Of a stretch of 64,000 nucleotides of DNA, positions 1 to 64,000 are shown piece by piece; position 1 is the stretch's first letter; every line of letters begins with the position of its first letter. The position numbers and the translations under genes were made by a program. Below the pieces are notes generated by a model that did not search any database, had not been told where the DNA came from, and saw only the letters and a list, made by a program, of their open reading frames with translations. The DNA is from Carnobacterium viridans (GTDB taxonomy: Bacteria; Bacillota; Bacilli; Lactobacillales; Carnobacteriaceae): positions 1,116,001 to 1,180,000 of the forward strand of contig NZ_FNJW01000008.1 of the NCBI RefSeq assembly GCF_900102725.1, in the 5' to 3' direction.

Positions 1-84
1 GCCGTTAGCTCCTCCACAAGCTGCAGTTAGTGCAGCGGTTAGTGTAAGTGCTATAGACAACACGCCTATTTTGTTTCTTTGCAT
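1..84 (-). CDS. Lipoprotein, N-terminal fragment (runs off left edge)
   Basis: Only the first 28 codons are present. They encode a basic start (MQRNK), a hydrophobic stretch and a cysteine in the context TAACGG, which is a typical if slightly weak lipobox. A G-rich ribosome binding site lies just upstream (about 93-97 on the minus strand). The product would be exported and lipid-anchored. The mature part is outside the window, so its function cannot be told. Confidence 0.6.
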   Translation of the reverse strand, partial: MQRNKIGVLSIALTLTAALTAACGGANG

Positions 85-159
85 AAATATACCCCCAAAA
101 ATTTAAAGTATGTTTACCTTAACACATTACACATTTAATTTTAACCTTTTTATCATTTT

Positions 160-359
160 TTATTCATAAATAATGATTAGTGAGCTAATTAAAATTCCAA
201 TTAAAGTAATCCCTATAGAGCTATATAGTCCTGCACCAATAAAGTTTTTATTTATTAGATACTCAATTAAAATATCAAAAAAACTAGTAAATACCTTTAA
301 CAATATGACATAGGCATATTGTGGTTTTCTGTAAAAAATTTATATTTATTAAACATCAT
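160..359 (-). pseudogene. Frameshifted small membrane protein
   Basis: A start codon at 359 follows an AGAGGCGA ribosome binding site. The frame runs MMFNKYKFFTENHNMPM and stops at 297-299. Another frame then continues at once with a coherent sequence containing a hydrophobic segment (GITLIGILISSLIIIYE) to a stop at 160-162. The two parts read as one protein of about 65 residues broken by a frameshift near 305-315. No family recognised. It lies in the decayed left part of the accessory region. Confidence 0.45.
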
Positions 360-541
360 CTCGCCTCTAACATAAATAGTTACTTTGGTTTGTGTTTAGT
401 TACAACCGTTGTTACTTTGAATCCATTGTTATGCACTGCTGTTTTTGGCTAATTTACTGATGTAGTCCGTTCTCATGCTGTCAATAAGGCTCATACTGCA
501 TTTTCCAATAATCTAATTAATAGCTAAGTCGTAATTTTTTT

Positions 542-739
542 CTATGTAGCTAGAAAAAAAGAACCATTTGCATAGGGAATAAATGCAAAGAGTAGAATCA
601 CTTCTGTTTTTACTTTTAAGAGAATTAAGATTACAATGATAGAAATAAAGATGTCTATCATTCCGCTTAAGGTTGCTAAACGTTTAAATTTAGTCTGTTT
701 TCCTTTAGTTAGTTCGTTGATTTGATAGGAGATAATAAT
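542..739 (-). pseudogene. Gene fragment encoding two hydrophobic segments
   Basis: An open stretch of about 65 codons without a canonical start. It contains a charged patch (ELTKGKQTKFKR) and two hydrophobic segments (MIDIFISIIVILILL and VILLFAFIPYANGSFFLA), ending at a stop at 542-544. It looks like the C-terminal part of a small membrane protein whose 5' end was lost. The neighbouring 360-541 shows nothing else I can support. Confidence 0.3.
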
Positions 740-786
740 CTAGAATAATTAAAAAATAGAATGGATTGAAGGATAAAGGAATGACA

Positions 787-1035
787 ATGAAAATGAAAAA
801 AACTAAATTAATTCGATTAAAAGAAGGTTTTTTATATGCTTTACTTTTTATAGGATTCAATGCAATAAAAAATCTTATTTATGATTATGGAGAAATGAGT
901 CAGCTTTTTCGTGAATTAAGTCATGCACCAAGGAATGTAATTGGAGTATTGACCCTTACTATCTTAGGATTATGGCTGTTTATTGGCTTGCTGATTGGAG
1001 GAGTATTAATTATTTCAGATGTCTCTAGAAGATAA
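787..1035 (+). CDS. Small two-span membrane protein
   Basis: 82 residues: a basic N-terminus (MKMKKTKLIRLK), a first hydrophobic segment (FLYALLFIGFNA), a polar middle (YDYGEMSQLFRELSHAPRN) and a second long hydrophobic segment (VLTLTILGLWLFIGLLIGGVLI). An upstream in-frame TTG at 766 is possible, but AAAGGA at 775-780 is well spaced (6 bases) for the ATG at 787. Family not recognised. It belongs to the accessory region and has no obvious operon partner. Confidence 0.5.
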   Translation: MKMKKTKLIRLKEGFLYALLFIGFNAIKNLIYDYGEMSQLFRELSHAPRNVIGVLTLTILGLWLFIGLLIGGVLIISDVSRR

Positions 1036-1178
1036 TGTTTTTCATTTACGAAGTAAGCAAAAAATCAAACTACTAACAGCGATTTCAGTATTACTATATG
1101 ACCGAAAAAACTTTAGAAGTTTTCACTAAAAAATAGTTGTACTCATTTTTCAAGCAGTATAACAATAAAAATGGATTA

Positions 1179-1187
1179 TTTCATGTA
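1179..1187 (+). repeat. Recurrent junction motif, copy 1 (perfect TTTCATGTA)
   Basis: Perfect copy of the 9-base motif found at gene boundaries of this region. It lies directly before the AAGGAG ribosome binding site of the gene starting at 1204. Confidence 0.6.
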
Positions 1188-1203
1188 TAGAAGGAGAGAC
1201 GTA

Positions 1204-1407
1204 ATGAAAATAAACAAAAAAATATTTTGGATTGTAGCAATTTCATATGCAACTGTAACGTTTCTTTTGAATAATGTACTTCATACAATTATAGGTAGAT
1301 TTTTAATGCAATTAAGCTACTTAGCTTTAGCCTTCGGATTAATTTTATTTATATATAAAATACTTACAATCTCAATCAAACAATTCGTTTACAATCGAAA
1401 AAAATAG
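1204..1407 (+). CDS. Small two-span membrane protein
   Basis: 67 residues starting MKINKKIFWIVAISYA, with two hydrophobic segments and a basic C-terminal tail (YNRKK). The start at 1204 is chosen because an AAGGAGAG ribosome binding site precedes it at 1190-1197; the longer reading from 1171 would run through the junction motif. No family recognised. The junction motif sits about 16 bases ahead of the start codon, as a cassette-borne gene would have it. Confidence 0.5.
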   Translation: MKINKKIFWIVAISYATVTFLLNNVLHTIIGRFLMQLSYLALAFGLILFIYKILTISIKQFVYNRKK

Positions 1408-1457
1408 CACAGTATTATTTTTTTTAACCTTAGTCATGTACAAGAAACCTTTATAAA

Positions 1458-1974
1458 TTAGAAACCTAATCTGAAGTTAAGTAAGGTTTCTCTGATTTCA
1501 TCTTCATTGATATCGATATAACGTTTTCTTATTTTTTCGCCGCTGTGACTGAAGATTTCCATCATAATAGCCACGTCTTTAGTTTTCTTGTAATAGTGAT
1601 AGCCTAATGTCTTACGTAATGTGTGCGAGCCAATATCGTTTCTTCCTAAAAGCTTAGCGACCTTCTAAAACATTGGATAGACTGTATTCACTTCTACATG
1701 TTCACCCTTGGTACTAGAAAACAAATAATTCTCTGGTTCTAGGTTTTTTGTATAGTTTTGAATCAAGTCCTGCAGACTATTCAAATATAAAATACGGGTT
1801 TTGCCTGTTTTTCATCAACGATTCGGGGATTTTTTGAGGAAATCAGACATGCATAAACTGCTATTAATGCCGATCAAAAAGAGAAAAACATCTCGATCCG
1901 CATTTTTATTGCGCCTTAAACAGAATAAAAAGTCGTTTATCTTTTGCTGAGTCCGTAATGGTAGGACATTTCAT
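1458..1974 (-). pseudogene. Decayed short tyrosine recombinase (integrase)
   Basis: Reading leftward from ATG 1974, pieces of one protein appear in successive frames: MKCPTITDS, then INDFLFCLRRNKNADRDVF, LFLIGINSSLCMSDFL, ILYLNSLQDLIQNY, and finally IGSHTLRKTLGYHYYKKTKD with HSGEKIRKRYIDI. The last part carries the family's HxxR box, second histidine and catalytic tyrosine (RYI). At least two or three frameshifts and an in-frame TAG (near 1664) break it. Repaired, it would be about 170-185 residues, the size of short phage-type integrases related to Bacillus YoeC that lack the usual N-terminal DNA-binding domain. Its start codon lies inside a copy of TTTCATGTA (1969-1977). It points away from the gene array on its right, as intI does in integrons. 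Confidence 0.75.
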
Positions 1975-1977
1975 GTA
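1969..1977 (+). repeat. Recurrent junction motif, copy 2 (perfect; overlaps integrase start)
   Basis: Perfect TTTCATGTA whose complement contains the ATGAAA start of the decayed recombinase. ATGAAA is a common gene start, so part of this match could be coincidence. Confidence 0.5.
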
Positions 1978-2005
1978 TCTCATATTATGTTACCCAACGT
2001 ATGCT

Positions 2006-3344
2006 GAGAGTGTAAAATATTTTGTGTAAATGAATAAAAACCATACAAAAAAGGAAGTCCCTTCTGTAGAATAAAGTTAACGACAACCAATTCACAGAAA
2101 AGAGGACTTCCCTATGAATGATTTTACTACAGAAATTGTACAAACACTAGTCACTAAAGGCGATTTAAATGGATTATTCCGTTCCCACTTAGAAAGAGCG
2201 ATAAACACCCTCCTACGGACAGAATTAACAGCTTTCTTGGATTATGAAAAATATGACCGCACTGGTTTTAATTCAGGTAATTCGAGGAACGGATCTTATT
2301 TCCGATCAATCAAAACCGAATATGGTGAATTAACATTGGAGATACCTAGAGATCGAAATGGCGAGTTTAAACAACAAACTTTACCAGCATACAAAAGAAC
2401 AAATGACACATTGGAAACTACCATTATCCATTTGTTCATAAAAGGCGTTACGATGTCTGAAATCGCTGATTTAATTGAAAAAATGTATGGACATCACTAT
2501 ACTCCACAAACCATGTCAAACATGACTAAAGTGCTGACTGAAGAAGTAAATGCATTTAAAGCAAGAGCCTTAAATGATAAGTATGTCTCTATTTTTATGG
2601 ACGCTACTTATATTCCATTAAAACGTCAAACCGTGTCCAAAGAAGCCATTTACATTGCCATTGGAATACGAGAAGATGGCACTAAAGAAGTACTAAGTTA
2701 TGCAATTGCTCCGACTGAGTCAACACACGTTTGGAATGAGCTACTACAAGATATTAACTCCAGAGGGGTTCAAGATGTCTTGCTCTTTATTACAGATGGC
2801 TTAAAAGGTATGAAAGACACCATTCATAAAATTTATCCAAAAGCAAAATACCAACATTGTTGTATCCATGTGTCTCGTAATATTGCTCATAAAGTACGTG
2901 TCAAAGACCGAAAAGAAATCTGTGATGACTTTAAGACTGTTTATCAAGCCAATTCAAAGGAAGAAGCGAATACTTTCTTGTCCTGTATGGTTGAGAAGTG
3001 GCAGAAAACTTATCCTAAAGTGACGCAGTCACTCATAGAAAACCAAGATTTATTGACTTTCTATGAGTTTCCGCCTAGTATTCGCAGAACCATTTACTCA
3101 ACCAATCTGATCGAGTCTTTCAATAAGCAAATCAAGAAATACAGCCGCAGAAAAGAACAGTTTCAAAATGAAGAATCATTAGAACGTTTCTTAGTATCCA
3201 TCTTTGATACATACAATCAAAAATTTCTAAACAGAAGCCATAAAGGTTTCCAACAAGTAACCGATACATTAGCTTCAATGTTTACTAAGTAACAGATTAT
3301 TTTGCAGAAGGGCGATTTATTTACACAAAATTATTGACGCTCTC
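2006..3344 (+). mobile_element. IS256-family insertion sequence
   Basis: The element carries one transposase gene. Its ends are imperfect inverted repeats: the left begins GAGAGTGT and the right, read on the other strand, begins GAGAGCGT, and both contain TTTTGTGTAAAT further in. The 8-9 bases flanking the two ends do not match cleanly (left flank ends CGTATGCT, right flank begins AAACGTAA), so no intact target duplication is seen. It separates the recombinase relic from most of the gene array. Confidence 0.85.
2114..3292 (+). CDS. IS256-family transposase
   Basis: 392 residues, full length for the family (usually 390-410). The mutator-type DDE residues are visible: aspartate in FMDATY (about residue 162), aspartate in ITDGLKG (about 227), and glutamate in TNLIESFNK (about 333). 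The protein also has the conserved CCIHVSRN stretch. No frameshift or internal stop is seen, so the element may be active. It would act in DNA cut-and-paste or copy-out transposition. Confidence 0.95.
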   Translation: MNDFTTEIVQTLVTKGDLNGLFRSHLERAINTLLRTELTAFLDYEKYDRTGFNSGNSRNGSYFRSIKTEYGELTLEIPRDRNGEFKQQTLPAYKRTNDTLETTIIHLFIKGVTMSEIADLIEKMYGHHYTPQTMSNMTKVLTEEVNAFKARALNDKYVSIFMDATYIPLKRQTVSKEAIYIAIGIREDGTKEVLSYAIAPTESTHVWNELLQDINSRGVQDVLLFITDGLKGMKDTIHKIYPKAKYQHCCIHVSRNIAHKVRVKDRKEICDDFKTVYQANSKEEANTFLSCMVEKWQKTYPKVTQSLIENQDLLTFYEFPPSIRRTIYSTNLIESFNKQIKKYSRRKEQFQNEESLERFLVSIFDTYNQKFLNRSHKGFQQVTDTLASMFTK

Positions 3345-3392
3345 AAACGTAAATTTTATATCTAAAAAAGAATATTTAATTTACTAAGTAAA

Positions 3393-3671
3393 TTAATCAT
3401 GCAAATACAAAGTTACCGTTACTATCTCTCCACCGCCTTTCCCTATAGCGTCTCTAATTTCCTTATTAATTGAAATGATTTTATCTTCATCTTTCCTTGG
3501 AGCCAAATAAATGTTTTTGACTTTAAAATCGTCAATTGTACCAGATACTTTTAAATGTCCCCATTTTCCTTTAATGTCAGCTGTTCCTGGAAGTCTAAGG
3601 TGATAGGTCCATGATCCAAATCCCTCTTTGTAATGTAATTCGAGTTTCTGATTGTCAATTATTTTTATCAT
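3393..3671 (-). CDS. DUF1905-like small protein
   Basis: 92 residues of beta-rich sequence: HYKEGFGSWTYHLRLPG, then GKWGHLKVSGTID, LAPRKDEDKIISINKEIRD, and the closing VTVTLYLHD. The order of an aromatic strand, a G-x-x-KVxGTID strand and a C-terminal lysine-rich helix matches the DUF1905 fold as I know it, whose function is unknown. It is probably cytoplasmic. It is the first intact gene right of the IS256 copy and is divergent from the gene at 3752, with a junction motif between them. Confidence 0.5.
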   Translation of the reverse strand: MIKIIDNQKLELHYKEGFGSWTYHLRLPGTADIKGKWGHLKVSGTIDDFKVKNIYLAPRKDEDKIISINKEIRDAIGKGGGEIVTVTLYLHD

Positions 3672-3713
3672 TTAAATAGCCCCATTTCTCATTAACTTTA
3701 TCTATAATTATGA

Positions 3714-3722
3714 TACATGAAA
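3714..3722 (-). repeat. Recurrent junction motif, copy 3 (perfect, minus strand)
   Basis: TACATGAAA on the plus strand. It lies between the divergent genes at 3671 and 3752. Confidence 0.6.
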
Positions 3723-3751
3723 CTATAACACATACTAGAATGGAGATTGTT

Positions 3752-4231
3752 ATGAAAAAAAAGAATATAGCTTTATGGACTATTTTTTCAGGTATAGTTA
3801 TTTCACTAATTCTTATTTTTGGTTCATTTAAAAAAGATGTATGGGATATAAATGCTAATAAATTAGAAGATTTAACTAATGATTTGAGCAATCCTATGGT
3901 TATTAATGACTTTTCAAAATGGACTCCTTTTGAATGGGACACGCTTTATAGCTTTACACCATATACTACAAAAGAAACTATCTATGAAGTTGTTGGATAT
4001 AAATGGGATAATATAAGTGAAACTGCCAATGACAATATGAATCAAATTGTATTTGTTAAAGACAAAAAAGTTATCTGTTATCTTTATGGATATCCTGAAA
4101 ACACTAATTCTAGCTATCATTTTGGCGAATATGAAGGTGAATACGTAACATTCAGTTCACAACAAAAATTATCCTTTGATACTGAAATTGGTGCAGATGG
4201 TATTAGATATTTTAATTCTATTAATCATTAA
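3752..4231 (+). CDS. Membrane-anchored protein of unknown function
   Basis: 159 residues. A basic start (MKKKNIALW) and one hydrophobic segment (TIFSGIVISLILIFGSF) predict an N-terminal membrane anchor. The remaining ~135 residues are soluble and rich in aromatic and acidic residues (DFSKWTPFEWDTLYSFTPYT, then YHFGEYEGEYVTFSS), probably outside the cell. The start at 3752 follows a GGAG at spacing 6; an ATG further upstream would place the junction motif inside the gene. I do not recognise the family. Confidence 0.5.
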   Translation: MKKKNIALWTIFSGIVISLILIFGSFKKDVWDINANKLEDLTNDLSNPMVINDFSKWTPFEWDTLYSFTPYTTKETIYEVVGYKWDNISETANDNMNQIVFVKDKKVICYLYGYPENTNSSYHFGEYEGEYVTFSSQQKLSFDTEIGADGIRYFNSINH

Positions 4232-4265
4232 TTAAATCCGATTCTCGACACAACGTTTCAAGCAA

Positions 4266-4274
4266 ATTCATGTA
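4266..4274 (+). repeat. Recurrent junction motif, copy 4 (one mismatch)
   Basis: ATTCATGTA preceded by TTTCAAGCAA, a context shared with copies near 5505 and 8971. It lies between the gene ending at 4231 and the toxin-antitoxin pair starting at 4344. Confidence 0.5.
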
Positions 4275-4343
4275 TTCATACCATTTTTTGACGTGCTTAA
4301 ATAGGGAAGTTACATAGTAAGAAACTAAAAGGAGGAATAAATT

Positions 4344-4589
4344 GTGTCAATCGTAAACCCTAGCCAAGCTAGAGAAGCCTTTTACCAACTACTGAAAGAC
4401 GTCAACAAAACCACTGAACCCGTCTATATCTCCGGTAAAAATGAAGCGGTTATGATCAGTAAAAAAGACTGGTATGCGATTCAAGAAACCTTATACATTC
4501 AGTCTTATGGCGTAGCGGGTGTGATCCATCAGCGTGAACAAGCAAATGAATTTGTTGCAGTGGAGGATATCGATTGGGATACTCTATAA
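4344..4589 (+). CDS. yefM: YefM/Phd-family antitoxin
   Basis: 81 residues, GTG start at 4344 behind a strong AAAGGAGG. The opening SIVNPSQAREAFYQLLKDVN and the segment PVYISGKNEAVMISKKDWYAIQETLYI are typical of YefM/Phd antitoxins, which bind the operator with the N-terminal domain and wrap the toxin with the C-terminal tail. The gene overlaps the downstream YoeB-like toxin by 16 bases, the usual translational coupling of these pairs. In this family the antitoxin, with the toxin as corepressor, normally represses its own operon. The pair sits between two junction motifs. Confidence 0.9.
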   Translation: MSIVNPSQAREAFYQLLKDVNKTTEPVYISGKNEAVMISKKDWYAIQETLYIQSYGVAGVIHQREQANEFVAVEDIDWDTL

Positions 4590-4840
4590 AGTTAGCAAAA
4601 TCAATGATGAAAGACCTTGAAAATTTAAAATCGGCTCCTTTAGAGCAAAAGTTTAAAGGCATAATAGAAGTTTTAAAAGAGAATCCATTTCAAAATCCAC
4701 CGCCTTATGTGAAGTTAGTCCGAAATTTAAAAGATAAATATTCACGACGATTAAATATCCAACACCGAGTGGTTTGCTCGGTTGATAATGACGCAAAAGA
4801 AGTCATTATTTGGTCGGCTTGGACGCACTACGAAAGATAG
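4574..4840 (+). CDS. yoeB: YoeB-family ribosome-dependent mRNA interferase toxin
   Basis: 88 residues. It starts with TTG at 4574, 7 bases after GGAGG inside the antitoxin gene. The block ILKENPFQNPPPYVKLV, then SRRLNIQHRVV, and the terminal WTHYE motif match YoeB. In that family a glutamate (here ENPFQ), an arginine (SRR/QHR) and the C-terminal histidine cleave mRNA in the ribosomal A site. Length is normal and all key residues are present, so an active toxin is expected. Confidence 0.9.
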   Translation: MGYSIKLAKSMMKDLENLKSAPLEQKFKGIIEVLKENPFQNPPPYVKLVRNLKDKYSRRLNIQHRVVCSVDNDAKEVIIWSAWTHYER

Positions 4841-4878
4841 AAAATCACTTTTTCCAAAGTGATTTTCTATCTTTTTTT
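4836..4878 (+). terminator. Rho-independent terminator of the YefM/YoeB pair
   Basis: A long perfect stem, GATAGAAAATCACTTT and its complement with a 4-base loop, followed by a T run. The upstream arm includes the toxin stop codon. Confidence 0.8.
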
Positions 4879-5036
4879 ACTTAATAAGCTTATTTCTTCC
4901 GGATAAACTATCGAAAAAGACAACGTGCAGTTAGCTAATAAACTCTTATTTATTTTAAAAAAACTAAAGAGAACTTTTTTAAATCAAGGTTCTCTTTCAT
5001 TGATTCTATTTAATTTTATGTATCTTTTATACGTTT

Positions 5037-5231
5037 TCATTTTTTATCCTTACTTAATTTATTAAATAGTCTCCAATAGAGATACCAATTAAAACAAATA
5101 GAAAAAAATAATAAAACACCTGGGACCCATAATAAGCTACCATCACGTTTGACGTATGCAACATATACAAATCCAAGTAAAATTAAACTCCCAATTGCAA
5201 TCAAATGAACGATTATTTTCATTATTTTCAT
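5037..5231 (-). CDS. Small two-span membrane protein
   Basis: 64 residues: hydrophobic segment 1 (IIVHLIAIGSLILLGFVYVAYV), a short polar loop (KRDGS), hydrophobic segment 2 (LLWVPGVLLFFSICFNWYLYW) and a basic tail (KLSKDKK). GGAG lies 9 bases before the ATG. No family recognised. No junction motif separates it from the toxin gene on the left; one lies about 270 bases to its right. Confidence 0.5.
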   Translation of the reverse strand: MKIMKIIVHLIAIGSLILLGFVYVAYVKRDGSLLWVPGVLLFFSICFNWYLYWRLFNKLSKDKK

Positions 5232-5279
5232 ATCAATTTTCTCCTATCCTTATTTAAAATAATTTTAAAAGGTACTTAA

Positions 5280-5363
5280 TCAAGAAGGCAAAGGTAGCTC
5301 CATAAATGAGCCATTTTCTATTAATCCAATTTTTTTAATTCTTTCTAACAGTTTAGTTAACAT
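5280..5363 (-). CDS. Possible 27-residue peptide
   Basis: A short ORF (MLTKLLERIKKIGLIENGSF then MELPLPS) preceded by AGGGGA at spacing 7. The first half would form an amphipathic, basic helix. It is tandem with, and 48 bases upstream of, the membrane-protein gene at 5231. It could be a leader or toxin-like peptide, or chance. The remaining bases to 5742 hold one junction motif and the promoter region of the LytTR gene. Confidence 0.3.
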   Translation of the reverse strand: MLTKLLERIKKIGLIENGSFMELPLPS

Positions 5364-5504
5364 TGAATTGTCCCCTAACGAGTTGTTATCAAATATTATA
5401 GCATTTCTCATTATATTTTATATCAACATATCAGTTTAATTTACATAAAATGAAAATACAAAGAGTCCATTTTTCAAATGTTCTATATGCACTATTTTAA
5501 GCAA

Positions 5505-5513
5505 TTTCATGTA
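5505..5513 (+). repeat. Recurrent junction motif, copy 5 (perfect)
   Basis: TTTCATGTA with TTAAGCAA to the left and TTGAAGTAGACA to the right; this right flank is shared with the degenerate copy at 8971. Confidence 0.6.
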
Positions 5514-5742
5514 TTGAAGTAGACATACTTGCGAGTGTATTTTTGATTTTAATTTGAAGATTCAATATTCTATAGTGACTTTTTGGTATTGCAGCCAAAT
5601 AAGTTATATGAGTATAACAGGTGACCATAACAGTTTCTTTTGTGCACGTGGCTTTGTATTTTATGTAAGTCACACAAATTCGATTGAATCAATATGAATC
5701 GATAGGTAAACTAAGTTAAGGAATAAGAAGAGGAGGCCTAAC

Positions 5743-6180
5743 GTGAAATTAATTTTACAAGAAGACAAGAGTTTAAAAGAGACGATTATTGATATTACGT
5801 ATAGCGTATTAGATTGGCGTGTTCAAAAAGTTATTGAAATAGCGGAAATGGGTACGGTTCAATTGGAAGGAGCAAAAGAGGAGCATATTTATCTATTAGA
5901 TAGTTCCGAAATTTTCTATATTGAAAGTGTCGATAACACTTCATTTTTATATACAGAATCAGAAGTGTTTGAAAACAAAGAAAAACTTTATGCTTTAGAG
6001 AACATCTTAAAGAATAGTACTTTCATACGAATTAATAAAAGTACTATTTTAAATATGAACTATTTGCAGAGTGTACACCCTTTACCTAATTATCGTTTGG
6101 AAGCAAATTTGAAAAATGGCGAAAAGTTAATTATTAGTCGACATTATATGAAAGATATAAAGCAGTATACAAAATTATAA
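5743..6180 (+). CDS. LytTR-family DNA-binding regulator
   Basis: 145 residues, GTG start behind GAGGAGG. The C-terminal half shows the LytTR fold: IYLLDSSEIFYIESVDNTSF, YTESEVFENKEKLYALENIL, then FIRINKSTILNMNYL and ISRHYMKDIKQY. There is no receiver domain, so this is the short LytTR type that is usually paired with a DUF3021 membrane protein. It is followed 16 bases later by exactly such a gene. In known pairs the membrane protein modulates the regulator and both are autoregulated; the signal here is unknown. Confidence 0.85.
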   Translation: MKLILQEDKSLKETIIDITYSVLDWRVQKVIEIAEMGTVQLEGAKEEHIYLLDSSEIFYIESVDNTSFLYTESEVFENKEKLYALENILKNSTFIRINKSTILNMNYLQSVHPLPNYRLEANLKNGEKLIISRHYMKDIKQYTKL

Positions 6181-6196
6181 AAAAGGTGGTTCCAAA

Positions 6197-6595
6197 ATGA
6201 AACATTACTTTTCAGAAAATTTAAATAGCATGACCTTTGTTTTTTCATTTATCATAATTTTAAACGCATTACTCGGTTATTTAGGAGATGCAAATAGGTT
6301 TGTATTGGGATTAACAATGTTAATTATAGTCCTTTTCTCTTTTGCACACGCCGTTACTTATATCAATTTCCGCTCGAACAAGGCCTATCATTTATTTAAT
6401 TTTATCGGTCAGTTCATTATTTTAGTTGTAATAGCCAGTCTAATGGGCTTAGTCACTGTAACACTGAATGGATTAGTTACAAATGGAATTATTTTTGCCA
6501 CCCTTTATTTCTTAACCACTAGAATGAGAAAACACCGAATCAATCAATTGGCGAATGCTATCAATGAACAATTATCAAAGAGGGATAAATTCTAA
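6197..6595 (+). CDS. DUF3021-like membrane protein, partner of the LytTR regulator
   Basis: 132 residues with four hydrophobic segments (about residues 14-33, 37-57, 66-86 and 90-107) and a polar C-terminal tail (HRINQLANAINEQLSKRDKF). GGTGG precedes the ATG. Size, topology and position directly behind a LytTR gene are those of DUF3021 proteins. The expected role is control of the regulator at the membrane. Its own substrate or signal cannot be read from the sequence. Confidence 0.75.
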   Translation: MKHYFSENLNSMTFVFSFIIILNALLGYLGDANRFVLGLTMLIIVLFSFAHAVTYINFRSNKAYHLFNFIGQFIILVVIASLMGLVTVTLNGLVTNGIIFATLYFLTTRMRKHRINQLANAINEQLSKRDKF

Positions 6596-6627
6596 ATCTT
6601 CTACATTTTTTACAGGCAACTACTCAG

Positions 6628-6636
6628 TTTCATGTT
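6628..6636 (+). repeat. Recurrent junction motif, copy 6 (one mismatch)
   Basis: TTTCATGTT. It lies between two convergent genes (ends at 6595 and 6647), where a promoter element would make little sense. Confidence 0.45.
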
Positions 6637-6646
6637 TACAGCTGAT

Positions 6647-6883
6647 TTAGAAAACCGATAATACGCCATACATTAAGAAAAATCCAATAAGAGCTCCCAC
6701 TATCGCCAAGCCAGCTTTTTCTAAGTTCATTCTCTTCCTATTTTGTATTTTCGGATCATTTCTTGCTTTTCTATTATCCATATAATCTAAGATTTGTTTA
6801 TAAGTTTTTAGATTTTCTTTATCTTGGATCTTTTGAAGTTTAATAGCAGCATAGAACATGATCACTATAAAAGTAAATGGCAA
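6647..6883 (-). CDS. Small membrane protein, start uncertain
   Basis: About 78 residues. An N-terminal hydrophobic stretch (FTFIVIMFYAAI) is followed by a strongly charged region (KLQKIQDKENLKTYKQILDY, then RKARNDPKIQNRKRMN) and a C-terminal hydrophobic segment (AGLAIVGALIGFFLMYGVL). There is no convincing ribosome binding site: the possible starts are TTG 6883 or a GTG/ATG a few codons inside. The gene may have lost its 5' end near the junction motif at 6919. Family not recognised. Confidence 0.4.
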   Translation of the reverse strand: MPFTFIVIMFYAAIKLQKIQDKENLKTYKQILDYMDNRKARNDPKIQNRKRMNLEKAGLAIVGALIGFFLMYGVLSVF

Positions 6884-6918
6884 AATATTTTTGCAAGGCT
6901 TTTTACCTACGCGATTGC

Positions 6919-6927
6919 TACATGAAA
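6919..6927 (-). repeat. Recurrent junction motif, copy 7 (perfect, minus strand)
   Basis: TACATGAAA on the plus strand. It lies between the gene on the left (to 6883) and the promoter of the Hsp33-like operon. Confidence 0.6.
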
Positions 6928-6958
6928 CTATTTAAATTTATATATCCGATTCTTTTAC

Positions 6959-6989
6959 TTGAACCTTACGTTACGTAACGATGTATGAT
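6959..6989 (+). promoter_or_regulatory. MerR-type promoter/operator of the hsp33-like-merR operon
   Basis: A -35 box TTGAAC (6959-6964) and a -10 box TATGAT (6984-6989) are separated by 19 bases, longer than the usual 17. A perfect palindrome, CGTTACGTAACG (6969-6980), fills the spacer. An overlong spacer with an internal palindrome is the hallmark of promoters activated by MerR-family regulators through DNA twisting. The MerR gene is the second gene of this operon. Confidence 0.75.
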
Positions 6990-7008
6990 AATTGTAGGGA
7001 GTGAAGAT

Positions 7009-7818
7009 ATGAAAAATTTAATTGGAAAAAAATTTTTGACAGCTAATAAAGCAGTTCGTATTTATAAAGTAGAAATCCCTTATGCCTCTATCCCTTCTCA
7101 TGTCACTAATTATTCTAATGGCGAATTTAAACTATTCTGTACAAAGTTGCTCATTAATGGGTGTTCAATGAAAGGGTTGCTCAATGACTATCAACGTATT
7201 AGCATCCGAATGAAATTTCCTGGAACTTCAAATACGATTTCTATTAGTATTGAGGGCAGTGGTTTTGTAAACATGTTAGCTTCAGAACGTTTAGCGAGTT
7301 TAGAAACATCTGTAAATACATTAATGAAGAAAAAAGAAGCTATATTAACCGCAACACAAGGAAGCAGTAACTTTGGGCAATCTACTAGCACAATTCCATT
7401 TAGTGAAACTGATCCTGATAAGATAATTCAGCATTTTTTTCAACAAAGCGAACAGATTGATACTGCGTTTTACACTCATTATTTTAAAGGACATTGGATA
7501 GGATATATGGTTCAAGCGTTACCTGGTGCTGACGTTGGAGAAGTTGAAAAAATTATAAGTAATCTAAGATCCTCTCACTCAGAAAATCTATGGCAACAGT
7601 TTGAAGCAGAATGGCTATTTCTTACAAATTTCCTTTTCACTACAGAGTGTTATTGTACAAAAGAAATGTATGGACAACTTTTATTGTCTTGGTCACACAC
7701 TGACTTAATAGAGTCAATTGAAAATAGTCATTCAGAAGAAATGGTTTGTACAAGTTGTGGAAAAAAATATCACTATACTCCAAAGGAATTATCGTTATTA
7801 CTAGGAAGGGAAGTATAG
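7009..7818 (+). CDS. Hsp33-like redox-regulated chaperone
   Basis: 269 residues, start at 7009 behind GGGAGTGAAG. The C-terminus carries the Hsp33 zinc/redox centre: CYC in TTECYCTKEMYGQLL and CTSC in EEMVCTSCGKKYHYTPKEL. The central part (SSNFGQSTSTIPFSETDPDK, then FYTHYFKGHWIGYMVQALPG) follows the Hsp33 core order. Hsp33 proteins hold unfolded proteins when the four cysteines oxidise and release zinc. The N-terminal core looks divergent, so this is probably a specialised paralogue of the housekeeping protein. It is followed after 3 bases by a MerR gene and driven by a MerR-type promoter. Confidence 0.75.
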   Translation: MKNLIGKKFLTANKAVRIYKVEIPYASIPSHVTNYSNGEFKLFCTKLLINGCSMKGLLNDYQRISIRMKFPGTSNTISISIEGSGFVNMLASERLASLETSVNTLMKKKEAILTATQGSSNFGQSTSTIPFSETDPDKIIQHFFQQSEQIDTAFYTHYFKGHWIGYMVQALPGADVGEVEKIISNLRSSHSENLWQQFEAEWLFLTNFLFTTECYCTKEMYGQLLLSWSHTDLIESIENSHSEEMVCTSCGKKYHYTPKELSLLLGREV

Positions 7819-7821
7819 CTC

Positions 7822-8544
7822 ATGAAAGAAACCTTTAGAATTGGTGAATTATCAAAAATGACTGGAGCTTCAATACGCACACTTCATTATTACGATGAAA
7901 TAGGACTTTTAAAACCATACAATGTGACAGAATCCAATCATCGTATTTATGATATCACTAACTTAGAGCAACTCTATATTATTTTAGGTTTAAAAGAATT
8001 AGGTTATTCATTAGATGAAATTAAAACAATTATTTTGAAAGATACAATTTATCTTTCAGAGTACGTATATGTCCAACGAGCTTTATTAGAAAAGGAAATT
8101 TCTTCGCAACAAAAGAAACTAGATAAACTGTTAAAATTTGAAAAGACATTAGCAGACTATACCGCTATTGATTCTACTCTACTTGCAGAATTACTTACCT
8201 TTTATCGTACCGACGCACAGTCTCATTTTACGATTCAAGAATTTAATTCAATGCGAGCTTTAGTAACAGAAAAAGAGAATTGGAAAGATCATTATTCTGA
8301 ATGGGCTAAATTTATAACTACTTTAGAAGAAGCCTATCAAGAACAATTTCCTTCTACCCATCCTAAAGTAATCTATTGTAAAACATATTGGAAAAAATTA
8401 ATATCAATGACTGATAAAGAACTACCAAGTGTATACGAAAAGACAGGTTACTTTCATGCTGAAGAATCGTCTAAAGATCTTTCATTCGGTTTAACAAAAG
8501 AGTTATACGTATATTTAATAAAACAAATGAACGATGATAGTTGA
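7822..8544 (+). CDS. MerR-family transcriptional regulator
   Basis: 240 residues. The N-terminal winged helix is canonical: FRIGELSKMTGASIRTLHYY, then DEIGLLKPYNVTESNHRIYD and LKELGYSLDEIK. A coiled-coil helix follows (about residues 88-112, EKEISSQQKKLDKLLKFEKT). The C-terminal ~120 residues resemble TipA-like effector domains in size and helix content, but I cannot name a ligand. It shares an operon with the Hsp33-like gene and most likely controls the 19-base-spacer promoter at 6959, so autoregulation is expected. Confidence 0.9.
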   Translation: MKETFRIGELSKMTGASIRTLHYYDEIGLLKPYNVTESNHRIYDITNLEQLYIILGLKELGYSLDEIKTIILKDTIYLSEYVYVQRALLEKEISSQQKKLDKLLKFEKTLADYTAIDSTLLAELLTFYRTDAQSHFTIQEFNSMRALVTEKENWKDHYSEWAKFITTLEEAYQEQFPSTHPKVIYCKTYWKKLISMTDKELPSVYEKTGYFHAEESSKDLSFGLTKELYVYLIKQMNDDS

Positions 8545-8552
8545 ATGAACAT

Positions 8553-8590
8553 CAAAAAACTTCAATACTAACGATATTGAAGTTTTTTTG
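8553..8590 (+). terminator. Terminator of the hsp33-like-merR operon
   Basis: ACTTCAATA and TATTGAAGT form a stem, with A and T runs on both sides. Confidence 0.8.
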
Positions 8591-8607
8591 ACACAAATTT
8601 TAAATAG

Positions 8608-8616
8608 TCTCATGTA
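8608..8616 (+). repeat. Recurrent junction motif, copy 8 (one mismatch)
   Basis: TCTCATGTA with AAATAG on its left, as at copy 7. It lies between convergent genes ending at 8544 and 8650. Confidence 0.5.
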
Positions 8617-8649
8617 TCTAAGCAATTAGAATTAGTAAATTTCAGTTAG

Positions 8650-8865
8650 TTAAGAATTATATCCAACTATAAATGTCCAAAAAAGTATATAAAGTGAAAC
8701 TATTGTAATTATTGTCCCTATAACTATACTAATTAAAGCTGAGATTTTGCTTTGTTTTCGTATTTTAATTCCAGTAGTTATTAGCAAAATTCCACCAATT
8801 AAAAAAATTGCTTCAAAAAGTAATATAGGCCATTTAAATGCTATCATTCTTTTAAAGATTCCCAT
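8650..8865 (-). CDS. Small two-span membrane protein
   Basis: 71 residues: MGIFKRMIAFKW, hydrophobic segment 1 (PILLFEAIFLIGGILLITTG), a basic loop (IKIRKQSK) and hydrophobic segment 2 (ISALISIVIGTIITIVSLYI). GGGAGGTG precedes the ATG, so translation should be efficient. Family not recognised. It is flanked by junction motifs on both sides (8608 and 8971) and behaves as a one-gene unit. Confidence 0.55.
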   Translation of the reverse strand: MGIFKRMIAFKWPILLFEAIFLIGGILLITTGIKIRKQSKISALISIVIGTIITIVSLYILFWTFIVGYNS

Positions 8866-8970
8866 AAGTCACCTCCCTTTCACAAGTATAACTAAAAACT
8901 AATTGTATTAGCTATACTGTTAAAAAAGAACTTTAGTAAAATAAGATTTTAATTATATTGTTTCAAGCAA

Positions 8971-8979
8971 TTTCATATT
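8971..8979 (+). repeat. Recurrent junction motif, copy 9 (degenerate)
   Basis: TTTCATATT: the motif with the GT missing. The flanks TTTCAAGCAA (left) and TTGAAGTAGACA (right) match copies 4 and 5, so this is a decayed copy and not a chance match. Confidence 0.5.
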
Positions 8980-8990
8980 GAAGTAGACAC

Positions 8991-9086
8991 ACTTGTAAGT
9001 GTACTTGTAATTGTAAGTGTACTTGTAAGTGTACTTGTAATTGTAAGTGTACTTGTAATTGTAAGTGTACTTGTAATTGTAAGTGT
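8991..9086 (+). repeat. Short tandem repeat of 12- and 18-base units
   Basis: Six units in the order 12, 18, 12, 18, 18, 18 bases. The short unit is ACTTGTAAGTGT and the long unit is ACTTGTAATTGTAAGTGT. Both are built from 6-base blocks, so the array probably grew by slippage. It starts directly after the flank of the degenerate junction motif at 8971 and is non-coding as far as I can see. Confidence 0.85.
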
Positions 9087-9145
9087 AGGTAATACTGTTC
9101 AGCTCCTATTCATTATTACTTACAGCAAAACTGGAGCTGAATATC

Positions 9146-9292
9146 ATGCCATCAGCAAACCTTTATGTGCCTAATAATGGCTCCATTTTAGTACTTGTTG
9201 AAAAAATGAAAGAGTGCCTAAAATCGTAACTCCTAGTTCAAGCCACTCAACAAGATAGCATTGAAAATGCAATTCTATTCTTAAGTACTTAA
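9146..9292 (+). pseudogene. Small ORF interrupted by a stop codon
   Basis: ATG 9146 opens a 27-codon frame (MPSANLYVPNNGSILVLVEK then MKECLKS) ending in TAA at 9227. The same frame continues for 20 codons (LLVQATQQDSIENAILFLST) to a second stop at 9290. Together they read as a ~48-residue protein with one nonsense change. A hairpin (TTCAGCTCC/GGAGCTGAA, about 9099-9142) precedes it. No family recognised; the reading could also be chance. Confidence 0.3.
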
Positions 9293-9374
9293 TCTAAATA
9301 GCATATAAAAAGAATCGACTACTTAAAAAGCAACCGATTTTTTATATTAATCCGCTAAACTTAATTTTAGTCGT

Positions 9375-9647
9375 TCACTTATAACTATCTTTCCTATGCC
9401 CAATCTCTAACATTAAAATAGGGACTCTCTCGTCACTGATATCAGCAATTAAGCGATAATCTCCAATTCTATAACGCCATTCTCCTGAACGATTGGCGGT
9501 CAGTCCTTTTCCTTGTTTCCTAGGATCTGTACAATTCACTAGATTCTTTTGAATCCATCCCATAATTAAAAGAGACTGGTGCTTATCCATCTTTTTTAAA
9601 GCCTTTTGTGCTCCTTTTTCAAACGCTACTTGATAACCTGAATTGAT
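9375..9647 (-). CDS. RelE/ParE-family toxin with a lost start codon
   Basis: The fold residues of a RelE/ParE toxin are present: FEKGAQKALKKMDKHQSLL, then DPRKQGKGLTANRSGEWRYR, IGDYRLIADISD and LEIGHRKDSYK. The frame follows the antitoxin stop directly, but the expected first codon (9645-9647) is ATC, not ATG. The next ATG (9588-9590) would remove the first 19 residues, including the first helix. The toxin may therefore be silent, weakly made from ATC, or truncated. It lies downstream of its antitoxin on the minus strand. Confidence 0.75.
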   Translation of the reverse strand: MNSGYQVAFEKGAQKALKKMDKHQSLLIMGWIQKNLVNCTDPRKQGKGLTANRSGEWRYRIGDYRLIADISDERVPILMLEIGHRKDSYK

Positions 9648-9869
9648 TTAATCCGCTAACTCCTTTAGCATATCTTCAAAAGAAATACTTCGCGGATTTT
9701 CTTTGTGTTCAGACATAGCTTGGTTATATAAACCCAAATCAATTTCATCTTCAATTTTTTCTAAAACAGCATTTCTAAATAAAGTAGAAACCGAGATATT
9801 ATTAGCTTTAGCATATTCTTTAATCAATTTATCTTCGTGGTCATCAATTCTTAGGGATACTACAGTCAT
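9648..9869 (-). CDS. RelB-like (DUF6290-type) antitoxin
   Basis: 73 residues, ATG at 9869, 8 bases after AAGGAG. The N-terminal MTVVSLRIDDHEDKLIKEYA and NNISVSTLFRNAVLEKIEDE form a ribbon-helix-helix domain (DNA binding, self-repression). The acidic C-terminal tail (SEHKENPRSISFEDMLKELA) would bind the toxin. It is directly followed by the RelE-like toxin in the same frame. Confidence 0.8.
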   Translation of the reverse strand: MTVVSLRIDDHEDKLIKEYAKANNISVSTLFRNAVLEKIEDEIDLGLYNQAMSEHKENPRSISFEDMLKELAD

Positions 9870-9905
9870 TAGAATCAACTCCTTTTTTTTGTATACACAT
9901 TGCAG

Positions 9906-9914
9906 CACAAGAAA
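9906..9914 (-). repeat. Variant junction motif A (TTTCTTGTG on minus strand)
   Basis: AGCACAAGAAAC on the plus strand. The same 12 bases recur at 10947-10958. The core differs from TTTCATGTA at two positions. It lies just upstream of the RelB-like antitoxin. Confidence 0.35.
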
Positions 9915-10028
9915 CAGAAAAGTTTAAATTTAGTTTTTCTATAAAATGAATTAACGCACTCAAAAATTAACCAAATTAGCGGAAAAATCCCATAACCTAT
10001 CAAGGTATAGATACACTATTCTATCTAA

Positions 10029-10037
10029 TTTCATGTA
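10029..10037 (+). repeat. Recurrent junction motif, copy 10 (perfect)
   Basis: TTTCATGTA flanked by TATCT on the left and AGATA on the right, a weak inverted repeat around the core. It lies downstream of the small membrane-protein gene ending at 10074. Confidence 0.6.
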
Positions 10038-10073
10038 ATCAAAGATACAAAATAAAAGACTATCTATAATCAG

Positions 10074-10355
10074 TTATATAGTAATTCCGTTAGCAAAAAA
10101 AGCTATAAGAACGTCCATTGAAATAACAATCAATACCAGAACTAATAATCTGTCTATAATTAGTTGGTGAGTATTTCTTTTAACTGAATTATTTTTAGAT
10201 AGAGTAATTTCGTCATATAGCCCCAATATCGTAAAAATCAGGATAAAAATTGAACTAAAAGTTACTTCAGATCCTGGTGTTTTTAAAAAATAGTAAACCG
10301 TTATGGGAATTAGTATCATTAACAATAGTCCTTTAAGTACATATTTTTTATTCAA
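10074..10355 (-). CDS. Three-span small membrane protein
   Basis: 93 residues from a TTG start at 10355, six bases after GAGGGA; a longer reading would overlap the acetyltransferase gene and lacks a ribosome binding site. Hydrophobic segments are VLKGLLLMILIPITVYYFL, FSSIFILIFTILGLY and LLVLVLIVISMDVLIAFF. Family not recognised. It follows the GNAT gene in the same direction but is separated from it by 50 bases and a degenerate motif. Confidence 0.45.
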   Translation of the reverse strand: MNKKYVLKGLLLMILIPITVYYFLKTPGSEVTFSSIFILIFTILGLYDEITLSKNNSVKRNTHQLIIDRLLVLVLIVISMDVLIAFFANGITI

Positions 10356-10407
10356 ACTGAATCCCTCTTTTCTATAATGTAAGTAAATGTATGTATTTTG
10401 AAAAAAA

Positions 10408-10869
10408 CTAAAAAATAAATTCCATTTCCACAAACGTATATGTAGTTCCATTTGTGGGTTGCTGGTATTCTCTAGTTTTAGTAAAACCCACTTTTTCATA
10501 AACTATTTGAGCTCTTATATTAAACTTTGCTACCCCTAAACGTACAGTCGTTACGGAATAGTTTTCCTTAATGTAATTCAAAATCAATGAAATAAATTGC
10601 ACACCTAATCTATTTCCAGTCAATTCTGGTTTAATACCTACTCCCATATCGACTGTATCAACAGTTTGTTCTAAGACAAAAAAGCCAAAAAATTCCTCGT
10701 TTTTTATAACTTGAAAATAGTTATTCTCTCTTAATAAAGGCGAAATTATTTCTTCGTAATCCTCTGGGTCTTCTGTCATATCATAAAAAGAATATTCACC
10801 ATCATATTTCCAATCGTCAGCAATTTTCATAGCATTTTGTTGACTTAACTTATCAATTTTAAAGTTCAT
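10408..10869 (-). CDS. GNAT-family N-acetyltransferase
   Basis: 153 residues. The acetyl-CoA-binding region is visible as VDMGVGIKPELTGNRLGVQF with the conserved beta-strand and G-rich loop, followed by VRLGVAKFNIRAQIVYEKVG, the usual C-terminal NxRAxxxYEKxGF box. The enzyme would transfer an acetyl group to an amine; the substrate cannot be read from sequence. Its 3' end is duplicated, as a fragment, at 11850-11880. Confidence 0.85.
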   Translation of the reverse strand: MNFKIDKLSQQNAMKIADDWKYDGEYSFYDMTEDPEDYEEIISPLLRENNYFQVIKNEEFFGFFVLEQTVDTVDMGVGIKPELTGNRLGVQFISLILNYIKENYSVTTVRLGVAKFNIRAQIVYEKVGFTKTREYQQPTNGTTYTFVEMEFIF

Positions 10870-10947
10870 TTTTCCCTCCCATATCTATTCTTTTAAAAAA
10901 AAGCCTTCTATACTTATTCTAAAAAAGGATTACATCTTTATTTATAG

Positions 10948-10956
10948 CACAAGAAA
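10948..10956 (-). repeat. Variant junction motif B (TTTCTTGTG on minus strand)
   Basis: Shares AGCACAAGAAAC with 9905-9916. It lies upstream of the GNAT gene, the same relative place as variant A has to its gene. A further degenerate copy may lie at about 11025 (CTACATGCACTATGAAAATA). Confidence 0.35.
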
Positions 10957-11161
10957 CTATAAAATTTTATCTATCAATTAAATAGGACCTGCAATTCTTA
11001 AATTTATAAAAACATCAAAGAACTACATGCACTATGAAAATAGATGTAACGGGTACGTCGGATTTTGGACTATATTGTCACATTTCTCAATAACTCTTTT
11101 GCCTTTATCATAGACCGCCTTCTCTCCATTCTTTCTTTTTAAGTTTACTTTTTTATGCAGA

Positions 11162-11575
11162 TTAAGGACCGAAACCGTAAAAAGTTAAGATGAAAAGGGC
11201 ATATCCTAGAACAAATATTCCTGTCAATATAACGATAGCTCCAATAATTATCACATATTTCAAAAAAATTAAATAGATATCTGCGTTCATTATTAATTTC
11301 TTAAACAGCAGTATCAAAACTACTCCTAAAGGGATAAATAATAAAAAATACAGTGTAGCTAAACCATTATAGTAAATATTTATTCCTTGAGTAGGCAAAG
11401 ATGTTTTGAAAAATATAGAAAAACCTAATAGGAATACAATAAAGATTAAATTGACTGCAACAGAGTAAATATGAAACTGCTTTTTGTATTTACTAGGTAA
11501 TCTAAGGGCGAAACAGACTAAAACGTGTATTGCAGAGATTACGACTGCAACAAAAATATTTAATGGAAACTGCAT
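11162..11575 (-). CDS. Four-span membrane protein, paralogue A
   Basis: 138 residues from ATG 11575, seven bases after AAGGAG. Four hydrophobic segments (starting FVAVVISAIHVLVCFAL) and the ending FILTFYGFGP. It resembles the product of 11904-12323 in length, number of spans and the closing YGF(A/G)P signature, so the two are probably distant paralogues. The family is not recognised. The 290 bases upstream of the GNAT gene on its left hold only decayed junction-like motifs. Confidence 0.5.
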   Translation of the reverse strand: MQFPLNIFVAVVISAIHVLVCFALRLPSKYKKQFHIYSVAVNLIFIVFLLGFSIFFKTSLPTQGINIYYNGLATLYFLLFIPLGVVLILLFKKLIMNADIYLIFLKYVIIIGAIVILTGIFVLGYALFILTFYGFGP

Positions 11576-11767
11576 ATGAATTCTCCTTGTCATATCTAAA
11601 GATAAGTTATCCTTCTAAACATGAATTTTTTTAAGTTACGTATCAATAATAATTTCTTTAAAATTTAATGTCCAACCTCCTTTAATATTGAATTAATTAT
11701 ATAATAAAAAATACTCTATACATAGCACCCAACAGTTTACATAACGCAACCATTGGTTTACATTCAA

Positions 11768-11806
11768 CAAAAAAGTAACCGTATAAATTAACGGTTACTT
11801 TTTTTG
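11768..11806. terminator. Bidirectional terminator
   Basis: AAAAAGTAACCGT and ACGGTTACTTTTT form a stem with A/T runs on both sides, between the two paralogous membrane-protein genes. Confidence 0.8.
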
Positions 11807-11833
11807 TTTTTAAGAATGCTTTAATCTATCTAT

Positions 11834-11842
11834 TTTCATGTA
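11834..11842 (+). repeat. Recurrent junction motif, copy 11 (perfect)
   Basis: TTTCATGTA followed directly by a fragment homologous to the 3' end of the GNAT gene region at 10390-10434. Confidence 0.6.
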
Positions 11843-11849
11843 TTTAGAA

Positions 11850-11881
11850 CAAAAACTAAAAAATAAATTCCATTTCCACAT
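11850..11881 (-). pseudogene. 3' fragment of a GNAT acetyltransferase gene
   Basis: ACTAAAAAATAAATTCCATT and the following TCCACA are nearly identical to 10408-10434, the stop codon and last codons of the acetyltransferase gene (EMEFIF*). Homology extends left to the junction motif (ATGTATTT.GAA). Nothing else of the gene is present. Confidence 0.7.
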
Positions 11882-11903
11882 AAGTTTTTTTAATTAGTAT
11901 ACT

Positions 11904-12323
11904 TCAAGGAGCGAATCCATAATATAAAATTTCAAAGATAGGTTGTCCTAGTATTAAAATTCCAATTAATGCACCTACATAAAAAAATTGAAAGATTATT
12001 TTCAATAAGGCGAACTGATCTTGTGAGCCTATTTTTTTTAGTCCATACCATGCAAAAATAACTAACTGGGGTATAAACAACACAAAATATGAAATATTAA
12101 CAAATGTAGAAAAATTTGCATACACCTGAAATCCTACATCTCGGCTAGTCATTAAAAAAATAGATTCTCTGAACCAGAGAAACAGAAATGATGACTGAAG
12201 AATACATGCCAACATAGTAAGACTATAATTAATATACTTTTTTTCTTTTCTGATTAATAAATAAATACTTCCAATATAAATAATTCCCACTACGATAGCG
12301 TAGAATGGTTGCATTGCAAACAA
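11904..12323 (-). CDS. Four-span membrane protein, paralogue B
   Basis: 139 residues with four hydrophobic segments (FYAIVVGIIYIGSIYLLI, LACILQSSFLFLWF, NISYFVLFIPQLVIFAWYGL, FVGALIGILILGQPIF) and the ending LYYGFAP, close to FYGFGP of the product at 11162. TTG 12323 is chosen because AGAGGCGG stands five bases ahead; ATG 12314 is the alternative. Family not recognised. Confidence 0.5.
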   Translation of the reverse strand: MFAMQPFYAIVVGIIYIGSIYLLIRKEKKYINYSLTMLACILQSSFLFLWFRESIFLMTSRDVGFQVYANFSTFVNISYFVLFIPQLVIFAWYGLKKIGSQDQFALLKIIFQFFYVGALIGILILGQPIFEILYYGFAP

Positions 12324-12443
12324 GAATACCGCCTCTTTTCTTTAGCTAAATACTATTACTTTTAGTCAGTTATGTTTAACACTCATGTTCTGAAAAATAG
12401 TTCTATTTATGTAAAGTAGTGTAGTCCTAAAAAAATATTGATC

Positions 12444-12518
12444 TCACTTTTTTTGTTTATTTTTTGTGACAGCTATAATAATCATAAGAAAACAAAAGAT
12501 TGATAAACCTACCCCCAT
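12444..12518 (-). CDS. Possible 24-residue hydrophobic peptide
   Basis: MGVGLSIFCFLMIIIAVTKN followed by KQKK: a single membrane-spanning helix with a basic tail. AAGGTGG lies nine bases before the ATG. It is 23 bases downstream of the gene at 12542-12760 in the same direction and could be co-transcribed. Shape and size resemble small membrane peptides of type I toxin systems or regulatory micropeptides, but no antisense RNA can be shown here. Confidence 0.4.
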   Translation of the reverse strand: MGVGLSIFCFLMIIIAVTKNKQKK

Positions 12519-12541
12519 TTAAAAAACCACCTTCTACTTTA

Positions 12542-12760
12542 TTATTTACTGATCTTATTTTTTTTAGATAGTAATGAGAAAACACCTAATATACTACTTA
12601 CGAATACAATAATGTATAATTCTTTATACGTAATACTAATGATTGAATTGTTTCTTACAAAGAAATAATTGTATAAAATTAAAAGAAGAAAAAAATTTGC
12701 CATAAAGTTCGATGTTTTTTCAAAAAAAATTTGTATCATATTAGCGTAACTTTTCTTCAT
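12542..12760 (-). CDS. Small two-span membrane protein
   Basis: 72 residues: MKKSYANMIQIFFEKTSN, hydrophobic segment 1 (FMANFFLLLILYNYFFV), a polar loop and hydrophobic segment 2 (YIIVFVSSILGVFSLL), ending KKNKISK. GAGAGGATGG precedes the ATG. Family not recognised. It is the last intact gene of the accessory array before the transposon relics. Confidence 0.5.
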   Translation of the reverse strand: MKKSYANMIQIFFEKTSNFMANFFLLLILYNYFFVRNNSIISITYKELYIIVFVSSILGVFSLLSKKNKISK

Positions 12761-12848
12761 ATGTAACCATCCTCTCCTCTATAAAAAAATCTTACTTTGT
12801 CTCTATATATTATCTCTTACTTTAATTGAAAAGTAACGCACTCATTTA

Positions 12849-12872
12849 GTTAGATTGAGTACTCAATCTAAC
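12849..12872. repeat. Perfect 24-base palindrome
   Basis: GTTAGATTGAGT followed immediately by its exact complement ACTCAATCTAAC. There is no T run on either side, so it is not a terminator. It lies in a 170-base gap without genes. It could be an operator or a transposon-related site. Confidence 0.7.
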
Positions 12873-12929
12873 ACTACAGATAAAAAAATTTGGCCAATTA
12901 AAAAGTAGTCGATTTTTTTTGATTAACAA

Positions 12930-13303
12930 ACTGTATTTAGTGCGTGTTTTAAAACTATTTCGTTAATAGAAAAATAGCCGCGATGTAGACAAAGTTCTTT
13001 CGTGTTTTTCTTAGGTGGAATGGTGTAGGTCCCTTTATGAGTGTTCACATAAGTCCATATGGCCACCACTGCTTTTGCCGATGTGTTGCAAAGTGCCAGA
13101 ATTTTACCCCTTTTTCACCGGCACTTTGTTGGTGCGCCGTTACAACGGTTAAGTCAATACTCAAATTTTCGTAATCCGCCTCACAATTTAAGGTTATAAA
13201 AAGAGATTCCAATAAACCGGTATCCTGCCATGCAACACCGATTCTAGCGATCCATAAAACAGCATTGAACATCAGTCAGTTCATAACGTTCGCTACTCAT
13301 CAT
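12930..13303 (-). pseudogene. IS5-family transposase remnant
   Basis: Pieces in several frames read as one degraded transposase: MMSSERYELTDVQ (start, 13303), FNAVLWIARIGVAWQD, ENLSIDLTVVTAHQQSAGEK (the region of the first DDE aspartate), and further left GTYTIPPKKNTKE. Large parts between them are missing. IS5-type DDE transposases carry these blocks in this order. It is inactive. Confidence 0.65.
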
Positions 13304-13386
13304 GATCACTCCTGTTTTCTTTTATTATAACGGAAACCAGATTGGTCTTATTAATAATCAGTTTTCAAGCATATCCTAATATAAAA

Positions 13387-13443
13387 ACTGACCTCCAAAA
13401 GTTTAGATTTTACTCTAACTTTTGGGGGTCAGTGCCTTTTTTT
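13387..13443. terminator. Hairpin resembling the joined ends of an IS3-type element
   Basis: ACTGACCTCCAAAAGTTTAGA and TCTAACTTTTGGGGGTCAGT face each other over about six bases, with T runs on both strands. The arms look like terminal inverted repeats of IS3-family (IS150-type) elements, TGACCCCCAAAAGTTAGA, with the body lost. It can now serve as terminator for the manganese catalase gene. Confidence 0.6.
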
Positions 13444-13469
13444 CCAGTTTCTCGAAAAATTCTATTTGA

Positions 13470-14339
13470 TTATTTTAACTCAGGATCATTTTCGATAATT
13501 TTTCTTCCCTCTTCGATTATTTGATCAACATCTGTATTTCTCAATTCTTCAGGTCTTGGGTTACTAACAGGTTTTTCAGCCATGGCTTTTCCTTCTTCAT
13601 ACTTGAACGGTTGTCCATCTCTGGCTATTTTGCCTTCAACAATTTCTCTAGACTCATCACCTTCAGAGAAATTATAAAGTGTATGACTGAATTCCGAATG
13701 TTGTAAATCAGCTGTACCATGAGGAACTACTACCCCATATTTCTCTTCCAATTCTTTCGCTGCTTGCATAAATTGCAATTGGTGTTGAGTCTCACGCGCC
13801 ATTAAGAAGCTCAACATATCGCGAACTCCTTTATCCTCTGTCAAATGGTATTGACGAGTAACTTGCAGTCGTCCCATAGATTCACGAGTAATATTGAAAC
13901 GCATGTCAGCCAGCAAGTTTCCACTTGATTCCATATATGCAGCTGTCCAAGGGTTACCATTAGCATCTTGAAGGCTAGCACCTAAACCATTTACAATAGC
14001 ATGTTGTGGATTCATACCGCCCATTACTGCGGCAATGGCAGGATCTCCACCATTATAAACGCTCTCTTGAATATTTAAAGGGGCATCGTCCAAAAGATGA
14101 GCAATCATCGTTGCGAGCATTTCAATGTGTCCAATTTCCTCTGTCCCCGTGTCTAATAATAAGTCTTTGTATTTTTCGTTTCCAGGAGTACTTGTATTCC
14201 ACCCTTGAAATAAATATGCAGCCATTCCGGTCATTTCACCCCAGTGGCCACCAAGATTTTCTTGCAACCGACGTGCCATTAAAGCATCTGGTTTATCGGG
14301 TAGAGCATTATACTGTAAAATTTTCGTGTGCTTAAACAT
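13470..14339 (-). CDS. Manganese (non-haem) catalase
   Basis: 289 residues. It would convert hydrogen peroxide to water and oxygen at a dimanganese centre. The ligand pattern of Mn catalases is present: E35 (GHWGEMTG), E68 and H71 (DTGTEEIGHIEM), glutamate in RFNITRESMGR, and histidine in ARETQHQLQF. N-terminus MFKHTKILQYN and length agree with the Lactobacillus enzyme, with a somewhat longer charged C-terminal tail. AGAGGG precedes the ATG. It is a single-gene unit between a terminator and a 420-base upstream region. This is a fitting peroxide defence for an organism without haem catalase. Confidence 0.95.
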   Translation of the reverse strand: MFKHTKILQYNALPDKPDALMARRLQENLGGHWGEMTGMAAYLFQGWNTSTPGNEKYKDLLLDTGTEEIGHIEMLATMIAHLLDDAPLNIQESVYNGGDPAIAAVMGGMNPQHAIVNGLGASLQDANGNPWTAAYMESSGNLLADMRFNITRESMGRLQVTRQYHLTEDKGVRDMLSFLMARETQHQLQFMQAAKELEEKYGVVVPHGTADLQHSEFSHTLYNFSEGDESREIVEGKIARDGQPFKYEEGKAMAEKPVSNPRPEELRNTDVDQIIEEGRKIIENDPELK

Positions 14340-14761
14340 AAAATTCCCTCTTTCTATATTTTTTTTAGCAATGTACTTTTAAACTCACGATTAATGTATC
14401 ACATTTATATAGCGTTTACAAAAACCTGCTCAAGCCTTACTTCTTTTTTTAAAAGAGTGATAGTTCTATTTTAATGTTGGGTGATGGCATAAAAGATTAT
14501 CTAGAGACTCTATCAATTAGAGTACACTCTAAGCAAAACGTTCTCTTTCAAAATTTTCTAAATAAAATTTATTTTAACGCACCATAAATGAATGTATCTT
14601 TTAAATAGTGTATAGTCTTTTGTATAATTTTTACTCTTTAGAATAGAATCAAAACCACTTATAGCAATCAAGCTTATTGGGTGGTATACTGCTAGTTGCG
14701 TTAAAAATGAGTTGAATAAATTTTTCTTTATTTTTTCAGTTTTCGAAAGGAGTTTTTTTCA
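14340..14761. promoter_or_regulatory. Divergent intergenic region between catalase and helD
   Basis: About 420 bases with no gene. It contains an inverted repeat TTAGAGT-AC-ACTCTAA at 14517-14532 and AT-rich stretches that may be promoters for both genes. No canonical PerR box was found by eye. Confidence 0.3.
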
Positions 14762-17008
14762 TTGAAAGATAGCCAATCTATGGAACAACAACGCGTCCAT
14801 ACCGTTGTTGAAAAGATTCAACTTGAATTGGATCAATTAAAAAAAACAGTTAAACACGACAGTGCTGAACAAAAAAGACGTTTAAAAGAATCCGGTGAAA
14901 TTAAAATCAATCAAGGTTCAAGCGAAAGCATGTGGGAATCAGCCGGAGAGTTACGGGCAGTTGAACAAGATTTAATGATCCGTAGTAAAACATTATTAAA
15001 AAACCAAAATCGAGTTGTGGCTTTAGAAAAAATGGTAGAGGATCCCTACTTTGGACGAATTGATTATGAAGATGAATTTGGACAAGAAACTATCTATATC
15101 GGTATCAGTTCTGTCTTTGATGAATACGACCATTTAGTTGTCGATTGGCGTTCACCTATTGCTTCGCTATACTATGAAGGCAATGTTGGTGACACAATTC
15201 CTTTGAATATTGGAGAACAAAAATTAGAGCTTTTGATTGAGTTGAAACGTCAATTTTTAATTCGTAAGGCAAAAATCATTCAAATGTTGGATACAGATAA
15301 TGTAATGGGTGATCCATACTTACTTGAGGCCCTAGAAGATAAATCCGCTTATCAAATGAGTGCCGTTATTTCGACACTTCAAAAGGAACAAAATCAAATC
15401 GTTCGAGATATTTCGGCTAAAATCACTTTAATAGAAGGTGTTGCTGGATCTGGGAAGACCGTTGTGTTGATGCAAAAGATTGCTTATCTACTTTATACTT
15501 TTAGGGATCAATTAAGAGCATCTGAAATCATTTTGTTCTCACCCAATAAAATTTTTCAAACGTATATTTCACAAGTATTACCTGAATTGGGTGAAATGAA
15601 CGTTACCAGTCATACTTTCCCTGAGTTCATGAATCAAAAAGTTCCCAAATTCACCCTTATTTCTAACCAAGATGAAGAATTATCTAAAGTGACTTTACTA
15701 AAAGGAAGTCTTCAATTTTCAGTCGCTTTAAAACATTATACAAATCAATTGAAAATGAACTACATGCGTTTTGCTTCTCTATCTTTTCAAGGTGAGATTC
15801 TTATTTCAAAAGAGGAAATCAAAGAGCTCTTTTACCGCATTGAAAGCAAAGGTACTTTAGCCAGCAAATTAGGACTTCTTCAAACACAATTACTGCAAAA
15901 AATAGAGCAGCTCAAAAGAACACAACGAACGTCTAAATGGGTCGAAGATGCGATGCTTTCTATGTCTGACAGTGAGTTGCGCCAACACGAAAGTGAATCA
16001 AAAAATGAACAAAAAGCTGAAGAAACATTGATCGATTCAATTATGGATGCAGCTTATTCACCAGTAATTAAAAGAATCAAAAAATTAGCTTTTATTCGCT
16101 ACCAACATCAATACATTCATTTCTTAAAAGCAGTACCTAAATTGCTTTCTCTAAAAGAATTCTCAATTGATGAAGAGATGTGGTCAGAACACATCCAACA
16201 AGTTGTAACGAACATGGCTCATAAAAAAATGGTATTAGAAGACCTGGATGCTTTTTATAGCTTATTCCAATTGATGCACGGTCCCATCAGTAGTACTAAA
16301 TTCAAATACATTTGCCTAGATGAAGTACAAGATTTCTCTCCTTTCCAATTGCAAATGCTGAAAGATTTTTATCCAACGGCTAATTTTGTTATGAGTGGTG
16401 ACTTAAATCAAAATATTTTGATGAAAAGAATCTCTTTTAACGATTTAGATACCATCTTTACTGGAAATTCTTTTCAACGCTATCAGTTGTTAACAAGTTA
16501 CCGTTCTACAAATGAAATCACTCAATTCGCAAATCGCTTTTTAGAAGAAAAAGCTGCTGCTGAGTCGCCTTTTCGTGAAGGTAAAAAACCAGAATTGATT
16601 TTAACAGCTAACAACGAGCATTATTGGGATTATCTAAAACAAATAGTTTCTGATAGCCAAATAAATGGCTTGCGTACAGCTTTCATCAGCAAAAATTACG
16701 CTGAAGCTGTACGTTTCCATGAAGAGTTAACAACCGCTGGGATCGACAGTAGTTTAGTACTAAAAGATACGGATAGCACTCATCATCCAGTTATTGTTAT
16801 TCCTGTACAATTAGCTAAAGGACTAGAATTTGATGTTGCTTTCGCACTTTTTCATTACTCGGATCATTCTTCCGCTACTAATCTATCTACTGCTTATACC
16901 ATTTGCAGTCGTGCTATGCATGAGTTGTATGTCATGGCTCCTGATCTTCAAGATCCATTAGTCAATCGACTTGAATCAGCTGATTATCACTTAGCCGAAC
17001 TGAACTAA
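14762..17008 (+). CDS. helD: HelD, RNA polymerase-recycling helicase-like ATPase
   Basis: 748 residues from a TTG start behind AAAGGAG. The N-terminus is a long charged coiled coil (about residues 8-90) that in HelD enters the RNA polymerase secondary channel. The UvrD-like ATPase core follows: Walker A GVAGSGKTVV (about residues 225-235), the DEVQDFSPFQLQML box (about 520) and the TSYRSTNEI box (about 580). The C-terminal motor part includes QLAKGLEFDVAF. HelD removes stalled RNA polymerase from DNA using ATP. Length is normal. Confidence 0.92.
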   Translation: MKDSQSMEQQRVHTVVEKIQLELDQLKKTVKHDSAEQKRRLKESGEIKINQGSSESMWESAGELRAVEQDLMIRSKTLLKNQNRVVALEKMVEDPYFGRIDYEDEFGQETIYIGISSVFDEYDHLVVDWRSPIASLYYEGNVGDTIPLNIGEQKLELLIELKRQFLIRKAKIIQMLDTDNVMGDPYLLEALEDKSAYQMSAVISTLQKEQNQIVRDISAKITLIEGVAGSGKTVVLMQKIAYLLYTFRDQLRASEIILFSPNKIFQTYISQVLPELGEMNVTSHTFPEFMNQKVPKFTLISNQDEELSKVTLLKGSLQFSVALKHYTNQLKMNYMRFASLSFQGEILISKEEIKELFYRIESKGTLASKLGLLQTQLLQKIEQLKRTQRTSKWVEDAMLSMSDSELRQHESESKNEQKAEETLIDSIMDAAYSPVIKRIKKLAFIRYQHQYIHFLKAVPKLLSLKEFSIDEEMWSEHIQQVVTNMAHKKMVLEDLDAFYSLFQLMHGPISSTKFKYICLDEVQDFSPFQLQMLKDFYPTANFVMSGDLNQNILMKRISFNDLDTIFTGNSFQRYQLLTSYRSTNEITQFANRFLEEKAAAESPFREGKKPELILTANNEHYWDYLKQIVSDSQINGLRTAFISKNYAEAVRFHEELTTAGIDSSLVLKDTDSTHHPVIVIPVQLAKGLEFDVAFALFHYSDHSSATNLSTAYTICSRAMHELYVMAPDLQDPLVNRLESADYHLAELN

Positions 17009-17053
17009 AAAAATGAGACCGCTAAGCACAATGCTTAGCGGTCTCATTTTTTT
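17006..17053. terminator. Bidirectional terminator
   Basis: AATGAGACCGCTAAGCA pairs with TGCTTAGCGGTCTCATT, with A and T runs on both sides. It serves helD and the convergent gene at 17059. Confidence 0.9.
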
Positions 17054-17058
17054 AATTT

Positions 17059-17478
17059 TTAATTTAAATCGACTGAAATAATTTCAGAATCTTTTGTTCC
17101 TCTCAGAGTAACTGTATCTGGTTGAATTTTTAAAACTGTAATATTTGGATCATCTTTCCCGTCAAAAATTGCATTCATATACGGGCTCCATAGGTGTTCA
17201 ATTAAAGATTGGTCTTCAGTAATGGAAACCTGACCTGCTATTTCAACATATTTATTGTTCAATAAACCTGTATCGTATCCGAGTAAAATAAACGTATAAG
17301 GATTTTCTTCTAAATCTTCTACTTTATCTGTCCGTTTGTCGGTCAAAGTGTAAAGAATGAATCCTTCATTAAAAAAGGTCATGTAACGAGATACTGGTTT
17401 ATTCTCTGAGACAGTAGACATTGTTCCAATCTTATTCTTTTCAATAATTTTTAAAGCTTTATCACGCTCATCAGCCAT
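17059..17478 (-). CDS. Pyridoxamine 5'-phosphate oxidase-like (general stress protein 26 type)
   Basis: 139 residues: KNKIGTMSTVSENKPVSRYM, then FILYTLTDKRTDKVEDLEEN, FILLGYDTGLLNNKYVEIAG and VTLRGTKDSEI. The split-barrel flavin-binding fold of the PNPOx-like superfamily is clear, and the order matches the B. subtilis YdaG/GSP26 type. The exact reaction of these small members is unknown; most bind FMN. GGAGGG precedes the ATG. Confidence 0.8.
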   Translation of the reverse strand: MADERDKALKIIEKNKIGTMSTVSENKPVSRYMTFFNEGFILYTLTDKRTDKVEDLEENPYTFILLGYDTGLLNNKYVEIAGQVSITEDQSLIEHLWSPYMNAIFDGKDDPNITVLKIQPDTVTLRGTKDSEIISVDLN

Positions 17479-17652
17479 AAGTGCATCCCTCCATTTATGG
17501 TTTAATTATGCCATATCAGATGTTCTTCTTCAAAGAATACGATTTCATTTACATCTGATCCTATTCTTTTACTCTCTTTACTAAATATGACATACTGGAA
17601 TCAGAAAGACAGTAACCTAGTAAAGCACTTACTACAATAGGAGGAACTTAGG

Positions 17653-18516
17653 ATGGATAGTTCAAAATACCGCATCACCCCAAAACAAACACCAATCAAA
17701 TTAGCTGACTATCCTACAACCGACAATAAACAACTCAGTGAAGATGAATTACAAGACAAGTGGATCCCAGAAAGTATAAACAAGTTACAAGACTTACATT
17801 TAAAACTTCATGCAGAAGAAGAAAAAGGCATTATGGTTGTTCTGCAAGCAATTGATGCTGGCGGTAAAGATGAAGCAATCAGTTTTATTTTTTCTAATTT
17901 AACAGCTCAAGGATTGAAGACTACTTCAGTAAAAAAACCATCTGAAACTGAAGTCAAGCATGATTACCTTTGGAGAATTCATGAAGGAAAACCTTCAAGG
18001 GGAGAAATCAGTATTCTAAATCGCTCTTATTATGAAGAAGTTATAGCACCGCGGATTCACGATGTATTGGATAATGACCCTCTTCCTGATCACTTAATCG
18101 ATGAAGACATTTGGAAAGTCCGCTTCCGTCAATTAAACGACTTTGAACGGTATATGACAGAAAATGGGTTTCCAGTCATTAAATTCTTCTTCAATGTTTC
18201 AAAAGATGTGCAAAAGGATCGCCTACTAGAAAGAATGAAAAATCCTAAAAAAAACTGGGAATTTTCATTTAGTGACATCGAAGAAAGAAAACATTGGGAT
18301 ACTTATCAAGAAGTATTCGAAGATATGTTGAATAACACTTCCACAGATTATGCACCATGGTATATCCTACCAGCTGATGACGATTGGTACGCACGCTACA
18401 TTATTAGTGAAGTCATGATAAATGTACTCGAAAAACTTAACCCACAATTCCCAGAATTCTCTGGAGAAGACCGTCAAAAACTTGATGAAAGTATTGAGTT
18501 ACTCGAAAATGACTAG
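17653..18516 (+). CDS. ppk2: Polyphosphate kinase 2 family phosphotransferase
   Basis: 287 residues. P-loop QAIDAGGKDEA (about residues 65-75), the lid and base-binding region RIHEGKPSRGEISILNRSYY, and the FFNVSKDVQKDRLLERMKNP block are diagnostic of PPK2. These enzymes transfer phosphate between polyphosphate and nucleotides. The single-domain length and the DAGGKD variant suit the class that phosphorylates AMP/ADP, but that assignment is tentative. AGGAGG precedes the ATG. Single-gene unit with its own terminator. Confidence 0.9.
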   Translation: MDSSKYRITPKQTPIKLADYPTTDNKQLSEDELQDKWIPESINKLQDLHLKLHAEEEKGIMVVLQAIDAGGKDEAISFIFSNLTAQGLKTTSVKKPSETEVKHDYLWRIHEGKPSRGEISILNRSYYEEVIAPRIHDVLDNDPLPDHLIDEDIWKVRFRQLNDFERYMTENGFPVIKFFFNVSKDVQKDRLLERMKNPKKNWEFSFSDIEERKHWDTYQEVFEDMLNNTSTDYAPWYILPADDDWYARYIISEVMINVLEKLNPQFPEFSGEDRQKLDESIELLEND

Positions 18517-18537
18517 CCGATAACGACCTTAACACAT

Positions 18538-18580
18538 AAAAGGAATCTTTTGAGCTTGACCGCCCATTAGGTTCCTTTTA
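18538..18580 (+). terminator. Terminator of ppk2
   Basis: AAAAGGAA pairs with TTCCTTTT across a 26-base loop region; a T-rich tail follows. Confidence 0.6.
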
Positions 18581-18671
18581 TTTGCCTATTATTGACTCTT
18601 CATCAAATAGATTTGATAGAAGAAAATAAAATTTCTTCTGGAATAAACAGGTTTGCTTGTGGAGAGCCCTA

Positions 18672-19319
18672 TTATTCAGATTCAGATACGACCGTAAAGC
18701 GTTCATTAATGTGTGTTGCTTGTTCGATTTCATCTACGATAGCAATAGCAAAATCAGCATAACTAATATAACTTTGATTTTTTGAATTAACGATTACTTG
18801 ATCTGTGCCCGTTTGATAAGTACCCGTTCGTTTTCCTGCCGCATCAAAATCTAGCGCCGGGCTAACAAAAGTCCAATTTATATCATCCGTTTGTTCAAGG
18901 TCCTCCAAGTTTTTTGCTTGATTAATCGCTGTAGGCTGAAAAAACGTCGGCAAATCTGGCGTATCCATTACCCGTAGTGTCTTATCTTCATTTAGATACA
19001 AACTGCCGGCTCCACCAACAACAATCAATCTGGTATCAGGTGCATCTTTTAAAGCTTCAATTAAAATTTTACCAAATTGTACATGTTTAACAGCTTCTTC
19101 TTGTTCCATTCCTGTACCGAAAGCATTTACAACCACATCATATTTTTTTATATCTTCTGAGGTTAGTGTAAAAAAGGCTTTTTCTACTGCCTTTATCTCT
19201 TTATCGGCCATTTTCCCCGCATTTCTTACGATAGCCGTTACTCTATGGCCTCTATCTTTTGCTTCTTTAGCAATTAAGCTGCCTGCTCTTCCTGTTGCTC
19301 CAATAACAGCGACTTTCAT
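18672..19319 (-). CDS. NAD(P)H-binding Rossmann protein (NmrA/YwnB type)
   Basis: 215 residues. The nucleotide-binding motif VIGATGRAGSLIAKEA stands at the N-terminus. RLIVVGGAGSLYLNED and WTFVSPALDFDAAGKRTG follow the pattern of atypical short-chain dehydrogenases such as B. subtilis YwnB. The catalytic YxxxK of classical SDRs is absent. It may act as oxidoreductase or as a redox-sensing protein. AAGGGGG precedes the ATG. It is divergent from the spx-like gene, sharing a 270-base intergenic region. Confidence 0.8.
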   Translation of the reverse strand: MKVAVIGATGRAGSLIAKEAKDRGHRVTAIVRNAGKMADKEIKAVEKAFFTLTSEDIKKYDVVVNAFGTGMEQEEAVKHVQFGKILIEALKDAPDTRLIVVGGAGSLYLNEDKTLRVMDTPDLPTFFQPTAINQAKNLEDLEQTDDINWTFVSPALDFDAAGKRTGTYQTGTDQVIVNSKNQSYISYADFAIAIVDEIEQATHINERFTVVSESE

Positions 19320-19448
19320 TTCAATGACCCCCTTTAGTTGGTTGTACTCTTTCTATCAGATTAACATACGATACTTTTTAATCAAAATTTCTCGCCTTAA
19401 AACCTTTCTTTACAAAATCATTACAGCCTTTTACAAAAATTACGTCAC

Positions 19449-19481
19449 TTTGTCACAAAGTTGTGAACTTTATGTGACAAA
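19449..19481. promoter_or_regulatory. Inverted repeat upstream of the spx-like gene
   Basis: TTTGTCACAAAGT and ACTTTATGTGACAAA form an imperfect inverted repeat around TGTGA. It lies about 110 bases before the spx-like start and 130 bases before the divergent Rossmann gene, and has no T run. It looks like an operator for a TGTGA-type or other dimeric regulator. Confidence 0.45.
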
Positions 19482-19588
19482 TAATGTTGCATTTTGTACA
19501 CATCCATAGTAATATACTAGTTGTAAACGAATTTCAGTTTCATCAAGCACTTACAAATTAGTTTAATTATAAATAGGAGAGTGAAAAA

Positions 19589-19993
19589 ATGATTACGTTA
19601 TATACAACACCTAGTTCAGCTTCATGTCGTAAAGCAAAATCATGGTTAGAAGAAAATAACTTGCCTTTTATTGAAAAAAATATTTTCAACGAGAGTTTAA
19701 CTATTTCAGAACTGAAAGCAATTCTACGTCTGACAGAAAATGGAACAGAAGATATTATCTCATACCGTTCGCAAGCCTTCCAAAATCTAAATGTGCCGAT
19801 AGATGAATTTTCTTTATCTGAAGTTTTGGAATTAATTCAAGAAGAGCCAAGTCTGATTCGCCGACCTATTTTGATTGATGAAAAAAGATTGCAAATTGGT
19901 TTCAACGATGATGATATCCGCCGTTTTTTACCAAGAGAAGTTCGTCGCATCGATTTATTAGAAATGCAAAAACAACTTTCTCATATATCTTAA
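19589..19993 (+). CDS. spx: Spx/ArsC-family RNA polymerase-binding regulator with SxxC motif
   Basis: 134 residues. The sequence aligns along its whole length with Spx: MITLYTTPSSASCRKAKSWL, then FIEKNIFNESLTISELKAIL, RRPILIDEKRLQIGFNDDDI and RRFLPREVR. Spx binds the alpha subunit of RNA polymerase and redirects transcription under thiol stress. Classical Spx has a C10-x-x-C13 disulphide switch; here residue 10 is serine (TCA codon) and only C13 remains. The protein therefore cannot form the usual intramolecular disulphide. GGAGAG precedes the ATG. It is probably one of several Spx paralogues in this genome. Confidence 0.92.
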   Translation: MITLYTTPSSASCRKAKSWLEENNLPFIEKNIFNESLTISELKAILRLTENGTEDIISYRSQAFQNLNVPIDEFSLSEVLELIQEEPSLIRRPILIDEKRLQIGFNDDDIRRFLPREVRRIDLLEMQKQLSHIS

Positions 19994-20116
19994 AATAAAT
20001 TTATACTTAGCAAGAAAAGAATTCATACTTATTCTTGTACATGATTATCTTAAACATATACTAAAAAAAGTAATGCATTGATATTGTATCTTACTCGTCA
20101 GTATGCTAATTTTTCC

Positions 20117-20178
20117 GAAAAAAACAGACTCTTCAACAGGGCTTTTAAACATCCTGTTGGAAGAATCTGTTTTTTTGT
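20117..20178 (+). terminator. Terminator downstream of the spx-like gene
   Basis: AAAAAACAGACTCTTCAACAGG pairs imperfectly with the complementary arm at 20152-20177 (CCTGTTGGAAGAATCTG plus T run). The overlapping plus-strand ORF here is not a gene. Confidence 0.85.
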
Positions 20179-20271
20179 TTGTGCCACTTACTTATCTAAA
20201 TCGATGGTGTTGTGCAAGCTAGATGGTGCTGGTTTAAGAACTGTTTATTCTCTACTCTCAGGACCTAATGT

Positions 20272-20937
20272 TTAAATCATCATTCTTTTTTCCAATTCTT
20301 TCAAAACCTCTACTCGATAAAAAATAATCGTTATGACCAGCATTACTGTACTAAAACTAATAGACAGCCATGAAGGCAAAGGAGTGGTTACCCAGTCAAA
20401 GAAAAGAAATACGGCTGGTATAAAGCCTATTAAGGCAGCACATAGCAGATATATAATATAATCTCCAACTTCTATTTTCACTAATCGAACTGCAATATAC
20501 ATAGCAACGAGAGAAAATATACAAATCATAGGAACTGCATGAGTTGTTGACCAAGCTGACCAACCCCCTACATAGTCCCAGTAGATGCTTAATAAGGATA
20601 ATGAAATAATCAAATAAAGAATGCTTTTAGCAATATTTCGTCGCTTCCGAATAATGATCAATAGAACTAACCACATGCTCACAATACCAAAAGAAATGAT
20701 ATTAAGACCTTTGGGTGAATGGAGCCAGAACAATTCAATAACCAATGAAATACTGATAGTCACAAGAGAAATAATCATCAATATTCGAATAACTTGTTCC
20801 TTATTAAAACGTAAAGGAATATCTGGATACGGATTCGGTATTGGTGTGCCAGAACTTTTTTCTAACGATTGATGACAAAGTGGACAAGTTGACCAATCGC
20901 CGGTAACTGTTACCTGACAGTGTTGGCAATAACTCAT
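20272..20937 (-). CDS. DUF6320 zinc-ribbon membrane protein
   Basis: 221 residues. An N-terminal zinc ribbon, CQHCQVTVTGDWSTCPLCHQ, is followed by a linker and about six hydrophobic segments. This arrangement matches DUF6320 proteins, whose function is unknown. ATG 20937 is chosen because GGAG lies eight bases upstream; a GTG at 20946 would overlap that site. It is the last gene of a three-gene operon with an acyltransferase-like and an esterase-like gene, starting five bases after the former. Confidence 0.75.
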   Translation of the reverse strand: MSYCQHCQVTVTGDWSTCPLCHQSLEKSSGTPIPNPYPDIPLRFNKEQVIRILMIISLVTISISLVIELFWLHSPKGLNIISFGIVSMWLVLLIIIRKRRNIAKSILYLIISLSLLSIYWDYVGGWSAWSTTHAVPMICIFSLVAMYIAVRLVKIEVGDYIIYLLCAALIGFIPAVFLFFDWVTTPLPSWLSISFSTVMLVITIIFYRVEVLKELEKRMMI

Positions 20938-20942
20938 ATTTT

Positions 20943-22352
20943 TCACTCCTCACTATTAATCTCACTTATCTTGTTGGCTGATATGGTAACGGGTATTCCA
21001 AGAGCCGTTAGATCTCTAACAAATTGTTTGGATATGGTGGTTTCAATAAATGGCGAATTTAAGCAGATCGATAAATGATTGTGGTGACTAATGACACAAA
21101 ACTGCGGTCTGACTGCAGATGTCTGGAAATAAAATTGATGAACCTTTTCATCAATACCTGGAGGCAAATGCACCTTACCTAAGTTAGACATAGCAAATGT
21201 CAATCCTCGATTGTTAAAATAATTGATTGCTTTTAAAACGACATCCTTGATAGGACGAATGATGACTCTCGTAAAGGGGTTAAATTCATAGGCTATTAAG
21301 TTGTTCAATCGTTTTTCTAAACTGTCTGGACTAAGTTGTTGTTGAAGTTGTTCTTTGAGTGTTTTACAAATGTTAGCTAACGTTGTTTCCTCTGCAGAAT
21401 CATAGGTGTATTCCAAGCGTGTAGTACTGAAAAAGTTTCGGGCTGAATTGGAATAATAAAATTGCCTTAAATTAACTGGAACGGATACGGCTATCGTCAT
21501 TCCATTTTGTACAGTTGAATCTGTTTTTCGAATGGCTTCCATAAATAATGCCGTTAGATAAATCGTAAGAGAAGCTTGTTGTTCATGTGCTAAGGCCACA
21601 ACAGGTTGAACTGGCATTTCCAGTTCAATTACATGCGTTCGGTTATCAATAGTACGCTTACCTTTCACATGATAAACTTTTTTTTTCTTCGCATCTTTTT
21701 GTTCAGGTGCTGTTTCATATTGGATAGCTTTTTTTCCATAACGCAATGCAAATTTTCCAACTGTCTTGCTAGCTCCTGTTAATTTCCGAATAGCAGATTG
21801 AGTCGCTTCTGTATAACTACGTTGCCCTTTCTGACGAAAATAATGAATAAAGCTATCTGTATTCATCTGTTCAATAAGATGTCTGGAACGAGAATTTTCT
21901 TCCTTTAATTCAGTAGATGGATGAGCATACCGAAGGAGAACATATTCGCTTAGTAAATCTTCAAAAAACCACAATGCTCCTGTTCCATCTGATAAAGCAT
22001 GGAAAACTTCCAAATGTATTCGATTTTGATAATAGATTACTCGAAATAACAATTCTTTGCGATCATAATGATACAATTGAGAACAAGGTGGTTGTTCATC
22101 CAACATGACTCGTGGTTTAAGATCACTTTCTTCTAAGTAATACCAAAATACTCCTCTGCGCAGCACACTATGGTACAGTAGATAAGACTCAAATGTTTTA
22201 TCTAGAGCTTGCTGCAAAAATTCTGGGTCTATTGAGTCTTCCATAGCTGCACTTAAACGAAAAACTTTTGTATCAAAATCAGTCATTGCTGCAAGAAAAA
22301 TATTGGACGCATTATCTAAGCGGACCCATGTTTTTCTTTTGGATCTTTTCAT
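20943..22352 (-). CDS. Condensation-domain-like acyltransferase
   Basis: 469 residues from ATG 22352 behind AAAGGAGG. The active-site motif of CoA-dependent/condensation acyltransferases is present as HALSDGTGALWFFEDLL (HxxxDG). A second conserved stretch, VPVNLRQFYYSNSARNFFST, corresponds to the family's later NLR/DFG-like region. Such enzymes (alcohol acetyltransferases, WS/DGAT and PapA5-like proteins) make esters. The neighbouring esterase-like and DUF6320 genes suggest a joint role with an unknown lipid or alcohol substrate. Confidence 0.7.
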   Translation of the reverse strand: MKRSKRKTWVRLDNASNIFLAAMTDFDTKVFRLSAAMEDSIDPEFLQQALDKTFESYLLYHSVLRRGVFWYYLEESDLKPRVMLDEQPPCSQLYHYDRKELLFRVIYYQNRIHLEVFHALSDGTGALWFFEDLLSEYVLLRYAHPSTELKEENSRSRHLIEQMNTDSFIHYFRQKGQRSYTEATQSAIRKLTGASKTVGKFALRYGKKAIQYETAPEQKDAKKKKVYHVKGKRTIDNRTHVIELEMPVQPVVALAHEQQASLTIYLTALFMEAIRKTDSTVQNGMTIAVSVPVNLRQFYYSNSARNFFSTTRLEYTYDSAEETTLANICKTLKEQLQQQLSPDSLEKRLNNLIAYEFNPFTRVIIRPIKDVVLKAINYFNNRGLTFAMSNLGKVHLPPGIDEKVHQFYFQTSAVRPQFCVISHHNHLSICLNSPFIETTISKQFVRDLTALGIPVTISANKISEINSEE

Positions 22353-22390
22353 TGTTCTCCTCCTTTCACTTGGATAAAGCTTCCCTTGAA

Positions 22391-23308
22391 TCAATTCAAA
22401 AATTCATTTATTGCTTGATAAGTAGCTGTCACTGGAGCTGCAATTTTAGGATAGGTAATAAATCCATGCACAGCTCCTCCAATACGTTGAATGACCACGT
22501 CATTTCCAGCTTCCTTTAAAGCTATACCATACATTTCTCCTTCGTCACGCAAAGGATCGAATTCAGCCGTTATAATCAATGTTTTAGGTTGATGGGTTAA
22601 GTCCGTTGCCATTAAAGGTGAAATATAAGGATTTTTACGATTAACGCTATTAGGCTCATACATTTCCATATATTCTTGAATTTTTTTTGCGGTTAATCCG
22701 TATTCATAACCATTCGTACGAATCGACTTAAATGGCGAACTTTTGGTATGGTTCCAATAAGTTACAGGATACAGTAATATCTGTTTATTGGGAATTTGTT
22801 TTCCTCTATCTCTTAATAATAAAGAAACTGCTGCAACTAAATTTCCGCCGGCTGAATCTCCAATCAACGTGATTTGTGACGCATCTAATAAACCGCTTAA
22901 TTCTAGTTGTGACATTAAGGTTTCTGCAACTTGGTAACAATCTTCCAAACCTGATGGGTACGGAAATTCGGGCGCTAGACGATAATCAACTGAATACACG
23001 ACTCTTCCTGTTAGATCAGCCATATTGATACAAGCACTCGTGTAGGTATCAATATCGCCTATTACCCAACCTCCTCCATGAAAAAAAATTAAGACATCTT
23101 CATTTAATGGTTCTTTAGGGTAAAATATTCGAACCGGAATATCATGTGATTGATCTTCTGAATAAATTTTCCTATCCATTATCCGATAGCTTTTTTTAGG
23201 CTTTCTTGAAAAGAGTTGTTGTGCTTTTCTTACCCAGACATAGTCTTCTTGCATATTTATTTTTGGTGAAGATACTACCTTTAATATCAATCGAACGAAT
23301 AAATTCAT
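22391..23308 (-). CDS. Alpha/beta hydrolase, HSL-type esterase
   Basis: 305 residues from ATG 23308. Oxyanion-hole motif FFHGGGWVIG, nucleophile motif IGDSAGGNL, acid region TAEFDPLRDEG and catalytic histidine in GAVHGFITY are all present, as in the hormone-sensitive-lipase group of carboxylesterases. It should hydrolyse short acyl esters. It is the first gene of the operon with the acyltransferase-like and DUF6320 genes (39 bases to the next start). Confidence 0.9.
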   Translation of the reverse strand: MNLFVRLILKVVSSPKINMQEDYVWVRKAQQLFSRKPKKSYRIMDRKIYSEDQSHDIPVRIFYPKEPLNEDVLIFFHGGGWVIGDIDTYTSACINMADLTGRVVYSVDYRLAPEFPYPSGLEDCYQVAETLMSQLELSGLLDASQITLIGDSAGGNLVAAVSLLLRDRGKQIPNKQILLYPVTYWNHTKSSPFKSIRTNGYEYGLTAKKIQEYMEMYEPNSVNRKNPYISPLMATDLTHQPKTLIITAEFDPLRDEGEMYGIALKEAGNDVVIQRIGGAVHGFITYPKIAAPVTATYQAINEFLN

Positions 23309-23410
23309 TGTTTTCCCTTTCACACTACACATTCTTTTTATTTTTAGCATGGGTTATTCAAATAAGATTGTCAAGTCAAACTATCCTTCTACTTTGTATG
23401 TCTTCCTAAT

Positions 23411-23445
23411 AAAAAAGGTTTAGGATATCTTTCATCCTAAACCTT
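23411..23445. terminator. Bidirectional terminator
   Basis: AAAAGGTTTAGGAT pairs with ATCCTAAACCTT, between the esterase promoter region and the DUF2512 remnant. Confidence 0.75.
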
Positions 23446-23463
23446 CCAATATAATCATTGAAC

Positions 23464-23781
23464 TTATTTCATTTTTCTTTCATCTGGTACAATATCTTGT
23501 TTTAATAACCATTTATGGAAGAACCATTCTGCTCCGCCAATTAAAATAGCAGGAATCAGTACTTTCATCCATAAGTCTGTTGTGTAGTCCATAGAAGCCA
23601 GATAAATCCATAAAATGACTGCTGCTGCTCCAGAGTCTGCAATTGTAGCTGCAACGTTCCCAATTTTTCTTAAAATCATCAAGTCTCCTAGCACATAAAT
23701 AAGCACGACAATAATGACCCCAACAATAGTAGAATCCATAAAGCTAACGTCATATATCCCTGTCAATACTGTTTGTGTCAA
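23464..23781 (-). pseudogene. DUF2512-type membrane protein, 5' end lost at an IS
   Basis: About 105 codons with four hydrophobic segments (STIVGVIIVVLIYVLGDLMI, ATIADSGAAAVILWIYLA, VLIPAILIGGAEWFF) typical of DUF2512/YndM proteins. The usual N-terminal first helix with an ATG and ribosome binding site is missing. The frame runs straight into the end of the ISLre2 element at about 23775, and only a TTG could open it. No matching N-terminal part was seen on the far side of the element. Confidence 0.6.
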
Positions 23782-25448
23782 GTTTTTCTCGGTCGTCCTA
23801 TCACTAAGCTATTTTGGCGTTCTACTGTTGTACACCCATCTGCTACCGCACGGCTTTGCCGCTTGCTGACCCATCTGTTTGGAGAACGTTCCGAAAAACA
23901 TGGAACCTTCCCCAAACAGACGGGAATTAACGAAAACTTTTTATTAACTGCCCCATTGCTGAAGAATGAGAGGTATACAACGGAATCGTTCCTCTCTTTG
24001 CACCAACGGACTGACGTGTTTTCTGATGCAGTAAAGAGGAGACACGAACGGTTTGTTTCACCTTACGTTGTTGTCTCGTGCTTCTAGTTTGCTGGTGAAG
24101 GTAAGCCTCACGTAACGTTTGATTTAGGATCCCTTGTTTCACTTTTACCATGGCTTCACAACCGGATTCGCTCCAATGCATCCCACGTTTTTTCATGCGA
24201 TACGAAATATGGCGTTGATTCGACTCAATCGCGCCTAAACCTCTAGCATCCTCTGGTACGTGTTCTATTTTTTTACGCCAATCAAAAATCCGATCCCAAT
24301 TTCTTAAGATATACGTCCGGAAATTAATCAGCTTTTCTACTGCTTGGGTGTCTTCTAAGGTACTTTCATAAGTGTCCAACCAAATCGTTAAAGTCTCTAA
24401 ATTATGTGTTTTAAGAGCTTGATGGATCTTCTGTTTAAAGAGAGTACTTTGTACACCAAAAGCACGATTCAAGCCTTGAGAGATGTGATATGCGTCTAAT
24501 TGATTCAACACGGGATAGTTCGATTGCGAAAAAGCTTCTTGAAATTTGTCTGCGGTATAGCCTGGTCCACCATCTCTATTGGTCATAATTTGAGCGTGTT
24601 GTAACGCGTAACGAGTCGCTGTAAAAGCTTGGACTTCTGCCCAAAAACCAGCTGTCTTTTTAGTCGTCATAATGGCTTTAGGCTCCTTCAAGGAGACTCT
24701 CTTTCCATTTTTATGCCAGCCTTCATAAACAATCGCATGACGAACCTCTAAACTTTTTTTCCTTGTTGTCCCACGAACAAATACGCCATCTGCTTCGGCA
24801 TAGAAATAATCGACTTTTTTTCCTTCTGGTAACGCTGCTGACTCTTCTAACTCGATCACCATGTCTTCGTCTTCACGCGCTTGTGCTTCTCCCACTCGTT
24901 TAAGGAGGCTGCCTACTGTTTGATGGCTTACCGTTACTGCTGTCCATTCTTTCAGTATTTCAGCGGTGTCCCGGTAGGTACACTTACTAGCTAACTCGGC
25001 TATTTTAACTTCTACGAGTGGACTGTGACGTTGGTGTTTTCGAATCCCCAACCACTCATCTCGTGGATAATGATTTTGACTCTCTTGATCTGCCATTAAG
25101 GTACGACGGTAACGGACAGGTCCAAAAATAAACTGGACTGTTTTCCAATCTTCTCGCTTTACTTTCCATCCTTCCTGTTGCTTTTGTTCTTTAATCGTTT
25201 GGTTTAGATGTGTGAACATCTCTCCGACTAATTCCGTGAATACTTCGTACATGTAAAGCTGAATGGATTCTTCTGTAGCGATTAAATCGCTTGATTCCTT
25301 TATTATTTCGTATACTTTTGATATAATTCTATCCATAAGAAGGCCTCTTCCATTTATGTATTTGCCGTGCAAGCATACATTTATGATAGAACGCCTTCTT
25401 ATTTTTTGCTAGTAAAAAAACAATATCTTCTCGAGAACTATTTTACAC
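23775..25448 (-). mobile_element. ISLre2-family insertion sequence
   Basis: About 1.67 kb with one transposase gene. Both ends begin GTGT followed by a related sequence (left GTGTCAAGTTTTTCTCG, right GTGTAAAATAGTTCTCG), and both have GGCGTTCTA some 40-60 bases inside. Flanks ATACTGTTT and ATACTTTCT could be a decayed 9-base target duplication. The ends are my estimate. Confidence 0.7.
23927..25336 (-). CDS. ISLre2-family transposase
   Basis: 469 residues from MDRIISKVYEI (25336). ISLre2 (UPF0236) hallmarks are visible: FIFGPVRYRRTLM, the acidic YFYAEADGVFV, TNRDGGPGYT and LDAYHISQGLNRAF, and the C-terminal ESNQRHISYRMKKRGMHWSE. The gene is uninterrupted, so the element may be active. It inserted into the DUF2512 gene. 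Confidence 0.9.
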   Translation of the reverse strand: MDRIISKVYEIIKESSDLIATEESIQLYMYEVFTELVGEMFTHLNQTIKEQKQQEGWKVKREDWKTVQFIFGPVRYRRTLMADQESQNHYPRDEWLGIRKHQRHSPLVEVKIAELASKCTYRDTAEILKEWTAVTVSHQTVGSLLKRVGEAQAREDEDMVIELEESAALPEGKKVDYFYAEADGVFVRGTTRKKSLEVRHAIVYEGWHKNGKRVSLKEPKAIMTTKKTAGFWAEVQAFTATRYALQHAQIMTNRDGGPGYTADKFQEAFSQSNYPVLNQLDAYHISQGLNRAFGVQSTLFKQKIHQALKTHNLETLTIWLDTYESTLEDTQAVEKLINFRTYILRNWDRIFDWRKKIEHVPEDARGLGAIESNQRHISYRMKKRGMHWSESGCEAMVKVKQGILNQTLREAYLHQQTRSTRQQRKVKQTVRVSSLLHQKTRQSVGAKRGTIPLYTSHSSAMGQLIKSFR

Positions 25449-25494
25449 ATACTTTCTTAAAAGGGGTATCAGTTGTACAGAATACTCTTTTAAC

Positions 25495-26001
25495 TTATAG
25501 GATGTTGATTTTCAAACTTTCCAAAACGTCTAAGGCTTCGTTATGCAATTTCTCAGTGGAACCTGCACATAAGTCTTTAAGCACTGTTATAGTTGCAAGC
25601 GGAAAAGAATTGTGCAGCATAATTGCATTTGATAAGACACACACATTCGTTTCTACCCCAACAAATTTAATGACTCTATCCGGATCATCTTCATATTGGT
25701 TTCTTAATTCTGCTGCATCCTCAGGAGAAATAGAATGGAATTTTTTCTTAATGGCTTTATGGTTTTTCAAGGCCTCTTTTAATGAATTAACTAATTTCAA
25801 TCCCCATTGCTTTTCTTCATCTGATCGATCATCGTCCTCTAATTCATGCTGATTTAACGTATAATAGACGGGTTCCCCCTTTTTTTCTTGTTCTTGTATT
25901 TCTTTAATTATTTTTGGTACTAATTCTTTAGCATTTGTAACTGAAAGGATTCCTTTATCTTCATCTACAAAATCATTTTGCATATCAATCACAAAAATCA
26001 T
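25495..26001 (-). CDS. Isochorismatase-family cysteine hydrolase
   Basis: 168 residues. The catalytic triad of the family is visible: aspartate in VIDMQNDFVDEDKG, lysine in AIKKKFHS, and cysteine in GVETNVCVLSNA. Members include nicotinamidase and related amide hydrolases. The substrate is not evident. GGGAGG precedes the ATG. Its downstream end lies about 45 bases from the ISLre2 end. Confidence 0.85.
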   Translation of the reverse strand: MIFVIDMQNDFVDEDKGILSVTNAKELVPKIIKEIQEQEKKGEPVYYTLNQHELEDDDRSDEEKQWGLKLVNSLKEALKNHKAIKKKFHSISPEDAAELRNQYEDDPDRVIKFVGVETNVCVLSNAIMLHNSFPLATITVLKDLCAGSTEKLHNEALDVLESLKINIL

Positions 26002-26097
26002 TTGATTTCCTCCCTTTTATAAAGTGCCAAAAGAGCTATACGATTTGTGTAACTCCATTAGGTATTAAAGAATTGACTATCTAGTGATGACTACTGA

Positions 26098-26601
26098 TTA
26101 TCCTGGTGGTAGAGTGGAATCATTAAAATTATCCTTCTCTGGGTCCTCTTTTGTTGTTCTAGGGTTCACCCCGACACCCGGAATGATAGGAATTGATCCG
26201 TATCCTGAATTCGTATTGCTTCCAGCCGGTGCAATAGGAATAACCTGCTGTTTTCTATCCTCATCCTCGTGATCTGTATCATCATCAATAATCACTACAT
26301 ATTCCCCATCTTTTATGGCCTTTGTGTATTCTTCTGTTTGTTTTTTACTAAAGTGATACTTTTTAAGTGGACTATCTTCTTCATTTGAAAAACCGTGTTT
26401 TACTTTTTCCCATACAGAAGATGATTCCTCTGTAGTATCAACCGTTTCAACCTCTGCTATGGTTAGACTTTTAATCGCTTCGATTTTTTCTTTTTTTGCC
26501 ACTACAGTAATATTATCTGACCTGTAACCTTCTTGTAGCAATTGTTCAACTTTTGCTGTTGTTTCTTCAATTGTAGAATAAGCTGCTTGAATTTTTTTCA
26601 T
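26098..26601 (-). CDS. General stress protein 17M-like (YflT domain)
   Basis: 167 residues. The N-terminal domain reads AAYSTIEETTAKVEQLLQEG, then NITVVAKK and KHGFSNEEDSP, ending YVVIIDDD; this is the alternating-sheet GSP17M/YflT domain. The C-terminal tail (about 120-167) is low-complexity, proline- and glycine-rich. A second protein with this domain is encoded at 47953. The function is unknown beyond stress association. AAGGTG precedes the ATG. Confidence 0.75.
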   Translation of the reverse strand: MKKIQAAYSTIEETTAKVEQLLQEGYRSDNITVVAKKEKIEAIKSLTIAEVETVDTTEESSSVWEKVKHGFSNEEDSPLKKYHFSKKQTEEYTKAIKDGEYVVIIDDDTDHEDEDRKQQVIPIAPAGSNTNSGYGSIPIIPGVGVNPRTTKEDPEKDNFNDSTLPPG

Positions 26602-26825
26602 CTACTTTCACACCTTCCATTTTTGCTTTCTATTTCTTATATCATATCAAATAAAACAAACGCTTCCAAAGATAATGCTTTTTGATTTTTTAATCTGGTT
26701 TACCGATTGGTTCGTTAGTTAGTTGCAATCGTTACTCAAAAAAAGACTTTACATGATATAATAAAAGAAAAAATCAAATTGGTATAGAAAAAAATTCTAT
26801 GCTTTTAAAGAAAAGAGTGTGACAT

Positions 26826-28463
26826 ATGAAAAGAACAGTTAAACAATTTAGTTTCTTAACACTTGCTTCCCTGGCAGTGTTAAGTGCATGTGGAAATACA
26901 GGACAAGAAAATACTGAAAATACTGGTGAAGAACAGCAAATATTAAATTTAGCTGCCGAATCAGAAATGGATACGATGGATACCACGATATCCACTACCA
27001 ATTTCACACCTATGAACAATGTCTTTGAAGGATTGATTACTTACGATCTAGAGGGAAATTTAGTACCTGGAAATGCAGCAGCTATGCCTGAAGTATCTGA
27101 AGATGGCTTAACCTACACTTTCACTCTTCGCGAAGATGCTAATTGGTCAAATGGAACTCCTGTAACAGCTGATGACTTTGTTTTTGCATGGAAAAGAATG
27201 GTAAATCCTGAAAATGGTTCTGGATATGCTTACTTATTTTCGGGAATCATTAACAATGCTGAAGCAATCCTAAACGGTGAAACACCTGTCGATGAACTAG
27301 GAGTAGAGGCTGTTGATGATAAAACGTTAAAAGTAACATTAGAAAAACCTGTTCCTTACTTTCTAGATGTCTTGACCATCCCCTCTTATTTTCCACAAAA
27401 TGAAGCTTTTGTAATGGAGCAAGGCGAGAACTATGGTCTGACTGCAGAAAATGCTATTTATAATGGTCCTTTCACACTAGTGAATTGGGATGCTGCTTCT
27501 GGAGATTCTTGGAAGTATGTAAAAAACGATGACTATTGGGACAAAGATACTGTTATATTAGATGAAATCAATACTCAAGTCGTTAAAGAAGTTGGTACAG
27601 GACTTAACTTATTTGAATCTGGCGAATTAGATTCTATTAATTTATCTGGCGATTTCGTCGCTCAGTATACAGAAAATCCTGATTTTAAAACGAATGGCAA
27701 AGCATGGATTAACTATATTGAAGTGAATCATGCCGTTCCAGAATTAGCGAATGAAAATATCCGTAAGGCGCTAACTTATGCCATCAATCGTCAAGGTTTT
27801 ACTGATAATGTTCTCTTAGATGGTTCTCAGCCAACATTTGGACATGTTCCGAATGGCTTAGCAAAAAATCCTGAAACAGGCGTTGATTTTCGAGAAGATG
27901 CTGGAGATGTCGTGGAATACAATGTAGAAACGGCTCAAGAAGCATGGCAAGCTGGTTTAGATGAATTGGGTACAGAGAGTATTTCATTAGAATTAACGAC
28001 TTCTGATTCTGAAGACAGTAAAAAATTAGCTGAATTCCTTCAAAGCGAGTTACAAAACAATTTACCTGGTTTAACGATTGATATCCGTCAAATGCCAGAT
28101 AACTCTAGATTAGACAATATTAAGTCTGGCAATTACGAAATAGCAACCTCTTACTGGTTAGCTGATTTTGCAGACCCTATTAATTTTGTTGAACGTTTTG
28201 ATACAGATATTAATCGCGGAAACTATTCATTTGAAAACATTGATGCGCTCATCGATCAAAGCAATCAACAATACGATGATGCCTTAGAAAGATGGAACAC
28301 TCTAATCGAAATTGAAAAAGTTGCTTTAGGCGAACATTATGTTCATGTTCCGGTTTATCAAACAGCTGAAGCTTATCTTGAGAAGCCTTATGTAAAAGAT
28401 ATTTATCGTCCAGTATTTGGTAGTCGAAGTTTTAAATATGCATCTATTGATTCTACAAAATAA
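26826..28463 (+). CDS. oppA: Oligopeptide ABC transporter substrate-binding lipoprotein
   Basis: 545 residues. Signal peptide and lipobox FLTLASLAVLSACGN with lipidated C21 or so. OppA-type blocks follow: YTFTLREDANWSNGTPVTAD (the family signature), RKALTYAINRQGF and FADPINFVERFD. It binds extracellular peptides for an Opp permease. No permease or ATPase genes adjoin, so it is an orphan receptor that would share another Opp complex. A TATAAT-like -10 lies at about 26756. Confidence 0.95.
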   Translation: MKRTVKQFSFLTLASLAVLSACGNTGQENTENTGEEQQILNLAAESEMDTMDTTISTTNFTPMNNVFEGLITYDLEGNLVPGNAAAMPEVSEDGLTYTFTLREDANWSNGTPVTADDFVFAWKRMVNPENGSGYAYLFSGIINNAEAILNGETPVDELGVEAVDDKTLKVTLEKPVPYFLDVLTIPSYFPQNEAFVMEQGENYGLTAENAIYNGPFTLVNWDAASGDSWKYVKNDDYWDKDTVILDEINTQVVKEVGTGLNLFESGELDSINLSGDFVAQYTENPDFKTNGKAWINYIEVNHAVPELANENIRKALTYAINRQGFTDNVLLDGSQPTFGHVPNGLAKNPETGVDFREDAGDVVEYNVETAQEAWQAGLDELGTESISLELTTSDSEDSKKLAEFLQSELQNNLPGLTIDIRQMPDNSRLDNIKSGNYEIATSYWLADFADPINFVERFDTDINRGNYSFENIDALIDQSNQQYDDALERWNTLIEIEKVALGEHYVHVPVYQTAEAYLEKPYVKDIYRPVFGSRSFKYASIDSTK

Positions 28464-28485
28464 GTCTAACTAAATGAAATCCAGC

Positions 28486-28525
28486 GAAAACAACTCTTGT
28501 TCTAGAAAGAACAGGGTTGTTTTTG
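28486..28525 (+). terminator. Terminator of oppA
   Basis: AAAACAACTCTTGTTC pairs with GAACAGGGTTGTTTT, followed by T. Confidence 0.8.
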
Positions 28526-28626
28526 CTTATTTAATTTTGCATAAAATTACTGTATAACGAGAATTTATACTTTTTTTAAGTATTTTCCTATATACTAAAG
28601 CAATAACTTATTTAAGGAGCTTATTA

Positions 28627-29472
28627 ATGAAATTAAAAATTGTAACCGATTCAACCGTTGAATTAACCGACGAAGAAACTGCTCGTTACGGTATCACGAT
28701 CGTACCTTTATCTTCTACAATTGATGGAGTAGTTTATCATGATGATATCGAAATAACAAATGAAGAATTTTTACAAAAAATGCAACAGTCGCCTACATTG
28801 CCAAAATCTTCTCAGCCTCCCGTTGGGAAATTTTTAGAGACCTACAACACATTAACAGCTGACGGAAGTGAAGTTTTATCTATTCACGTAACTGAAACCT
28901 TAAGTGGAACAGTTCAATCAGCGCATCAAGCTGCAAAGTTAGCTGATGGCGATGTAACTGTTATCGATTCTAAATTTTGCGCACGCGGTATGGCTTTTCA
29001 AGTCCTAGCTGCAGCTGAATTTGCTGAAAAAGCTTCATCAATAGAGGAGGTCCTTGATCATTTAGAAGATATAAAATCTAGAACCATCCTTTATATCAGC
29101 ATTGCAAACCTTGAGAACATGATAAAAGGCGGCCGCATTGGTAAAACGATGGGAAAATTTACTTCTTTATTGAATATCAAAGCAACTCTAGAAATGACGG
29201 ATGGAAAACTGCATTCAGATTCTAAGGGACGGGGAACGAAGTCAATTGTGAAGCGTTACAAGGAAATCTGTCACACGCTTCATGATGCACCTAAAAAAGT
29301 TGTTGCTATCGGTTTTACTCATGTTGGTATGAGCGAATACTCAACGACTATCTTAGAGCTATTAAAAACAACCTTTCCTCATGTTGAACCAATGGTCTCT
29401 TATGGTAGTCCTAGTGTGATGACACATGCAGGTCCAGAAGCTATTTCCGTTCAATTTTTATTAGAAAAATAA
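28627..29472 (+). CDS. degV: DegV-family fatty-acid-binding protein
   Basis: 281 residues. KIVTDSTVELTDEETARYGI at the start, TLPKSSQPPVGKFLETYN, ETLSGTVQSAHQAA, and GGRIGKTMGKFTSLLNIKAT are the DegV blocks that bind a fatty acid carboxylate. Members with this architecture act as FakB, presenting fatty acids to the kinase FakA; that role is an inference here. AAGGAG precedes the ATG. Confidence 0.92.
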   Translation: MKLKIVTDSTVELTDEETARYGITIVPLSSTIDGVVYHDDIEITNEEFLQKMQQSPTLPKSSQPPVGKFLETYNTLTADGSEVLSIHVTETLSGTVQSAHQAAKLADGDVTVIDSKFCARGMAFQVLAAAEFAEKASSIEEVLDHLEDIKSRTILYISIANLENMIKGGRIGKTMGKFTSLLNIKATLEMTDGKLHSDSKGRGTKSIVKRYKEICHTLHDAPKKVVAIGFTHVGMSEYSTTILELLKTTFPHVEPMVSYGSPSVMTHAGPEAISVQFLLEK

Positions 29473-29493
29473 AAATTGTAGGTAAACTACATT

Positions 29494-29538
29494 TAAAAAG
29501 CCACTTCATCTAATGTTTATAGATGGTGTGGCTTTTTA
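29494..29538. terminator. Terminator of degV
   Basis: AAAAAGCCAC.TCATCT pairs with AGATGGTGTGGCTTTTT. Confidence 0.8.
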
Positions 29539-29572
29539 AATGTTCTTTTTATAAGTACTACGCTTACCAATA

Positions 29573-29755
29573 GACGCCACTCTTCCATGAAATGCCCCTT
29601 AACGGAAGAGTGGCGTTGAAAAAGTGCCGCACTTATCCATGAAACGGCCTCTCATGGATAAGTGACACCAAAAATGATCCTCACTTTTCCATTAAAGTTA
29701 GTTTCATGGCGAAGTGAATCTAGAATACTGCCTCACTCTTCCATGAAAAAATAAG
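29573..29755. repeat. Tandem array of ~51-base imperfect palindromes
   Basis: Three complete hairpins (29573-29617, 29624-29668, 29676-29720) and one half unit (from about 29727) repeat at a spacing of 51-52 bases. Each has an arm like CACTCTTCCATGAAA facing a complementary arm like ATGGATAAGTG. The units differ, but changes in one arm are often matched in the other (for example CTCTTCC with GGAAGAG in unit 1, CTTATCC with GGATAAG in unit 2). It is not a CRISPR: the repeats are palindromic and contain the variable part. Confidence 0.8.
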
Positions 29756-29820
29756 TTGGATTTAAAAACCCTCTATTATTATACATTTATTAGATAAAAC
29801 TTTTATTCAGACAGTTCACA

Positions 29821-30579
29821 TTATATTTTCAACTGTTTTCGTTCCGTATAAAATTCCTTATACGCCATATAACTTGCACTAACGGATGCGATACTTGTAG
29901 TAGATAATAGCATGAAAGTCACCATAATTTGATATTTGATCGCGTGTGTTGGATCAACTCCAGCAAACATCAAGCCTGACATCATGCCGGGCAGACTGAC
30001 AATCCCAATCGTTTTTGCTGAATCAATTGTTGGTGACATACCTGCACGAATGCTATCACGCACAATTGAACGAGATGCTTGCTTTAAATCTGCACCTAAA
30101 GCTAATTTTTCTAAAACTTGTTGTCGTTGATCAGTAAATTTTGCATTCAAATTTCGGTAACAGATGCCAATAGCAATCATAGAATTACTAGCAATCATTC
30201 CTGAAATTGGAATCACTTGTGAAGGAATAAATAACACCGAACCTGACATGACTAAAACGAGTAACGTTAAACTTGTTGCAGTAAAAATAGCAATAAACGA
30301 AATTTTAAATGCATGTGATAAGCCTTTGCTCCTCTTTCCTGCATTAAAAGAAGCATTAAAAATAATGACTAACACGAGTGCTAATGTTACTACTGTATTG
30401 TTTAACTTGAAAACGTAGCCTAATAAATAACCAACTGCAAATAATTGGATAACGGCTCGAAAAACGCTCAGAAGGATATCTTTTCCCAATCCTAACTTTT
30501 CTTTGTATACAATCATAAGTGCTATTCCAACTAACGCTGTGGCAAATAATAATGACGTGTTATTAATAGCTAGATTCAT
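29821..30579 (-). CDS. fetB: FetB-type ABC transporter permease (UPF0014)
   Basis: 252 residues with about six hydrophobic segments. The UPF0014/YbbM signature GASFNAGKR-like NASFNAGKRSKGL and RDSIRAGMSPTIDSAKTIGI with VSLPGMMSGLMFAGVDP are clear. In E. coli FetAB exports iron and improves resistance to oxidative stress. The gene overlaps the stop codon of fetA by 4 bases (ATGA), so the two are coupled. Confidence 0.9.
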   Translation of the reverse strand: MNLAINNTSLLFATALVGIALMIVYKEKLGLGKDILLSVFRAVIQLFAVGYLLGYVFKLNNTVVTLALVLVIIFNASFNAGKRSKGLSHAFKISFIAIFTATSLTLLVLVMSGSVLFIPSQVIPISGMIASNSMIAIGICYRNLNAKFTDQRQQVLEKLALGADLKQASRSIVRDSIRAGMSPTIDSAKTIGIVSLPGMMSGLMFAGVDPTHAIKYQIMVTFMLLSTTSIASVSASYMAYKEFYTERKQLKI

Positions 30580-31229
30580 TTAGAGACCTCCATTTCACCA
30601 TTAACAAGTTGAATAATCCGACTGGATAATTGAATTTCCACTGGATTATGTGTCACCCATAATACGGTCACCCCTTGTTCATGGTTGAGTGTATGAATCA
30701 ATTTGCGAACAATTTCTTGGTTTTCTGAATCCAAGGCGCTGGTTACTTCATCTAATAAAATTACTTTAGGTAAAAATAATAGATTGCGGATCAATGCCAC
30801 TCTTTGTTTTTCTCCACCTGACAAAGTATTCACTGATTTAGCTAAATACTCTTCTCCCAAACCGACTTCGTTTAAAGCGGATAACGCTTTTTGCTTATCA
30901 AAGGTTTGATTTCTAATTTCATAAGGAAAAACTAAATTATCTTCTACTGTTTTGTCAAACAGTGTGGCTGTTTGAAAACAATAGGACACTTCCTTTCTAT
31001 AACTAGTCGGCTCATAATCTTCAACTCGTTTATTTTGATAAAGGATTTCTCCGGAAGTTTGAGATAACATGGAAGCAATAATCTTTAAAAGTGTACTTTT
31101 CCCACTTCCAGATGGGCCAGTAATCGTCACAAATTCTCCTTCTTCAACAGAAAAATCAAGGCCTTTTAAAATAACTTTCCCTTCTGCTTCATAGCCTAAT
31201 TGATTAATAGTCAAAAGTGGTGCATTCAT
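30576..31229 (-). CDS. fetA: FetA-type ABC transporter ATPase
   Basis: 217 residues. Walker A GPSGSGKST (about residues 39-47), Q-loop CFQTATLF, signature LSGGEKQR, Walker B VILLDEVTSALD and H-loop VTHN are all present. It energises the UPF0014 permease encoded directly downstream. Iron export is inferred from the E. coli pair. Confidence 0.92.
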   Translation of the reverse strand: MNAPLLTINQLGYEAEGKVILKGLDFSVEEGEFVTITGPSGSGKSTLLKIIASMLSQTSGEILYQNKRVEDYEPTSYRKEVSYCFQTATLFDKTVEDNLVFPYEIRNQTFDKQKALSALNEVGLGEEYLAKSVNTLSGGEKQRVALIRNLLFLPKVILLDEVTSALDSENQEIVRKLIHTLNHEQGVTVLWVTHNPVEIQLSSRIIQLVNGEMEVSK

Positions 31230-31301
31230 TTATCTTCCTCCTGAATAACGTTTATGTATAACCAATTTATTAAAAAATAGGTTCATTAAATCTAGGATAA
31301 C

Positions 31302-31340
31302 AAAAAAACTGCCAAACCCAAAAGAAAAGGTTGGCAGTTT
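31302..31340 (-). terminator. Terminator of the PepSY lipoprotein gene
   Basis: AAACTGCCAAACC pairs with GGTTGGCAGTTT; the T run lies on the minus-strand side. Confidence 0.85.
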
Positions 31341-31347
31341 ATCTAGT

Positions 31348-31974
31348 TTAGTCGTTATCTGTAGATAAGAATTCACCAGTTTCAGCATTTAAAAGTACAT
31401 CTACTTCATTGTTTCCTTCTTCAAACTCCCCTGTAAAGACAGGTGTTTTTATATCATCATCAACTTCTAGGTTCCAAGAAACCATAGTAGCATTAGGAGC
31501 TTCTTCTTCAGAACTAGCAATCAATTCATCTATAGGCATTACATCATCTGTCATCAATTCTTGATCGTCAAAGTCTGAGTCTTTCTTTTCTGTATTGTTT
31601 TTTGTTTCTTCGCCAGTTTCAGCGTTAACTTCCCATTCAATTTCCTGAGTATCATCAAAACCATTGATTTCAAAAGTATACTCGCCAAAATCTTTGTCGA
31701 AATCCACTGAAGAAATAGCTGCATCAGGATAAGCTTCTTGGAAATCAGCAACTGCTTGTTCATAGGTTACTGAAAAGCTCTTCCCTTCAAAATTTGTTGA
31801 TGACGTAGAACTAGAATCTGCTGAATTTGACGTGGCAGAACTTTCCATCGAACTAGATGCTTCTGACTCTGGTGTCGAAGTAGGTGCTTCTTCGTTAGGA
31901 GTTTCCGTTCCACAAGCTGCTAATAATGCAAGAGCACTTCCACTAATCAAACCTAATTTTACTTTAGCTAACAT
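31348..31974 (-). CDS. Lipoprotein with two PepSY-like repeats
   Basis: 208 residues. Signal and lipobox GSALALLAACGTE. A serine/threonine/glutamate-rich linker (about residues 24-62) leads to one PepSY-like unit (VTYEQAVADFQEAYPDAAIS with YTFEINGFDDTQEIEWEVNA and ETGE) and a second, shorter one (ATMVSWNLEVDDD with EVDVLLNAETGEF). PepSY domains often inhibit or modulate extracytoplasmic enzymes. GGAGATG precedes the start. Single-gene unit. Confidence 0.8.
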   Translation of the reverse strand: MLAKVKLGLISGSALALLAACGTETPNEEAPTSTPESEASSSMESSATSNSADSSSTSSTNFEGKSFSVTYEQAVADFQEAYPDAAISSVDFDKDFGEYTFEINGFDDTQEIEWEVNAETGEETKNNTEKKDSDFDDQELMTDDVMPIDELIASSEEEAPNATMVSWNLEVDDDIKTPVFTGEFEEGNNEVDVLLNAETGEFLSTDND

Positions 31975-32112
31975 ATAATCATCTCCTTACTGATATAATA
32001 ACAATTTAATCGAAAAATTCCTATCAATCTGCTTCTTTGGAATTGAAAATAAGGCCATAGCTGTAGACTTAAGTAAGTCTTAGGTCTCTAGTTCATTCTA
32101 AGTTTTAGGTTA

Positions 32113-33027
32113 TTATTCTACTTTTTCCAATTCTGATTTTAAGAAGTTTGCTAATGCTAACATAGCAAACTTCTCTGCTACCTTTTCAGCATCAGCATTG
32201 TAATTGGTGTTTGTATTTACATCGTATGCATGTGCTACTCCATCAGCGTCAAAAATAAATTCAATAGCTGCTACATCAATCTTTTGTTCTTTAAGAAAGT
32301 GTTCATATTGTTTAATTTGTTCACTTGGCAATGAATCAATAATTGTAAATTTATTAACTACGGGCACATCACCAATTTGGCAACTATCTGCTGGGCATAA
32401 TTCAAAGCCGTCACTTGAATCGACTTTTACAGCATAAAAGAATTTCCCACCAATAAACTCTGAACGGACGATCGTTCCGTCGGCTGGCTTGATGTATTCT
32501 TGAATTAAGCTGATACCATCAATTGAATCTTCAAATTCCGAACCAGACACATAAGTTTTTAGTTCTTCAATTGATTGCAGTAAACGAACGCCCAAACCTT
32601 TTCCTGCACGATTGTGCTTGATGATAAATGGAAATTTATTCAATTTTTCAGCTGCTTTAAGGATGTGTTCTTTTCCAACTGCCCCGTATGTCTCAGGTGT
32701 TTGAATCCCATATTTTTGCAAAGCTAAGTGTTGCTTTAATTTACTGACTTCTAATTCAATGGCTTTTGTTCCATTGAACACAACAGCATTACGACTTTCC
32801 AGCCAAGTCAATAGATTATCCGTTAATTCTGGCGCGTATCGATGTCCACGTGTATGAGAAGAAGCACTCATTCGATTATAGAAAATCCCTTCAGGTGGTT
32901 CTTCTTGAATATCGATCAATCCATCAGATAAGTCCCATAATTCATAAGGGGTATTGATTTCATCTAAGCGTGCGGTCAAATGTCTTGTCCAATCGTTATT
33001 TTCATGGATAATATATATTTTTTTCAT
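32113..33027 (-). CDS. ATP-grasp ligase (RimK-like)
   Basis: 304 residues. ATP-grasp features: LALQKYGIQTPETYG, the nucleotide-binding KFPFIIKHNRAGKGLGVRLL, EYIKPADGTIVRSEFIGG and the C-terminal metal-binding AIEFIFDADGVAHAYDVNTN with two N/E ligands. Such enzymes join a carboxylate to an amine or thiol. The substrate is unknown. It follows the dicarboxylate/amino-acid symporter gene by 36 bases and should be co-transcribed, which suggests that an imported acidic amino acid or dicarboxylate is the substrate. Confidence 0.8.
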   Translation of the reverse strand: MKKIYIIHENNDWTRHLTARLDEINTPYELWDLSDGLIDIQEEPPEGIFYNRMSASSHTRGHRYAPELTDNLLTWLESRNAVVFNGTKAIELEVSKLKQHLALQKYGIQTPETYGAVGKEHILKAAEKLNKFPFIIKHNRAGKGLGVRLLQSIEELKTYVSGSEFEDSIDGISLIQEYIKPADGTIVRSEFIGGKFFYAVKVDSSDGFELCPADSCQIGDVPVVNKFTIIDSLPSEQIKQYEHFLKEQKIDVAAIEFIFDADGVAHAYDVNTNTNYNADAEKVAEKFAMLALANFLKSELEKVE

Positions 33028-33063
33028 TTTAATCTCTCCTCATTCATTTTTATGTTTTACTTG

Positions 33064-34326
33064 TTATTTCTCAGCTTCCAAAGCTTCTTTAGTGAAATTT
33101 CTATTTTTCTCATACTCAAATGCAGTTTCTGATTGAGCAATTAGAACTGGTGCTAATGCATTTCCAACAACGTTAACTGCTGACCGGCCCATGTTGATAA
33201 AGAAGTCTACTGAAACCATCAGTGCAACTCCTTCAGCAGGTAAGCCAAGTTGTGTTGCTGCTGCTAACAATACCACTACTGCTCCCGAAGGAACGGCTGC
33301 AATGCCTTTAGTAATGATGGTTAAAAATAAAACAAGCGCGACAATCTCGCCAAATCCTAGTGTTACATCATACATGTTAACAATAAACATTGTTGCTAAG
33401 CTAATATAAACACATGCTCCATCTAAATTAAATGAATAACCAAGCGGGGTTACAAAAGAAGAAACCGCCGGCGATACGCCAAATTTCTTTAAGCGATCAA
33501 TAAGAGATGGCAATACCACGCTTGAGCTGCCTGTCGTGAAAACAAGAACGATCAAATCGCTAATTTCTTTAAGTAATGCGAAGTAGGGTACATGGAAAAA
33601 CCAAGCAATTATTGGAAAAACGAGTAAGACTACGACCATGAACGCAAGGTACGTAAACAAGACGAATTGCCCTAAAGAAAGTAAATTTCCAATACCGTAA
33701 GCAGCTATATCATATGCCAGAAATCCAAATACACCAATTGGAGCAAAAGAAATTGCATAGTCTACCATTTTAAACATCGCCTGCGACCATGATTCAAAAA
33801 ACACAATCACGGGTCTGCCTTTTTCGCCTATAGATACTAAAGACAGCCCTAGAAAAATACCGAAAAAGATAATCGGCAACAGATTGCCATCTGCAAAAGC
33901 TTGAAATAAATTACTTGGTACTATGCTTAGGAAAAAACTTTGAAAATCGATCCCACTTGCTATCCCATTAAGTGACTCAGTCGAAACGTTTCCTGTTTGG
34001 AAGTTACTGCCAATTCCAGTCCATTTCCCTACTAAAACACTCAAAACAATCAATCCTGTTGTTACAGAAAAGAAATAGACAAAAGACTTACCTGCCACTT
34101 TTCCAAAACTTTTAGAATCACTAATATTAACGATAGCCAAAATGATGACTGGAAAAATTAGTGGTACTATAATCATTTGAATCAAGTTCATAAATATCGT
34201 CCCAAGTACTTCTAACTGAAGCCCTACGTTTTTACTGAAATATCCTACAATTATACCTGCCGCAGCCCCAATAATAACTTGCAGCATTAAGCTTGGCTTT
34301 TTCATAATTCTACTGTTTCTTGACAT
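33064..34326 (-). CDS. Dicarboxylate/amino acid:cation symporter (DAACS, GltP-like)
   Basis: 420 residues, multi-span. DAACS landmarks: QMIIVPLIFPVIILAIVNI, the serine-rich reentrant loop TGSSSVVLPSLIDRLKKFG, the TM7-type FNLDGACVYISLATMFIVN and the C-terminal VDFFINMGRSAVNVVGNALA. The family imports glutamate, aspartate or C4-dicarboxylates with sodium or protons. It is preceded by a long leader with operator, small ORF and terminator (34362-34699). Confidence 0.93.
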   Translation of the reverse strand: MSRNSRIMKKPSLMLQVIIGAAAGIIVGYFSKNVGLQLEVLGTIFMNLIQMIIVPLIFPVIILAIVNISDSKSFGKVAGKSFVYFFSVTTGLIVLSVLVGKWTGIGSNFQTGNVSTESLNGIASGIDFQSFFLSIVPSNLFQAFADGNLLPIIFFGIFLGLSLVSIGEKGRPVIVFFESWSQAMFKMVDYAISFAPIGVFGFLAYDIAAYGIGNLLSLGQFVLFTYLAFMVVVLLVFPIIAWFFHVPYFALLKEISDLIVLVFTTGSSSVVLPSLIDRLKKFGVSPAVSSFVTPLGYSFNLDGACVYISLATMFIVNMYDVTLGFGEIVALVLFLTIITKGIAAVPSGAVVVLLAAATQLGLPAEGVALMVSVDFFINMGRSAVNVVGNALAPVLIAQSETAFEYEKNRNFTKEALEAEK

Positions 34327-34361
34327 GATCTATTTTCCTCCAATCGGTTAATAAAGAGTAC

Positions 34362-34395
34362 AAAAAAAGTGCATGAGCGATATACACTCATGCAC
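34362..34395 (-). terminator. Leader terminator (possible attenuator)
   Basis: GTGCATGAG and CTCATGCAC form a nine-pair stem, with seven T on the minus-strand 3' side. It lies 36 bases before the symporter start and after the promoter at 34671-34699, so transcripts must read through it to reach the gene. Confidence 0.8.
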
Positions 34396-34491
34396 AGTTG
34401 GATCACTTTTACAATTAGCGAAAAAACGCCCTAAGTATGCCAAAAAACAGCCTTAGTTGTGTCTTGTCCTTATTGATAGAGCTAACCCTTG

Positions 34492-34596
34492 TTAGTTAAA
34501 TAGGAAAGAAGCTCTAGTAAAAGATGATTGCTGATAACATGAGTGGTGCATACAACATGGACAACACAACACGTTTAGACAGATCATCTTTTTCAT
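34492..34596 (-). CDS. Possible leader peptide (34 residues)
   Basis: ATG 34596 follows a near-perfect AGAAGGAGG. The product would be cysteine-rich (MKKMICLNVLCCPCCMHHSC). A different frame of the same bases, without a start codon, reads more like a protein (EYEKDDLSKRVVLSMLYAPL then MLSAIIFY, stop 34514-34516), so the original gene may have lost one base near its start. Either way a ribosome would be loaded here ahead of the terminator. Confidence 0.35.
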   Translation of the reverse strand: MKKMICLNVLCCPCCMHHSCYQQSSFTRASFLFN

Positions 34597-34640
34597 ATTC
34601 GCTTCCTCCTTCTTAGTTTATTATTTTAGTTTTCTTTAAT

Positions 34641-34654
34641 GGTGAGCGCTCACC
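34641..34654. promoter_or_regulatory. LacI-type operator palindrome
   Basis: GGTGAGCGCTCACC, a perfect 14-base palindrome. Its core GTGAGCGCTCAC is identical to the core of the idealised (symmetric) lac operator. It lies about 10-25 bases downstream of the expected start of transcription of the promoter at 34671-34699, the classical position for repression. Confidence 0.65.
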
Positions 34655-34670
34655 TGATTAAAGTAGACTC

Positions 34671-34699
34671 ATTGTAACAACCTCGAATTTTCTTGTCAA
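34671..34699 (-). promoter_or_regulatory. Sigma-70-type promoter for the symporter leader
   Basis: TTGACA (34694-34699) and TACAAT (34671-34676) on the minus strand, separated by exactly 17 bases. Confidence 0.8.
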
Positions 34700-34740
34700 C
34701 TGTTTATTCTAGTTGAGTAAACTTAAAATTACGCTATGGA

Positions 34741-35664
34741 TTAGTCTATTTTTTCTACAACTACTTTTTTTTGTAAGTTCTCAGCATCTTTGACACTAAA
34801 GGATGAACTATCATTATATTGCACTTTACTGGCTGAACAAGCTGTAGCAAACGTCAGAGCGTCAACAAAAGTTTTTTGTTGTGTTAGAGAAGCTAAAAAC
34901 GAACCGACAAAACAATCACCAGCACCTGTATCATTTTTAACGACTACAGCAGGAGGTTTGATTTGATAAAATTCATTTTCGTGCCCGCATAAACTACCTG
35001 CTCCGCCTTGAGACACAATAACGTAATCAATTGTTTTTGTTAATTCTTTCACCGTTTCTAGGAGCGTTTGACCTTGTTTAGATAGTTCTTCTATTTCAAA
35101 TCGATTTGGTTTAATAAAATCGACACCAAATTTCACAGCTGTTTTTAAAGCTTCACCTGAAAGATCACAAGCAATAAAACAGCCTATTTTGTTTAATAGC
35201 ATCATTAGTTTTTCTAAGTCTTTGATTTCAAAACCTGGTGGCATAGAACCCGCTATCAAAACGGTGTCTTCCGCTCCCACCTTTTCTTCAATTTTATCAA
35301 ATAATAAAGATTTAGCATAACTAGAAACGTCATATCCTTTTTCAGTAATCAGAATACTGCCGCTGATTCCTTTTTCTAAGATGACATAACTTTCTCTTGT
35401 TGGTTTGCCATAGATTTCTACAAAGTCGTGGTTGATATTTTTTTGTTCCAATATTTTATCTAATTGTCCTTTATTGGTCGTGCCACAAAAACCTAATGCT
35501 TGATTTTCCACGCCTAATTTACTCATAGCAAAGGAACCATGATGCCCTTTACCTCCTATATCATAAGCAATACTCTCCAAGCGATTGTTCTTTTCTTTGG
35601 TCAGCTCTCCATCAAGATGCAACAAACGATCAATAGTTGGGTTTAAAGTGATGGTATAAATCAT
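34741..35664 (-). CDS. PfkB-family sugar kinase (1-phosphofructokinase/tagatose-6-phosphate kinase type)
   Basis: 307 residues from ATG 35664 behind AGGAGG. MIYTITLNPTIDRLLHLDGE at the start, the sugar-binding YDIGGKGHHGSFAMSKLGV and the ATP/anion-hole motif NDTGAGDCFVGSFLASL with catalytic aspartate identify the hexose-phosphate branch of PfkB. It would phosphorylate fructose-1-phosphate or tagatose-6-phosphate. It follows the alpha-glucoside operon but a terminator (35736-35766) separates them. Confidence 0.85.
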   Translation of the reverse strand: MIYTITLNPTIDRLLHLDGELTKEKNNRLESIAYDIGGKGHHGSFAMSKLGVENQALGFCGTTNKGQLDKILEQKNINHDFVEIYGKPTRESYVILEKGISGSILITEKGYDVSSYAKSLLFDKIEEKVGAEDTVLIAGSMPPGFEIKDLEKLMMLLNKIGCFIACDLSGEALKTAVKFGVDFIKPNRFEIEELSKQGQTLLETVKELTKTIDYVIVSQGGAGSLCGHENEFYQIKPPAVVVKNDTGAGDCFVGSFLASLTQQKTFVDALTFATACSASKVQYNDSSSFSVKDAENLQKKVVVEKID

Positions 35665-35735
35665 TGAATATCCTCCTTTTTTTGAAGCAGATGAGTTCAT
35701 TTATGACTTATTATACCATTTAACTAAAACGATCC

Positions 35736-35766
35736 ATAAAAAAACCACTGTTTAAAGTGGTTTTAC
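35736..35766 (-). terminator. Terminator of the alpha-glucoside operon
   Basis: AAAACCACT pairs with AGTGGTTTT; the T run follows on the minus strand. Confidence 0.8.
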
Positions 35767-35777
35767 TCAACTATTTT

Positions 35778-36245
35778 TCAGGATAAGGTAATTCTTATAA
35801 ACGCAAAACATACGAATAGCGATATCACTGCTAAAACACCAATAATTATTGTTAATAATAGCGGCAAATTTGGTACTGCAACTTCTTTGTTTTCCTTTAA
35901 AACTATCCCTTGCTTTATAGACATATAGCCTAGAATAATGGCTACAATATTTCCTGTCATTAGATTACTTGCCATAAAAGCAATCATCGTCCGCTTCCAA
36001 ATTTTTTCACTTGGTTGATTTTGTGCCATAGACAATACCGCAGACCAGAAAAATGACAGCAAAGCAATTAACAACATAACTGGATTGATTGGCTGACTTG
36101 TTAAATACATAGCAAAGCTTTCGCCTCGTAATCCAGCGTTTACAGCAAAATAAACAAAGAACAGAATCGGAGCTAAAATTAAGTACACTCGTAAAAAGAG
36201 CGCTGGCTGAACTTTATTTTGCAATAGAGATAACTGAGGTTTCAT
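35778..36245 (-). CDS. Four-span membrane protein in the alpha-glucoside operon
   Basis: 155 residues with four hydrophobic segments (LRVYLILAPILFFVYFAV, VMLLIALLSFFWSAVL, MIAFMASNLMTGNIVAIILG, LLLTIIIGVLAVISLFVCFA). The ATG follows the RpiR stop codon without a gap (TAAATG), so translation is coupled. No family recognised; role in sugar use is inferred only from position. Confidence 0.6.
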   Translation of the reverse strand: MKPQLSLLQNKVQPALFLRVYLILAPILFFVYFAVNAGLRGESFAMYLTSQPINPVMLLIALLSFFWSAVLSMAQNQPSEKIWKRTMIAFMASNLMTGNIVAIILGYMSIKQGIVLKENKEVAVPNLPLLLTIIIGVLAVISLFVCFAFIRITLS

Positions 36246-37025
36246 TTACTCAACCTGCCTTTCTGATTCATTATTTTGATAAAAATCAAGATACGATCTG
36301 AACAGAGAGTCCGTAACCTGAAAAAGTGAGAAGAAAGAAAAGATATCTTCACCATTTAAAACAATTGGTGTAGCTTGAAAATAAAGATTATGTGTTGCCA
36401 TAGAAGCCAAATTGTTATTTCTTAGGCTAGTAATAGATAAAATAGGAATTTCTTTTAGTTTAAGCAGAGTCATTTCATCTTTTACTTCCTGAATATCTCC
36501 GCTTAAAGATAAAACAATTAATAAATCTCCTTCCGTAAACGTTGATGCTGCTGCCATTTGCAGCTCTTTTTGAGCGGATAGAAGAATCAAAAACTTTTCT
36601 AACGGCACCATATTTCGCCTAAAATCGGAAAGAACATCTCTTTGTCCCCAACCTGTTCCATAACAAAAAATCCGTTTGGCAGAATGAATTTCCTTTAACA
36701 TAGGAACAACGTCTGTTTGATTAAATAACTTTGCAGTTGCCTTACTATCTTCACTTTGCAGTGAACTAAAATTCACTTGAGCCTCATTCCTTTGTGTATA
36801 ATCGGAATCCTTTTTCAAACTATATTTAAATTCACTAAACCCTGAGAAGCCTAATTTCTTTGCTAACCTCACAATGGACGATTTTGAAGTAAGTGTTTTC
36901 TGTGCCAATTCAACAATCGGCATCGTTTGGCATTTATTTTTATGTTTCATAATGTATGATATAATTTGCAAGTCATTTTCATTTAATTCATGAAAATGCT
37001 GGTTCACGAGCACTTCTAAATCCAA
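36246..37025 (-). CDS. MurR/RpiR-family regulator
   Basis: 259 residues from a TTG start six bases after GGGAGAG. N-terminal helix-turn-helix (IVELAQKTLTSKSSIVRLAK then KLGFSGFSEFKYSL) and a C-terminal SIS sugar-phosphate domain (IFCYGTGWGQRDVLSDFRRN, LLIVLSLSGDIQEVKDEM). Expected to sense a phosphosugar from the upstream PTS/GH4 genes and control this operon. A hairpin terminator lies between it and the GH4 gene. Confidence 0.88.
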   Translation of the reverse strand: MDLEVLVNQHFHELNENDLQIISYIMKHKNKCQTMPIVELAQKTLTSKSSIVRLAKKLGFSGFSEFKYSLKKDSDYTQRNEAQVNFSSLQSEDSKATAKLFNQTDVVPMLKEIHSAKRIFCYGTGWGQRDVLSDFRRNMVPLEKFLILLSAQKELQMAAASTFTEGDLLIVLSLSGDIQEVKDEMTLLKLKEIPILSITSLRNNNLASMATHNLYFQATPIVLNGEDIFSFFSLFQVTDSLFRSYLDFYQNNESERQVE

Positions 37026-37052
37026 GTAAATCTCTCCCTGCTATTTGCAATG

Positions 37053-37092
37053 TATAAAAACATGAAGAATATCTTTTCTCCATGTTTTTATA
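37053..37092 (-). terminator. Hairpin between the GH4 and rpiR-type genes
   Basis: TATAAAAACATG pairs with CATGTTTTTATA. It may lower expression of the distal regulator and membrane genes. Confidence 0.65.
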
Positions 37093-37114
37093 TACACTAT
37101 TATAGCATAGCTGA

Positions 37115-40113
<2,999 letters not shown>

Positions 40114-40140
40114 TATATTTTCATCTCCTTATTCTTTTTA

Positions 40141-40154
40141 TGGAATCGCTTCCA
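40141..40154. promoter_or_regulatory. Catabolite-responsive element (cre) of the alpha-glucoside operon
   Basis: TGGAATCGCTTCCA; on the coding strand TGGAAGCGATTCCA. It fits the CcpA consensus TGWAANCGNTNWCA in the conserved positions and is fully palindromic except the centre. It lies between promoter and ribosome binding site, so carbon repression is expected. Confidence 0.75.
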
Positions 40155-40260
40155 TAAACAAACTATACCACCGACTATTTTTTTCTTCAATCCTCTGACC
40201 GTCAAAAAAGTCTGCATTCCTTAATAGGTACTTTTTTCATTTCCTGGGAAATTTCCCATT

Positions 40261-40290
40261 AAAAAAAGGCTGAAATAGCTCCCAGCCTCT
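40261..40290 (-). terminator. Terminator of the MFS exporter gene
   Basis: AGGCTG and CAGCCT form a short stem with seven T on the minus-strand 3' side, 160 bases beyond the stop codon. The 160 bases between hold no gene. Confidence 0.6.
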
Positions 40291-40451
40291 TTCCTACGCA
40301 TCAAATGTAAAAAAGGATTTTATTCAAGTTTATTGATTATATAGTCATAGAATAAGGTTCTATTTAACTAATAAGATACCTTTATTGATTATGCAAGTGC
40401 AAAGTACTCGTTTTAGTTAAAGTGATTTTAGCCTATCTGCTTTTTTAAACA

Positions 40452-41888
40452 TTAATTATTTTCAATTAATTTTCCTTTAGGTAAAAACGGTTTTTCCTTG
40501 ATAAACAATGTCATAATGAAAGCTACTAATGATAGTAGTCCAACTAATTTAAAGACCATTTGAAAACCAGCTAAATCAGCTAGTTGTCCTGTAACATGTT
40601 CTGCTAGTTTATTTTGAGAAACAAGCATCATCACAACAACAAACAACGCTGTTCCCATTGATCCAGCTAATTGGCGTTGAGTATTAAACATTGCTGCAGC
40701 ATGGGAAGCTAACTCTAGAGGAACAGCATTGAACGCTGCTGTTTGAATAGGCATCAACGTTAATGCAAAACCTAACGTACGAACCATTTGCAGTATTACA
40801 ATAATATAGATAGGTGTATTAATATTTATTAAACCAATAACAAAAGTTCCAACTGTGACCAACATTAATCCACTCATAGCTAATTTTTTAGAACCATATT
40901 TATCAAACATTCTACCAGTGATGGGACTCATAACAGCCATAACGAGTGAACCTGGCAAAAGAATCATTCCTGATTCCATCGGTGTCATTCCACGTATCGT
41001 TTGGAAGTAAATGGGCAATAAAATTATAGCCCCATACATTCCCGCTGTTAATACGAATGAAATAATGATGTTTAAACGGTATCCTCTGTATTTAAATATA
41101 CCAAAGTTTAATAAAGGCTCTTTTGAATGATTGCATCGGTTAACCAGTAAAATTAAAGCTATAATCCCAACAACTAAAGGTAAGGCTACATTAATACTCA
41201 TGAAATCATGTGAAGATGCATTGCTAAGACCGAATAATAGACCGCCAAAACCTAATGTTGAATAGATGACACTGATTAAATCTAATTTAGGGCGACCTAC
41301 TTCACCAACATTTTTCAAGACGAAGAAGGCAACTACAACATCTAAAATGGCGAATGGTAAGATAAAGTAGAACAACATATTCCAGTGGTAATTTTGCACT
41401 ACCCATCCAGAGAATGTTGGCCCAATTGCTGGAGCGAAGTTCATCGCTAAACCAATCAACCCCATTGCTGAGCCTCTTTTTTCAATTGGGAAAAGATACA
41501 ATACCACAATCATTTGTAGCGGCAAAATAATTCCTGCTCCTATTGCTTGAATCATTCTTCCAACAATCAATACACTATAAACACTAGAAGTGGCAGCAAC
41601 AAGTGTTCCGATTGAAAAAACAATCATTGAAAAGAGATACAACTGACGTGTGGTAAATCGATTTACCAGATAGGCTGTAATTGGCACCATGATTCCATTG
41701 ATTAACATATAAGCAGTTGTTAACCACTGACCTTGTGTAGCTGTGATTGAAAATTCTTTCATAATACTTGGTAAAGCTGTACTCATAAGAGTTTGATTTA
41801 GTATAGTCACGAATGACCCCATCAAAATAACTCCTAAAATTGATATAACATGTCCAAATGACATATCTTGATTTTCTTCTTGAACCAT
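40452..41888 (-). CDS. MFS drug exporter, DHA2 family (14 spans)
   Basis: 478 residues. Motif C-like region ALGAGIILPLQMIVVLYLFP is seen as IGAGIILPLQMIVV with GPTFSGWVVQNYHWNMLFYF, and motif A as NRFTTRQLY. LPSIMKEFSITATQGQWLTT is typical of EmrB/QacA-type exporters. About 14 hydrophobic segments. It probably expels drugs or other amphipathic compounds with proton influx. Single-gene unit. Confidence 0.9.
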   Translation of the reverse strand: MVQEENQDMSFGHVISILGVILMGSFVTILNQTLMSTALPSIMKEFSITATQGQWLTTAYMLINGIMVPITAYLVNRFTTRQLYLFSMIVFSIGTLVAATSSVYSVLIVGRMIQAIGAGIILPLQMIVVLYLFPIEKRGSAMGLIGLAMNFAPAIGPTFSGWVVQNYHWNMLFYFILPFAILDVVVAFFVLKNVGEVGRPKLDLISVIYSTLGFGGLLFGLSNASSHDFMSINVALPLVVGIIALILLVNRCNHSKEPLLNFGIFKYRGYRLNIIISFVLTAGMYGAIILLPIYFQTIRGMTPMESGMILLPGSLVMAVMSPITGRMFDKYGSKKLAMSGLMLVTVGTFVIGLININTPIYIIVILQMVRTLGFALTLMPIQTAAFNAVPLELASHAAAMFNTQRQLAGSMGTALFVVVMMLVSQNKLAEHVTGQLADLAGFQMVFKLVGLLSLVAFIMTLFIKEKPFLPKGKLIENN

Positions 41889-42000
41889 TACTATTTCCCC
41901 TTTATTTAATGTTTGTAAGCTAAACCTTCTTTATAAATCGAATATCTAAAAGGAAGGTGCTCTAAAATAGCTTATTTTTTCAATTTAAATCCTGTAGTGC

Positions 42001-42056
42001 TATACTAAATAGTGAAAGGTTCACTGCCCATATAATTGGGTTGAGCTTTCCTATTT
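42001..42056 (+). promoter_or_regulatory. Promoter and 5' leader hairpin of fda
   Basis: A -10 box TATACT (42001-42006) is followed immediately by an extended imperfect hairpin. AAATAG.GAAAG (42007-42018) pairs with CTTTC.CTATTT (42046-42056), and CCCA pairs inside with TGGG. The hairpin would lie at the extreme 5' end of the message, where it could protect it or regulate translation. Confidence 0.5.
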
Positions 42057-42090
42057 ACTGTTCTTAAAACTAATCTAAGGAGCTGAAATT

Positions 42091-42978
42091 ATGCAAAAAG
42101 AACAATTCGAACGAATGAAAAACGGACAAGGATTTATTGCAGCATTGGACCAAAGTGGCGGAAGTACTCCAAAAGCTTTAGAACTTTACGGCATTGCACC
42201 TGACGCATATTCAAATGAAACTGAGATGTTTGATTTAGTCCATGACATGCGAACTCGTCTCATGACTTCTCCAGCTTTTAATTCTGATTCAATCTTAGGT
42301 GCTATTTTATTTGAGCAAACAATGGATCGCAAAGTAGAAGACCTTTATACAGCCGATTATTTATGGGAGAAGAAAGGCGTAGTTCCTTTCTTAAAAGTCG
42401 ATAAAGGTTTAGCAGAAGAAACTGACGGTGTTCAGTTAATGAAACCTAACCCTAACTTAGATGAATTATTGCACAGAGCTAATGAACGCCATATTTTCGG
42501 AACAAAAATGCGTTCATTAATTAAAGAAGCTAACCCTGAAGCTATTAAAAAAGTTGTTGACCAACAATTCGAAGTTGGAAAACAAATCATTGCAGCAGGT
42601 CTTGTTCCAATCATTGAACCAGAAGTGGATATTAACAGCAAAGACAAAGAGAAGTCTGAAGCTCTCTTAAAAAATGAGATTCTATCTCAACTAGATAATT
42701 TAAGCGAATCAGATAATGTCATGTTAAAACTCTCTATTCCTACAATTGATAATTTTTACGAAGAATTGATTGAACATCCTAGAGTTGTGCGAGTAGTCGC
42801 TCTTTCAGGTGGTTATACACGTGAAAAAGCTGATGAAGCTTTAGCACGTAATCATGGATTGATCGCTAGTTTTTCAAGAGCTTTATCTGAGGGGTTAAGC
42901 GCTAGTCAGTCAGACGAAGAATATAATGCCTTATTAAAGGAATCCATCAAACAAATTTACAACGCCTCTATCACTTGA
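42091..42978 (+). CDS. fda: Class I fructose-bisphosphate aldolase
   Basis: 295 residues. The class I type used by staphylococci and some lactobacilli is recognised from [62 protein letters not shown] and [17 protein letters not shown], which contains the Schiff-base lysine region. It splits fructose-1,6-bisphosphate to triose phosphates without a metal. AAGGAG precedes the ATG. Confidence 0.95.
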
Positions 42979-43004
42979 TTATAAGTGACGCGAAGCAATA
43001 GAAT

Positions 43005-43055
43005 AAACACAACGCTTAACAGAGGAAAGCCCTCTGACTTACGCGTTGTGTTTTT
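43005..43055 (+). terminator. Terminator of fda
   Basis: AACACAACGC pairs with GCGTTGTGTT, with an inner AGAGG/CCTCT stem and T run. Confidence 0.85.
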
Positions 43056-43083
43056 ACTTTGTATACTATACTCTTGTTTATAT

Positions 43084-43136
43084 AAAAAATCAAAAAGCTA
43101 ACTTCAAAAATAGAAGTTAGCTTTTTAGATTTTTTA
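43084..43136. terminator. Bidirectional terminator
   Basis: AAAAAGCTAACTTC pairs with GAAGTTAGCTTTTT, with A/T runs on both sides, just after the stop of the phosphoesterase gene on the minus strand. Confidence 0.85.
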
Positions 43137-43146
43137 TTTGAATCAT

Positions 43147-44073
43147 TTATAATGTACTATTATTTTTGTTCCAGCCTTCCAATCGCATATCAAATTCTTC
43201 GATTGGCTCTGGTCCTCGCATCGTATCTTTTTCGATAGTTAAAACACCATTTTTATTTACTTTGGTTTCCCAACGCACTAGTTGAACTTGACCTTCAGTT
43301 ATTTCAATTCCCGTAATAATCGTAGGATAAACGCAGCAACCGGTGTTGAAATAAGGAAGGTCTTTATCTTTCGGGTACTTAAATCGGTGGGTATGACCGC
43401 AGATAAGCATGATTTTGTTTTTTTTGATCCATTTTCCAAAATTTTTCTCAATTTTATGTCTTTTCGTTACATTTTTTACCGGACTTGAAGGGTTTCGAAT
43501 ACCAAACCCATGCAGAAAGCGCCAAAAGAATTTTAAAGATAGCATAGTGAAAAAAGCAAATTGATCATTAGGTGCATCACCTTGATGTCCATGTACCGTC
43601 AAAATTTCTTGTCCTGTTTTTTTGTATCTTAATACGAGTGATTCAACAGGTTTAAGCCCTTTTAAAAAATCAAAAAACTCTTCTGTGTATTCATCGTAAT
43701 TTGTGTAATAATTCTTTTCAACAAATTTTGGATTTTTTAAAGCAATATCATGATTGCCATACAGCTTTATTAAACGATCATCATCAAAAAATTTTTTTAT
43801 GAGGTCGAATACTTTATCATGCGCATTTTTTGTATAAGTAAAATCAGAATATTCAAGCATCTCATCTCCATCTCCAGCTTCAATATAAGTAAATCCGTTA
43901 TTATAATAATAATTTAATGCATGAAGAAAGGTATTTCGATTTCGCGTGAACTCATCTGATATACTTCCATTACCTCGATGGATGTCACTAAAAAAAATAT
44001 ATTTAGAATTCTCATCAAATTCTTCCACTCTAGCCTTTTCGTATGCTTCAGTTAATCGTCTATCTGTGAACAT
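43147..44073 (-). CDS. Calcineurin-like metallophosphoesterase
   Basis: 308 residues from ATG 44073, six bases after GGGGTG. The five metal-binding motifs appear in order: FFSDIHRGNG (DxH), EAGDGDEMLE (GDxxE), LYGNHD (GNHD), VHGHQGDAP and CGHTHRF (GHTH). It should hydrolyse a phosphomonoester or diester with two metal ions; UDP-diacylglucosamine hydrolase-like or nucleotide substrates are possible but not shown. Confidence 0.88.
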   Translation of the reverse strand: MFTDRRLTEAYEKARVEEFDENSKYIFFSDIHRGNGSISDEFTRNRNTFLHALNYYYNNGFTYIEAGDGDEMLEYSDFTYTKNAHDKVFDLIKKFFDDDRLIKLYGNHDIALKNPKFVEKNYYTNYDEYTEEFFDFLKGLKPVESLVLRYKKTGQEILTVHGHQGDAPNDQFAFFTMLSLKFFWRFLHGFGIRNPSSPVKNVTKRHKIEKNFGKWIKKNKIMLICGHTHRFKYPKDKDLPYFNTGCCVYPTIITGIEITEGQVQLVRWETKVNKNGVLTIEKDTMRGPEPIEEFDMRLEGWNKNNSTL

Positions 44074-44213
44074 TTTTTTCACCCCATAATCAGTTGTCAT
44101 CCTTTTGCATAAGCAACTGAATTGATATCCCTCTTATCAGTATACTTTATCTGGTCTAGTAAAAAAAATAATTGCTTTCCAATTTTTTATAGACTAAGAA
44201 TTTGAGCCTATGC

Positions 44214-44264
44214 AAAAACGCGCGGATGTATGTTTACTTGAAACAGGCATCCGCGCGTTTTTTA
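44214..44264. terminator. Bidirectional hairpin terminator
   Basis: AAAAACGCGCGGATG pairs with CATCCGCGCGTTTTT. It lies in the gap right of the phosphoesterase promoter. Confidence 0.8.
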
Positions 44265-44285
44265 TTATTTTGGTCCTATATTTTT

Positions 44286-44522
44286 TAGTGTTGATAGCTT
44301 AGTTAACTAATTGACACGCAATTTCTGGAGGAATAGGGTTTGCTTGTAGCCATGTAGAGGATTCAATGCGAATTACAAAGCGTTAGCGCTTCGGCGTTTA
44401 CGCTTTGTTTAAGGCTTGAAAGTCTGAAGACTATGAACTTTAGGCTTCAGGCGTTCCCATGGCTTTCCACAAGCAAAACCGTCTATTCCAGAAGAAATTT
44501 TATTTTGTTCTATCAATACCAT
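44286..44522. repeat. Mosaic inverted-repeat element, copy 1 (237 bases)
   Basis: Outer ends TAGTGTTGATAG and CTATCAATACCA are inverted repeats. Inside, TTTCTGGAGGAATAGGGTTT pairs with the right arm around TCTATTCCAGAAGAAA, and TTGCTTGTAGCCATG pairs with CATGGCTTTCCACAAGCAA. An inner module with its own hairpin (CAAAGCGTTAGC/GTTTACGCTTTG) sits in the middle. Non-coding. Further copies are at 49846 and 63557. Confidence 0.85.
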
Positions 44523-44548
44523 TTGACGAAGAGCCATTATTTCCATAT

Positions 44549-45622
44549 TCACATTTTCATTTTCTTTTTCTTTTTAGCTGCCATTAAAAGCAAAGCTCCT
44601 GCGCCAGTAATTGCCGTTGTTATGATGATGGGATGCTTAGCTGCTTTTACATAATAGCTATTTGAGCGGACCCAACCTTTTGTAGTTCCTCTCTCATGTA
44701 ATCCATATCCTGCATGATACAATCCGCTTTTTTCTGGCGGATTAGACGGTCTGTCTAAATGTTGAGTAGGGTACATCACTTTTTCTACTAATTTATCTGT
44801 AAAGCGCGGAAGTGCTCTGCCCAATATGGCAAATATCTTAGCTTGAGAACCCACAAAAAGATCACGCTTTGGATTTTCTGCCGCATATAAAATAGCTTCC
44901 GCTACTGCTTCAGGCGGGTAGATCATTCCTCTATGGCCTGGTTGTTTATCCATATAACTCATTGCATGTTCATTGTATGGCGTATCAACTCTACCAGGGT
45001 GAACCAGTGTTACAGAAACAGGCGCATGTTCCTTTTCCAATTCCATACGAATACTTTCAGTCCATCCATGTACAGCAAATTTAGCAGCGGCATAGGTTGA
45101 TTGAATTGTAGTTCCTCTATCACCAAATAAAGCCCCTACATTAATCAATGCCCCAGGTGTTTTACGGTCTTTGTAATGCTCTACAGCTGCCTTGCTGCCG
45201 TAAACCACACCCCAAAAATTCGTTTCAAACATACGTCTCATGTCTTCTGTGCTTACATCCATTGAATGTCCAAAAATAGAAATACCCGCATTGTTGACCC
45301 ACGTATCAAAACGCCCAAATTCTCTTAAAGTTGCTTCAGCAATCGCGTTTACATCTTCTTCTTTTCCAACATCTGCTTTAACGTAAATAGCTGAATGACC
45401 TTTCCGTTGCAGTTCTTCTACTAATTTCTGCAGTGCTTCTTCATTTCTTGCAGCTACAACAACTTTTGCTCCTTTTTCCGCAGCCATTCTTGCTGTCACT
45501 AAACCTATCCCGCTAGAAGCTCCTGTAATGACAACAACTTGGTCTTTTAATTTCTTTAAATGCAAATCTTTCATGCTGCTGCTTTTTTTCCGATCCATTT
45601 GATGCATTTGCAATCTTCCCAT
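44549..45622 (-). CDS. Short-chain dehydrogenase with membrane tail
   Basis: 357 residues. NAD(P) motif VVITGASSGIGLVTARMAAE, NNAGISIFG, and catalytic YAAAKFAVHG (YxxxK). After the ~250-residue SDR core there is an extra ~80-residue C-terminal part ending in a hydrophobic segment (PIIITTAITGAGALLLMA) and a lysine-rich tail. This long SDR type is common in Gram-positive stress loci; the substrate is unknown. GAGGAGG precedes the ATG. Confidence 0.88.
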   Translation of the reverse strand: MGRLQMHQMDRKKSSSMKDLHLKKLKDQVVVITGASSGIGLVTARMAAEKGAKVVVAARNEEALQKLVEELQRKGHSAIYVKADVGKEEDVNAIAEATLREFGRFDTWVNNAGISIFGHSMDVSTEDMRRMFETNFWGVVYGSKAAVEHYKDRKTPGALINVGALFGDRGTTIQSTYAAAKFAVHGWTESIRMELEKEHAPVSVTLVHPGRVDTPYNEHAMSYMDKQPGHRGMIYPPEAVAEAILYAAENPKRDLFVGSQAKIFAILGRALPRFTDKLVEKVMYPTQHLDRPSNPPEKSGLYHAGYGLHERGTTKGWVRSNSYYVKAAKHPIIITTAITGAGALLLMAAKKKKKMKM

Positions 45623-45810
45623 AGCAATTCCTCCTCGTATAAGTAATTTATTGCCTTATGACCAATGATAAAATGCATGTGCTTCAATTTTTGATAGACT
45701 AAAAAAACTTGATACCGCTTACTACTTATAGTCTAATCAAAAAAAAATATTAATGCAAAAAAGCGGTACTTTTATTTATCGTTTTGTACCCTAACTTTAT
45801 CTGTTAAATC

Positions 45811-45854
45811 AAAAAGAGGTGTTATTTCAAAATATGAAATAACACCTCTTTTTA
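45811..45854. terminator. Bidirectional terminator
   Basis: AAAAAGAGGTGTTATTTCA pairs with TGAAATAACACCTCTTTTT. Confidence 0.9.
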
Positions 45855-45859
45855 TTAAC

Positions 45860-46756
45860 TTATTTTTTTGTGACCTCGTGTCCACCAAATTCATTTCTAA
45901 GTGCTGCGACTACTTTTCCTGTAAAAGTATCTTCTTCTAGAGAACGGTACCGCATCATTAGTGAGAGTGCTATCACAGGTGTCGGAACTTTTGCCTCCAT
46001 AGCGGCTTCTACTGTCCATTTTCCTTCACCAGACGATTGCATAATTCCTTTTATTTCATCAAGATGAGCGTCTTTTTGAAAGGCACTTTCTGCCAATTCC
46101 ATTAACCAACTTCTAATGACAGATCCGTTGTTCCATACTTTGGATACATCAGCTAAATCATACTCAAACTCACTTTTTTCGACAACTTCAAAACCTTCAG
46201 CCATCGCTTGCATCATACCATATTCTATACCGTTGTGAATCATTTTCAAGTAATGACCACTACCAGATTTCCCAGTATATAAATACCCATCTTTCACACA
46301 GATACCTTTTAAAATTGGTTCAATTACTGCAAATGCTTCTGAATTGCCTCCAACCATTAAACATGCACCTGCATTTGCGCCGCTCTTACCACCCGATGTT
46401 CCCATATCTAAGAAATGAATGCCTTTTGTTGCAGATACATTAGCATGTCGGATAGAATCTTTGTAATGTGAATTTCCTCCGTCGATGATGATATCATCTG
46501 GTTCCAACAACTCATTTACTTCACTTAGAACTGCCTCTAATGGGTCTCCCGCTGGAACCATGATCCAAATAATTTTAGTTTGTTTAAGACTGGCAACCAT
46601 TTCTTTTAAGTCTTTCGCGGTCTTGATTCCACTTATATCCGCTTGTTTTCTTGCTGCTTCTATACTGTCGTACCCGATGACCAGATGACCGTTTTTTTGT
46701 AAGTTCAAGGCTAAATTGTAACCCATTTTTCCTAATCCAACTAATCCAATTTCCAA
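45860..46756 (-). CDS. gnd: 6-phosphogluconate dehydrogenase, short (GntZ/NAD) type
   Basis: 298 residues from a TTG start eight bases after AAGGAG. GLVGLGKMGYNLALNL is the dinucleotide motif; IIDGGNSHYKDS, LDMGTSGGKSGA, and YLKMIHNGIEYGMMQAMAEG are the substrate and catalytic (lysine, NGxEY) blocks. It converts 6-phosphogluconate to ribulose-5-phosphate. The short length (about 300 rather than 470) matches the NAD-preferring branch linked to gluconate use. It is divergent from an RpiR-type regulator gene. Confidence 0.9.
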   Translation of the reverse strand: MEIGLVGLGKMGYNLALNLQKNGHLVIGYDSIEAARKQADISGIKTAKDLKEMVASLKQTKIIWIMVPAGDPLEAVLSEVNELLEPDDIIIDGGNSHYKDSIRHANVSATKGIHFLDMGTSGGKSGANAGACLMVGGNSEAFAVIEPILKGICVKDGYLYTGKSGSGHYLKMIHNGIEYGMMQAMAEGFEVVEKSEFEYDLADVSKVWNNGSVIRSWLMELAESAFQKDAHLDEIKGIMQSSGEGKWTVEAAMEAKVPTPVIALSLMMRYRSLEEDTFTGKVVAALRNEFGGHEVTKK

Positions 46757-46887
46757 TCTCACCACTCCTTATGTATTTATGGTTTTAGTATACGGAATAT
46801 TTTTTCTTTTTACAACTATTAAAAAAAATATTTTTTCTTTATAGTTTTATGCTATACTTATTTAAACTCTTTTAAGCAGGTGAAAAT

Positions 46888-47736
46888 ATGAAAACGCAAG
46901 ATATTAACTTAAAAATCAAATCGATTTACCGCGATTTAAGCAGCAAAGAAAAAACGATTGCAGATTTCATTCTTCTCCATCCTGAAAAAGTGATGCATGG
47001 GACCATCAGCAACATTTCAGATACGATCCAAGTTGCGGATGCTACTTTTTTTCGCTTTTGTAAACGCTTAGGTTATAACGGGTTTCAAGATTTCAAAATT
47101 GCCTTAGCTTCAGAAAAAGTAACAAGTTCTTTGTCTATCCACGAAAACATTTCTAAAGAAGATAATGAATTACTGATGGCACAAAAAGTTTTTGATTCTA
47201 ATATCAAGTCTTTAAACGACACAAAAAAATTATTAGACGAGCAAGATCTCATTAAAGCTGTTCAGTTTTTAACGACTGCTAAAACGGTCGGTTTCTTTGG
47301 CGTTGGCGGCTCTAGTATTATTGCAATGGATGCTTATCATAAATTTTTGCGTACACCACTAAACTCTATGTATACACAAGATACTCATATCCAAATGATG
47401 CAAGCTTCTCGTTTAACAGAAAATGATTGTGCTATTATTATTTCCCATTCTGGTATCACAAAAGATACGATCCAGTTGGCTGAAATTATTAAAGAAAAAA
47501 AAGCCAAAGCGATTATTATTACAAGTTACTCCCTTTCTCCTTTAGCGAAATTCGCAGATGCTTTATTATTATCAACCGCTGAAGAAACGGACTACCGTTC
47601 TGAGGCTTTAACTTCTCGTATCACACAACTAAGTTTAATAGACACTTTATTTGTTAGTGTTATGTTCAAAACTGGTGATTTTGCCGCACATTCTCTAGAG
47701 GAAGTTCGTAAAGTAATTTCTCAAACCAAACTTTGA
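46888..47736 (+). CDS. MurR/RpiR-family regulator
   Basis: 282 residues. HTH domain: LSSKEKTIADFILLHPEKVM, DATFFRFCKRLGYNGFQDFK. SIS domain: VGFFGVGGSSIIAMDAYHKF, CAIIISHSGITKDTIQLA. Divergent from the 6-phosphogluconate dehydrogenase gene with a 131-base shared promoter region, so control of that gene by 6-phosphogluconate or a related sugar phosphate is likely. Confidence 0.9.
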   Translation: MKTQDINLKIKSIYRDLSSKEKTIADFILLHPEKVMHGTISNISDTIQVADATFFRFCKRLGYNGFQDFKIALASEKVTSSLSIHENISKEDNELLMAQKVFDSNIKSLNDTKKLLDEQDLIKAVQFLTTAKTVGFFGVGGSSIIAMDAYHKFLRTPLNSMYTQDTHIQMMQASRLTENDCAIIISHSGITKDTIQLAEIIKEKKAKAIIITSYSLSPLAKFADALLLSTAEETDYRSEALTSRITQLSLIDTLFVSVMFKTGDFAAHSLEEVRKVISQTKL

Positions 47737-47952
47737 TCATCTTTTTTATGCTTACTTGCTAAGACTTTCATTCCATTAATCCTATTATAGGTATCTTTAA
47801 GAATTTAATGCTTTATATCACTTTGTTTAAGTGATTACATTGCTTGCAATCGTTTTCTTGGTTCAAGCCCTTTTCTTTGCTTTCCGTTCTTTTTATTTTA
47901 TATAATGAATACGAATCATAGAAAAATAAATCTTAGGGAGGAATAGAATATT

Positions 47953-48909
47953 ATGAGTAAATTTGTAAAAGGAAGTTACCTCACATTTGAAGAAGCTAGA
48001 GTCGCTATTGATGAAGTTGTTGCAGAAGGTTACGATAAGAACTTAATCACACTCGTCACAAACAGAGAAACTGCTGATACTTTACCTAATGATTTAGATG
48101 TAGGTGTGTCAACGGAACACGCAGACAAGCATGATGGAGAAGATGAATCCTTCATGGATAAAGTAAAAAATGTTTTTACAATGAGCGATGATGAAGCTGA
48201 AAATGCAAATGTAGATACAACAGATGAAGGTTACGAAGCAGATGAAACGGTTTTGAGCAGCTATAAAGATGATATCAAAAATGGCTCTATTGTAGTATTA
48301 GTAGATGACTTCTCTGAAGAATCTGGAGCTGAAGACTTTGATAACAGTACTCCATTTGGAGCAACAGATACACCTACTACTCCTACTGTTCCTACAGTTC
48401 CTCCGTCTGATTCATTAGACACAGCAGATACTTTGGATACAATAGATACTACTGATTATTCAACGTTAGATGATACTGGCAAAGTCCCAACTGATACTTC
48501 ATTATTAGATGATAAAGAAAATATTCAACTGAAAGAAGAACAATTAGATGTTGGCACAACAGAAGTCCAAACTGGCGAAGTTACAGTAAACAAAACAGTC
48601 CATGAAGAAACTCAAACTGTTGATGTTCCTGTTAAACATGAAGAAGTGACTATTGAAAGACATCCTGTCACAGATGGTACTCCTGTTGATGGCTCACTTG
48701 ATTTGGAAGATGAAAGTATAACTATACCTGTAACAGAGGAACAAATTGATGTTAGCAAGCGTCCTGTAGTTACTGAAGAAGTGACAATTAATAAAGAAAC
48801 TAAAGAAGATGTTAAAGAAGTTTCGGATACAGTCCGTAAAGAAGATCTAGATGTTCAAACACACGGAGATGTTACTGTCGAAGGCGAAGATGACAACAAA
48901 CCTCTCTAG
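47953..48909 (+). CDS. GSP17M-like plus DUF2382 (YsnF-type) stress protein
   Basis: 318 residues. The N-terminus (KGSYLTFEEARVAIDEVVAE, NLITLVTN, VVLVDDF) is a GSP17M/YflT domain like that encoded at 26098. An acidic, threonine/proline-rich linker (about 125-185) leads to a C-terminal DUF2382/YsnF domain (IQLKEEQLDVGTTEVQTGEV and EEVTIERHPVT, IPVTEEQIDVSKRPVV). The function is unknown; homologues are stress-induced. GGGAGG precedes the ATG. The 216 bases upstream hold the promoter only. Confidence 0.85.
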   Translation: MSKFVKGSYLTFEEARVAIDEVVAEGYDKNLITLVTNRETADTLPNDLDVGVSTEHADKHDGEDESFMDKVKNVFTMSDDEAENANVDTTDEGYEADETVLSSYKDDIKNGSIVVLVDDFSEESGAEDFDNSTPFGATDTPTTPTVPTVPPSDSLDTADTLDTIDTTDYSTLDDTGKVPTDTSLLDDKENIQLKEEQLDVGTTEVQTGEVTVNKTVHEETQTVDVPVKHEEVTIERHPVTDGTPVDGSLDLEDESITIPVTEEQIDVSKRPVVTEEVTINKETKEDVKEVSDTVRKEDLDVQTHGDVTVEGEDDNKPL

Positions 48910-48949
48910 ACTAAAGTTAGTTGTTTCTTATGTATAGTGATTAAATAGA

Positions 48950-48988
48950 AAGCATCAATATGGGAGTTTCCTTATTGATGCTTTTTAA
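48950..48988 (+). terminator. Terminator of the DUF2382 gene
   Basis: AAGCATCAATA pairs with TATTGATGCTT, followed by T. Confidence 0.8.
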
Positions 48989-49023
48989 TTAAGCTAGACT
49001 ATCATAGACGAGGAGGATTGACT

Positions 49024-49821
49024 ATGGAATTAGGTATTTCAGGAAAAATCGCATTAATTACTGGAGCTGACTCGGGTATTGGTTGGGAAACCGCACGTGT
49101 CCTTTTAGAAGAAGGAGCTACTGTTATTCTTAACGATAAATACCCGGATAAATTGACTCAAGCAGTCGAGAAATTAGGACATGTAAAAAATGTTTTCAGT
49201 TATCCCGGAGATATTACAAATATAAAAGACTTAAAAACAATCCATCAAAAAATTGCTGAAGAAGTTGGAAAAATTGATATATTGGTTCAATCTTCAGGCA
49301 TCACAGGTGCACAAGGGCTTTTTCATGAATTGGATGATGAAGGATGGACAAATACCATTGAAGTTGACTTGCTTGGCCCTGTTCGTTTAGTAAAGGAATT
49401 TTTACCTGATTTAAGAACTGGCGGTTGGGGCAGACTTGTCTTCCTTGCTTCTGAAGATGCGGTGCAGCCTTACGATGATGAAATTCCTTATTGTTGTGCA
49501 AAAGCCGGTATTCTAGCATTATCAAAAGGACTTTCTCGAACTTATGCTCGAGAAGGACTGTTAGTCAACTCTGTTTCACCTGCTTTTATTGAAACACCCA
49601 TGACGGATTCTATGATGGAGAAACGATCTGAAGAATTGTCTGTTTCAAAAGATGAAGCTATTCAGTCTTTTCTCGATCAGAAAAGACCTTATCTTGAACT
49701 TAAGCGTCGTGGTCAAACTGAAGAAGTCGCTGCAGTTATTGCCTTTCTCTGTTCGGACAAAGCGTCGTTTGTAAATGGCTCAAATTACCGTGTAGATGCT
49801 GGTTCTGTAGCAACAATTTAG
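49024..49821 (+). CDS. Short-chain dehydrogenase/reductase
   Basis: 265 residues from ATG 49024, seven bases after GAGGAGG. NAD(P) motif LITGADSGIGWETARVLL, IDILVQSSGITG, LASEDAV and catalytic YCCAKAGILALSKGL; closing CSDKASFVNGSNYRVDAG is typical of FabG-like SDRs. The usual NNAG is SSGI. Substrate unknown. Confidence 0.9.
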   Translation: MELGISGKIALITGADSGIGWETARVLLEEGATVILNDKYPDKLTQAVEKLGHVKNVFSYPGDITNIKDLKTIHQKIAEEVGKIDILVQSSGITGAQGLFHELDDEGWTNTIEVDLLGPVRLVKEFLPDLRTGGWGRLVFLASEDAVQPYDDEIPYCCAKAGILALSKGLSRTYAREGLLVNSVSPAFIETPMTDSMMEKRSEELSVSKDEAIQSFLDQKRPYLELKRRGQTEEVAAVIAFLCSDKASFVNGSNYRVDAGSVATI

Positions 49822-49845
49822 CAACTAAAGTGGGATCTATACATT

Positions 49846-50082
49846 TTAGAGTTAAGAGCTTAGTTCAATTAATGGCACGAAAATTCTGGAGGAATAGGGT
49901 TTGCTTGTAGCCATGCAAGGAATTCAAGCCTCAAATATAGCGTTAATGCGTTAGCAGTTACGCTATATTTCAGGCTTGAAAGCTCTGAAGACTGTGAACT
50001 TTAGGCTTCAGGCGATTCCATGGCTCTCCACAAGCAAACTCGTCTATTCCAGAAGAATTTTTATTTTCTTCTATCAACACCA
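49846..50082. repeat. Mosaic inverted-repeat element, copy 2 (237 bases)
   Basis: Same outer and inner arms as copy 1 (TTCTGGAGGAATAGGGTTTG left, CTATTCCAGAAG right; end CTATCAACACCA). The middle module differs in sequence but not in pairing (AAATATAGCGTTA/TTACGCTATATTT nested in CAAGCCT/AGGCTTG), showing compensatory change. It lies between an SDR gene and the flavoprotein gene. Confidence 0.85.
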
Positions 50083-50116
50083 TTTGACAAAAAGTACTAA
50101 GTGGAGGTTATCTATT

Positions 50117-51346
50117 ATGACAAATTACACAACAGAAAAATTAAATCCCCAAGTATCAGCTAACCATTACGATTATTTAATTATTGGTGGGGGAATGGCT
50201 GCAGATACCGCAGCTAGAGGAATCCGTGAACAAGATTCATTTGGCAGTATTGGTATCATTTCTGCCGATACTGATCAACCATATACCCGTCCCGCTTTAA
50301 CTAAAAAATTATGGACGGATTCAACCTTTACTGAAGATCAAGTTGCTCTCAATACGACAAAAGAAACAAAAAATACCACACTGAGATTAAATACCACTGT
50401 CTCTTCTATTGAGCGAGACCAACATAGAGTCAAGCTAGAAGACGGCACATCAATTGGTTATAAAAAATTGCTACTCGTTACGGGTGGGGAGCCTAAAAGA
50501 ATTGATGGTCCAGATGACGAACATGTGATTTTATTTAGAGAATGGTCTGATTATAGACGTCTCCGTGATTTTTCAGGAAATAATCAACATGTTCTAGTTG
50601 TAGGCGGTGGATATATTGGATCAGAATTAGCCGCTGGATTGATTCAAAACAACACGAAAGTGACGCTGATTTATCCTGATGAGGTGTTAGGAGGCAGTCA
50701 ATTTCCTACTGAATTAGCAAAAGAATATGAACGTTCTTTCCGCGAAGCTGGTGTGGAACTTTTAAATGGCAGACGTGCTGATTCTTATACAAAAGAAAAT
50801 GGTAAGTTTATTCTTCAACTTAATGATGGTTCTACTGTTGAAGGCGATACGATTGTCATTGGCTTAGGTGTATCACCTCGTATTTCACTAGCTGAAAATA
50901 GTGGCCTTAAAGTAGAAGATGGTGTGTACGTTGATGAACAATTGCGTACCACTGATCCAGCTATTTGGGCTGCTGGTGATATTGCTTATTATCCAGATAA
51001 AATTTTGGGCAGAACTCGTATCGAACATGTGGATCATGCCAGGAAATCTGGTAAAGCAGCCGGTAAAGCAATGGCTGGTTCAACTGAGCCTTATGCATAT
51101 ACACCTTACTTCTATTCTGTTGTTTTTTCTATTTCGTGGAAAGCAATTGGTACACTAGACTCTTCCTTACCTACGCTGATTGATGAAGTCGGGAATGGTA
51201 AAGTAGTTTATTACTTAGAGGATAATCTTCCCGTAGGCATTTTAACTTGGAATATAGAGCCTGATCTAGATGCAGTACGTTCTGTCCTAAGTAACCCGCC
51301 TATCGATCCACAATCTTTAAGGGGATTAATTCAAGATAAACAATAA
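50117..51346 (+). CDS. FAD-dependent NAD(P)H oxidoreductase
   Basis: 409 residues from ATG 50117 behind TGGAGG; a longer reading would start inside the repeat element. FAD motif YLIIGGGMAADTAARGI, NAD motif VLVVGGGYIGSELAAGL and the FAD-ribityl motif ELRTTDPAIWAAGDIA-like QLRTTDPAIWAAGDIAYY are present. It resembles ferredoxin/rubredoxin reductases and AIF-type flavoproteins. No redox-active CxxC is seen. The electron acceptor is unknown. Confidence 0.88.
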   Translation: MTNYTTEKLNPQVSANHYDYLIIGGGMAADTAARGIREQDSFGSIGIISADTDQPYTRPALTKKLWTDSTFTEDQVALNTTKETKNTTLRLNTTVSSIERDQHRVKLEDGTSIGYKKLLLVTGGEPKRIDGPDDEHVILFREWSDYRRLRDFSGNNQHVLVVGGGYIGSELAAGLIQNNTKVTLIYPDEVLGGSQFPTELAKEYERSFREAGVELLNGRRADSYTKENGKFILQLNDGSTVEGDTIVIGLGVSPRISLAENSGLKVEDGVYVDEQLRTTDPAIWAAGDIAYYPDKILGRTRIEHVDHARKSGKAAGKAMAGSTEPYAYTPYFYSVVFSISWKAIGTLDSSLPTLIDEVGNGKVVYYLEDNLPVGILTWNIEPDLDAVRSVLSNPPIDPQSLRGLIQDKQ

Positions 51347-51355
51347 CTGCTTAAA

Positions 51356-51414
51356 TAAAATAGTCTCCCTTTCTAGCTGATTAAATACAGCTTAGAAAGG
51401 GAGCTTATTTTATC
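51356..51414. terminator. Bidirectional terminator
   Basis: AAAATAGTCTCCCTTTCTA pairs with TAGAAAGGGAGCTTATTTT. It serves the flavoprotein gene and the convergent thioredoxin-like gene. Confidence 0.88.
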
Positions 51415-51748
51415 TATTTTCAAAATTTTCAGTAACTTGTTGAAACTTCTTATGCAATTCATCCATTACAACGAACCGCGCTTCACGGATAACTTCTTTC
51501 CGTTCACTAAATAACAATAATGACGGAACAGTAAATACTGTGAATTGACTAGCCACTTCAGGAATACTATCTGCATTGACTTGAATCGGTTTAATAGATG
51601 GAAATTCTTTTAGCATGCTTTGTACTTGAGGCTGAACAGCATGACAAATCCCACAATCTTCTCTTGAAATGTAAACAAAAGCAAGAGAATTTTCATTAAT
51701 AAATTGGGTAACTTGATTCATGGACGTTGCCTGAGTAAATGTATTCAT
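51410..51748 (-). CDS. Thioredoxin-family protein (CGIC)
   Basis: 112 residues. Active site REDCGICHAVQPQVQSML carries CxxC, and the cis-proline is in FTVFTVPSLLLFSE. Thioredoxin fold of YtpP-type; a thiol reductant or oxidant in the cytoplasm. AAGG precedes the ATG. Confidence 0.85.
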   Translation of the reverse strand: MNTFTQATSMNQVTQFINENSLAFVYISREDCGICHAVQPQVQSMLKEFPSIKPIQVNADSIPEVASQFTVFTVPSLLLFSERKEVIREARFVVMDELHKKFQQVTENFENR

Positions 51749-51838
51749 TTTTAACCTTCTTTCGGTAAGCTGACTCTCTATTATAGTATTTCTTTATAAA
51801 AATTAGTTTCACAACGCCAAAACTAGTACGAAAATTGC

Positions 51839-52390
51839 TTAAGACAAGTAGTCTTGTTTGAGAATAGAGTAATGAACATCATCTATATAACGTTTTTTGT
51901 GGATTCTATTTTTTCTTAGCGTCCCTTCATAAGTCATGCCTAAACGTTTCATTACTTTTCCGGACATTGGGTTTTCACTATCATGGCAAGCAAAAATACG
52001 TTCCAATCCTAATGTTTCGAATCCCAGCTCAAGAATTATTTTTCCTGCTTCTGTAATATACCCATTTCCCCAGTAAGCTTTATTTAGTGTGTACCCGATC
52101 TCCGCACTATTTTTTTCTTCCTTTAACCTTAAATCAATTGTACCAATCATCTTTTCAGTTTCTTTCAATACAATGCCGTACTTCCCAAGAGGTTCTTTCA
52201 TAAAATGAACAGCAATATTTTTTCTCGTTTCTGCTATATCCTGATGCTTTTCAAAAACAAAACGAACAGTTTCTTCATCAGAAGCATATTCAAACATATC
52301 TTCCGCATCCGATAAAACCACTGGTCGCAACAGAATCCGTTTCCCGTCTAAGTGATTGTGACAACTTAGTAAATAACTATATTCTTCCAT
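51839..52390 (-). CDS. GNAT N-acetyltransferase, RimJ/RimL type
   Basis: 183 residues. LDGKRILLRPVVLSDAEDMF at the start, then IGTIDLRLKEEKNSAEIGYT, NKAYWGNGYITEAGKIIL (acetyl-CoA loop) and FACHDSENPMSGKVMKRLGM. This order is typical of RimJ/RimL-like enzymes that acetylate protein N-termini or small amines. Substrate unknown. GGGGGTG precedes the start. Confidence 0.88.
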   Translation of the reverse strand: MEEYSYLLSCHNHLDGKRILLRPVVLSDAEDMFEYASDEETVRFVFEKHQDIAETRKNIAVHFMKEPLGKYGIVLKETEKMIGTIDLRLKEEKNSAEIGYTLNKAYWGNGYITEAGKIILELGFETLGLERIFACHDSENPMSGKVMKRLGMTYEGTLRKNRIHKKRYIDDVHYSILKQDYLS

Positions 52391-52609
52391 TCATTTCACC
52401 CCCATTTCTTTTTAATTTAGCATGCTGGATTTAGTCAGTCAACCCTCATGGCCTTATTGCTTGTACACAACGCGATGAGGTTAACTGTTAATTGTTGACA
52501 ATCGTTCATAATTTCGTAAACTTAGTGTAAGCCTTTGCGAATGGTTGGTATTTTTTCAAACCGGTTCCTAAGCTGCCTAGTTAAATTACTAAAGTTGGGA
52601 GGGTCCGTT

Positions 52610-53575
52610 ATGATTTCAATAGTTGTCCCGATTCGTAATGTTGAAAAATCATTGACTAAGTGTTTACAAAGTATTAAAGGTCAGACCTACCATCAATTGC
52701 AAGTTATTTTGGTTGATATTGGTTCAATTGATAAAAGTGGTGAAATCTGTGAAAAATTTGCTAAAAACGATTCTAGATTCACTGTTATCCACATTCCAAA
52801 CAGTAATCTTTCTGTAGCAAAGAACATAGGTCTATCGCATGCTCAAGGAGAACATATTTGCTTTATTAATGCTGTTGATTGGATTGACTCAGAAATGTTG
52901 GAACGTCTCATAACGACAGATAAATTATATAATGCTGACATGGTTACTTGCAGATATTATGAAGATACTATTTCGGAACTCTATCTCGTTCCCGGACCTG
53001 ATGAAACAAAAATGGTATCAAAAAATGAAGCCATTCAACTTTGTCTAGCTCAAACTAGAACTCATGGTTTTTTATGTAATAAACTCTTTAAATTAGATTT
53101 ATTTAACTCTTACCCCACCATCCGTTTTGATGAAAAAATAGGTTATTATGAAGATTTATTAGTAGTTATACAATGTTTCTTCAAAAGCCAAACCATTATT
53201 TACAGCCCGCCACCTCATTACCACTATTACTTAAGTCGGCATTTGCCAATAAGTGTGTTGCAAAACAAAGCAAAATTAACCGGTTTAACTGCACTAGAAC
53301 AAGCCATTGATTTATTAGTCCAAGACCCTACAATCGATACACGCATACTTAAAGACTATTATATTAGGCTAACCCTCTCCTCTTTATTTCTCTTAGTTTC
53401 CTTAGAAAACGTGACTAGTCCACTAATAATTGAACTTAAACAAAATTTATACCGCTATGGTTTGTATGAACACAAGGACAAAGATTTAAGAAAATGTCAT
53501 CTCATAACCCGTAGAAATGTTGGATTAGGCAAAATTTACTGGGATATGTTCTACAAGAAAAAGTTAGCAGAATGA
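52610..53575 (+). CDS. Family 2 glycosyltransferase with altered DxD motif
   Basis: 321 residues from ATG 52610 behind GGGAGGG. The GT-A start ISIVVPIRNVEKSLTKCLQS with IKGQTYHQLQVILVDIGSID is typical of GT2. Where the family normally has FLDSDDWI (metal- and nucleotide-binding DxD), this protein has FINAVDWID, keeping only the last aspartate. The acceptor region is CNKLFKLDLF and RFDEKIGYYEDLLVVIQCFF. No flanking polysaccharide genes. Confidence 0.85.
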   Translation: MISIVVPIRNVEKSLTKCLQSIKGQTYHQLQVILVDIGSIDKSGEICEKFAKNDSRFTVIHIPNSNLSVAKNIGLSHAQGEHICFINAVDWIDSEMLERLITTDKLYNADMVTCRYYEDTISELYLVPGPDETKMVSKNEAIQLCLAQTRTHGFLCNKLFKLDLFNSYPTIRFDEKIGYYEDLLVVIQCFFKSQTIIYSPPPHYHYYLSRHLPISVLQNKAKLTGLTALEQAIDLLVQDPTIDTRILKDYYIRLTLSSLFLLVSLENVTSPLIIELKQNLYRYGLYEHKDKDLRKCHLITRRNVGLGKIYWDMFYKKKLAE

Positions 53576-53773
53576 CCAATGTTAAAATATGGTGAATAAG
53601 TACTTTATTTTTAATTAAAAAGAGTTGCTTCTGAAAAGGAGTGATTCTTTTTCTTGCATATTATAATTTTAAAAAAATTCCCTACTTTATAAAAAAGGTA
53701 CCCGTTAGGAATAAAGTATTCGTTTGTATTACCATTTTTATTTCCATGTGATATAATGGCAATCAGATTATAA

Positions 53774-54568
53774 ATGGGTAATAAAAAGATTGGAGGAATT
53801 ATCATCGTACACTCAACATTCGTAAATCATACTCTTTATCCTGCTTATCAAGACGTGGACTCTTTAGACAAAGCAATATTTCCTAGCAATATTAGTTTAG
53901 AAGAAGCCTACACTATGCAACATTTGTTTACAGCAGCAAAAGAACACAATGGCGAAAAACTTCAAGGGTATAAAATTAGTATGACTAGTCCGGAAACACA
54001 AGCTCTTTTTGATGCCTCAGAACCGTTATACGGGCAGTTAACAAGTAATCGGGTTCGTAACACCCTTTCGTTATCAAAAGATACAGCCCATGCATTAATA
54101 GAATTGGAACTAGTCTTTCTTGTTCAAGAAGAACTCTCTTCTGAAGATTCAATTGAGGATATTCTTAAAAAGACTACAGTAGCACCAGGGCTAGAGGTAC
54201 CAGATTCTCGTTTTCAGGATTGGTTTCCAAAAATGTCCAAAGAACAGGTTTGTATAGATGGAGCAGTAGGTGGGTATGTTTGTTATGGTTCATCAAAAAA
54301 AGCTACATATGAAGATTTAGACAATATACAAGGTCGATTGATTCATAATAATCAAATCATTGCTCAAGACTCATCAAGAACTGTTATGGGGCATCCTGTA
54401 AAAGCAATAGAATGGTTGCTAAAAAAATTAAGTACACAAGGTCTTTCACTCCAACCTGGTATGTTTATTTCTTCTGGTACTTTTATTATGCCTAAAGTGT
54501 TAGCTGCTGGTACCTATAAAGGAGAATTTGACAATTTTGGTACAGTAACATTAACCATTTCTGAATAA
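53774..54568 (+). CDS. 2-keto-4-pentenoate hydratase-like protein (FAH superfamily)
   Basis: 264 residues if started at ATG 53774. KLQGYKISMTSPETQALFDA, ALIELELVFLVQEEL (acidic metal ligands), GLEVPDSRFQDW and GHPVKAIEWLLKKLSTQGLS match MhpD-type hydratases. The start is unclear: GGAGG (53792-53796) lies inside the reading from ATG 53774 and points to an ATC at 53804. A TATAAT at about 53752 leaves almost no leader for the ATG. No partner genes of an aromatic pathway are near. Confidence 0.8.
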   Translation: MGNKKIGGIIIVHSTFVNHTLYPAYQDVDSLDKAIFPSNISLEEAYTMQHLFTAAKEHNGEKLQGYKISMTSPETQALFDASEPLYGQLTSNRVRNTLSLSKDTAHALIELELVFLVQEELSSEDSIEDILKKTTVAPGLEVPDSRFQDWFPKMSKEQVCIDGAVGGYVCYGSSKKATYEDLDNIQGRLIHNNQIIAQDSSRTVMGHPVKAIEWLLKKLSTQGLSLQPGMFISSGTFIMPKVLAAGTYKGEFDNFGTVTLTISE

Positions 54569-54576
54569 GAACTTTA

Positions 54577-55020
54577 ATAGATAACCACCTTGCGTACGGT
54601 TCCGTACACGGCGGTTCAATAATTTAAGTATCACTTACGCTCATATAGTAGGATTAAATCTTTTAATCCCCACTGTATGAGCTTTTTATTTGTTATCGAG
54701 CAGTGCAGAACTTCACTGCACGAAATACGCCAATACCCTTTACGGCTTGTGAGATCTCCTCGGGTATGAATGATAACCTTCCACTCATGTCACTGCCTCA
54801 TTTATTGTAGAAGATTCGTGCAGCATTGGACTTTACTTTGTTGAGAAAGCTCGTCCTTCTCCAGTCAGCCTTATATGAGATTTCTGTCCGTCAATTCGAG
54901 TGTTTGCGTCCGACTTCCTTCAAATTTCACTTCACAATGGACACCCATGCCGAGCGTACACAAAAAGCCTTACTTTTCTATGAAAAAGTAAGGCTTAGAC
55001 GTGTTGAGAGGTAGAACGTT
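54577..55020 (-). ncRNA. Relic resembling a group II intron without its ORF
   Basis: Read leftward from 55020, several stretches look like conserved structural RNA of bacterial group II introns: a region near 54740-54800 containing GAGGAGATCTCACAAGCCG, and a terminal 35-base hairpin at 54584-54618 with arms ACCGCC/GGTGGT and GTACGG/CCGTAC like a domain V. No reverse transcriptase frame remains. The assignment rests on recall of such introns and was not checked by folding. A hairpin at about 54966-54995 lies near its 5' end. Confidence 0.4.
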
Positions 55021-55058
55021 ATCCCAGTCTGCTCTCTTTTTTATAGCTAATTTAGCAG

Positions 55059-55340
55059 TTAAACTTTTTCAGCTTCTTTTCTTATTTGAGCAGTGTTTGT
55101 TTGGGTATCATCTGAAAGTAATTTGTTGGCAACGAGTAAAAGTATTGGAAGAATAACATCATCTGCATATCCCACTACTGGAATAAAGTCGGGGATAAAA
55201 TCGATTGGACTGATTATATAGAGAATGATCCCTGCTACCATTAGTTTCTTTTTCCCGCTTGTTTTTGTATTAAATAAAGAAATTATAAGAGACTTCACTT
55301 GTGACATTGGGGTCTTATTTTGTTTTGTCTTCATTTTCAT
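55059..55340 (-). CDS. YkvA-family (DUF1232) membrane protein
   Basis: 93 residues. A basic N-terminus, then KKLMVAGIILYIISPIDFIP and DFIPVVGYADDVILPILLLV: the DUF1232 core with its PIDFIPD...GYxDD pattern. Membrane-associated; function unknown. Confidence 0.88.
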   Translation of the reverse strand: MKMKTKQNKTPMSQVKSLIISLFNTKTSGKKKLMVAGIILYIISPIDFIPDFIPVVGYADDVILPILLLVANKLLSDDTQTNTAQIRKEAEKV

Positions 55341-55494
55341 TTTTACATGACCTCCATCTTTTTTGACTACAATTAGTATAACTGTAGCCAGACTAAAATG
55401 TATCGGTCTAAAGCATGATTTTTTAAGCTAGCTCTTTAGCTTTTTTTGAAAAAACTGTCATTTCAGCTGCTAGATTAGATCGAAAAATCCTACA

Positions 55495-56202
55495 TCAAAG
55501 ACTTCCTAAAATGACACCTACAATATAGGCAACTACAGCAGCCAATCCTCCAACTACTAACATTTCAATACCAGACTTCAACCAGTTTGATTGATTAATT
55601 TTGGACTTTACTGCCCCTAGAATAAATAACGTTATTCCGGTAAGCATAGAAGCAATAAAAAAAGAATTCTGTACTAAAATTGGTAAACCTAGTGAAAATA
55701 CATATGTCAGAAGTGGAACGACACCAAAGAGACTAAAAGACAAAAAAGTGGCTAGAGCATTTTTAAGAGGCAATTGTTCAGTTGAGTCAGAACCATACTT
55801 TTCTTTCCATACTTGATTTATAAAAGGTTTTTCATACTTCGCAAGTGTTTTTACGATTACGTTCGCATCCTCTTTATCCACTCCTTGGTCTACAAATGAC
55901 TCCATCATTCGCTTCACTTCTTTTTCATGATGGTTTACAATCTCTAATTGCTCTTTTTGCCATGTCATTTTTTCATACTCGTTTTGAGATTTTGTTGAAA
56001 GATAATCCCCCACAGCCATTGAAAACCCGTCAGCTAACAAGTTAGAAAAACCTAGAATCAAAATAACATTGAGCGATAATTCTCCGCCAACGCTTCCTGC
56101 TACCACAGCAAAAGTTGTAACGATGCCATCCAATCCTCCATAAACAATACTTTTAATGTATTTACCATTGCTAGTTTGTCTTTTTTTTCGTGGATTAGTC
56201 AT
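55495..56202 (-). CDS. VIT1/CCC1-family transporter
   Basis: 235 residues from ATG 56202, eight bases after AAGGAG. GGLDGIVTTFAVVAGSVGGE, SNLLADGFSMAVGDYLSTKS and a cytoplasmic helix-rich region (about 70-145), then three C-terminal hydrophobic segments, match VIT/CCC1 proteins. These move Fe2+ or Mn2+; with fetAB and the Mn catalase it suggests attention to metal balance. Metal specificity is not shown. Confidence 0.88.
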   Translation of the reverse strand: MTNPRKKRQTSNGKYIKSIVYGGLDGIVTTFAVVAGSVGGELSLNVILILGFSNLLADGFSMAVGDYLSTKSQNEYEKMTWQKEQLEIVNHHEKEVKRMMESFVDQGVDKEDANVIVKTLAKYEKPFINQVWKEKYGSDSTEQLPLKNALATFLSFSLFGVVPLLTYVFSLGLPILVQNSFFIASMLTGITLFILGAVKSKINQSNWLKSGIEMLVVGGLAAVVAYIVGVILGSL

Positions 56203-56281
56203 TTTAATCACTCCTTATATGTAGATTGATAAAAGATTATTCATAAAGCTTATTGACAAAAAGCGATTGATTATTAGTACT

Positions 56282-56584
56282 TTAATTTCCCATATTCGAT
56301 GTGAGTGTTGTGATTATCCACAAACCCATGATCAAAACTAGTGAACTGATCGAACTCACAAAAATACTTAACAAAATGTATTTCATTTTTTTCTTAACTA
56401 AATAATCTTTAACAGAAAAAGCCACTATAAATAGACCTATACAACTAACTAAGATCCAACCGGCCAATCCTGTAGTTGTATAATCAATCGAGAAAACTAA
56501 AAAATACAGCATCAAAAACAGTTGGATACACAAAAATAGTTCGCGATAATTTTTCAACCATTTCTCGATATCATCCACCTTCAC
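56282..56584 (-). CDS. Three-span membrane protein
   Basis: 100 residues from a GTG. KWLKNYRELFLCIQLF begins the first of three hydrophobic segments, followed by TGLAGWILVSCIGLFIVAFS and ILLSIFVSSISSLVLIMGLW. Ribosome binding site weak. Family not recognised. It lies upstream of the VIT-type gene in the same direction, 80 bases away. Confidence 0.5.
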   Translation of the reverse strand: MKVDDIEKWLKNYRELFLCIQLFLMLYFLVFSIDYTTTGLAGWILVSCIGLFIVAFSVKDYLVKKKMKYILLSIFVSSISSLVLIMGLWIITTLTSNMGN

Positions 56585-56736
56585 TTTCTTAAGAACTCAT
56601 TCTTCATGTGAATATATTAACAATTAATCACTACTAATGCAATAGTTATTTAAAAGTATATTACGCATTATCTACTTAAAGACAAGATACTTTGTTCAAT
56701 AAGTTCATATAAATAATAGAGTGATTTTTATGTCCT

Positions 56737-57402
56737 CTAATTTCCGCTCGGTTTCACTAGTTTAGTAAAAAGATTCTTTTCTATGCATACTTCTTCATTT
56801 GAATTTTTGATAATAATATCAAAGTTCTGGCTGAATGGATGCATAAACAATACGTACTGAATGCGTCGTTGTTCGTGAGACTGACTTAGAGCAGTTATAT
56901 CCGTACCTCTTTCCAAAATATCCCTTCCAACTCTTCTTACTAACTCTGTTTCATCATCTGTGTAAAAGTAAATTTTCAGATCCATTAACTTAGGATCAAT
57001 AAATGCGACACTCATTCCTTCTATGATCGTGACTTTTTTAGGAGATATCAACTCACTTTTTTGGTAAACCGTATCTATAGTATAAAAGTCTAATCCAGAT
57101 TTGACCATTCGAATATCCCTTTCTAGAGACGGTGTATGATGAGCATCTGGATGGCAAGCAGTCATTTTTGAATGATAGCTTTTATGTTGATAGGGATAGG
57201 AAATCATGGCGTACTTCCGTAATTGTGACGGAACAATATAGGGGTCTGTATTGAGATACGATACTTCATTTAGTCCTATCAATTGAGCCAGTTTAGTAGA
57301 AAAAGTTGTTTTACCTGCAGCACCATGACCCGATATACCAATAATCACCGGCCTGTCTGATTTATTTATCCAATTTATAATTTCTTCAACTAGTAGTTTC
57401 AT
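56737..57402 (-). CDS. Uridine kinase-like P-loop NTPase
   Basis: 221 residues. Walker A PVIIGISGHGAAGKTTFSTK, YLNTDPYIVPSQL, VTIEGMSVAFIDPKLMDLK and the lid region RRVGRDILERGTDITAL follow the uridine/pantothenate kinase pattern. It probably phosphorylates a small alcohol substrate with ATP; which one is unknown. GGGTGATGGG precedes the ATG. Confidence 0.82.
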   Translation of the reverse strand: MKLLVEEIINWINKSDRPVIIGISGHGAAGKTTFSTKLAQLIGLNEVSYLNTDPYIVPSQLRKYAMISYPYQHKSYHSKMTACHPDAHHTPSLERDIRMVKSGLDFYTIDTVYQKSELISPKKVTIIEGMSVAFIDPKLMDLKIYFYTDDETELVRRVGRDILERGTDITALSQSHEQRRIQYVLFMHPFSQNFDIIIKNSNEEVCIEKNLFTKLVKPSGN

Positions 57403-57565
57403 CCCATCACCCTTTTATCTGTCTTTTATACTTTAGTATGCATCCTTAACATTCTAGTATTAAGTAATTATGCATCAAGATATAGTCAATTTATTTTACC
57501 ATTAATGAAACCGTTATTTTTACAAAATATGTACTTTCTAAATAGACTAACCTATTCAAAAAAAT

Positions 57566-57609
57566 AAAAAAGCAGTATCCTCTAAATCAATAGATTCTAC
57601 TACTTTTTA
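57566..57609 (-). terminator. Imperfect hairpin, probable terminator
   Basis: AAAAAGCAGTA...CTAAATC faces AGATT...TACTACTTTTT, 13 bases after the stop codon of the minus-strand SDR gene. Confidence 0.5.
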
Positions 57610-57622
57610 TCTCGTTACTATT

Positions 57623-58513
57623 TTAAGCTAATTCGGTGCCGCCAGTTATTCCATAAATTTGAGCAGTCACATAGCTTGATTTCGTAGAAGCTAAGAACAC
57701 ATAAATATCAGAAAGTTCTACTGGTTGTCCAGCTCGTTGCAATGGAGTATCTTGTCCAAACGTTGGAATGGCTTCACTTGGCTGACCACCAGAAATTTGT
57801 AATGGTGTCCAGATAGGTCCAGGAGCTACTACATTAACACGAATGCCTTTTGGCGCTAGTTGTTTTGCTAGACCTCGGCTAAATCCATTGATTGCAAACT
57901 TAGTTGATGCATAATCTAGTAAATTTGCACTTGGATTGTATCCTTGTACAGAGGATGTTGTGATAATAGAAGAACCTTCTGGTAGATAAGGTAATGCAGC
58001 TTTTATCACCCAAAATAGAGAGAAAACATTAATTTCAAAGGTTTGTCTTAGCTGTTCTGTTGAAAGTTCTAAGATGTCTTCAACAGCCTGTTGTTTTCCA
58101 GCAATTAAAGCTAATATATCTAATCCACCAAGTTCTTTATGTGCTTGATCAACCAGTTGTTTACAAAATGCTTCATCACTTAAATCACCTGGGATAAGAA
58201 TAGCTTTTCGACCAGCTTGTTCAATCAGCTGCTTCACTTCTTGTGCATCTGATTCTTCTTCTGGAAGGTAGTTCAATACAATATCGGCTCCTTCACGTGC
58301 GTAAGCAATGGCTGCAGCGCGACCTATACCAGAGTCTCCTCCTGTTATAAGAGCTTTTCGTCCAATTAATTGTTCATTGCCTTTATAGGATTCTTCACCG
58401 CAATCTGGACGTGGTTCCATTTTACTTTGTAATGCAGGAGGTTCTTGATATTGCTTTGGAAAGTCTTCAGTAAAAAATTGATTTAATGGGTTTTCTAACT
58501 TTTTATTTTGCAT
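57623..58513 (-). CDS. SDR oxidoreductase (YghA/GSP39 type)
   Basis: 296 residues. An N-terminal extension rich in proline and glutamine ([26 protein letters not shown]) precedes [24 protein letters not shown] is replaced by LIAGKQ; catalytic [15 protein letters not shown] and [10 protein letters not shown] are typical of the general-stress SDR group. AGAGAG precedes the ATG. Confidence 0.88.
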
Positions 58514-58798
58514 TTATCTCTCTTCTCTTACTAGTAATGAATAACTTTATCTTAAAATTTTTATCCTATAATTTCAACTAATATGTCTTCAGTTGAGTCG
58601 AAAGAGCTTAAGTTGTTTTTTGCCATTTTGTACCTGCTATAACTTTATCTGTCTTGAAAGTCAGTTTTTCCTGTGAAGAGAAAAAAAGAAATAGAATTTC
58701 AGATATTCTACCATCTATTACTAAATTAAAAAGATTCGTATTTTAGCTGCTATGTACCTAGAGTAGTATTAGACATTTTATTCATTGGAACTAAAAGT
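58514..58798. other. Intergenic region without recognisable gene
   Basis: About 285 bases. It should hold the promoter of the SDR gene to its left. No gene, terminator or repeat was recognised. Confidence 0.4.
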
Positions 58799-59302
58799 TT
58801 ATACAACGAGGTATAAAAAAATTCCCATAATAATAAGATAAACGGCCCCGTAAAAAAATATTTGGGACAAAATACTTTTTACATAACGTTGCACGTAATT
58901 TTCTTCCGGATCTTCCGGGTTGTAATACACATCAAGAACAGATCCACGGGGAATCTCTTTTTCTAAAGGATTAAAAGAGATTCGCGGATTGCGCTTCACA
59001 CGCAATGTTGGTGCAAACTTATCTCCAATAACTTCTGCTTCTCCATAAACCGTAGCCGCCTTAACTATAATTCCTCGATAAACTAATTTCCCTTTATAAC
59101 TTTTTCCATCAACCTCAAATTTAACTAATGGATAAAACAAACCATTTCCACGTGCTTCATAACCATAAACCTCACCTGACGTTTTGCTCGTACAGTTAAC
59201 CAGTTTCTTTTTATCGCGTTTTTTTAATAAGAACGCAACAAACATAAAAATTAGGACTAAGGCAAACAATCCTAAAGAAAGCCAAAATTTCAACACTACC
59301 AT
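58799..59302 (-). CDS. DUF3592-type membrane protein
   Basis: 167 residues: N-terminal hydrophobic segment (FWLSLGLFALVLIFMFVAFL), a basic stretch, a ~100-residue beta-rich middle (GEVYGYEARGNGLFYPLVKF, VLDVYYNPEDPEENYV) and a C-terminal hydrophobic segment (IFFYGAVYLIIMGIFLYLVV). This is the DUF3592 layout. Function unknown. A 23-codon ORF ends four bases before its ATG. Confidence 0.75.
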   Translation of the reverse strand: MVVLKFWLSLGLFALVLIFMFVAFLLKKRDKKKLVNCTSKTSGEVYGYEARGNGLFYPLVKFEVDGKSYKGKLVYRGIIVKAATVYGEAEVIGDKFAPTLRVKRNPRISFNPLEKEIPRGSVLDVYYNPEDPEENYVQRYVKSILSQIFFYGAVYLIIMGIFLYLVV

Positions 59303-59306
59303 CCTA

Positions 59307-59378
59307 TCACCTGCTTACTACCAGTATTTTGTCCATATTTTTGAGTTTTTGTTTTAGTTCATCAAATTTTCGACTCAT
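59307..59378 (-). CDS. Possible 23-residue upstream peptide
   Basis: MSRKFDELKQKLKNMDKILV then VSR: a highly charged helix. GAGGAG stands eight bases before the ATG. Its TGA lies four bases before the DUF3592 start codon, so ribosomes could re-initiate there. Probably real as a coupling ORF; conservation would decide. Confidence 0.45.
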   Translation of the reverse strand: MSRKFDELKQKLKNMDKILVVSR

Positions 59379-59472
59379 CTTAACATCTCCTCTTTTTTCC
59401 ATTTATAGGACGACTTAAGGATAGAAAAAACAAACCTAAACTTCAAGAAATTTGATTTATACTTGAACATTA

Positions 59473-59508
59473 AAAAAAGTAGCATCTTGAAAATCAGATG
59501 CTACTTTT
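59473..59508. terminator. Terminator of the acyl-CoA dehydrogenase-EtfBA operon
   Basis: AAAAGTAGCATCT pairs with AGATGCTACTTTT, with A/T runs on both sides, 50 bases beyond the etfA stop. Confidence 0.85.
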
Positions 59509-59560
59509 CTCACTTATAAAGTTATTTCTTTTTGTTTGAATTTTTTTCTAGATTATAGAC

Positions 59561-60529
59561 CTATTGAACAACTTTCAAAAATCCTTCTAAGAAACTAGCC
59601 GAATCACCGATATAACTGTAGTCCGAATGGTCAAAAATAGGTGCTTCTGGGTCTTTATTAATCGAAACCACCAGTTCTGCATTTCCAATTCCTGTTGTGT
59701 ACTGTACTGCTCCATGGATACCTAAATTGATCAGTAATTTAGGTGCAATGGTGTTCCCAGATTGCCCAATTTGATCTTCTCCATTAAATTTAGGATGGTC
59801 TGTCAATGGACGAGTTACGCCAATCTTTGCCCCTAGTTTACGAGCAAGCTCTTCTGCCAACTCAACTGTCTTATCATCTACAGCTCCTCTTCCTATAGCG
59901 ATTACTCGATCAGCATTGGCAATACTATCGCTTTTAGAAAGCAAAGGAGTCTCTTCTATAATTTTCACGCGTTTTGCTTCTTTAAAAGCCAAATCATTCA
60001 CTTCTGTTACCGTAACTGTGGCGTTGTTGATTTTCTTAGCTTCAAAGGTATTAGGTCGTACAGAAGCCATTTGCGGACGATGGTTAGGACAAATGATCTC
60101 ACACATGATATTATCCCCATATGATGGTTTCGTTTGAACTAACAAGTCACTGTCAAATGATAAATTTAAACAATCAGACGTCAGACCTGTATTCAATTTT
60201 GCCTGCAGGCGTGGTGCAATTGAACGACCGACAACTGTAGCTCCAAAAAGAATACTGTTTGGTTGGCGACGTTTTGCTAATTCTGCCATCAAACTAGCAA
60301 CTTCAGAATCCATCGCATCTTTTAAACGGTCGTCTTTTACTACAACAATTTCATCTGGACCATACTCTTTGATATTCTCTTCTAAATTCTTGTCTGTGGC
60401 TTCAAATAGGATAACAACAACCTTTTTATCACCAGCAATTTCTTTTGCTTTGGTTATCAATTGATACGTAACCGGTTGAATGATTCCTATATGCTTCTCT
60501 GCGTATATCCAAATTTCTTGGGTAGTCAT
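59561..60529 (-). CDS. etfA: Electron transfer flavoprotein, alpha subunit
   Basis: 322 residues. N-terminal nucleotide-binding-like domain, then RVIAIGRGAVDDKTVELAEE and the FAD domain with GQSGNTIAPKLLINLGIHGA and VQYTTGIGNAELVVSINKDP. With EtfB it takes electrons from the acyl-CoA dehydrogenase encoded upstream. 16 bases after etfB; GAGGTGAGG precedes the ATG. Confidence 0.95.
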   Translation of the reverse strand: MTTQEIWIYAEKHIGIIQPVTYQLITKAKEIAGDKKVVVILFEATDKNLEENIKEYGPDEIVVVKDDRLKDAMDSEVASLMAELAKRRQPNSILFGATVVGRSIAPRLQAKLNTGLTSDCLNLSFDSDLLVQTKPSYGDNIMCEIICPNHRPQMASVRPNTFEAKKINNATVTVTEVNDLAFKEAKRVKIIEETPLLSKSDSIANADRVIAIGRGAVDDKTVELAEELARKLGAKIGVTRPLTDHPKFNGEDQIGQSGNTIAPKLLINLGIHGAVQYTTGIGNAELVVSINKDPEAPIFDHSDYSYIGDSASFLEGFLKVVQ

Positions 60530-60545
60530 TTTTTCCTCACCTCTC

Positions 60546-61340
60546 TTAGAGTAAATTAGTGGCTCTTAATTGTATTAATAATTCACGAACTGCTTCATCA
60601 GCCGTTCCTTTAAGAACTTTTGTAGCTTTTGCTTCTTTTTCAGGTGCCCATACACTACGTACCACTGTAGGTGAACCTTTCAACCCAATTCTATCAGGAT
60701 CAACAGATAAACTAATTTCATCCCAGATACGAATGTCTTTTTTGTAACTTTGTTGAATATTACGAGGTGTCGGATAGCGCGGTTCGTTCATTTCGCTACG
60801 CACAGTAACTACTGCTGGCAATTGGAATTCAATTTTTTGCTGCATATTCTCTAATAATCGGGTTGCAGTCATAGATTGATTAGAATGGCTATGAAGTTCA
60901 CTTACAAATGTAATTTGTGGACAATCTAAAAATTCAGACACAATAGGCCCAACTTGACTAGTATCTGCATCCACTGACTGGCGACCAAACAACACTAAGT
61001 CTACATCTTTTAATTCTTTGATAGCTTGGGATAAAACATATCCTGTGGCTAAAGTGTCAGCTCCGCCAAATTGTCGAGAACTTAAAAGTACAGCATCATC
61101 ACATCCCATGGCTAGACCTTGTCGTAAAGTCATCTCAAAATCTGGAGGTCCCATAGATATTAAAATGATTTCTCCACCCCATTTGTCTTTTAAGCGTAGA
61201 GCTGTCTCAATGGCATTTTTATCGTAAGGGTTCATCATTCCAGCTTCTCCAGAACGAACAAGATTTTTAGTAACGGGATTTATTTTTAAGTTATTTGAAA
61301 CCGGTACTTGTTTAATACATACTACGATCTTCAAACTCAT
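60546..61340 (-). CDS. etfB: Electron transfer flavoprotein, beta subunit
   Basis: 264 residues from ATG 61340, eight bases after GAGGAG. SLKIVVCIKQVPVSNNLKIN, NPYDKNAIETALRLKD, QSVDADTSQVGPIVSEFLD (AMP/FAD site) and VTVRSEMNEPRYPTPRNI are the EtfB blocks. Whether it belongs to a bifurcating Etf cannot be settled by eye. Confidence 0.95.
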   Translation of the reverse strand: MSLKIVVCIKQVPVSNNLKINPVTKNLVRSGEAGMMNPYDKNAIETALRLKDKWGGEIILISMGPPDFEMTLRQGLAMGCDDAVLLSSRQFGGADTLATGYVLSQAIKELKDVDLVLFGRQSVDADTSQVGPIVSEFLDCPQITFVSELHSHSNQSMTATRLLENMQQKIEFQLPAVVTVRSEMNEPRYPTPRNIQQSYKKDIRIWDEISLSVDPDRIGLKGSPTVVRSVWAPEKEAKATKVLKGTADEAVRELLIQLRATNLL

Positions 61341-61345
61341 TGAAC

Positions 61346-62476
61346 TCACTCCTCTCCCTCATTTACAACTTCTTTAGCGATTTCAATCATCATTTTTTCT
61401 AGCGATCCTTCAGCAAGTTGCAAAGCACGAGCATCGCGAATTAGATGTTCCACAGGATATTCTTGGCTATAACCATACCCACCTAATACCTGTAGTGCTT
61501 GGTCAGCTGCTGTATATGAAGCACGACTGCCGTATGATTTCGCCATGGTAGCCACTTTAGCATAAGGCTTGCCTGCCATTTTCAACTTAGCAGCCTCTTG
61601 ATAGAGCAATTGCGTATTTTCTTTAGCAATAGCGATTTCTGTTATTTTCTCTTGAATAGAATACAACTGAGTAATAGGAATACCTTTTACTTCACGTTGT
61701 TTTGCATAATCAACTGCAATATTCAAAGCATGTTCAGTAATACCCGCTGCAATCGCACCCATTGAAATACGCGCGTCATAGTGAGCATTATCTCCTATTT
61801 CCACGCCTTGTCCTACTTTACCAAGCAAATGATCTTCACTGACAACCACATCTTCCAGAAAAATTTCTCCAATAGGTGTGCCATTCATCCCAATAAAACT
61901 TTCTCTCTTTCCGTGTTTAAAGCCAGGCATATCTTCATCCACAAGGAAACAAGATAATTCTGTTGGGGACGTTTTGAGAAGCACACAATAGACTTCCGCT
62001 AATCCACCATTTGTAATCATCGTTTTATTACCGTTTAGTATCCATTTATCTCCTTCTTTAACAGCTTTGGCTGTGAATCCCATTACATTAGATCCACCTT
62101 GTGGTTCTGTTGAAGAAAATCCAAAAATACGATGATTTGCTTGTGGCAAGTATTTTTCTTTCAATTCTGGTGTTGCATATTTTAATACTTGATCAACTGA
62201 TTTGTAATGGCCCTCTAAAGTAAAGGCAACACTGGCATTACGGACAGCAAAATCATAGATGGTTTGTGAACTAGCAATAGCATCAAACCCGGCACCACCA
62301 TACTCTTCTGGTATAGTTAAACCTAAAAATCCGGTGTTTACTAGTTTATTCCATAACTCGTTAGGGAAATCTCTTTGCTTATCAATCAACATATCCAGTG
62401 GTTTAACTTCTTTATCAGCAAAATCCGTAACCATCTGGTGTAACATTACTTGCGATTCGGTTAGTTTTATACTCAT
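61346..62476 (-). CDS. Acyl-CoA dehydrogenase
   Basis: 376 residues. IPEEYGGAGFDAIASSQTIY, FGFSSTEPQGGSNVMGFTAK (FAD/substrate loop), GGYGYSQEYPVEHLIRDARA and the catalytic-glutamate region LQLAEGSLEKMMIE identify the family; length is that of short-chain enzymes. No thiolase, crotonase or CoA-transferase gene adjoins, so it may act as an enoyl-CoA reductase draining electrons under anaerobiosis. First gene of the operon with etfBA. AAAGGAG precedes the ATG. Confidence 0.93.
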   Translation of the reverse strand: MSIKLTESQVMLHQMVTDFADKEVKPLDMLIDKQRDFPNELWNKLVNTGFLGLTIPEEYGGAGFDAIASSQTIYDFAVRNASVAFTLEGHYKSVDQVLKYATPELKEKYLPQANHRIFGFSSTEPQGGSNVMGFTAKAVKEGDKWILNGNKTMITNGGLAEVYCVLLKTSPTELSCFLVDEDMPGFKHGKRESFIGMNGTPIGEIFLEDVVVSEDHLLGKVGQGVEIGDNAHYDARISMGAIAAGITEHALNIAVDYAKQREVKGIPITQLYSIQEKITEIAIAKENTQLLYQEAAKLKMAGKPYAKVATMAKSYGSRASYTAADQALQVLGGYGYSQEYPVEHLIRDARALQLAEGSLEKMMIEIAKEVVNEGEE

Positions 62477-62536
62477 TATTACACTCCTTTTGTTCAGATA
62501 TACACAAGAAAATTTTCAATTCGTTTAACAAAATTA

Positions 62537-62591
62537 ACTATAGCCTATTTTTTTTTCGATAGAGTTGATTTAAATCAAGTACAGGTATAAT
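62537..62591. promoter_or_regulatory. FNR box between the dehydrogenase operon and the fnr-like gene
   Basis: TTGATTTAAATCAA (62565-62578) is a perfect FNR/CRP-type palindrome (TTGAT-N4-ATCAA). On the minus strand a -10 box TATAGT (62537-62542) would start transcription near 62530, placing the box at about -41.5, the class II activation position. On the plus strand TATAAT (62586-62591) puts the box over the -35 region of the fnr-like gene, where it would repress. Confidence 0.8.
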
Positions 62592-62674
62592 TATAAAAAA
62601 CATTTCCTTTTCTAAAGTCATGAAAACTGGTAAAATTAAGTAGTATTGTGAGGAATTACAGAGGAGAATACAGG

Positions 62675-63376
62675 ATGAAAAAAATTTATTCAACATCTTA
62701 TCATCATACTTATCATTGTGAAAAAACAGCGCAGTGTTGTATATCTAACGTCCCCTTATTTCAATCCCTAACAACCGAACAAAAAGAACAAATTCATTCA
62801 TTAATCCATCACAAACACTATTCTAAAGGAGAAACGATTTATCGACCTGGTGAACTTGCTGATTCTCTTCATGTATTACAAAGTGGTAAAATACGTGTTT
62901 ATCGATTATCAGATACGGGAAAAGAACAATTGATCCGAATGGTAACTCAAGGTGAGTTCACCGGAGAATTAGCTTTGTTCAAGAAGGGTGTTTACCAAGC
63001 ATTTGCGGAAGCGCTAACGGATTGCTCGATTTGTGCTATCAAACATTCCGATTTTCGTGAGCTTCTTCTTCAATGCCCAGCTATGTCAATTGAAATGTTG
63101 GCTACAATTTCTGACAGATTGGGAACTTCTGAGCAACAAACAGCTTGGGCAACTACCGAAACTGTACGAGACCGTTTATTACACTTTTTGATTAGTTTAA
63201 CTGACACTACTGAAAAAGAACCCATTGTTGAGCTAAAGATGGCTAAAAAAGATTTAGCCTCTTATCTTGGAACCACTTCCGAATCATTAAGTCGTGAACT
63301 CACTCGGTTAGAAAAAGAAAAAGTTATTCAAGAAATGGCTTATGGAAAGTTTAAACTGAATATGCATTCCCCTTAA
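62675..63376 (+). CDS. Crp/Fnr-family regulator with N-terminal cysteines
   Basis: 233 residues from ATG 62675, eight bases after GGAG. The N-terminus HHTYHCEKTAQCCISNVPLF holds three cysteines, like the iron-sulphur or thiol ligands of Fnr proteins. The cyclic-nucleotide-like barrel (EFTGELALFKKGVYQAFAEA) and the HTH (MAKKDLASYLGTTSESLSRE) with the FNR-type ESLSR recognition helix follow. Oxygen or redox control of the divergent acyl-CoA dehydrogenase operon is expected. Confidence 0.9.
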   Translation: MKKIYSTSYHHTYHCEKTAQCCISNVPLFQSLTTEQKEQIHSLIHHKHYSKGETIYRPGELADSLHVLQSGKIRVYRLSDTGKEQLIRMVTQGEFTGELALFKKGVYQAFAEALTDCSICAIKHSDFRELLLQCPAMSIEMLATISDRLGTSEQQTAWATTETVRDRLLHFLISLTDTTEKEPIVELKMAKKDLASYLGTTSESLSRELTRLEKEKVIQEMAYGKFKLNMHSP

Positions 63377-63476
63377 TTGATATCCAGCTTCATTTTTTTT
63401 TATGGATAAGAATACTTTTACATTTGCTACAATCTCTTTCCTTGAGAATGAACTTAACAAGACAACTTAATCATTC

Positions 63477-63490
63477 TTGATTGTAGTCAA
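63477..63490. promoter_or_regulatory. FNR-like box upstream of the second crp/fnr gene
   Basis: TTGATTGTAGTCAA, one mismatch from TTGAT-N4-ATCAA. The right-edge gene starts about 300 bases on, behind repeat copy 3. Confidence 0.55.
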
Positions 63491-63556
63491 TTTTTTACTG
63501 TTAGTTATGAAGTAAGATACAAGTATAAAGAAACCACAATTCGGCTCTGTACTTTT

Positions 63557-63694
63557 TAGTGTTGATAGCTTAGTTAAATGAATGGCACGAAAATTCTGGA
63601 GGAATAGGGTTTGCTTGCTTACATTGGATTCAATGGCTCTCCACAAGTAATCTCGTCTATTCTAGAAGAAATTTTATTTTCTTGTATCAATACC
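63557..63694. repeat. Mosaic inverted-repeat element, copy 3 (138 bases, no middle module)
   Basis: Outer arms as in copies 1 and 2 (TTAGTGTTGATAG left; TATCAATACCA right; TTCTGGAGGAATAGGGTTTG and CTATTCTAGAAGAAAT inside). The ~100-base middle module is absent: the left arm joins the right arm at about 63620-63632. Confidence 0.85.
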
Positions 63695-63789
63695 ATTTTA
63701 CGAAGAGTCCACAATTCGAAAAAGGCAGCAAAGATTGTTATACTTACGTTATTGAATAGGCTTAAAAGTATGTTAATGGAGGGACTACA

Positions 63790-64000
63790 ATGAAAAAAGA
63801 CACTACGCACCATGATCATTCCGTTGAATCACATAAAGCTTGCGTTTCCTTAGTCCCGATTTTTAATCACTTAGAAGATGGGCAGCTAGATGAAATCATG
63901 GGAACCACTCATTCAGTTTCCTATCAAAAACATGAACTTATTTATCATGCCGGGGATGAATCTAATGCTCTTTATATTGTTAACAAAGGAAAAGTTCGTA
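63790..64000 (+). CDS. Crp/Fnr-family regulator, N-terminal part (runs off right edge)
   Basis: 70 codons visible, ATG 63790 behind TGGAGGG. HHDHSVESHKACVSLVPIFN (one cysteine) then ELIYHAGDESNALYIVNKGK, the start of the cyclic-nucleotide-like barrel. It resembles the gene at 62675 and looks like a second Flp/Fnr-type regulator in tandem. The DNA-binding part is outside the window. Confidence 0.88.
   Translation, partial: MKKDTTHHDHSVESHKACVSLVPIFNHLEDGQLDEIMGTTHSVSYQKHELIYHAGDESNALYIVNKGKVR

Follow-up and report, generated by a model that had tools for sequence, protein, structure and literature searches.

A decayed single-domain tyrosine recombinase gene and its putative integron-like cassette array in Carnobacterium viridans, with related loci in Lactobacillales

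The decayed recombinase gene and its junction

In this work, a 64,000-nucleotide stretch of Carnobacterium viridans DNA (the window, here always meaning the whole stretch analysed) was found to carry a decayed single-domain tyrosine recombinase gene at 1458..1970 on the minus strand, as located by tblastn and HMM searches and by alignment to the intact copies L002 and L004. When its stops are read through, the product matches Pfam Phage_integrase with an E-value of 1.9e-12 and is 82% identical to the intact 183-aa copies of the same genome, which bears out the decayed tyrosine recombinase beside an array that the initial annotation had recognized. Its description there as YoeC-like was also apt, since this is a plasmid recombinase and the name YoeC is applied to plasmid-associated integrases (PMC4293149). 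The motifs HTLR (HxxR), FSHSG (second His) and KRYID (Tyr) are kept, as had been read before, and the loss of the catalytic Arg I by a change of GLRMSD to SLCMSD (Arg to Cys) had gone unmentioned. By comparison with the intact copies, the frameshifts and the TAG previously said to break the gene correspond to deletions of 29 nt and 1 nt, the latter of which puts the gene back in frame, and a premature stop (CAA to TAG).

The 5' end of the gene lies at codon 4, and the first codons and all upstream DNA are replaced relative to the intact copies. The true start of these copies is ATGAGTTACAATGTCC, and homology in the window begins only from AATGTCC (codon 4), so the ATG within TACATGAAA that had been taken for the start codon is not the gene start. 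The DNA directly before AATGTCC is a right half-site, ATTTCATGTAT, which is fused to codon 4 at 1968..1978 on the plus strand according to the alignment and the site profile, and the left arm, the terminator, the operator and the gene start are all missing at this junction. The start had further been thought to overlap the place of an attI-like site. Intact loci have that site 138 bp before the true start, and the apparent overlap in the window marks the truncation junction. The gene portion at the junction scores -18 as a left arm, i.e., it is unlike one. Because the gene side is not site-like, the truncation may have come about by an ordinary deletion as well as by recombination at a secondary site, and we regard the two as equally probable. 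By its sequence, the window copy is the putative head, now dead, of a cassette array of the integron-like type.

Organization of the cassette array

The order and polarity of the window match those of the intact unit described below, with the recombinase on the minus strand, the sites on the plus strand and the cassettes to the right. To the left of the recombinase there is another right half-site ATTTCATGTAT (1178..1188, plus strand, site profile). An IS256-family element (ISEf1-like) at 2005..3345 on the plus strand, identified by Pfam Transposase_mut and by 91-93% identity to ISEf1, separates the array head from the first cassette. It is followed by a DUF1905 cassette (3348..3727, minus strand, Pfam and homology), the end of which is formed by the left arm ATACATGAAAC and the first spacer bases (3714-3727); this cassette recurs on the genome's own plasmid contig C2 as well as in Enterococcus and further loci, and most copies stop at 3726/3727. 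The next cassette, for a 159-aa protein (3731..4275, plus strand), has a degenerate closing site at 4248-4275 and corresponds to a homology block of 3731-4279 in L234. A YefM/YoeB-type toxin-antitoxin cassette (4276..5023, plus strand, Pfam), with homology to Vagococcus L067 and Carnobacterium L041, is closed by a degenerate site at 4996-5023. At 5487..5514 on the plus strand, the site profile finds a full cassette recombination site, ATGCACTATTT TAAGCA ATTTCATGTAT.

Further to the right there is a cassette piece at 6628..6886 (minus strand) with 91% identity to L083, where it lies inside a 3,064-bp insert of Enterococcus durans, and a cassette with an Hsp33-like gene and a MerR regulator at 6935..8558 (plus strand), which is 95% identical in another genome (L048). 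A DUF6290/ParE-type toxin-antitoxin cassette (9305..10037, minus strand) is closed by a full site at 10011..10038 on the plus strand, ATACACTATTC TATCTA ATTTCATGTAA, which both the site pattern and the profile recover. A membrane-protein cassette follows at 11138..11843 (minus strand), with its closing site at 11816-11843 and a homology block of 11138-11844 in L051 and L052. LytTR and GNAT proteins were found among the further cassette contents. Several of the window sites are degenerate or half-sites, and parts of the array may no longer be able to recombine. Between two of the cassettes, positions 8990-9090 hold a tandem repeat of TGTACTTGTAATTGTAAG-like units. Furthermore, the adjacent cassettes at 11162-11593 and 11904-12323 encode similar-looking membrane proteins ending in YGFGP and YGFAP, respectively.

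The putative recombination site

A profile from 141 distinct sites defines the recombination site as 28 bp with an 11-6-11 layout, ATACACGTTTT-TATNNA-ATTTCATGTAT, and the site is nearly palindromic. The nine-base motif TTTCATGTA that the initial annotation had singled out is real; it covers the greater part of the right arm in this larger two-arm site. It was counted 7 times in the window versus 1.4 expected. Right arms on the plus strand, located with the site profile, start at 1178, 1968, 4265, 5013, 5504, 10028 and 11833; all seven are thus confined to the first 13 kb, and the profile scan gave no plus-strand right arms in the other 51 kb of the window. In the whole genome, 72 site copies were obtained with a 27-base pattern at up to 3 mismatches, versus none for the reversed pattern as the control, and some of the 72 are repeats within contigs resembling concatenated plasmids. 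The copies occur on plasmid-like contigs and, on the chromosome, chiefly in two clusters; within any one contig almost all of them point the same way.

A hairpin often occurs in the left flank of the site (mean z of -1.25, versus -0.12 in the right flank). The scan for terminator-like structures beside the left arm was positive in 59 of 86 cases versus 35 of 86 for shuffled sequences, a moderate excess to which we attach little weight. Inverted sequences around the recombinase promoter resemble the arms of the matching site type, so that the gene is probably autoregulated.

Intact recombinase copies and the enzyme class

Two identical intact 183-aa copies of the recombinase lie 17 kb apart on contig C9 and a further copy lies on C2, both being plasmid-like contigs of the C. 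viridans genome. The array had been expected to be frozen unless another copy of the enzyme existed; with these copies at hand it need not be, and the window array could still be served in trans by the intact recombinases from the plasmid-like contigs. A second chromosomal fragment, L213 (G000:C8:1440145-1440449), has the recombinase joined to the site inside the spacer (near C8:1440423). The gene-internal sequence ATCTGCGTTTT at that junction looks like a left arm, so the fragment may have arisen by recombination at a secondary site. Contigs C4, C5 and C9 appear to consist of repeated copies of small plasmids arranged head to tail (about 6.4, 6.3 and 17 kb, respectively), probably an assembly effect on circular molecules. 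The 3.3-kb contig L217 (G000:C1) carries a Rep-like gene and one site without a recombinase, together with a 70-aa protein related to window 1204-1407, and it is a possible cassette recipient.

The catalytic residues R43, K70, H129, R132, H155 and Y164 (R-K-HxxR-H-Y) are invariant in the intact copies. The modelled fold matches the catalytic domains of XerH and XerA, which are the closest PDB folds, and also Cre. The IntI profile TIGR02249 reaches only 28.1 bits against a cut-off of 265, aligned over 58 residues only, and it is outscored on the recombinase by the XerA/XerC profiles; the FimB/FimE-type profiles match weakly. As judged from these profiles and the modelled fold, the enzyme is a single-domain tyrosine recombinase closest to XerA/XerC/XerH, and not an IntI.

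Linkage between the enzyme and the site

Relatives with at least 85% identity were found in Carnobacterium, Enterococcus, Vagococcus, Alkalibacterium, Tetragenococcus, Marinilactibacillus, Pediococcus and others, including a 100% match in C. jeotgali. Among the 36 full-length loci of these relatives, 35 have a site 137-139 bp upstream of the start codon, and the orientation of this linked site is the same in 34 of the 35, the other direction scoring best in one. By comparing 395 Lactobacillales genomes, sites were detected in all 41 genomes with the enzyme versus 17 of the 354 without a close recombinase. The Fisher p for this co-occurrence is 2e-42; it counts the gene-adjacent site, and thus expresses linkage rather than independent association. 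The initial annotation had proposed to see whether intact relatives always lie next to such arrays; a tie to TTTCATGTA sites and arrays is borne out both by the loci (35/36 at the fixed distance) and by the genomes (41/41).

More distant enzymes are accompanied by other sites. Enzymes of 60-67% identity have a GTTCACTATTT-TATGTA-AAATCATGAAC-like site at about -138 (-153 in one locus), and the Macrococcus enzymes (45%) have TGTAACACAAT...ATTATGTTACA at about -127. Since both groups keep a two-arm site of their own at about -127 to -153, the enzyme and the site co-vary. In several loci of the 60-67% relatives (L221-L230, L097 and L098; Lactobacillaceae and enterococci), this third site type adjoins the gene; the loci fetched for this family contained single sites only, without arrays. 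The Macrococcus loci L103, L104, L106 and L107 have their own site type, in some of them as two or three direct copies, and possibly represent a second, diverged cassette system.

This linkage bears on the question of which enzyme acts on the sites. They could be pdif-like and recombined by the host XerC/XerD, with the small recombinase an accidental neighbour; the site does have the size and the 11-6-11 layout of pdif (PMC13141974), plasmid toxin-antitoxin modules are typical of dif modules, and the enzyme is absent from some site-bearing genomes. We consider it improbable, because an accidental neighbour does not fit the fixed distance in 35 of 36 loci, the co-occurrence in 41 of 41 genomes, or the diverged sites found beside diverged enzymes at a similar position. 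Moreover, pdif modules alternate C/D (PMC13141974), whereas the array sites here are almost all direct repeats.

The gene could also be the integrase of a decayed prophage or ICE, to which the TTTCATGTA motifs would be unrelated, given that the recombinase matches a PHROGs integrase family and that relatives of 43-45% occur in streptococcal phages. Phage integrases without linked repeats had been named as the outcome that would speak against an array enzyme; this holds for the distant relatives only (mostly about 43-45%), and not for the close ones, which have the site at a fixed distance and co-occur with it. Among phage records one reached 60% identity, the rest were lower, with the best mostly at 43-45%, and none reached 80%; Pfam scans of the neighbouring window genes matched no phage families. 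We hold this explanation to be highly unlikely. A plain phage integrase was rejected, as it is contradicted by the fixed-distance site, the co-occurrence and the single-insert differences described below.

Comparison of loci and probable cassette movement

In upstream alignments across many loci, similarity ends at the site. One right flank was found with at least five unrelated left flanks, and one left flank with eight right flanks. The ends of homology blocks fall within 10 bp of a site in 16% of cases versus 1.6% for random positions, and in 9.4% versus 1.8% after redundancy was removed. The right arm segregates with the right flank (59 of 63 pairs identical, baseline 0.38) and the left arm with the left flank (0.52, baseline 0.03), and the 6-bp spacer segregates with either flank (0.37 and 0.30, baseline 0.10). 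As the arms follow their own flanks and the spacer follows either, the exchange is placed within the spacer. A single crossover at the boundary of the spacer and the right arm, as in a single-strand integron-like exchange, was rejected for the same behaviour of the spacer.

The most direct comparison is that of L083 (E. durans) with L076 (E. hermanniensis), which are 99% identical over 5.85 kb + 1.36 kb and differ solely by the 3,064-bp insert, which lies between two direct sites in L083, while L076 has one site there. L077 (E. lactis) has a different insert of 1,206 bp in the same place, again with two direct sites versus one in L076. The shorter insert codes for a regulator of the ArsR type and for a transporter resembling CadD, which in L042 carries the annotation CadD family cadmium resistance, and the longer one holds relatives of the window cassettes at 3348-3727 (DUF1905, 92% DNA identity) and 6628-6886 (91%). 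Modules common to many plasmids would offer the opportunity for homologous recombination, by which the mosaic junctions could have formed without any site-specific step. This explanation is highly unlikely and was rejected as the source of the junctions, since the sequence that the loci share stops at the short site and the DNA past it is unrelated.

The cassettes have a median length of 977 bp and 1.5 ORFs, and in 64 cassettes 54 genes point with the site direction and 41 against it. Defence genes were not found by PADLOC among the proteins tested. The intact layout consists of the recombinase (minus), the operator, a terminator-like hairpin, the site (plus) and cassettes with plus-oriented sites, and it was seen on plasmids and in chromosomal arrays. 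The latter, with the recombinase at the head and one site direction, comprise L231-L234 with an intact enzyme, L235 with a decayed one, and L237/L238. The recombinase could also serve mainly in the resolution of plasmid multimers, and the arrays would then arise secondarily, through co-integration at the site of resolution. The recombinase is indeed widespread on plasmids, and many loci have one gene-adjacent site without an array; on the other hand, long chromosomal arrays exist, and cassettes recur singly in many contexts and are gained or lost as single inserts. Thus, we regard multimer resolution as the main role as conceivable though not likely. It is compatible with cassette movement, and both can be true.

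Proposed mechanism

The intact unit, as found on plasmids and some chromosomes, comprises a gene for the Xer-type recombinase of about 183 aa, an arm-flanked promoter, a terminator-like hairpin and the site at about -138; it heads an array in which cassettes of about 1 kb follow one another, with a direct site copy closing each of them. As the comparison of loci suggests, the recombinase would carry out the exchange inside the spacer of two direct sites, and cassettes could thereby be inserted or excised at the gene-adjacent site or at any array site. The window carries a portion of such a unit, located in the chromosome in canonical order and polarity. The stretch from codon 4 to the spacer of the attachment site would have been lost, which would explain the window junction: codon 4 would have been joined to the right arm, and the recombinase would have become inactive and then decayed. 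On this evidence, it is very probably a cassette system akin to integrons, driven by a single-domain Xer-type recombinase; IntI is not the enzyme at work, and the host XerCD probably is not either.

Relation to known systems and significance

The system resembles integrons in that the recombinase is divergent from an adjacent attachment site, in its cassettes of mostly 1-2 genes closed by direct sites, and in having chromosomal and plasmid forms. However, the recombinase here is a 183-aa Xer-type catalytic domain with 28 of the 265 bits of the IntI cut-off, the sites are short two-arm cores with the crossover in a 6-bp spacer, and the cassette genes point either way (54 vs 41). The attC sites of integrons act as folded single strands; left-flank hairpins are frequent here, yet the spacer follows either flank as in double-strand exchange. 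In the XerH/difH system and in archaeal XerA, a single recombinase acts alone on a dif-like site. These enzymes have the closest folds to that of the present recombinase, but they are two-domain proteins that resolve chromosomes, and the N-terminal core-binding domain is absent here. FimB/FimE-type invertases flip a promoter between inverted repeats. They are of similar size and consist of the catalytic domain only, whereas the sites here are direct and numerous. The pdif/dif modules of Acinetobacter also use plasmid 28-bp sites of 11-6-11 layout to swap small modules, including toxin-antitoxin modules (PMC13141974, PMC6449649), but those depend on host XerC/XerD and alternate in orientation, in contrast to the linked, dedicated recombinase and the direct repeats here. 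The predicted system is like an integron in layout and like a dif module in its site, yet each class has a hallmark that it does not share: it departs from integrons in the type of integrase and in the orientation of the cassette genes, and from pdif modules in that its sites do not alternate in orientation.

A published description of such a system was not found in open-access full text, and an earlier one is possible. Overall, we lean towards an independently evolved, integron-like mode of gene capture, in which a single-domain Xer-type recombinase with its own co-varying dif-like site, on plasmids and chromosomes, is widespread in Lactobacillales, has diverged versions in Macrococcus and Lactobacillaceae, and gathers and reshuffles cassettes, among them metal resistance and toxin-antitoxin genes. 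Gene-cassette arrays have so far been studied mainly in Gram-negative integrons and in Acinetobacter dif modules. If true, such a dedicated system would explain much of the plasmid mosaicism of enterococci, carnobacteria, vagococci and their relatives, among other things the spread of cadmium-resistance and toxin-antitoxin genes. The simple site pattern would allow cassettes to be mapped in existing genomes, and the study of site specificity would gain a small recombinase of a single domain, for which several pairs of enzyme and site that co-vary are available.

As a minor observation on distribution, a recombinase of 94% identity with window-like cassettes was also present in L066, a contig labelled Proteus sp., which is probably a contamination of that assembly.
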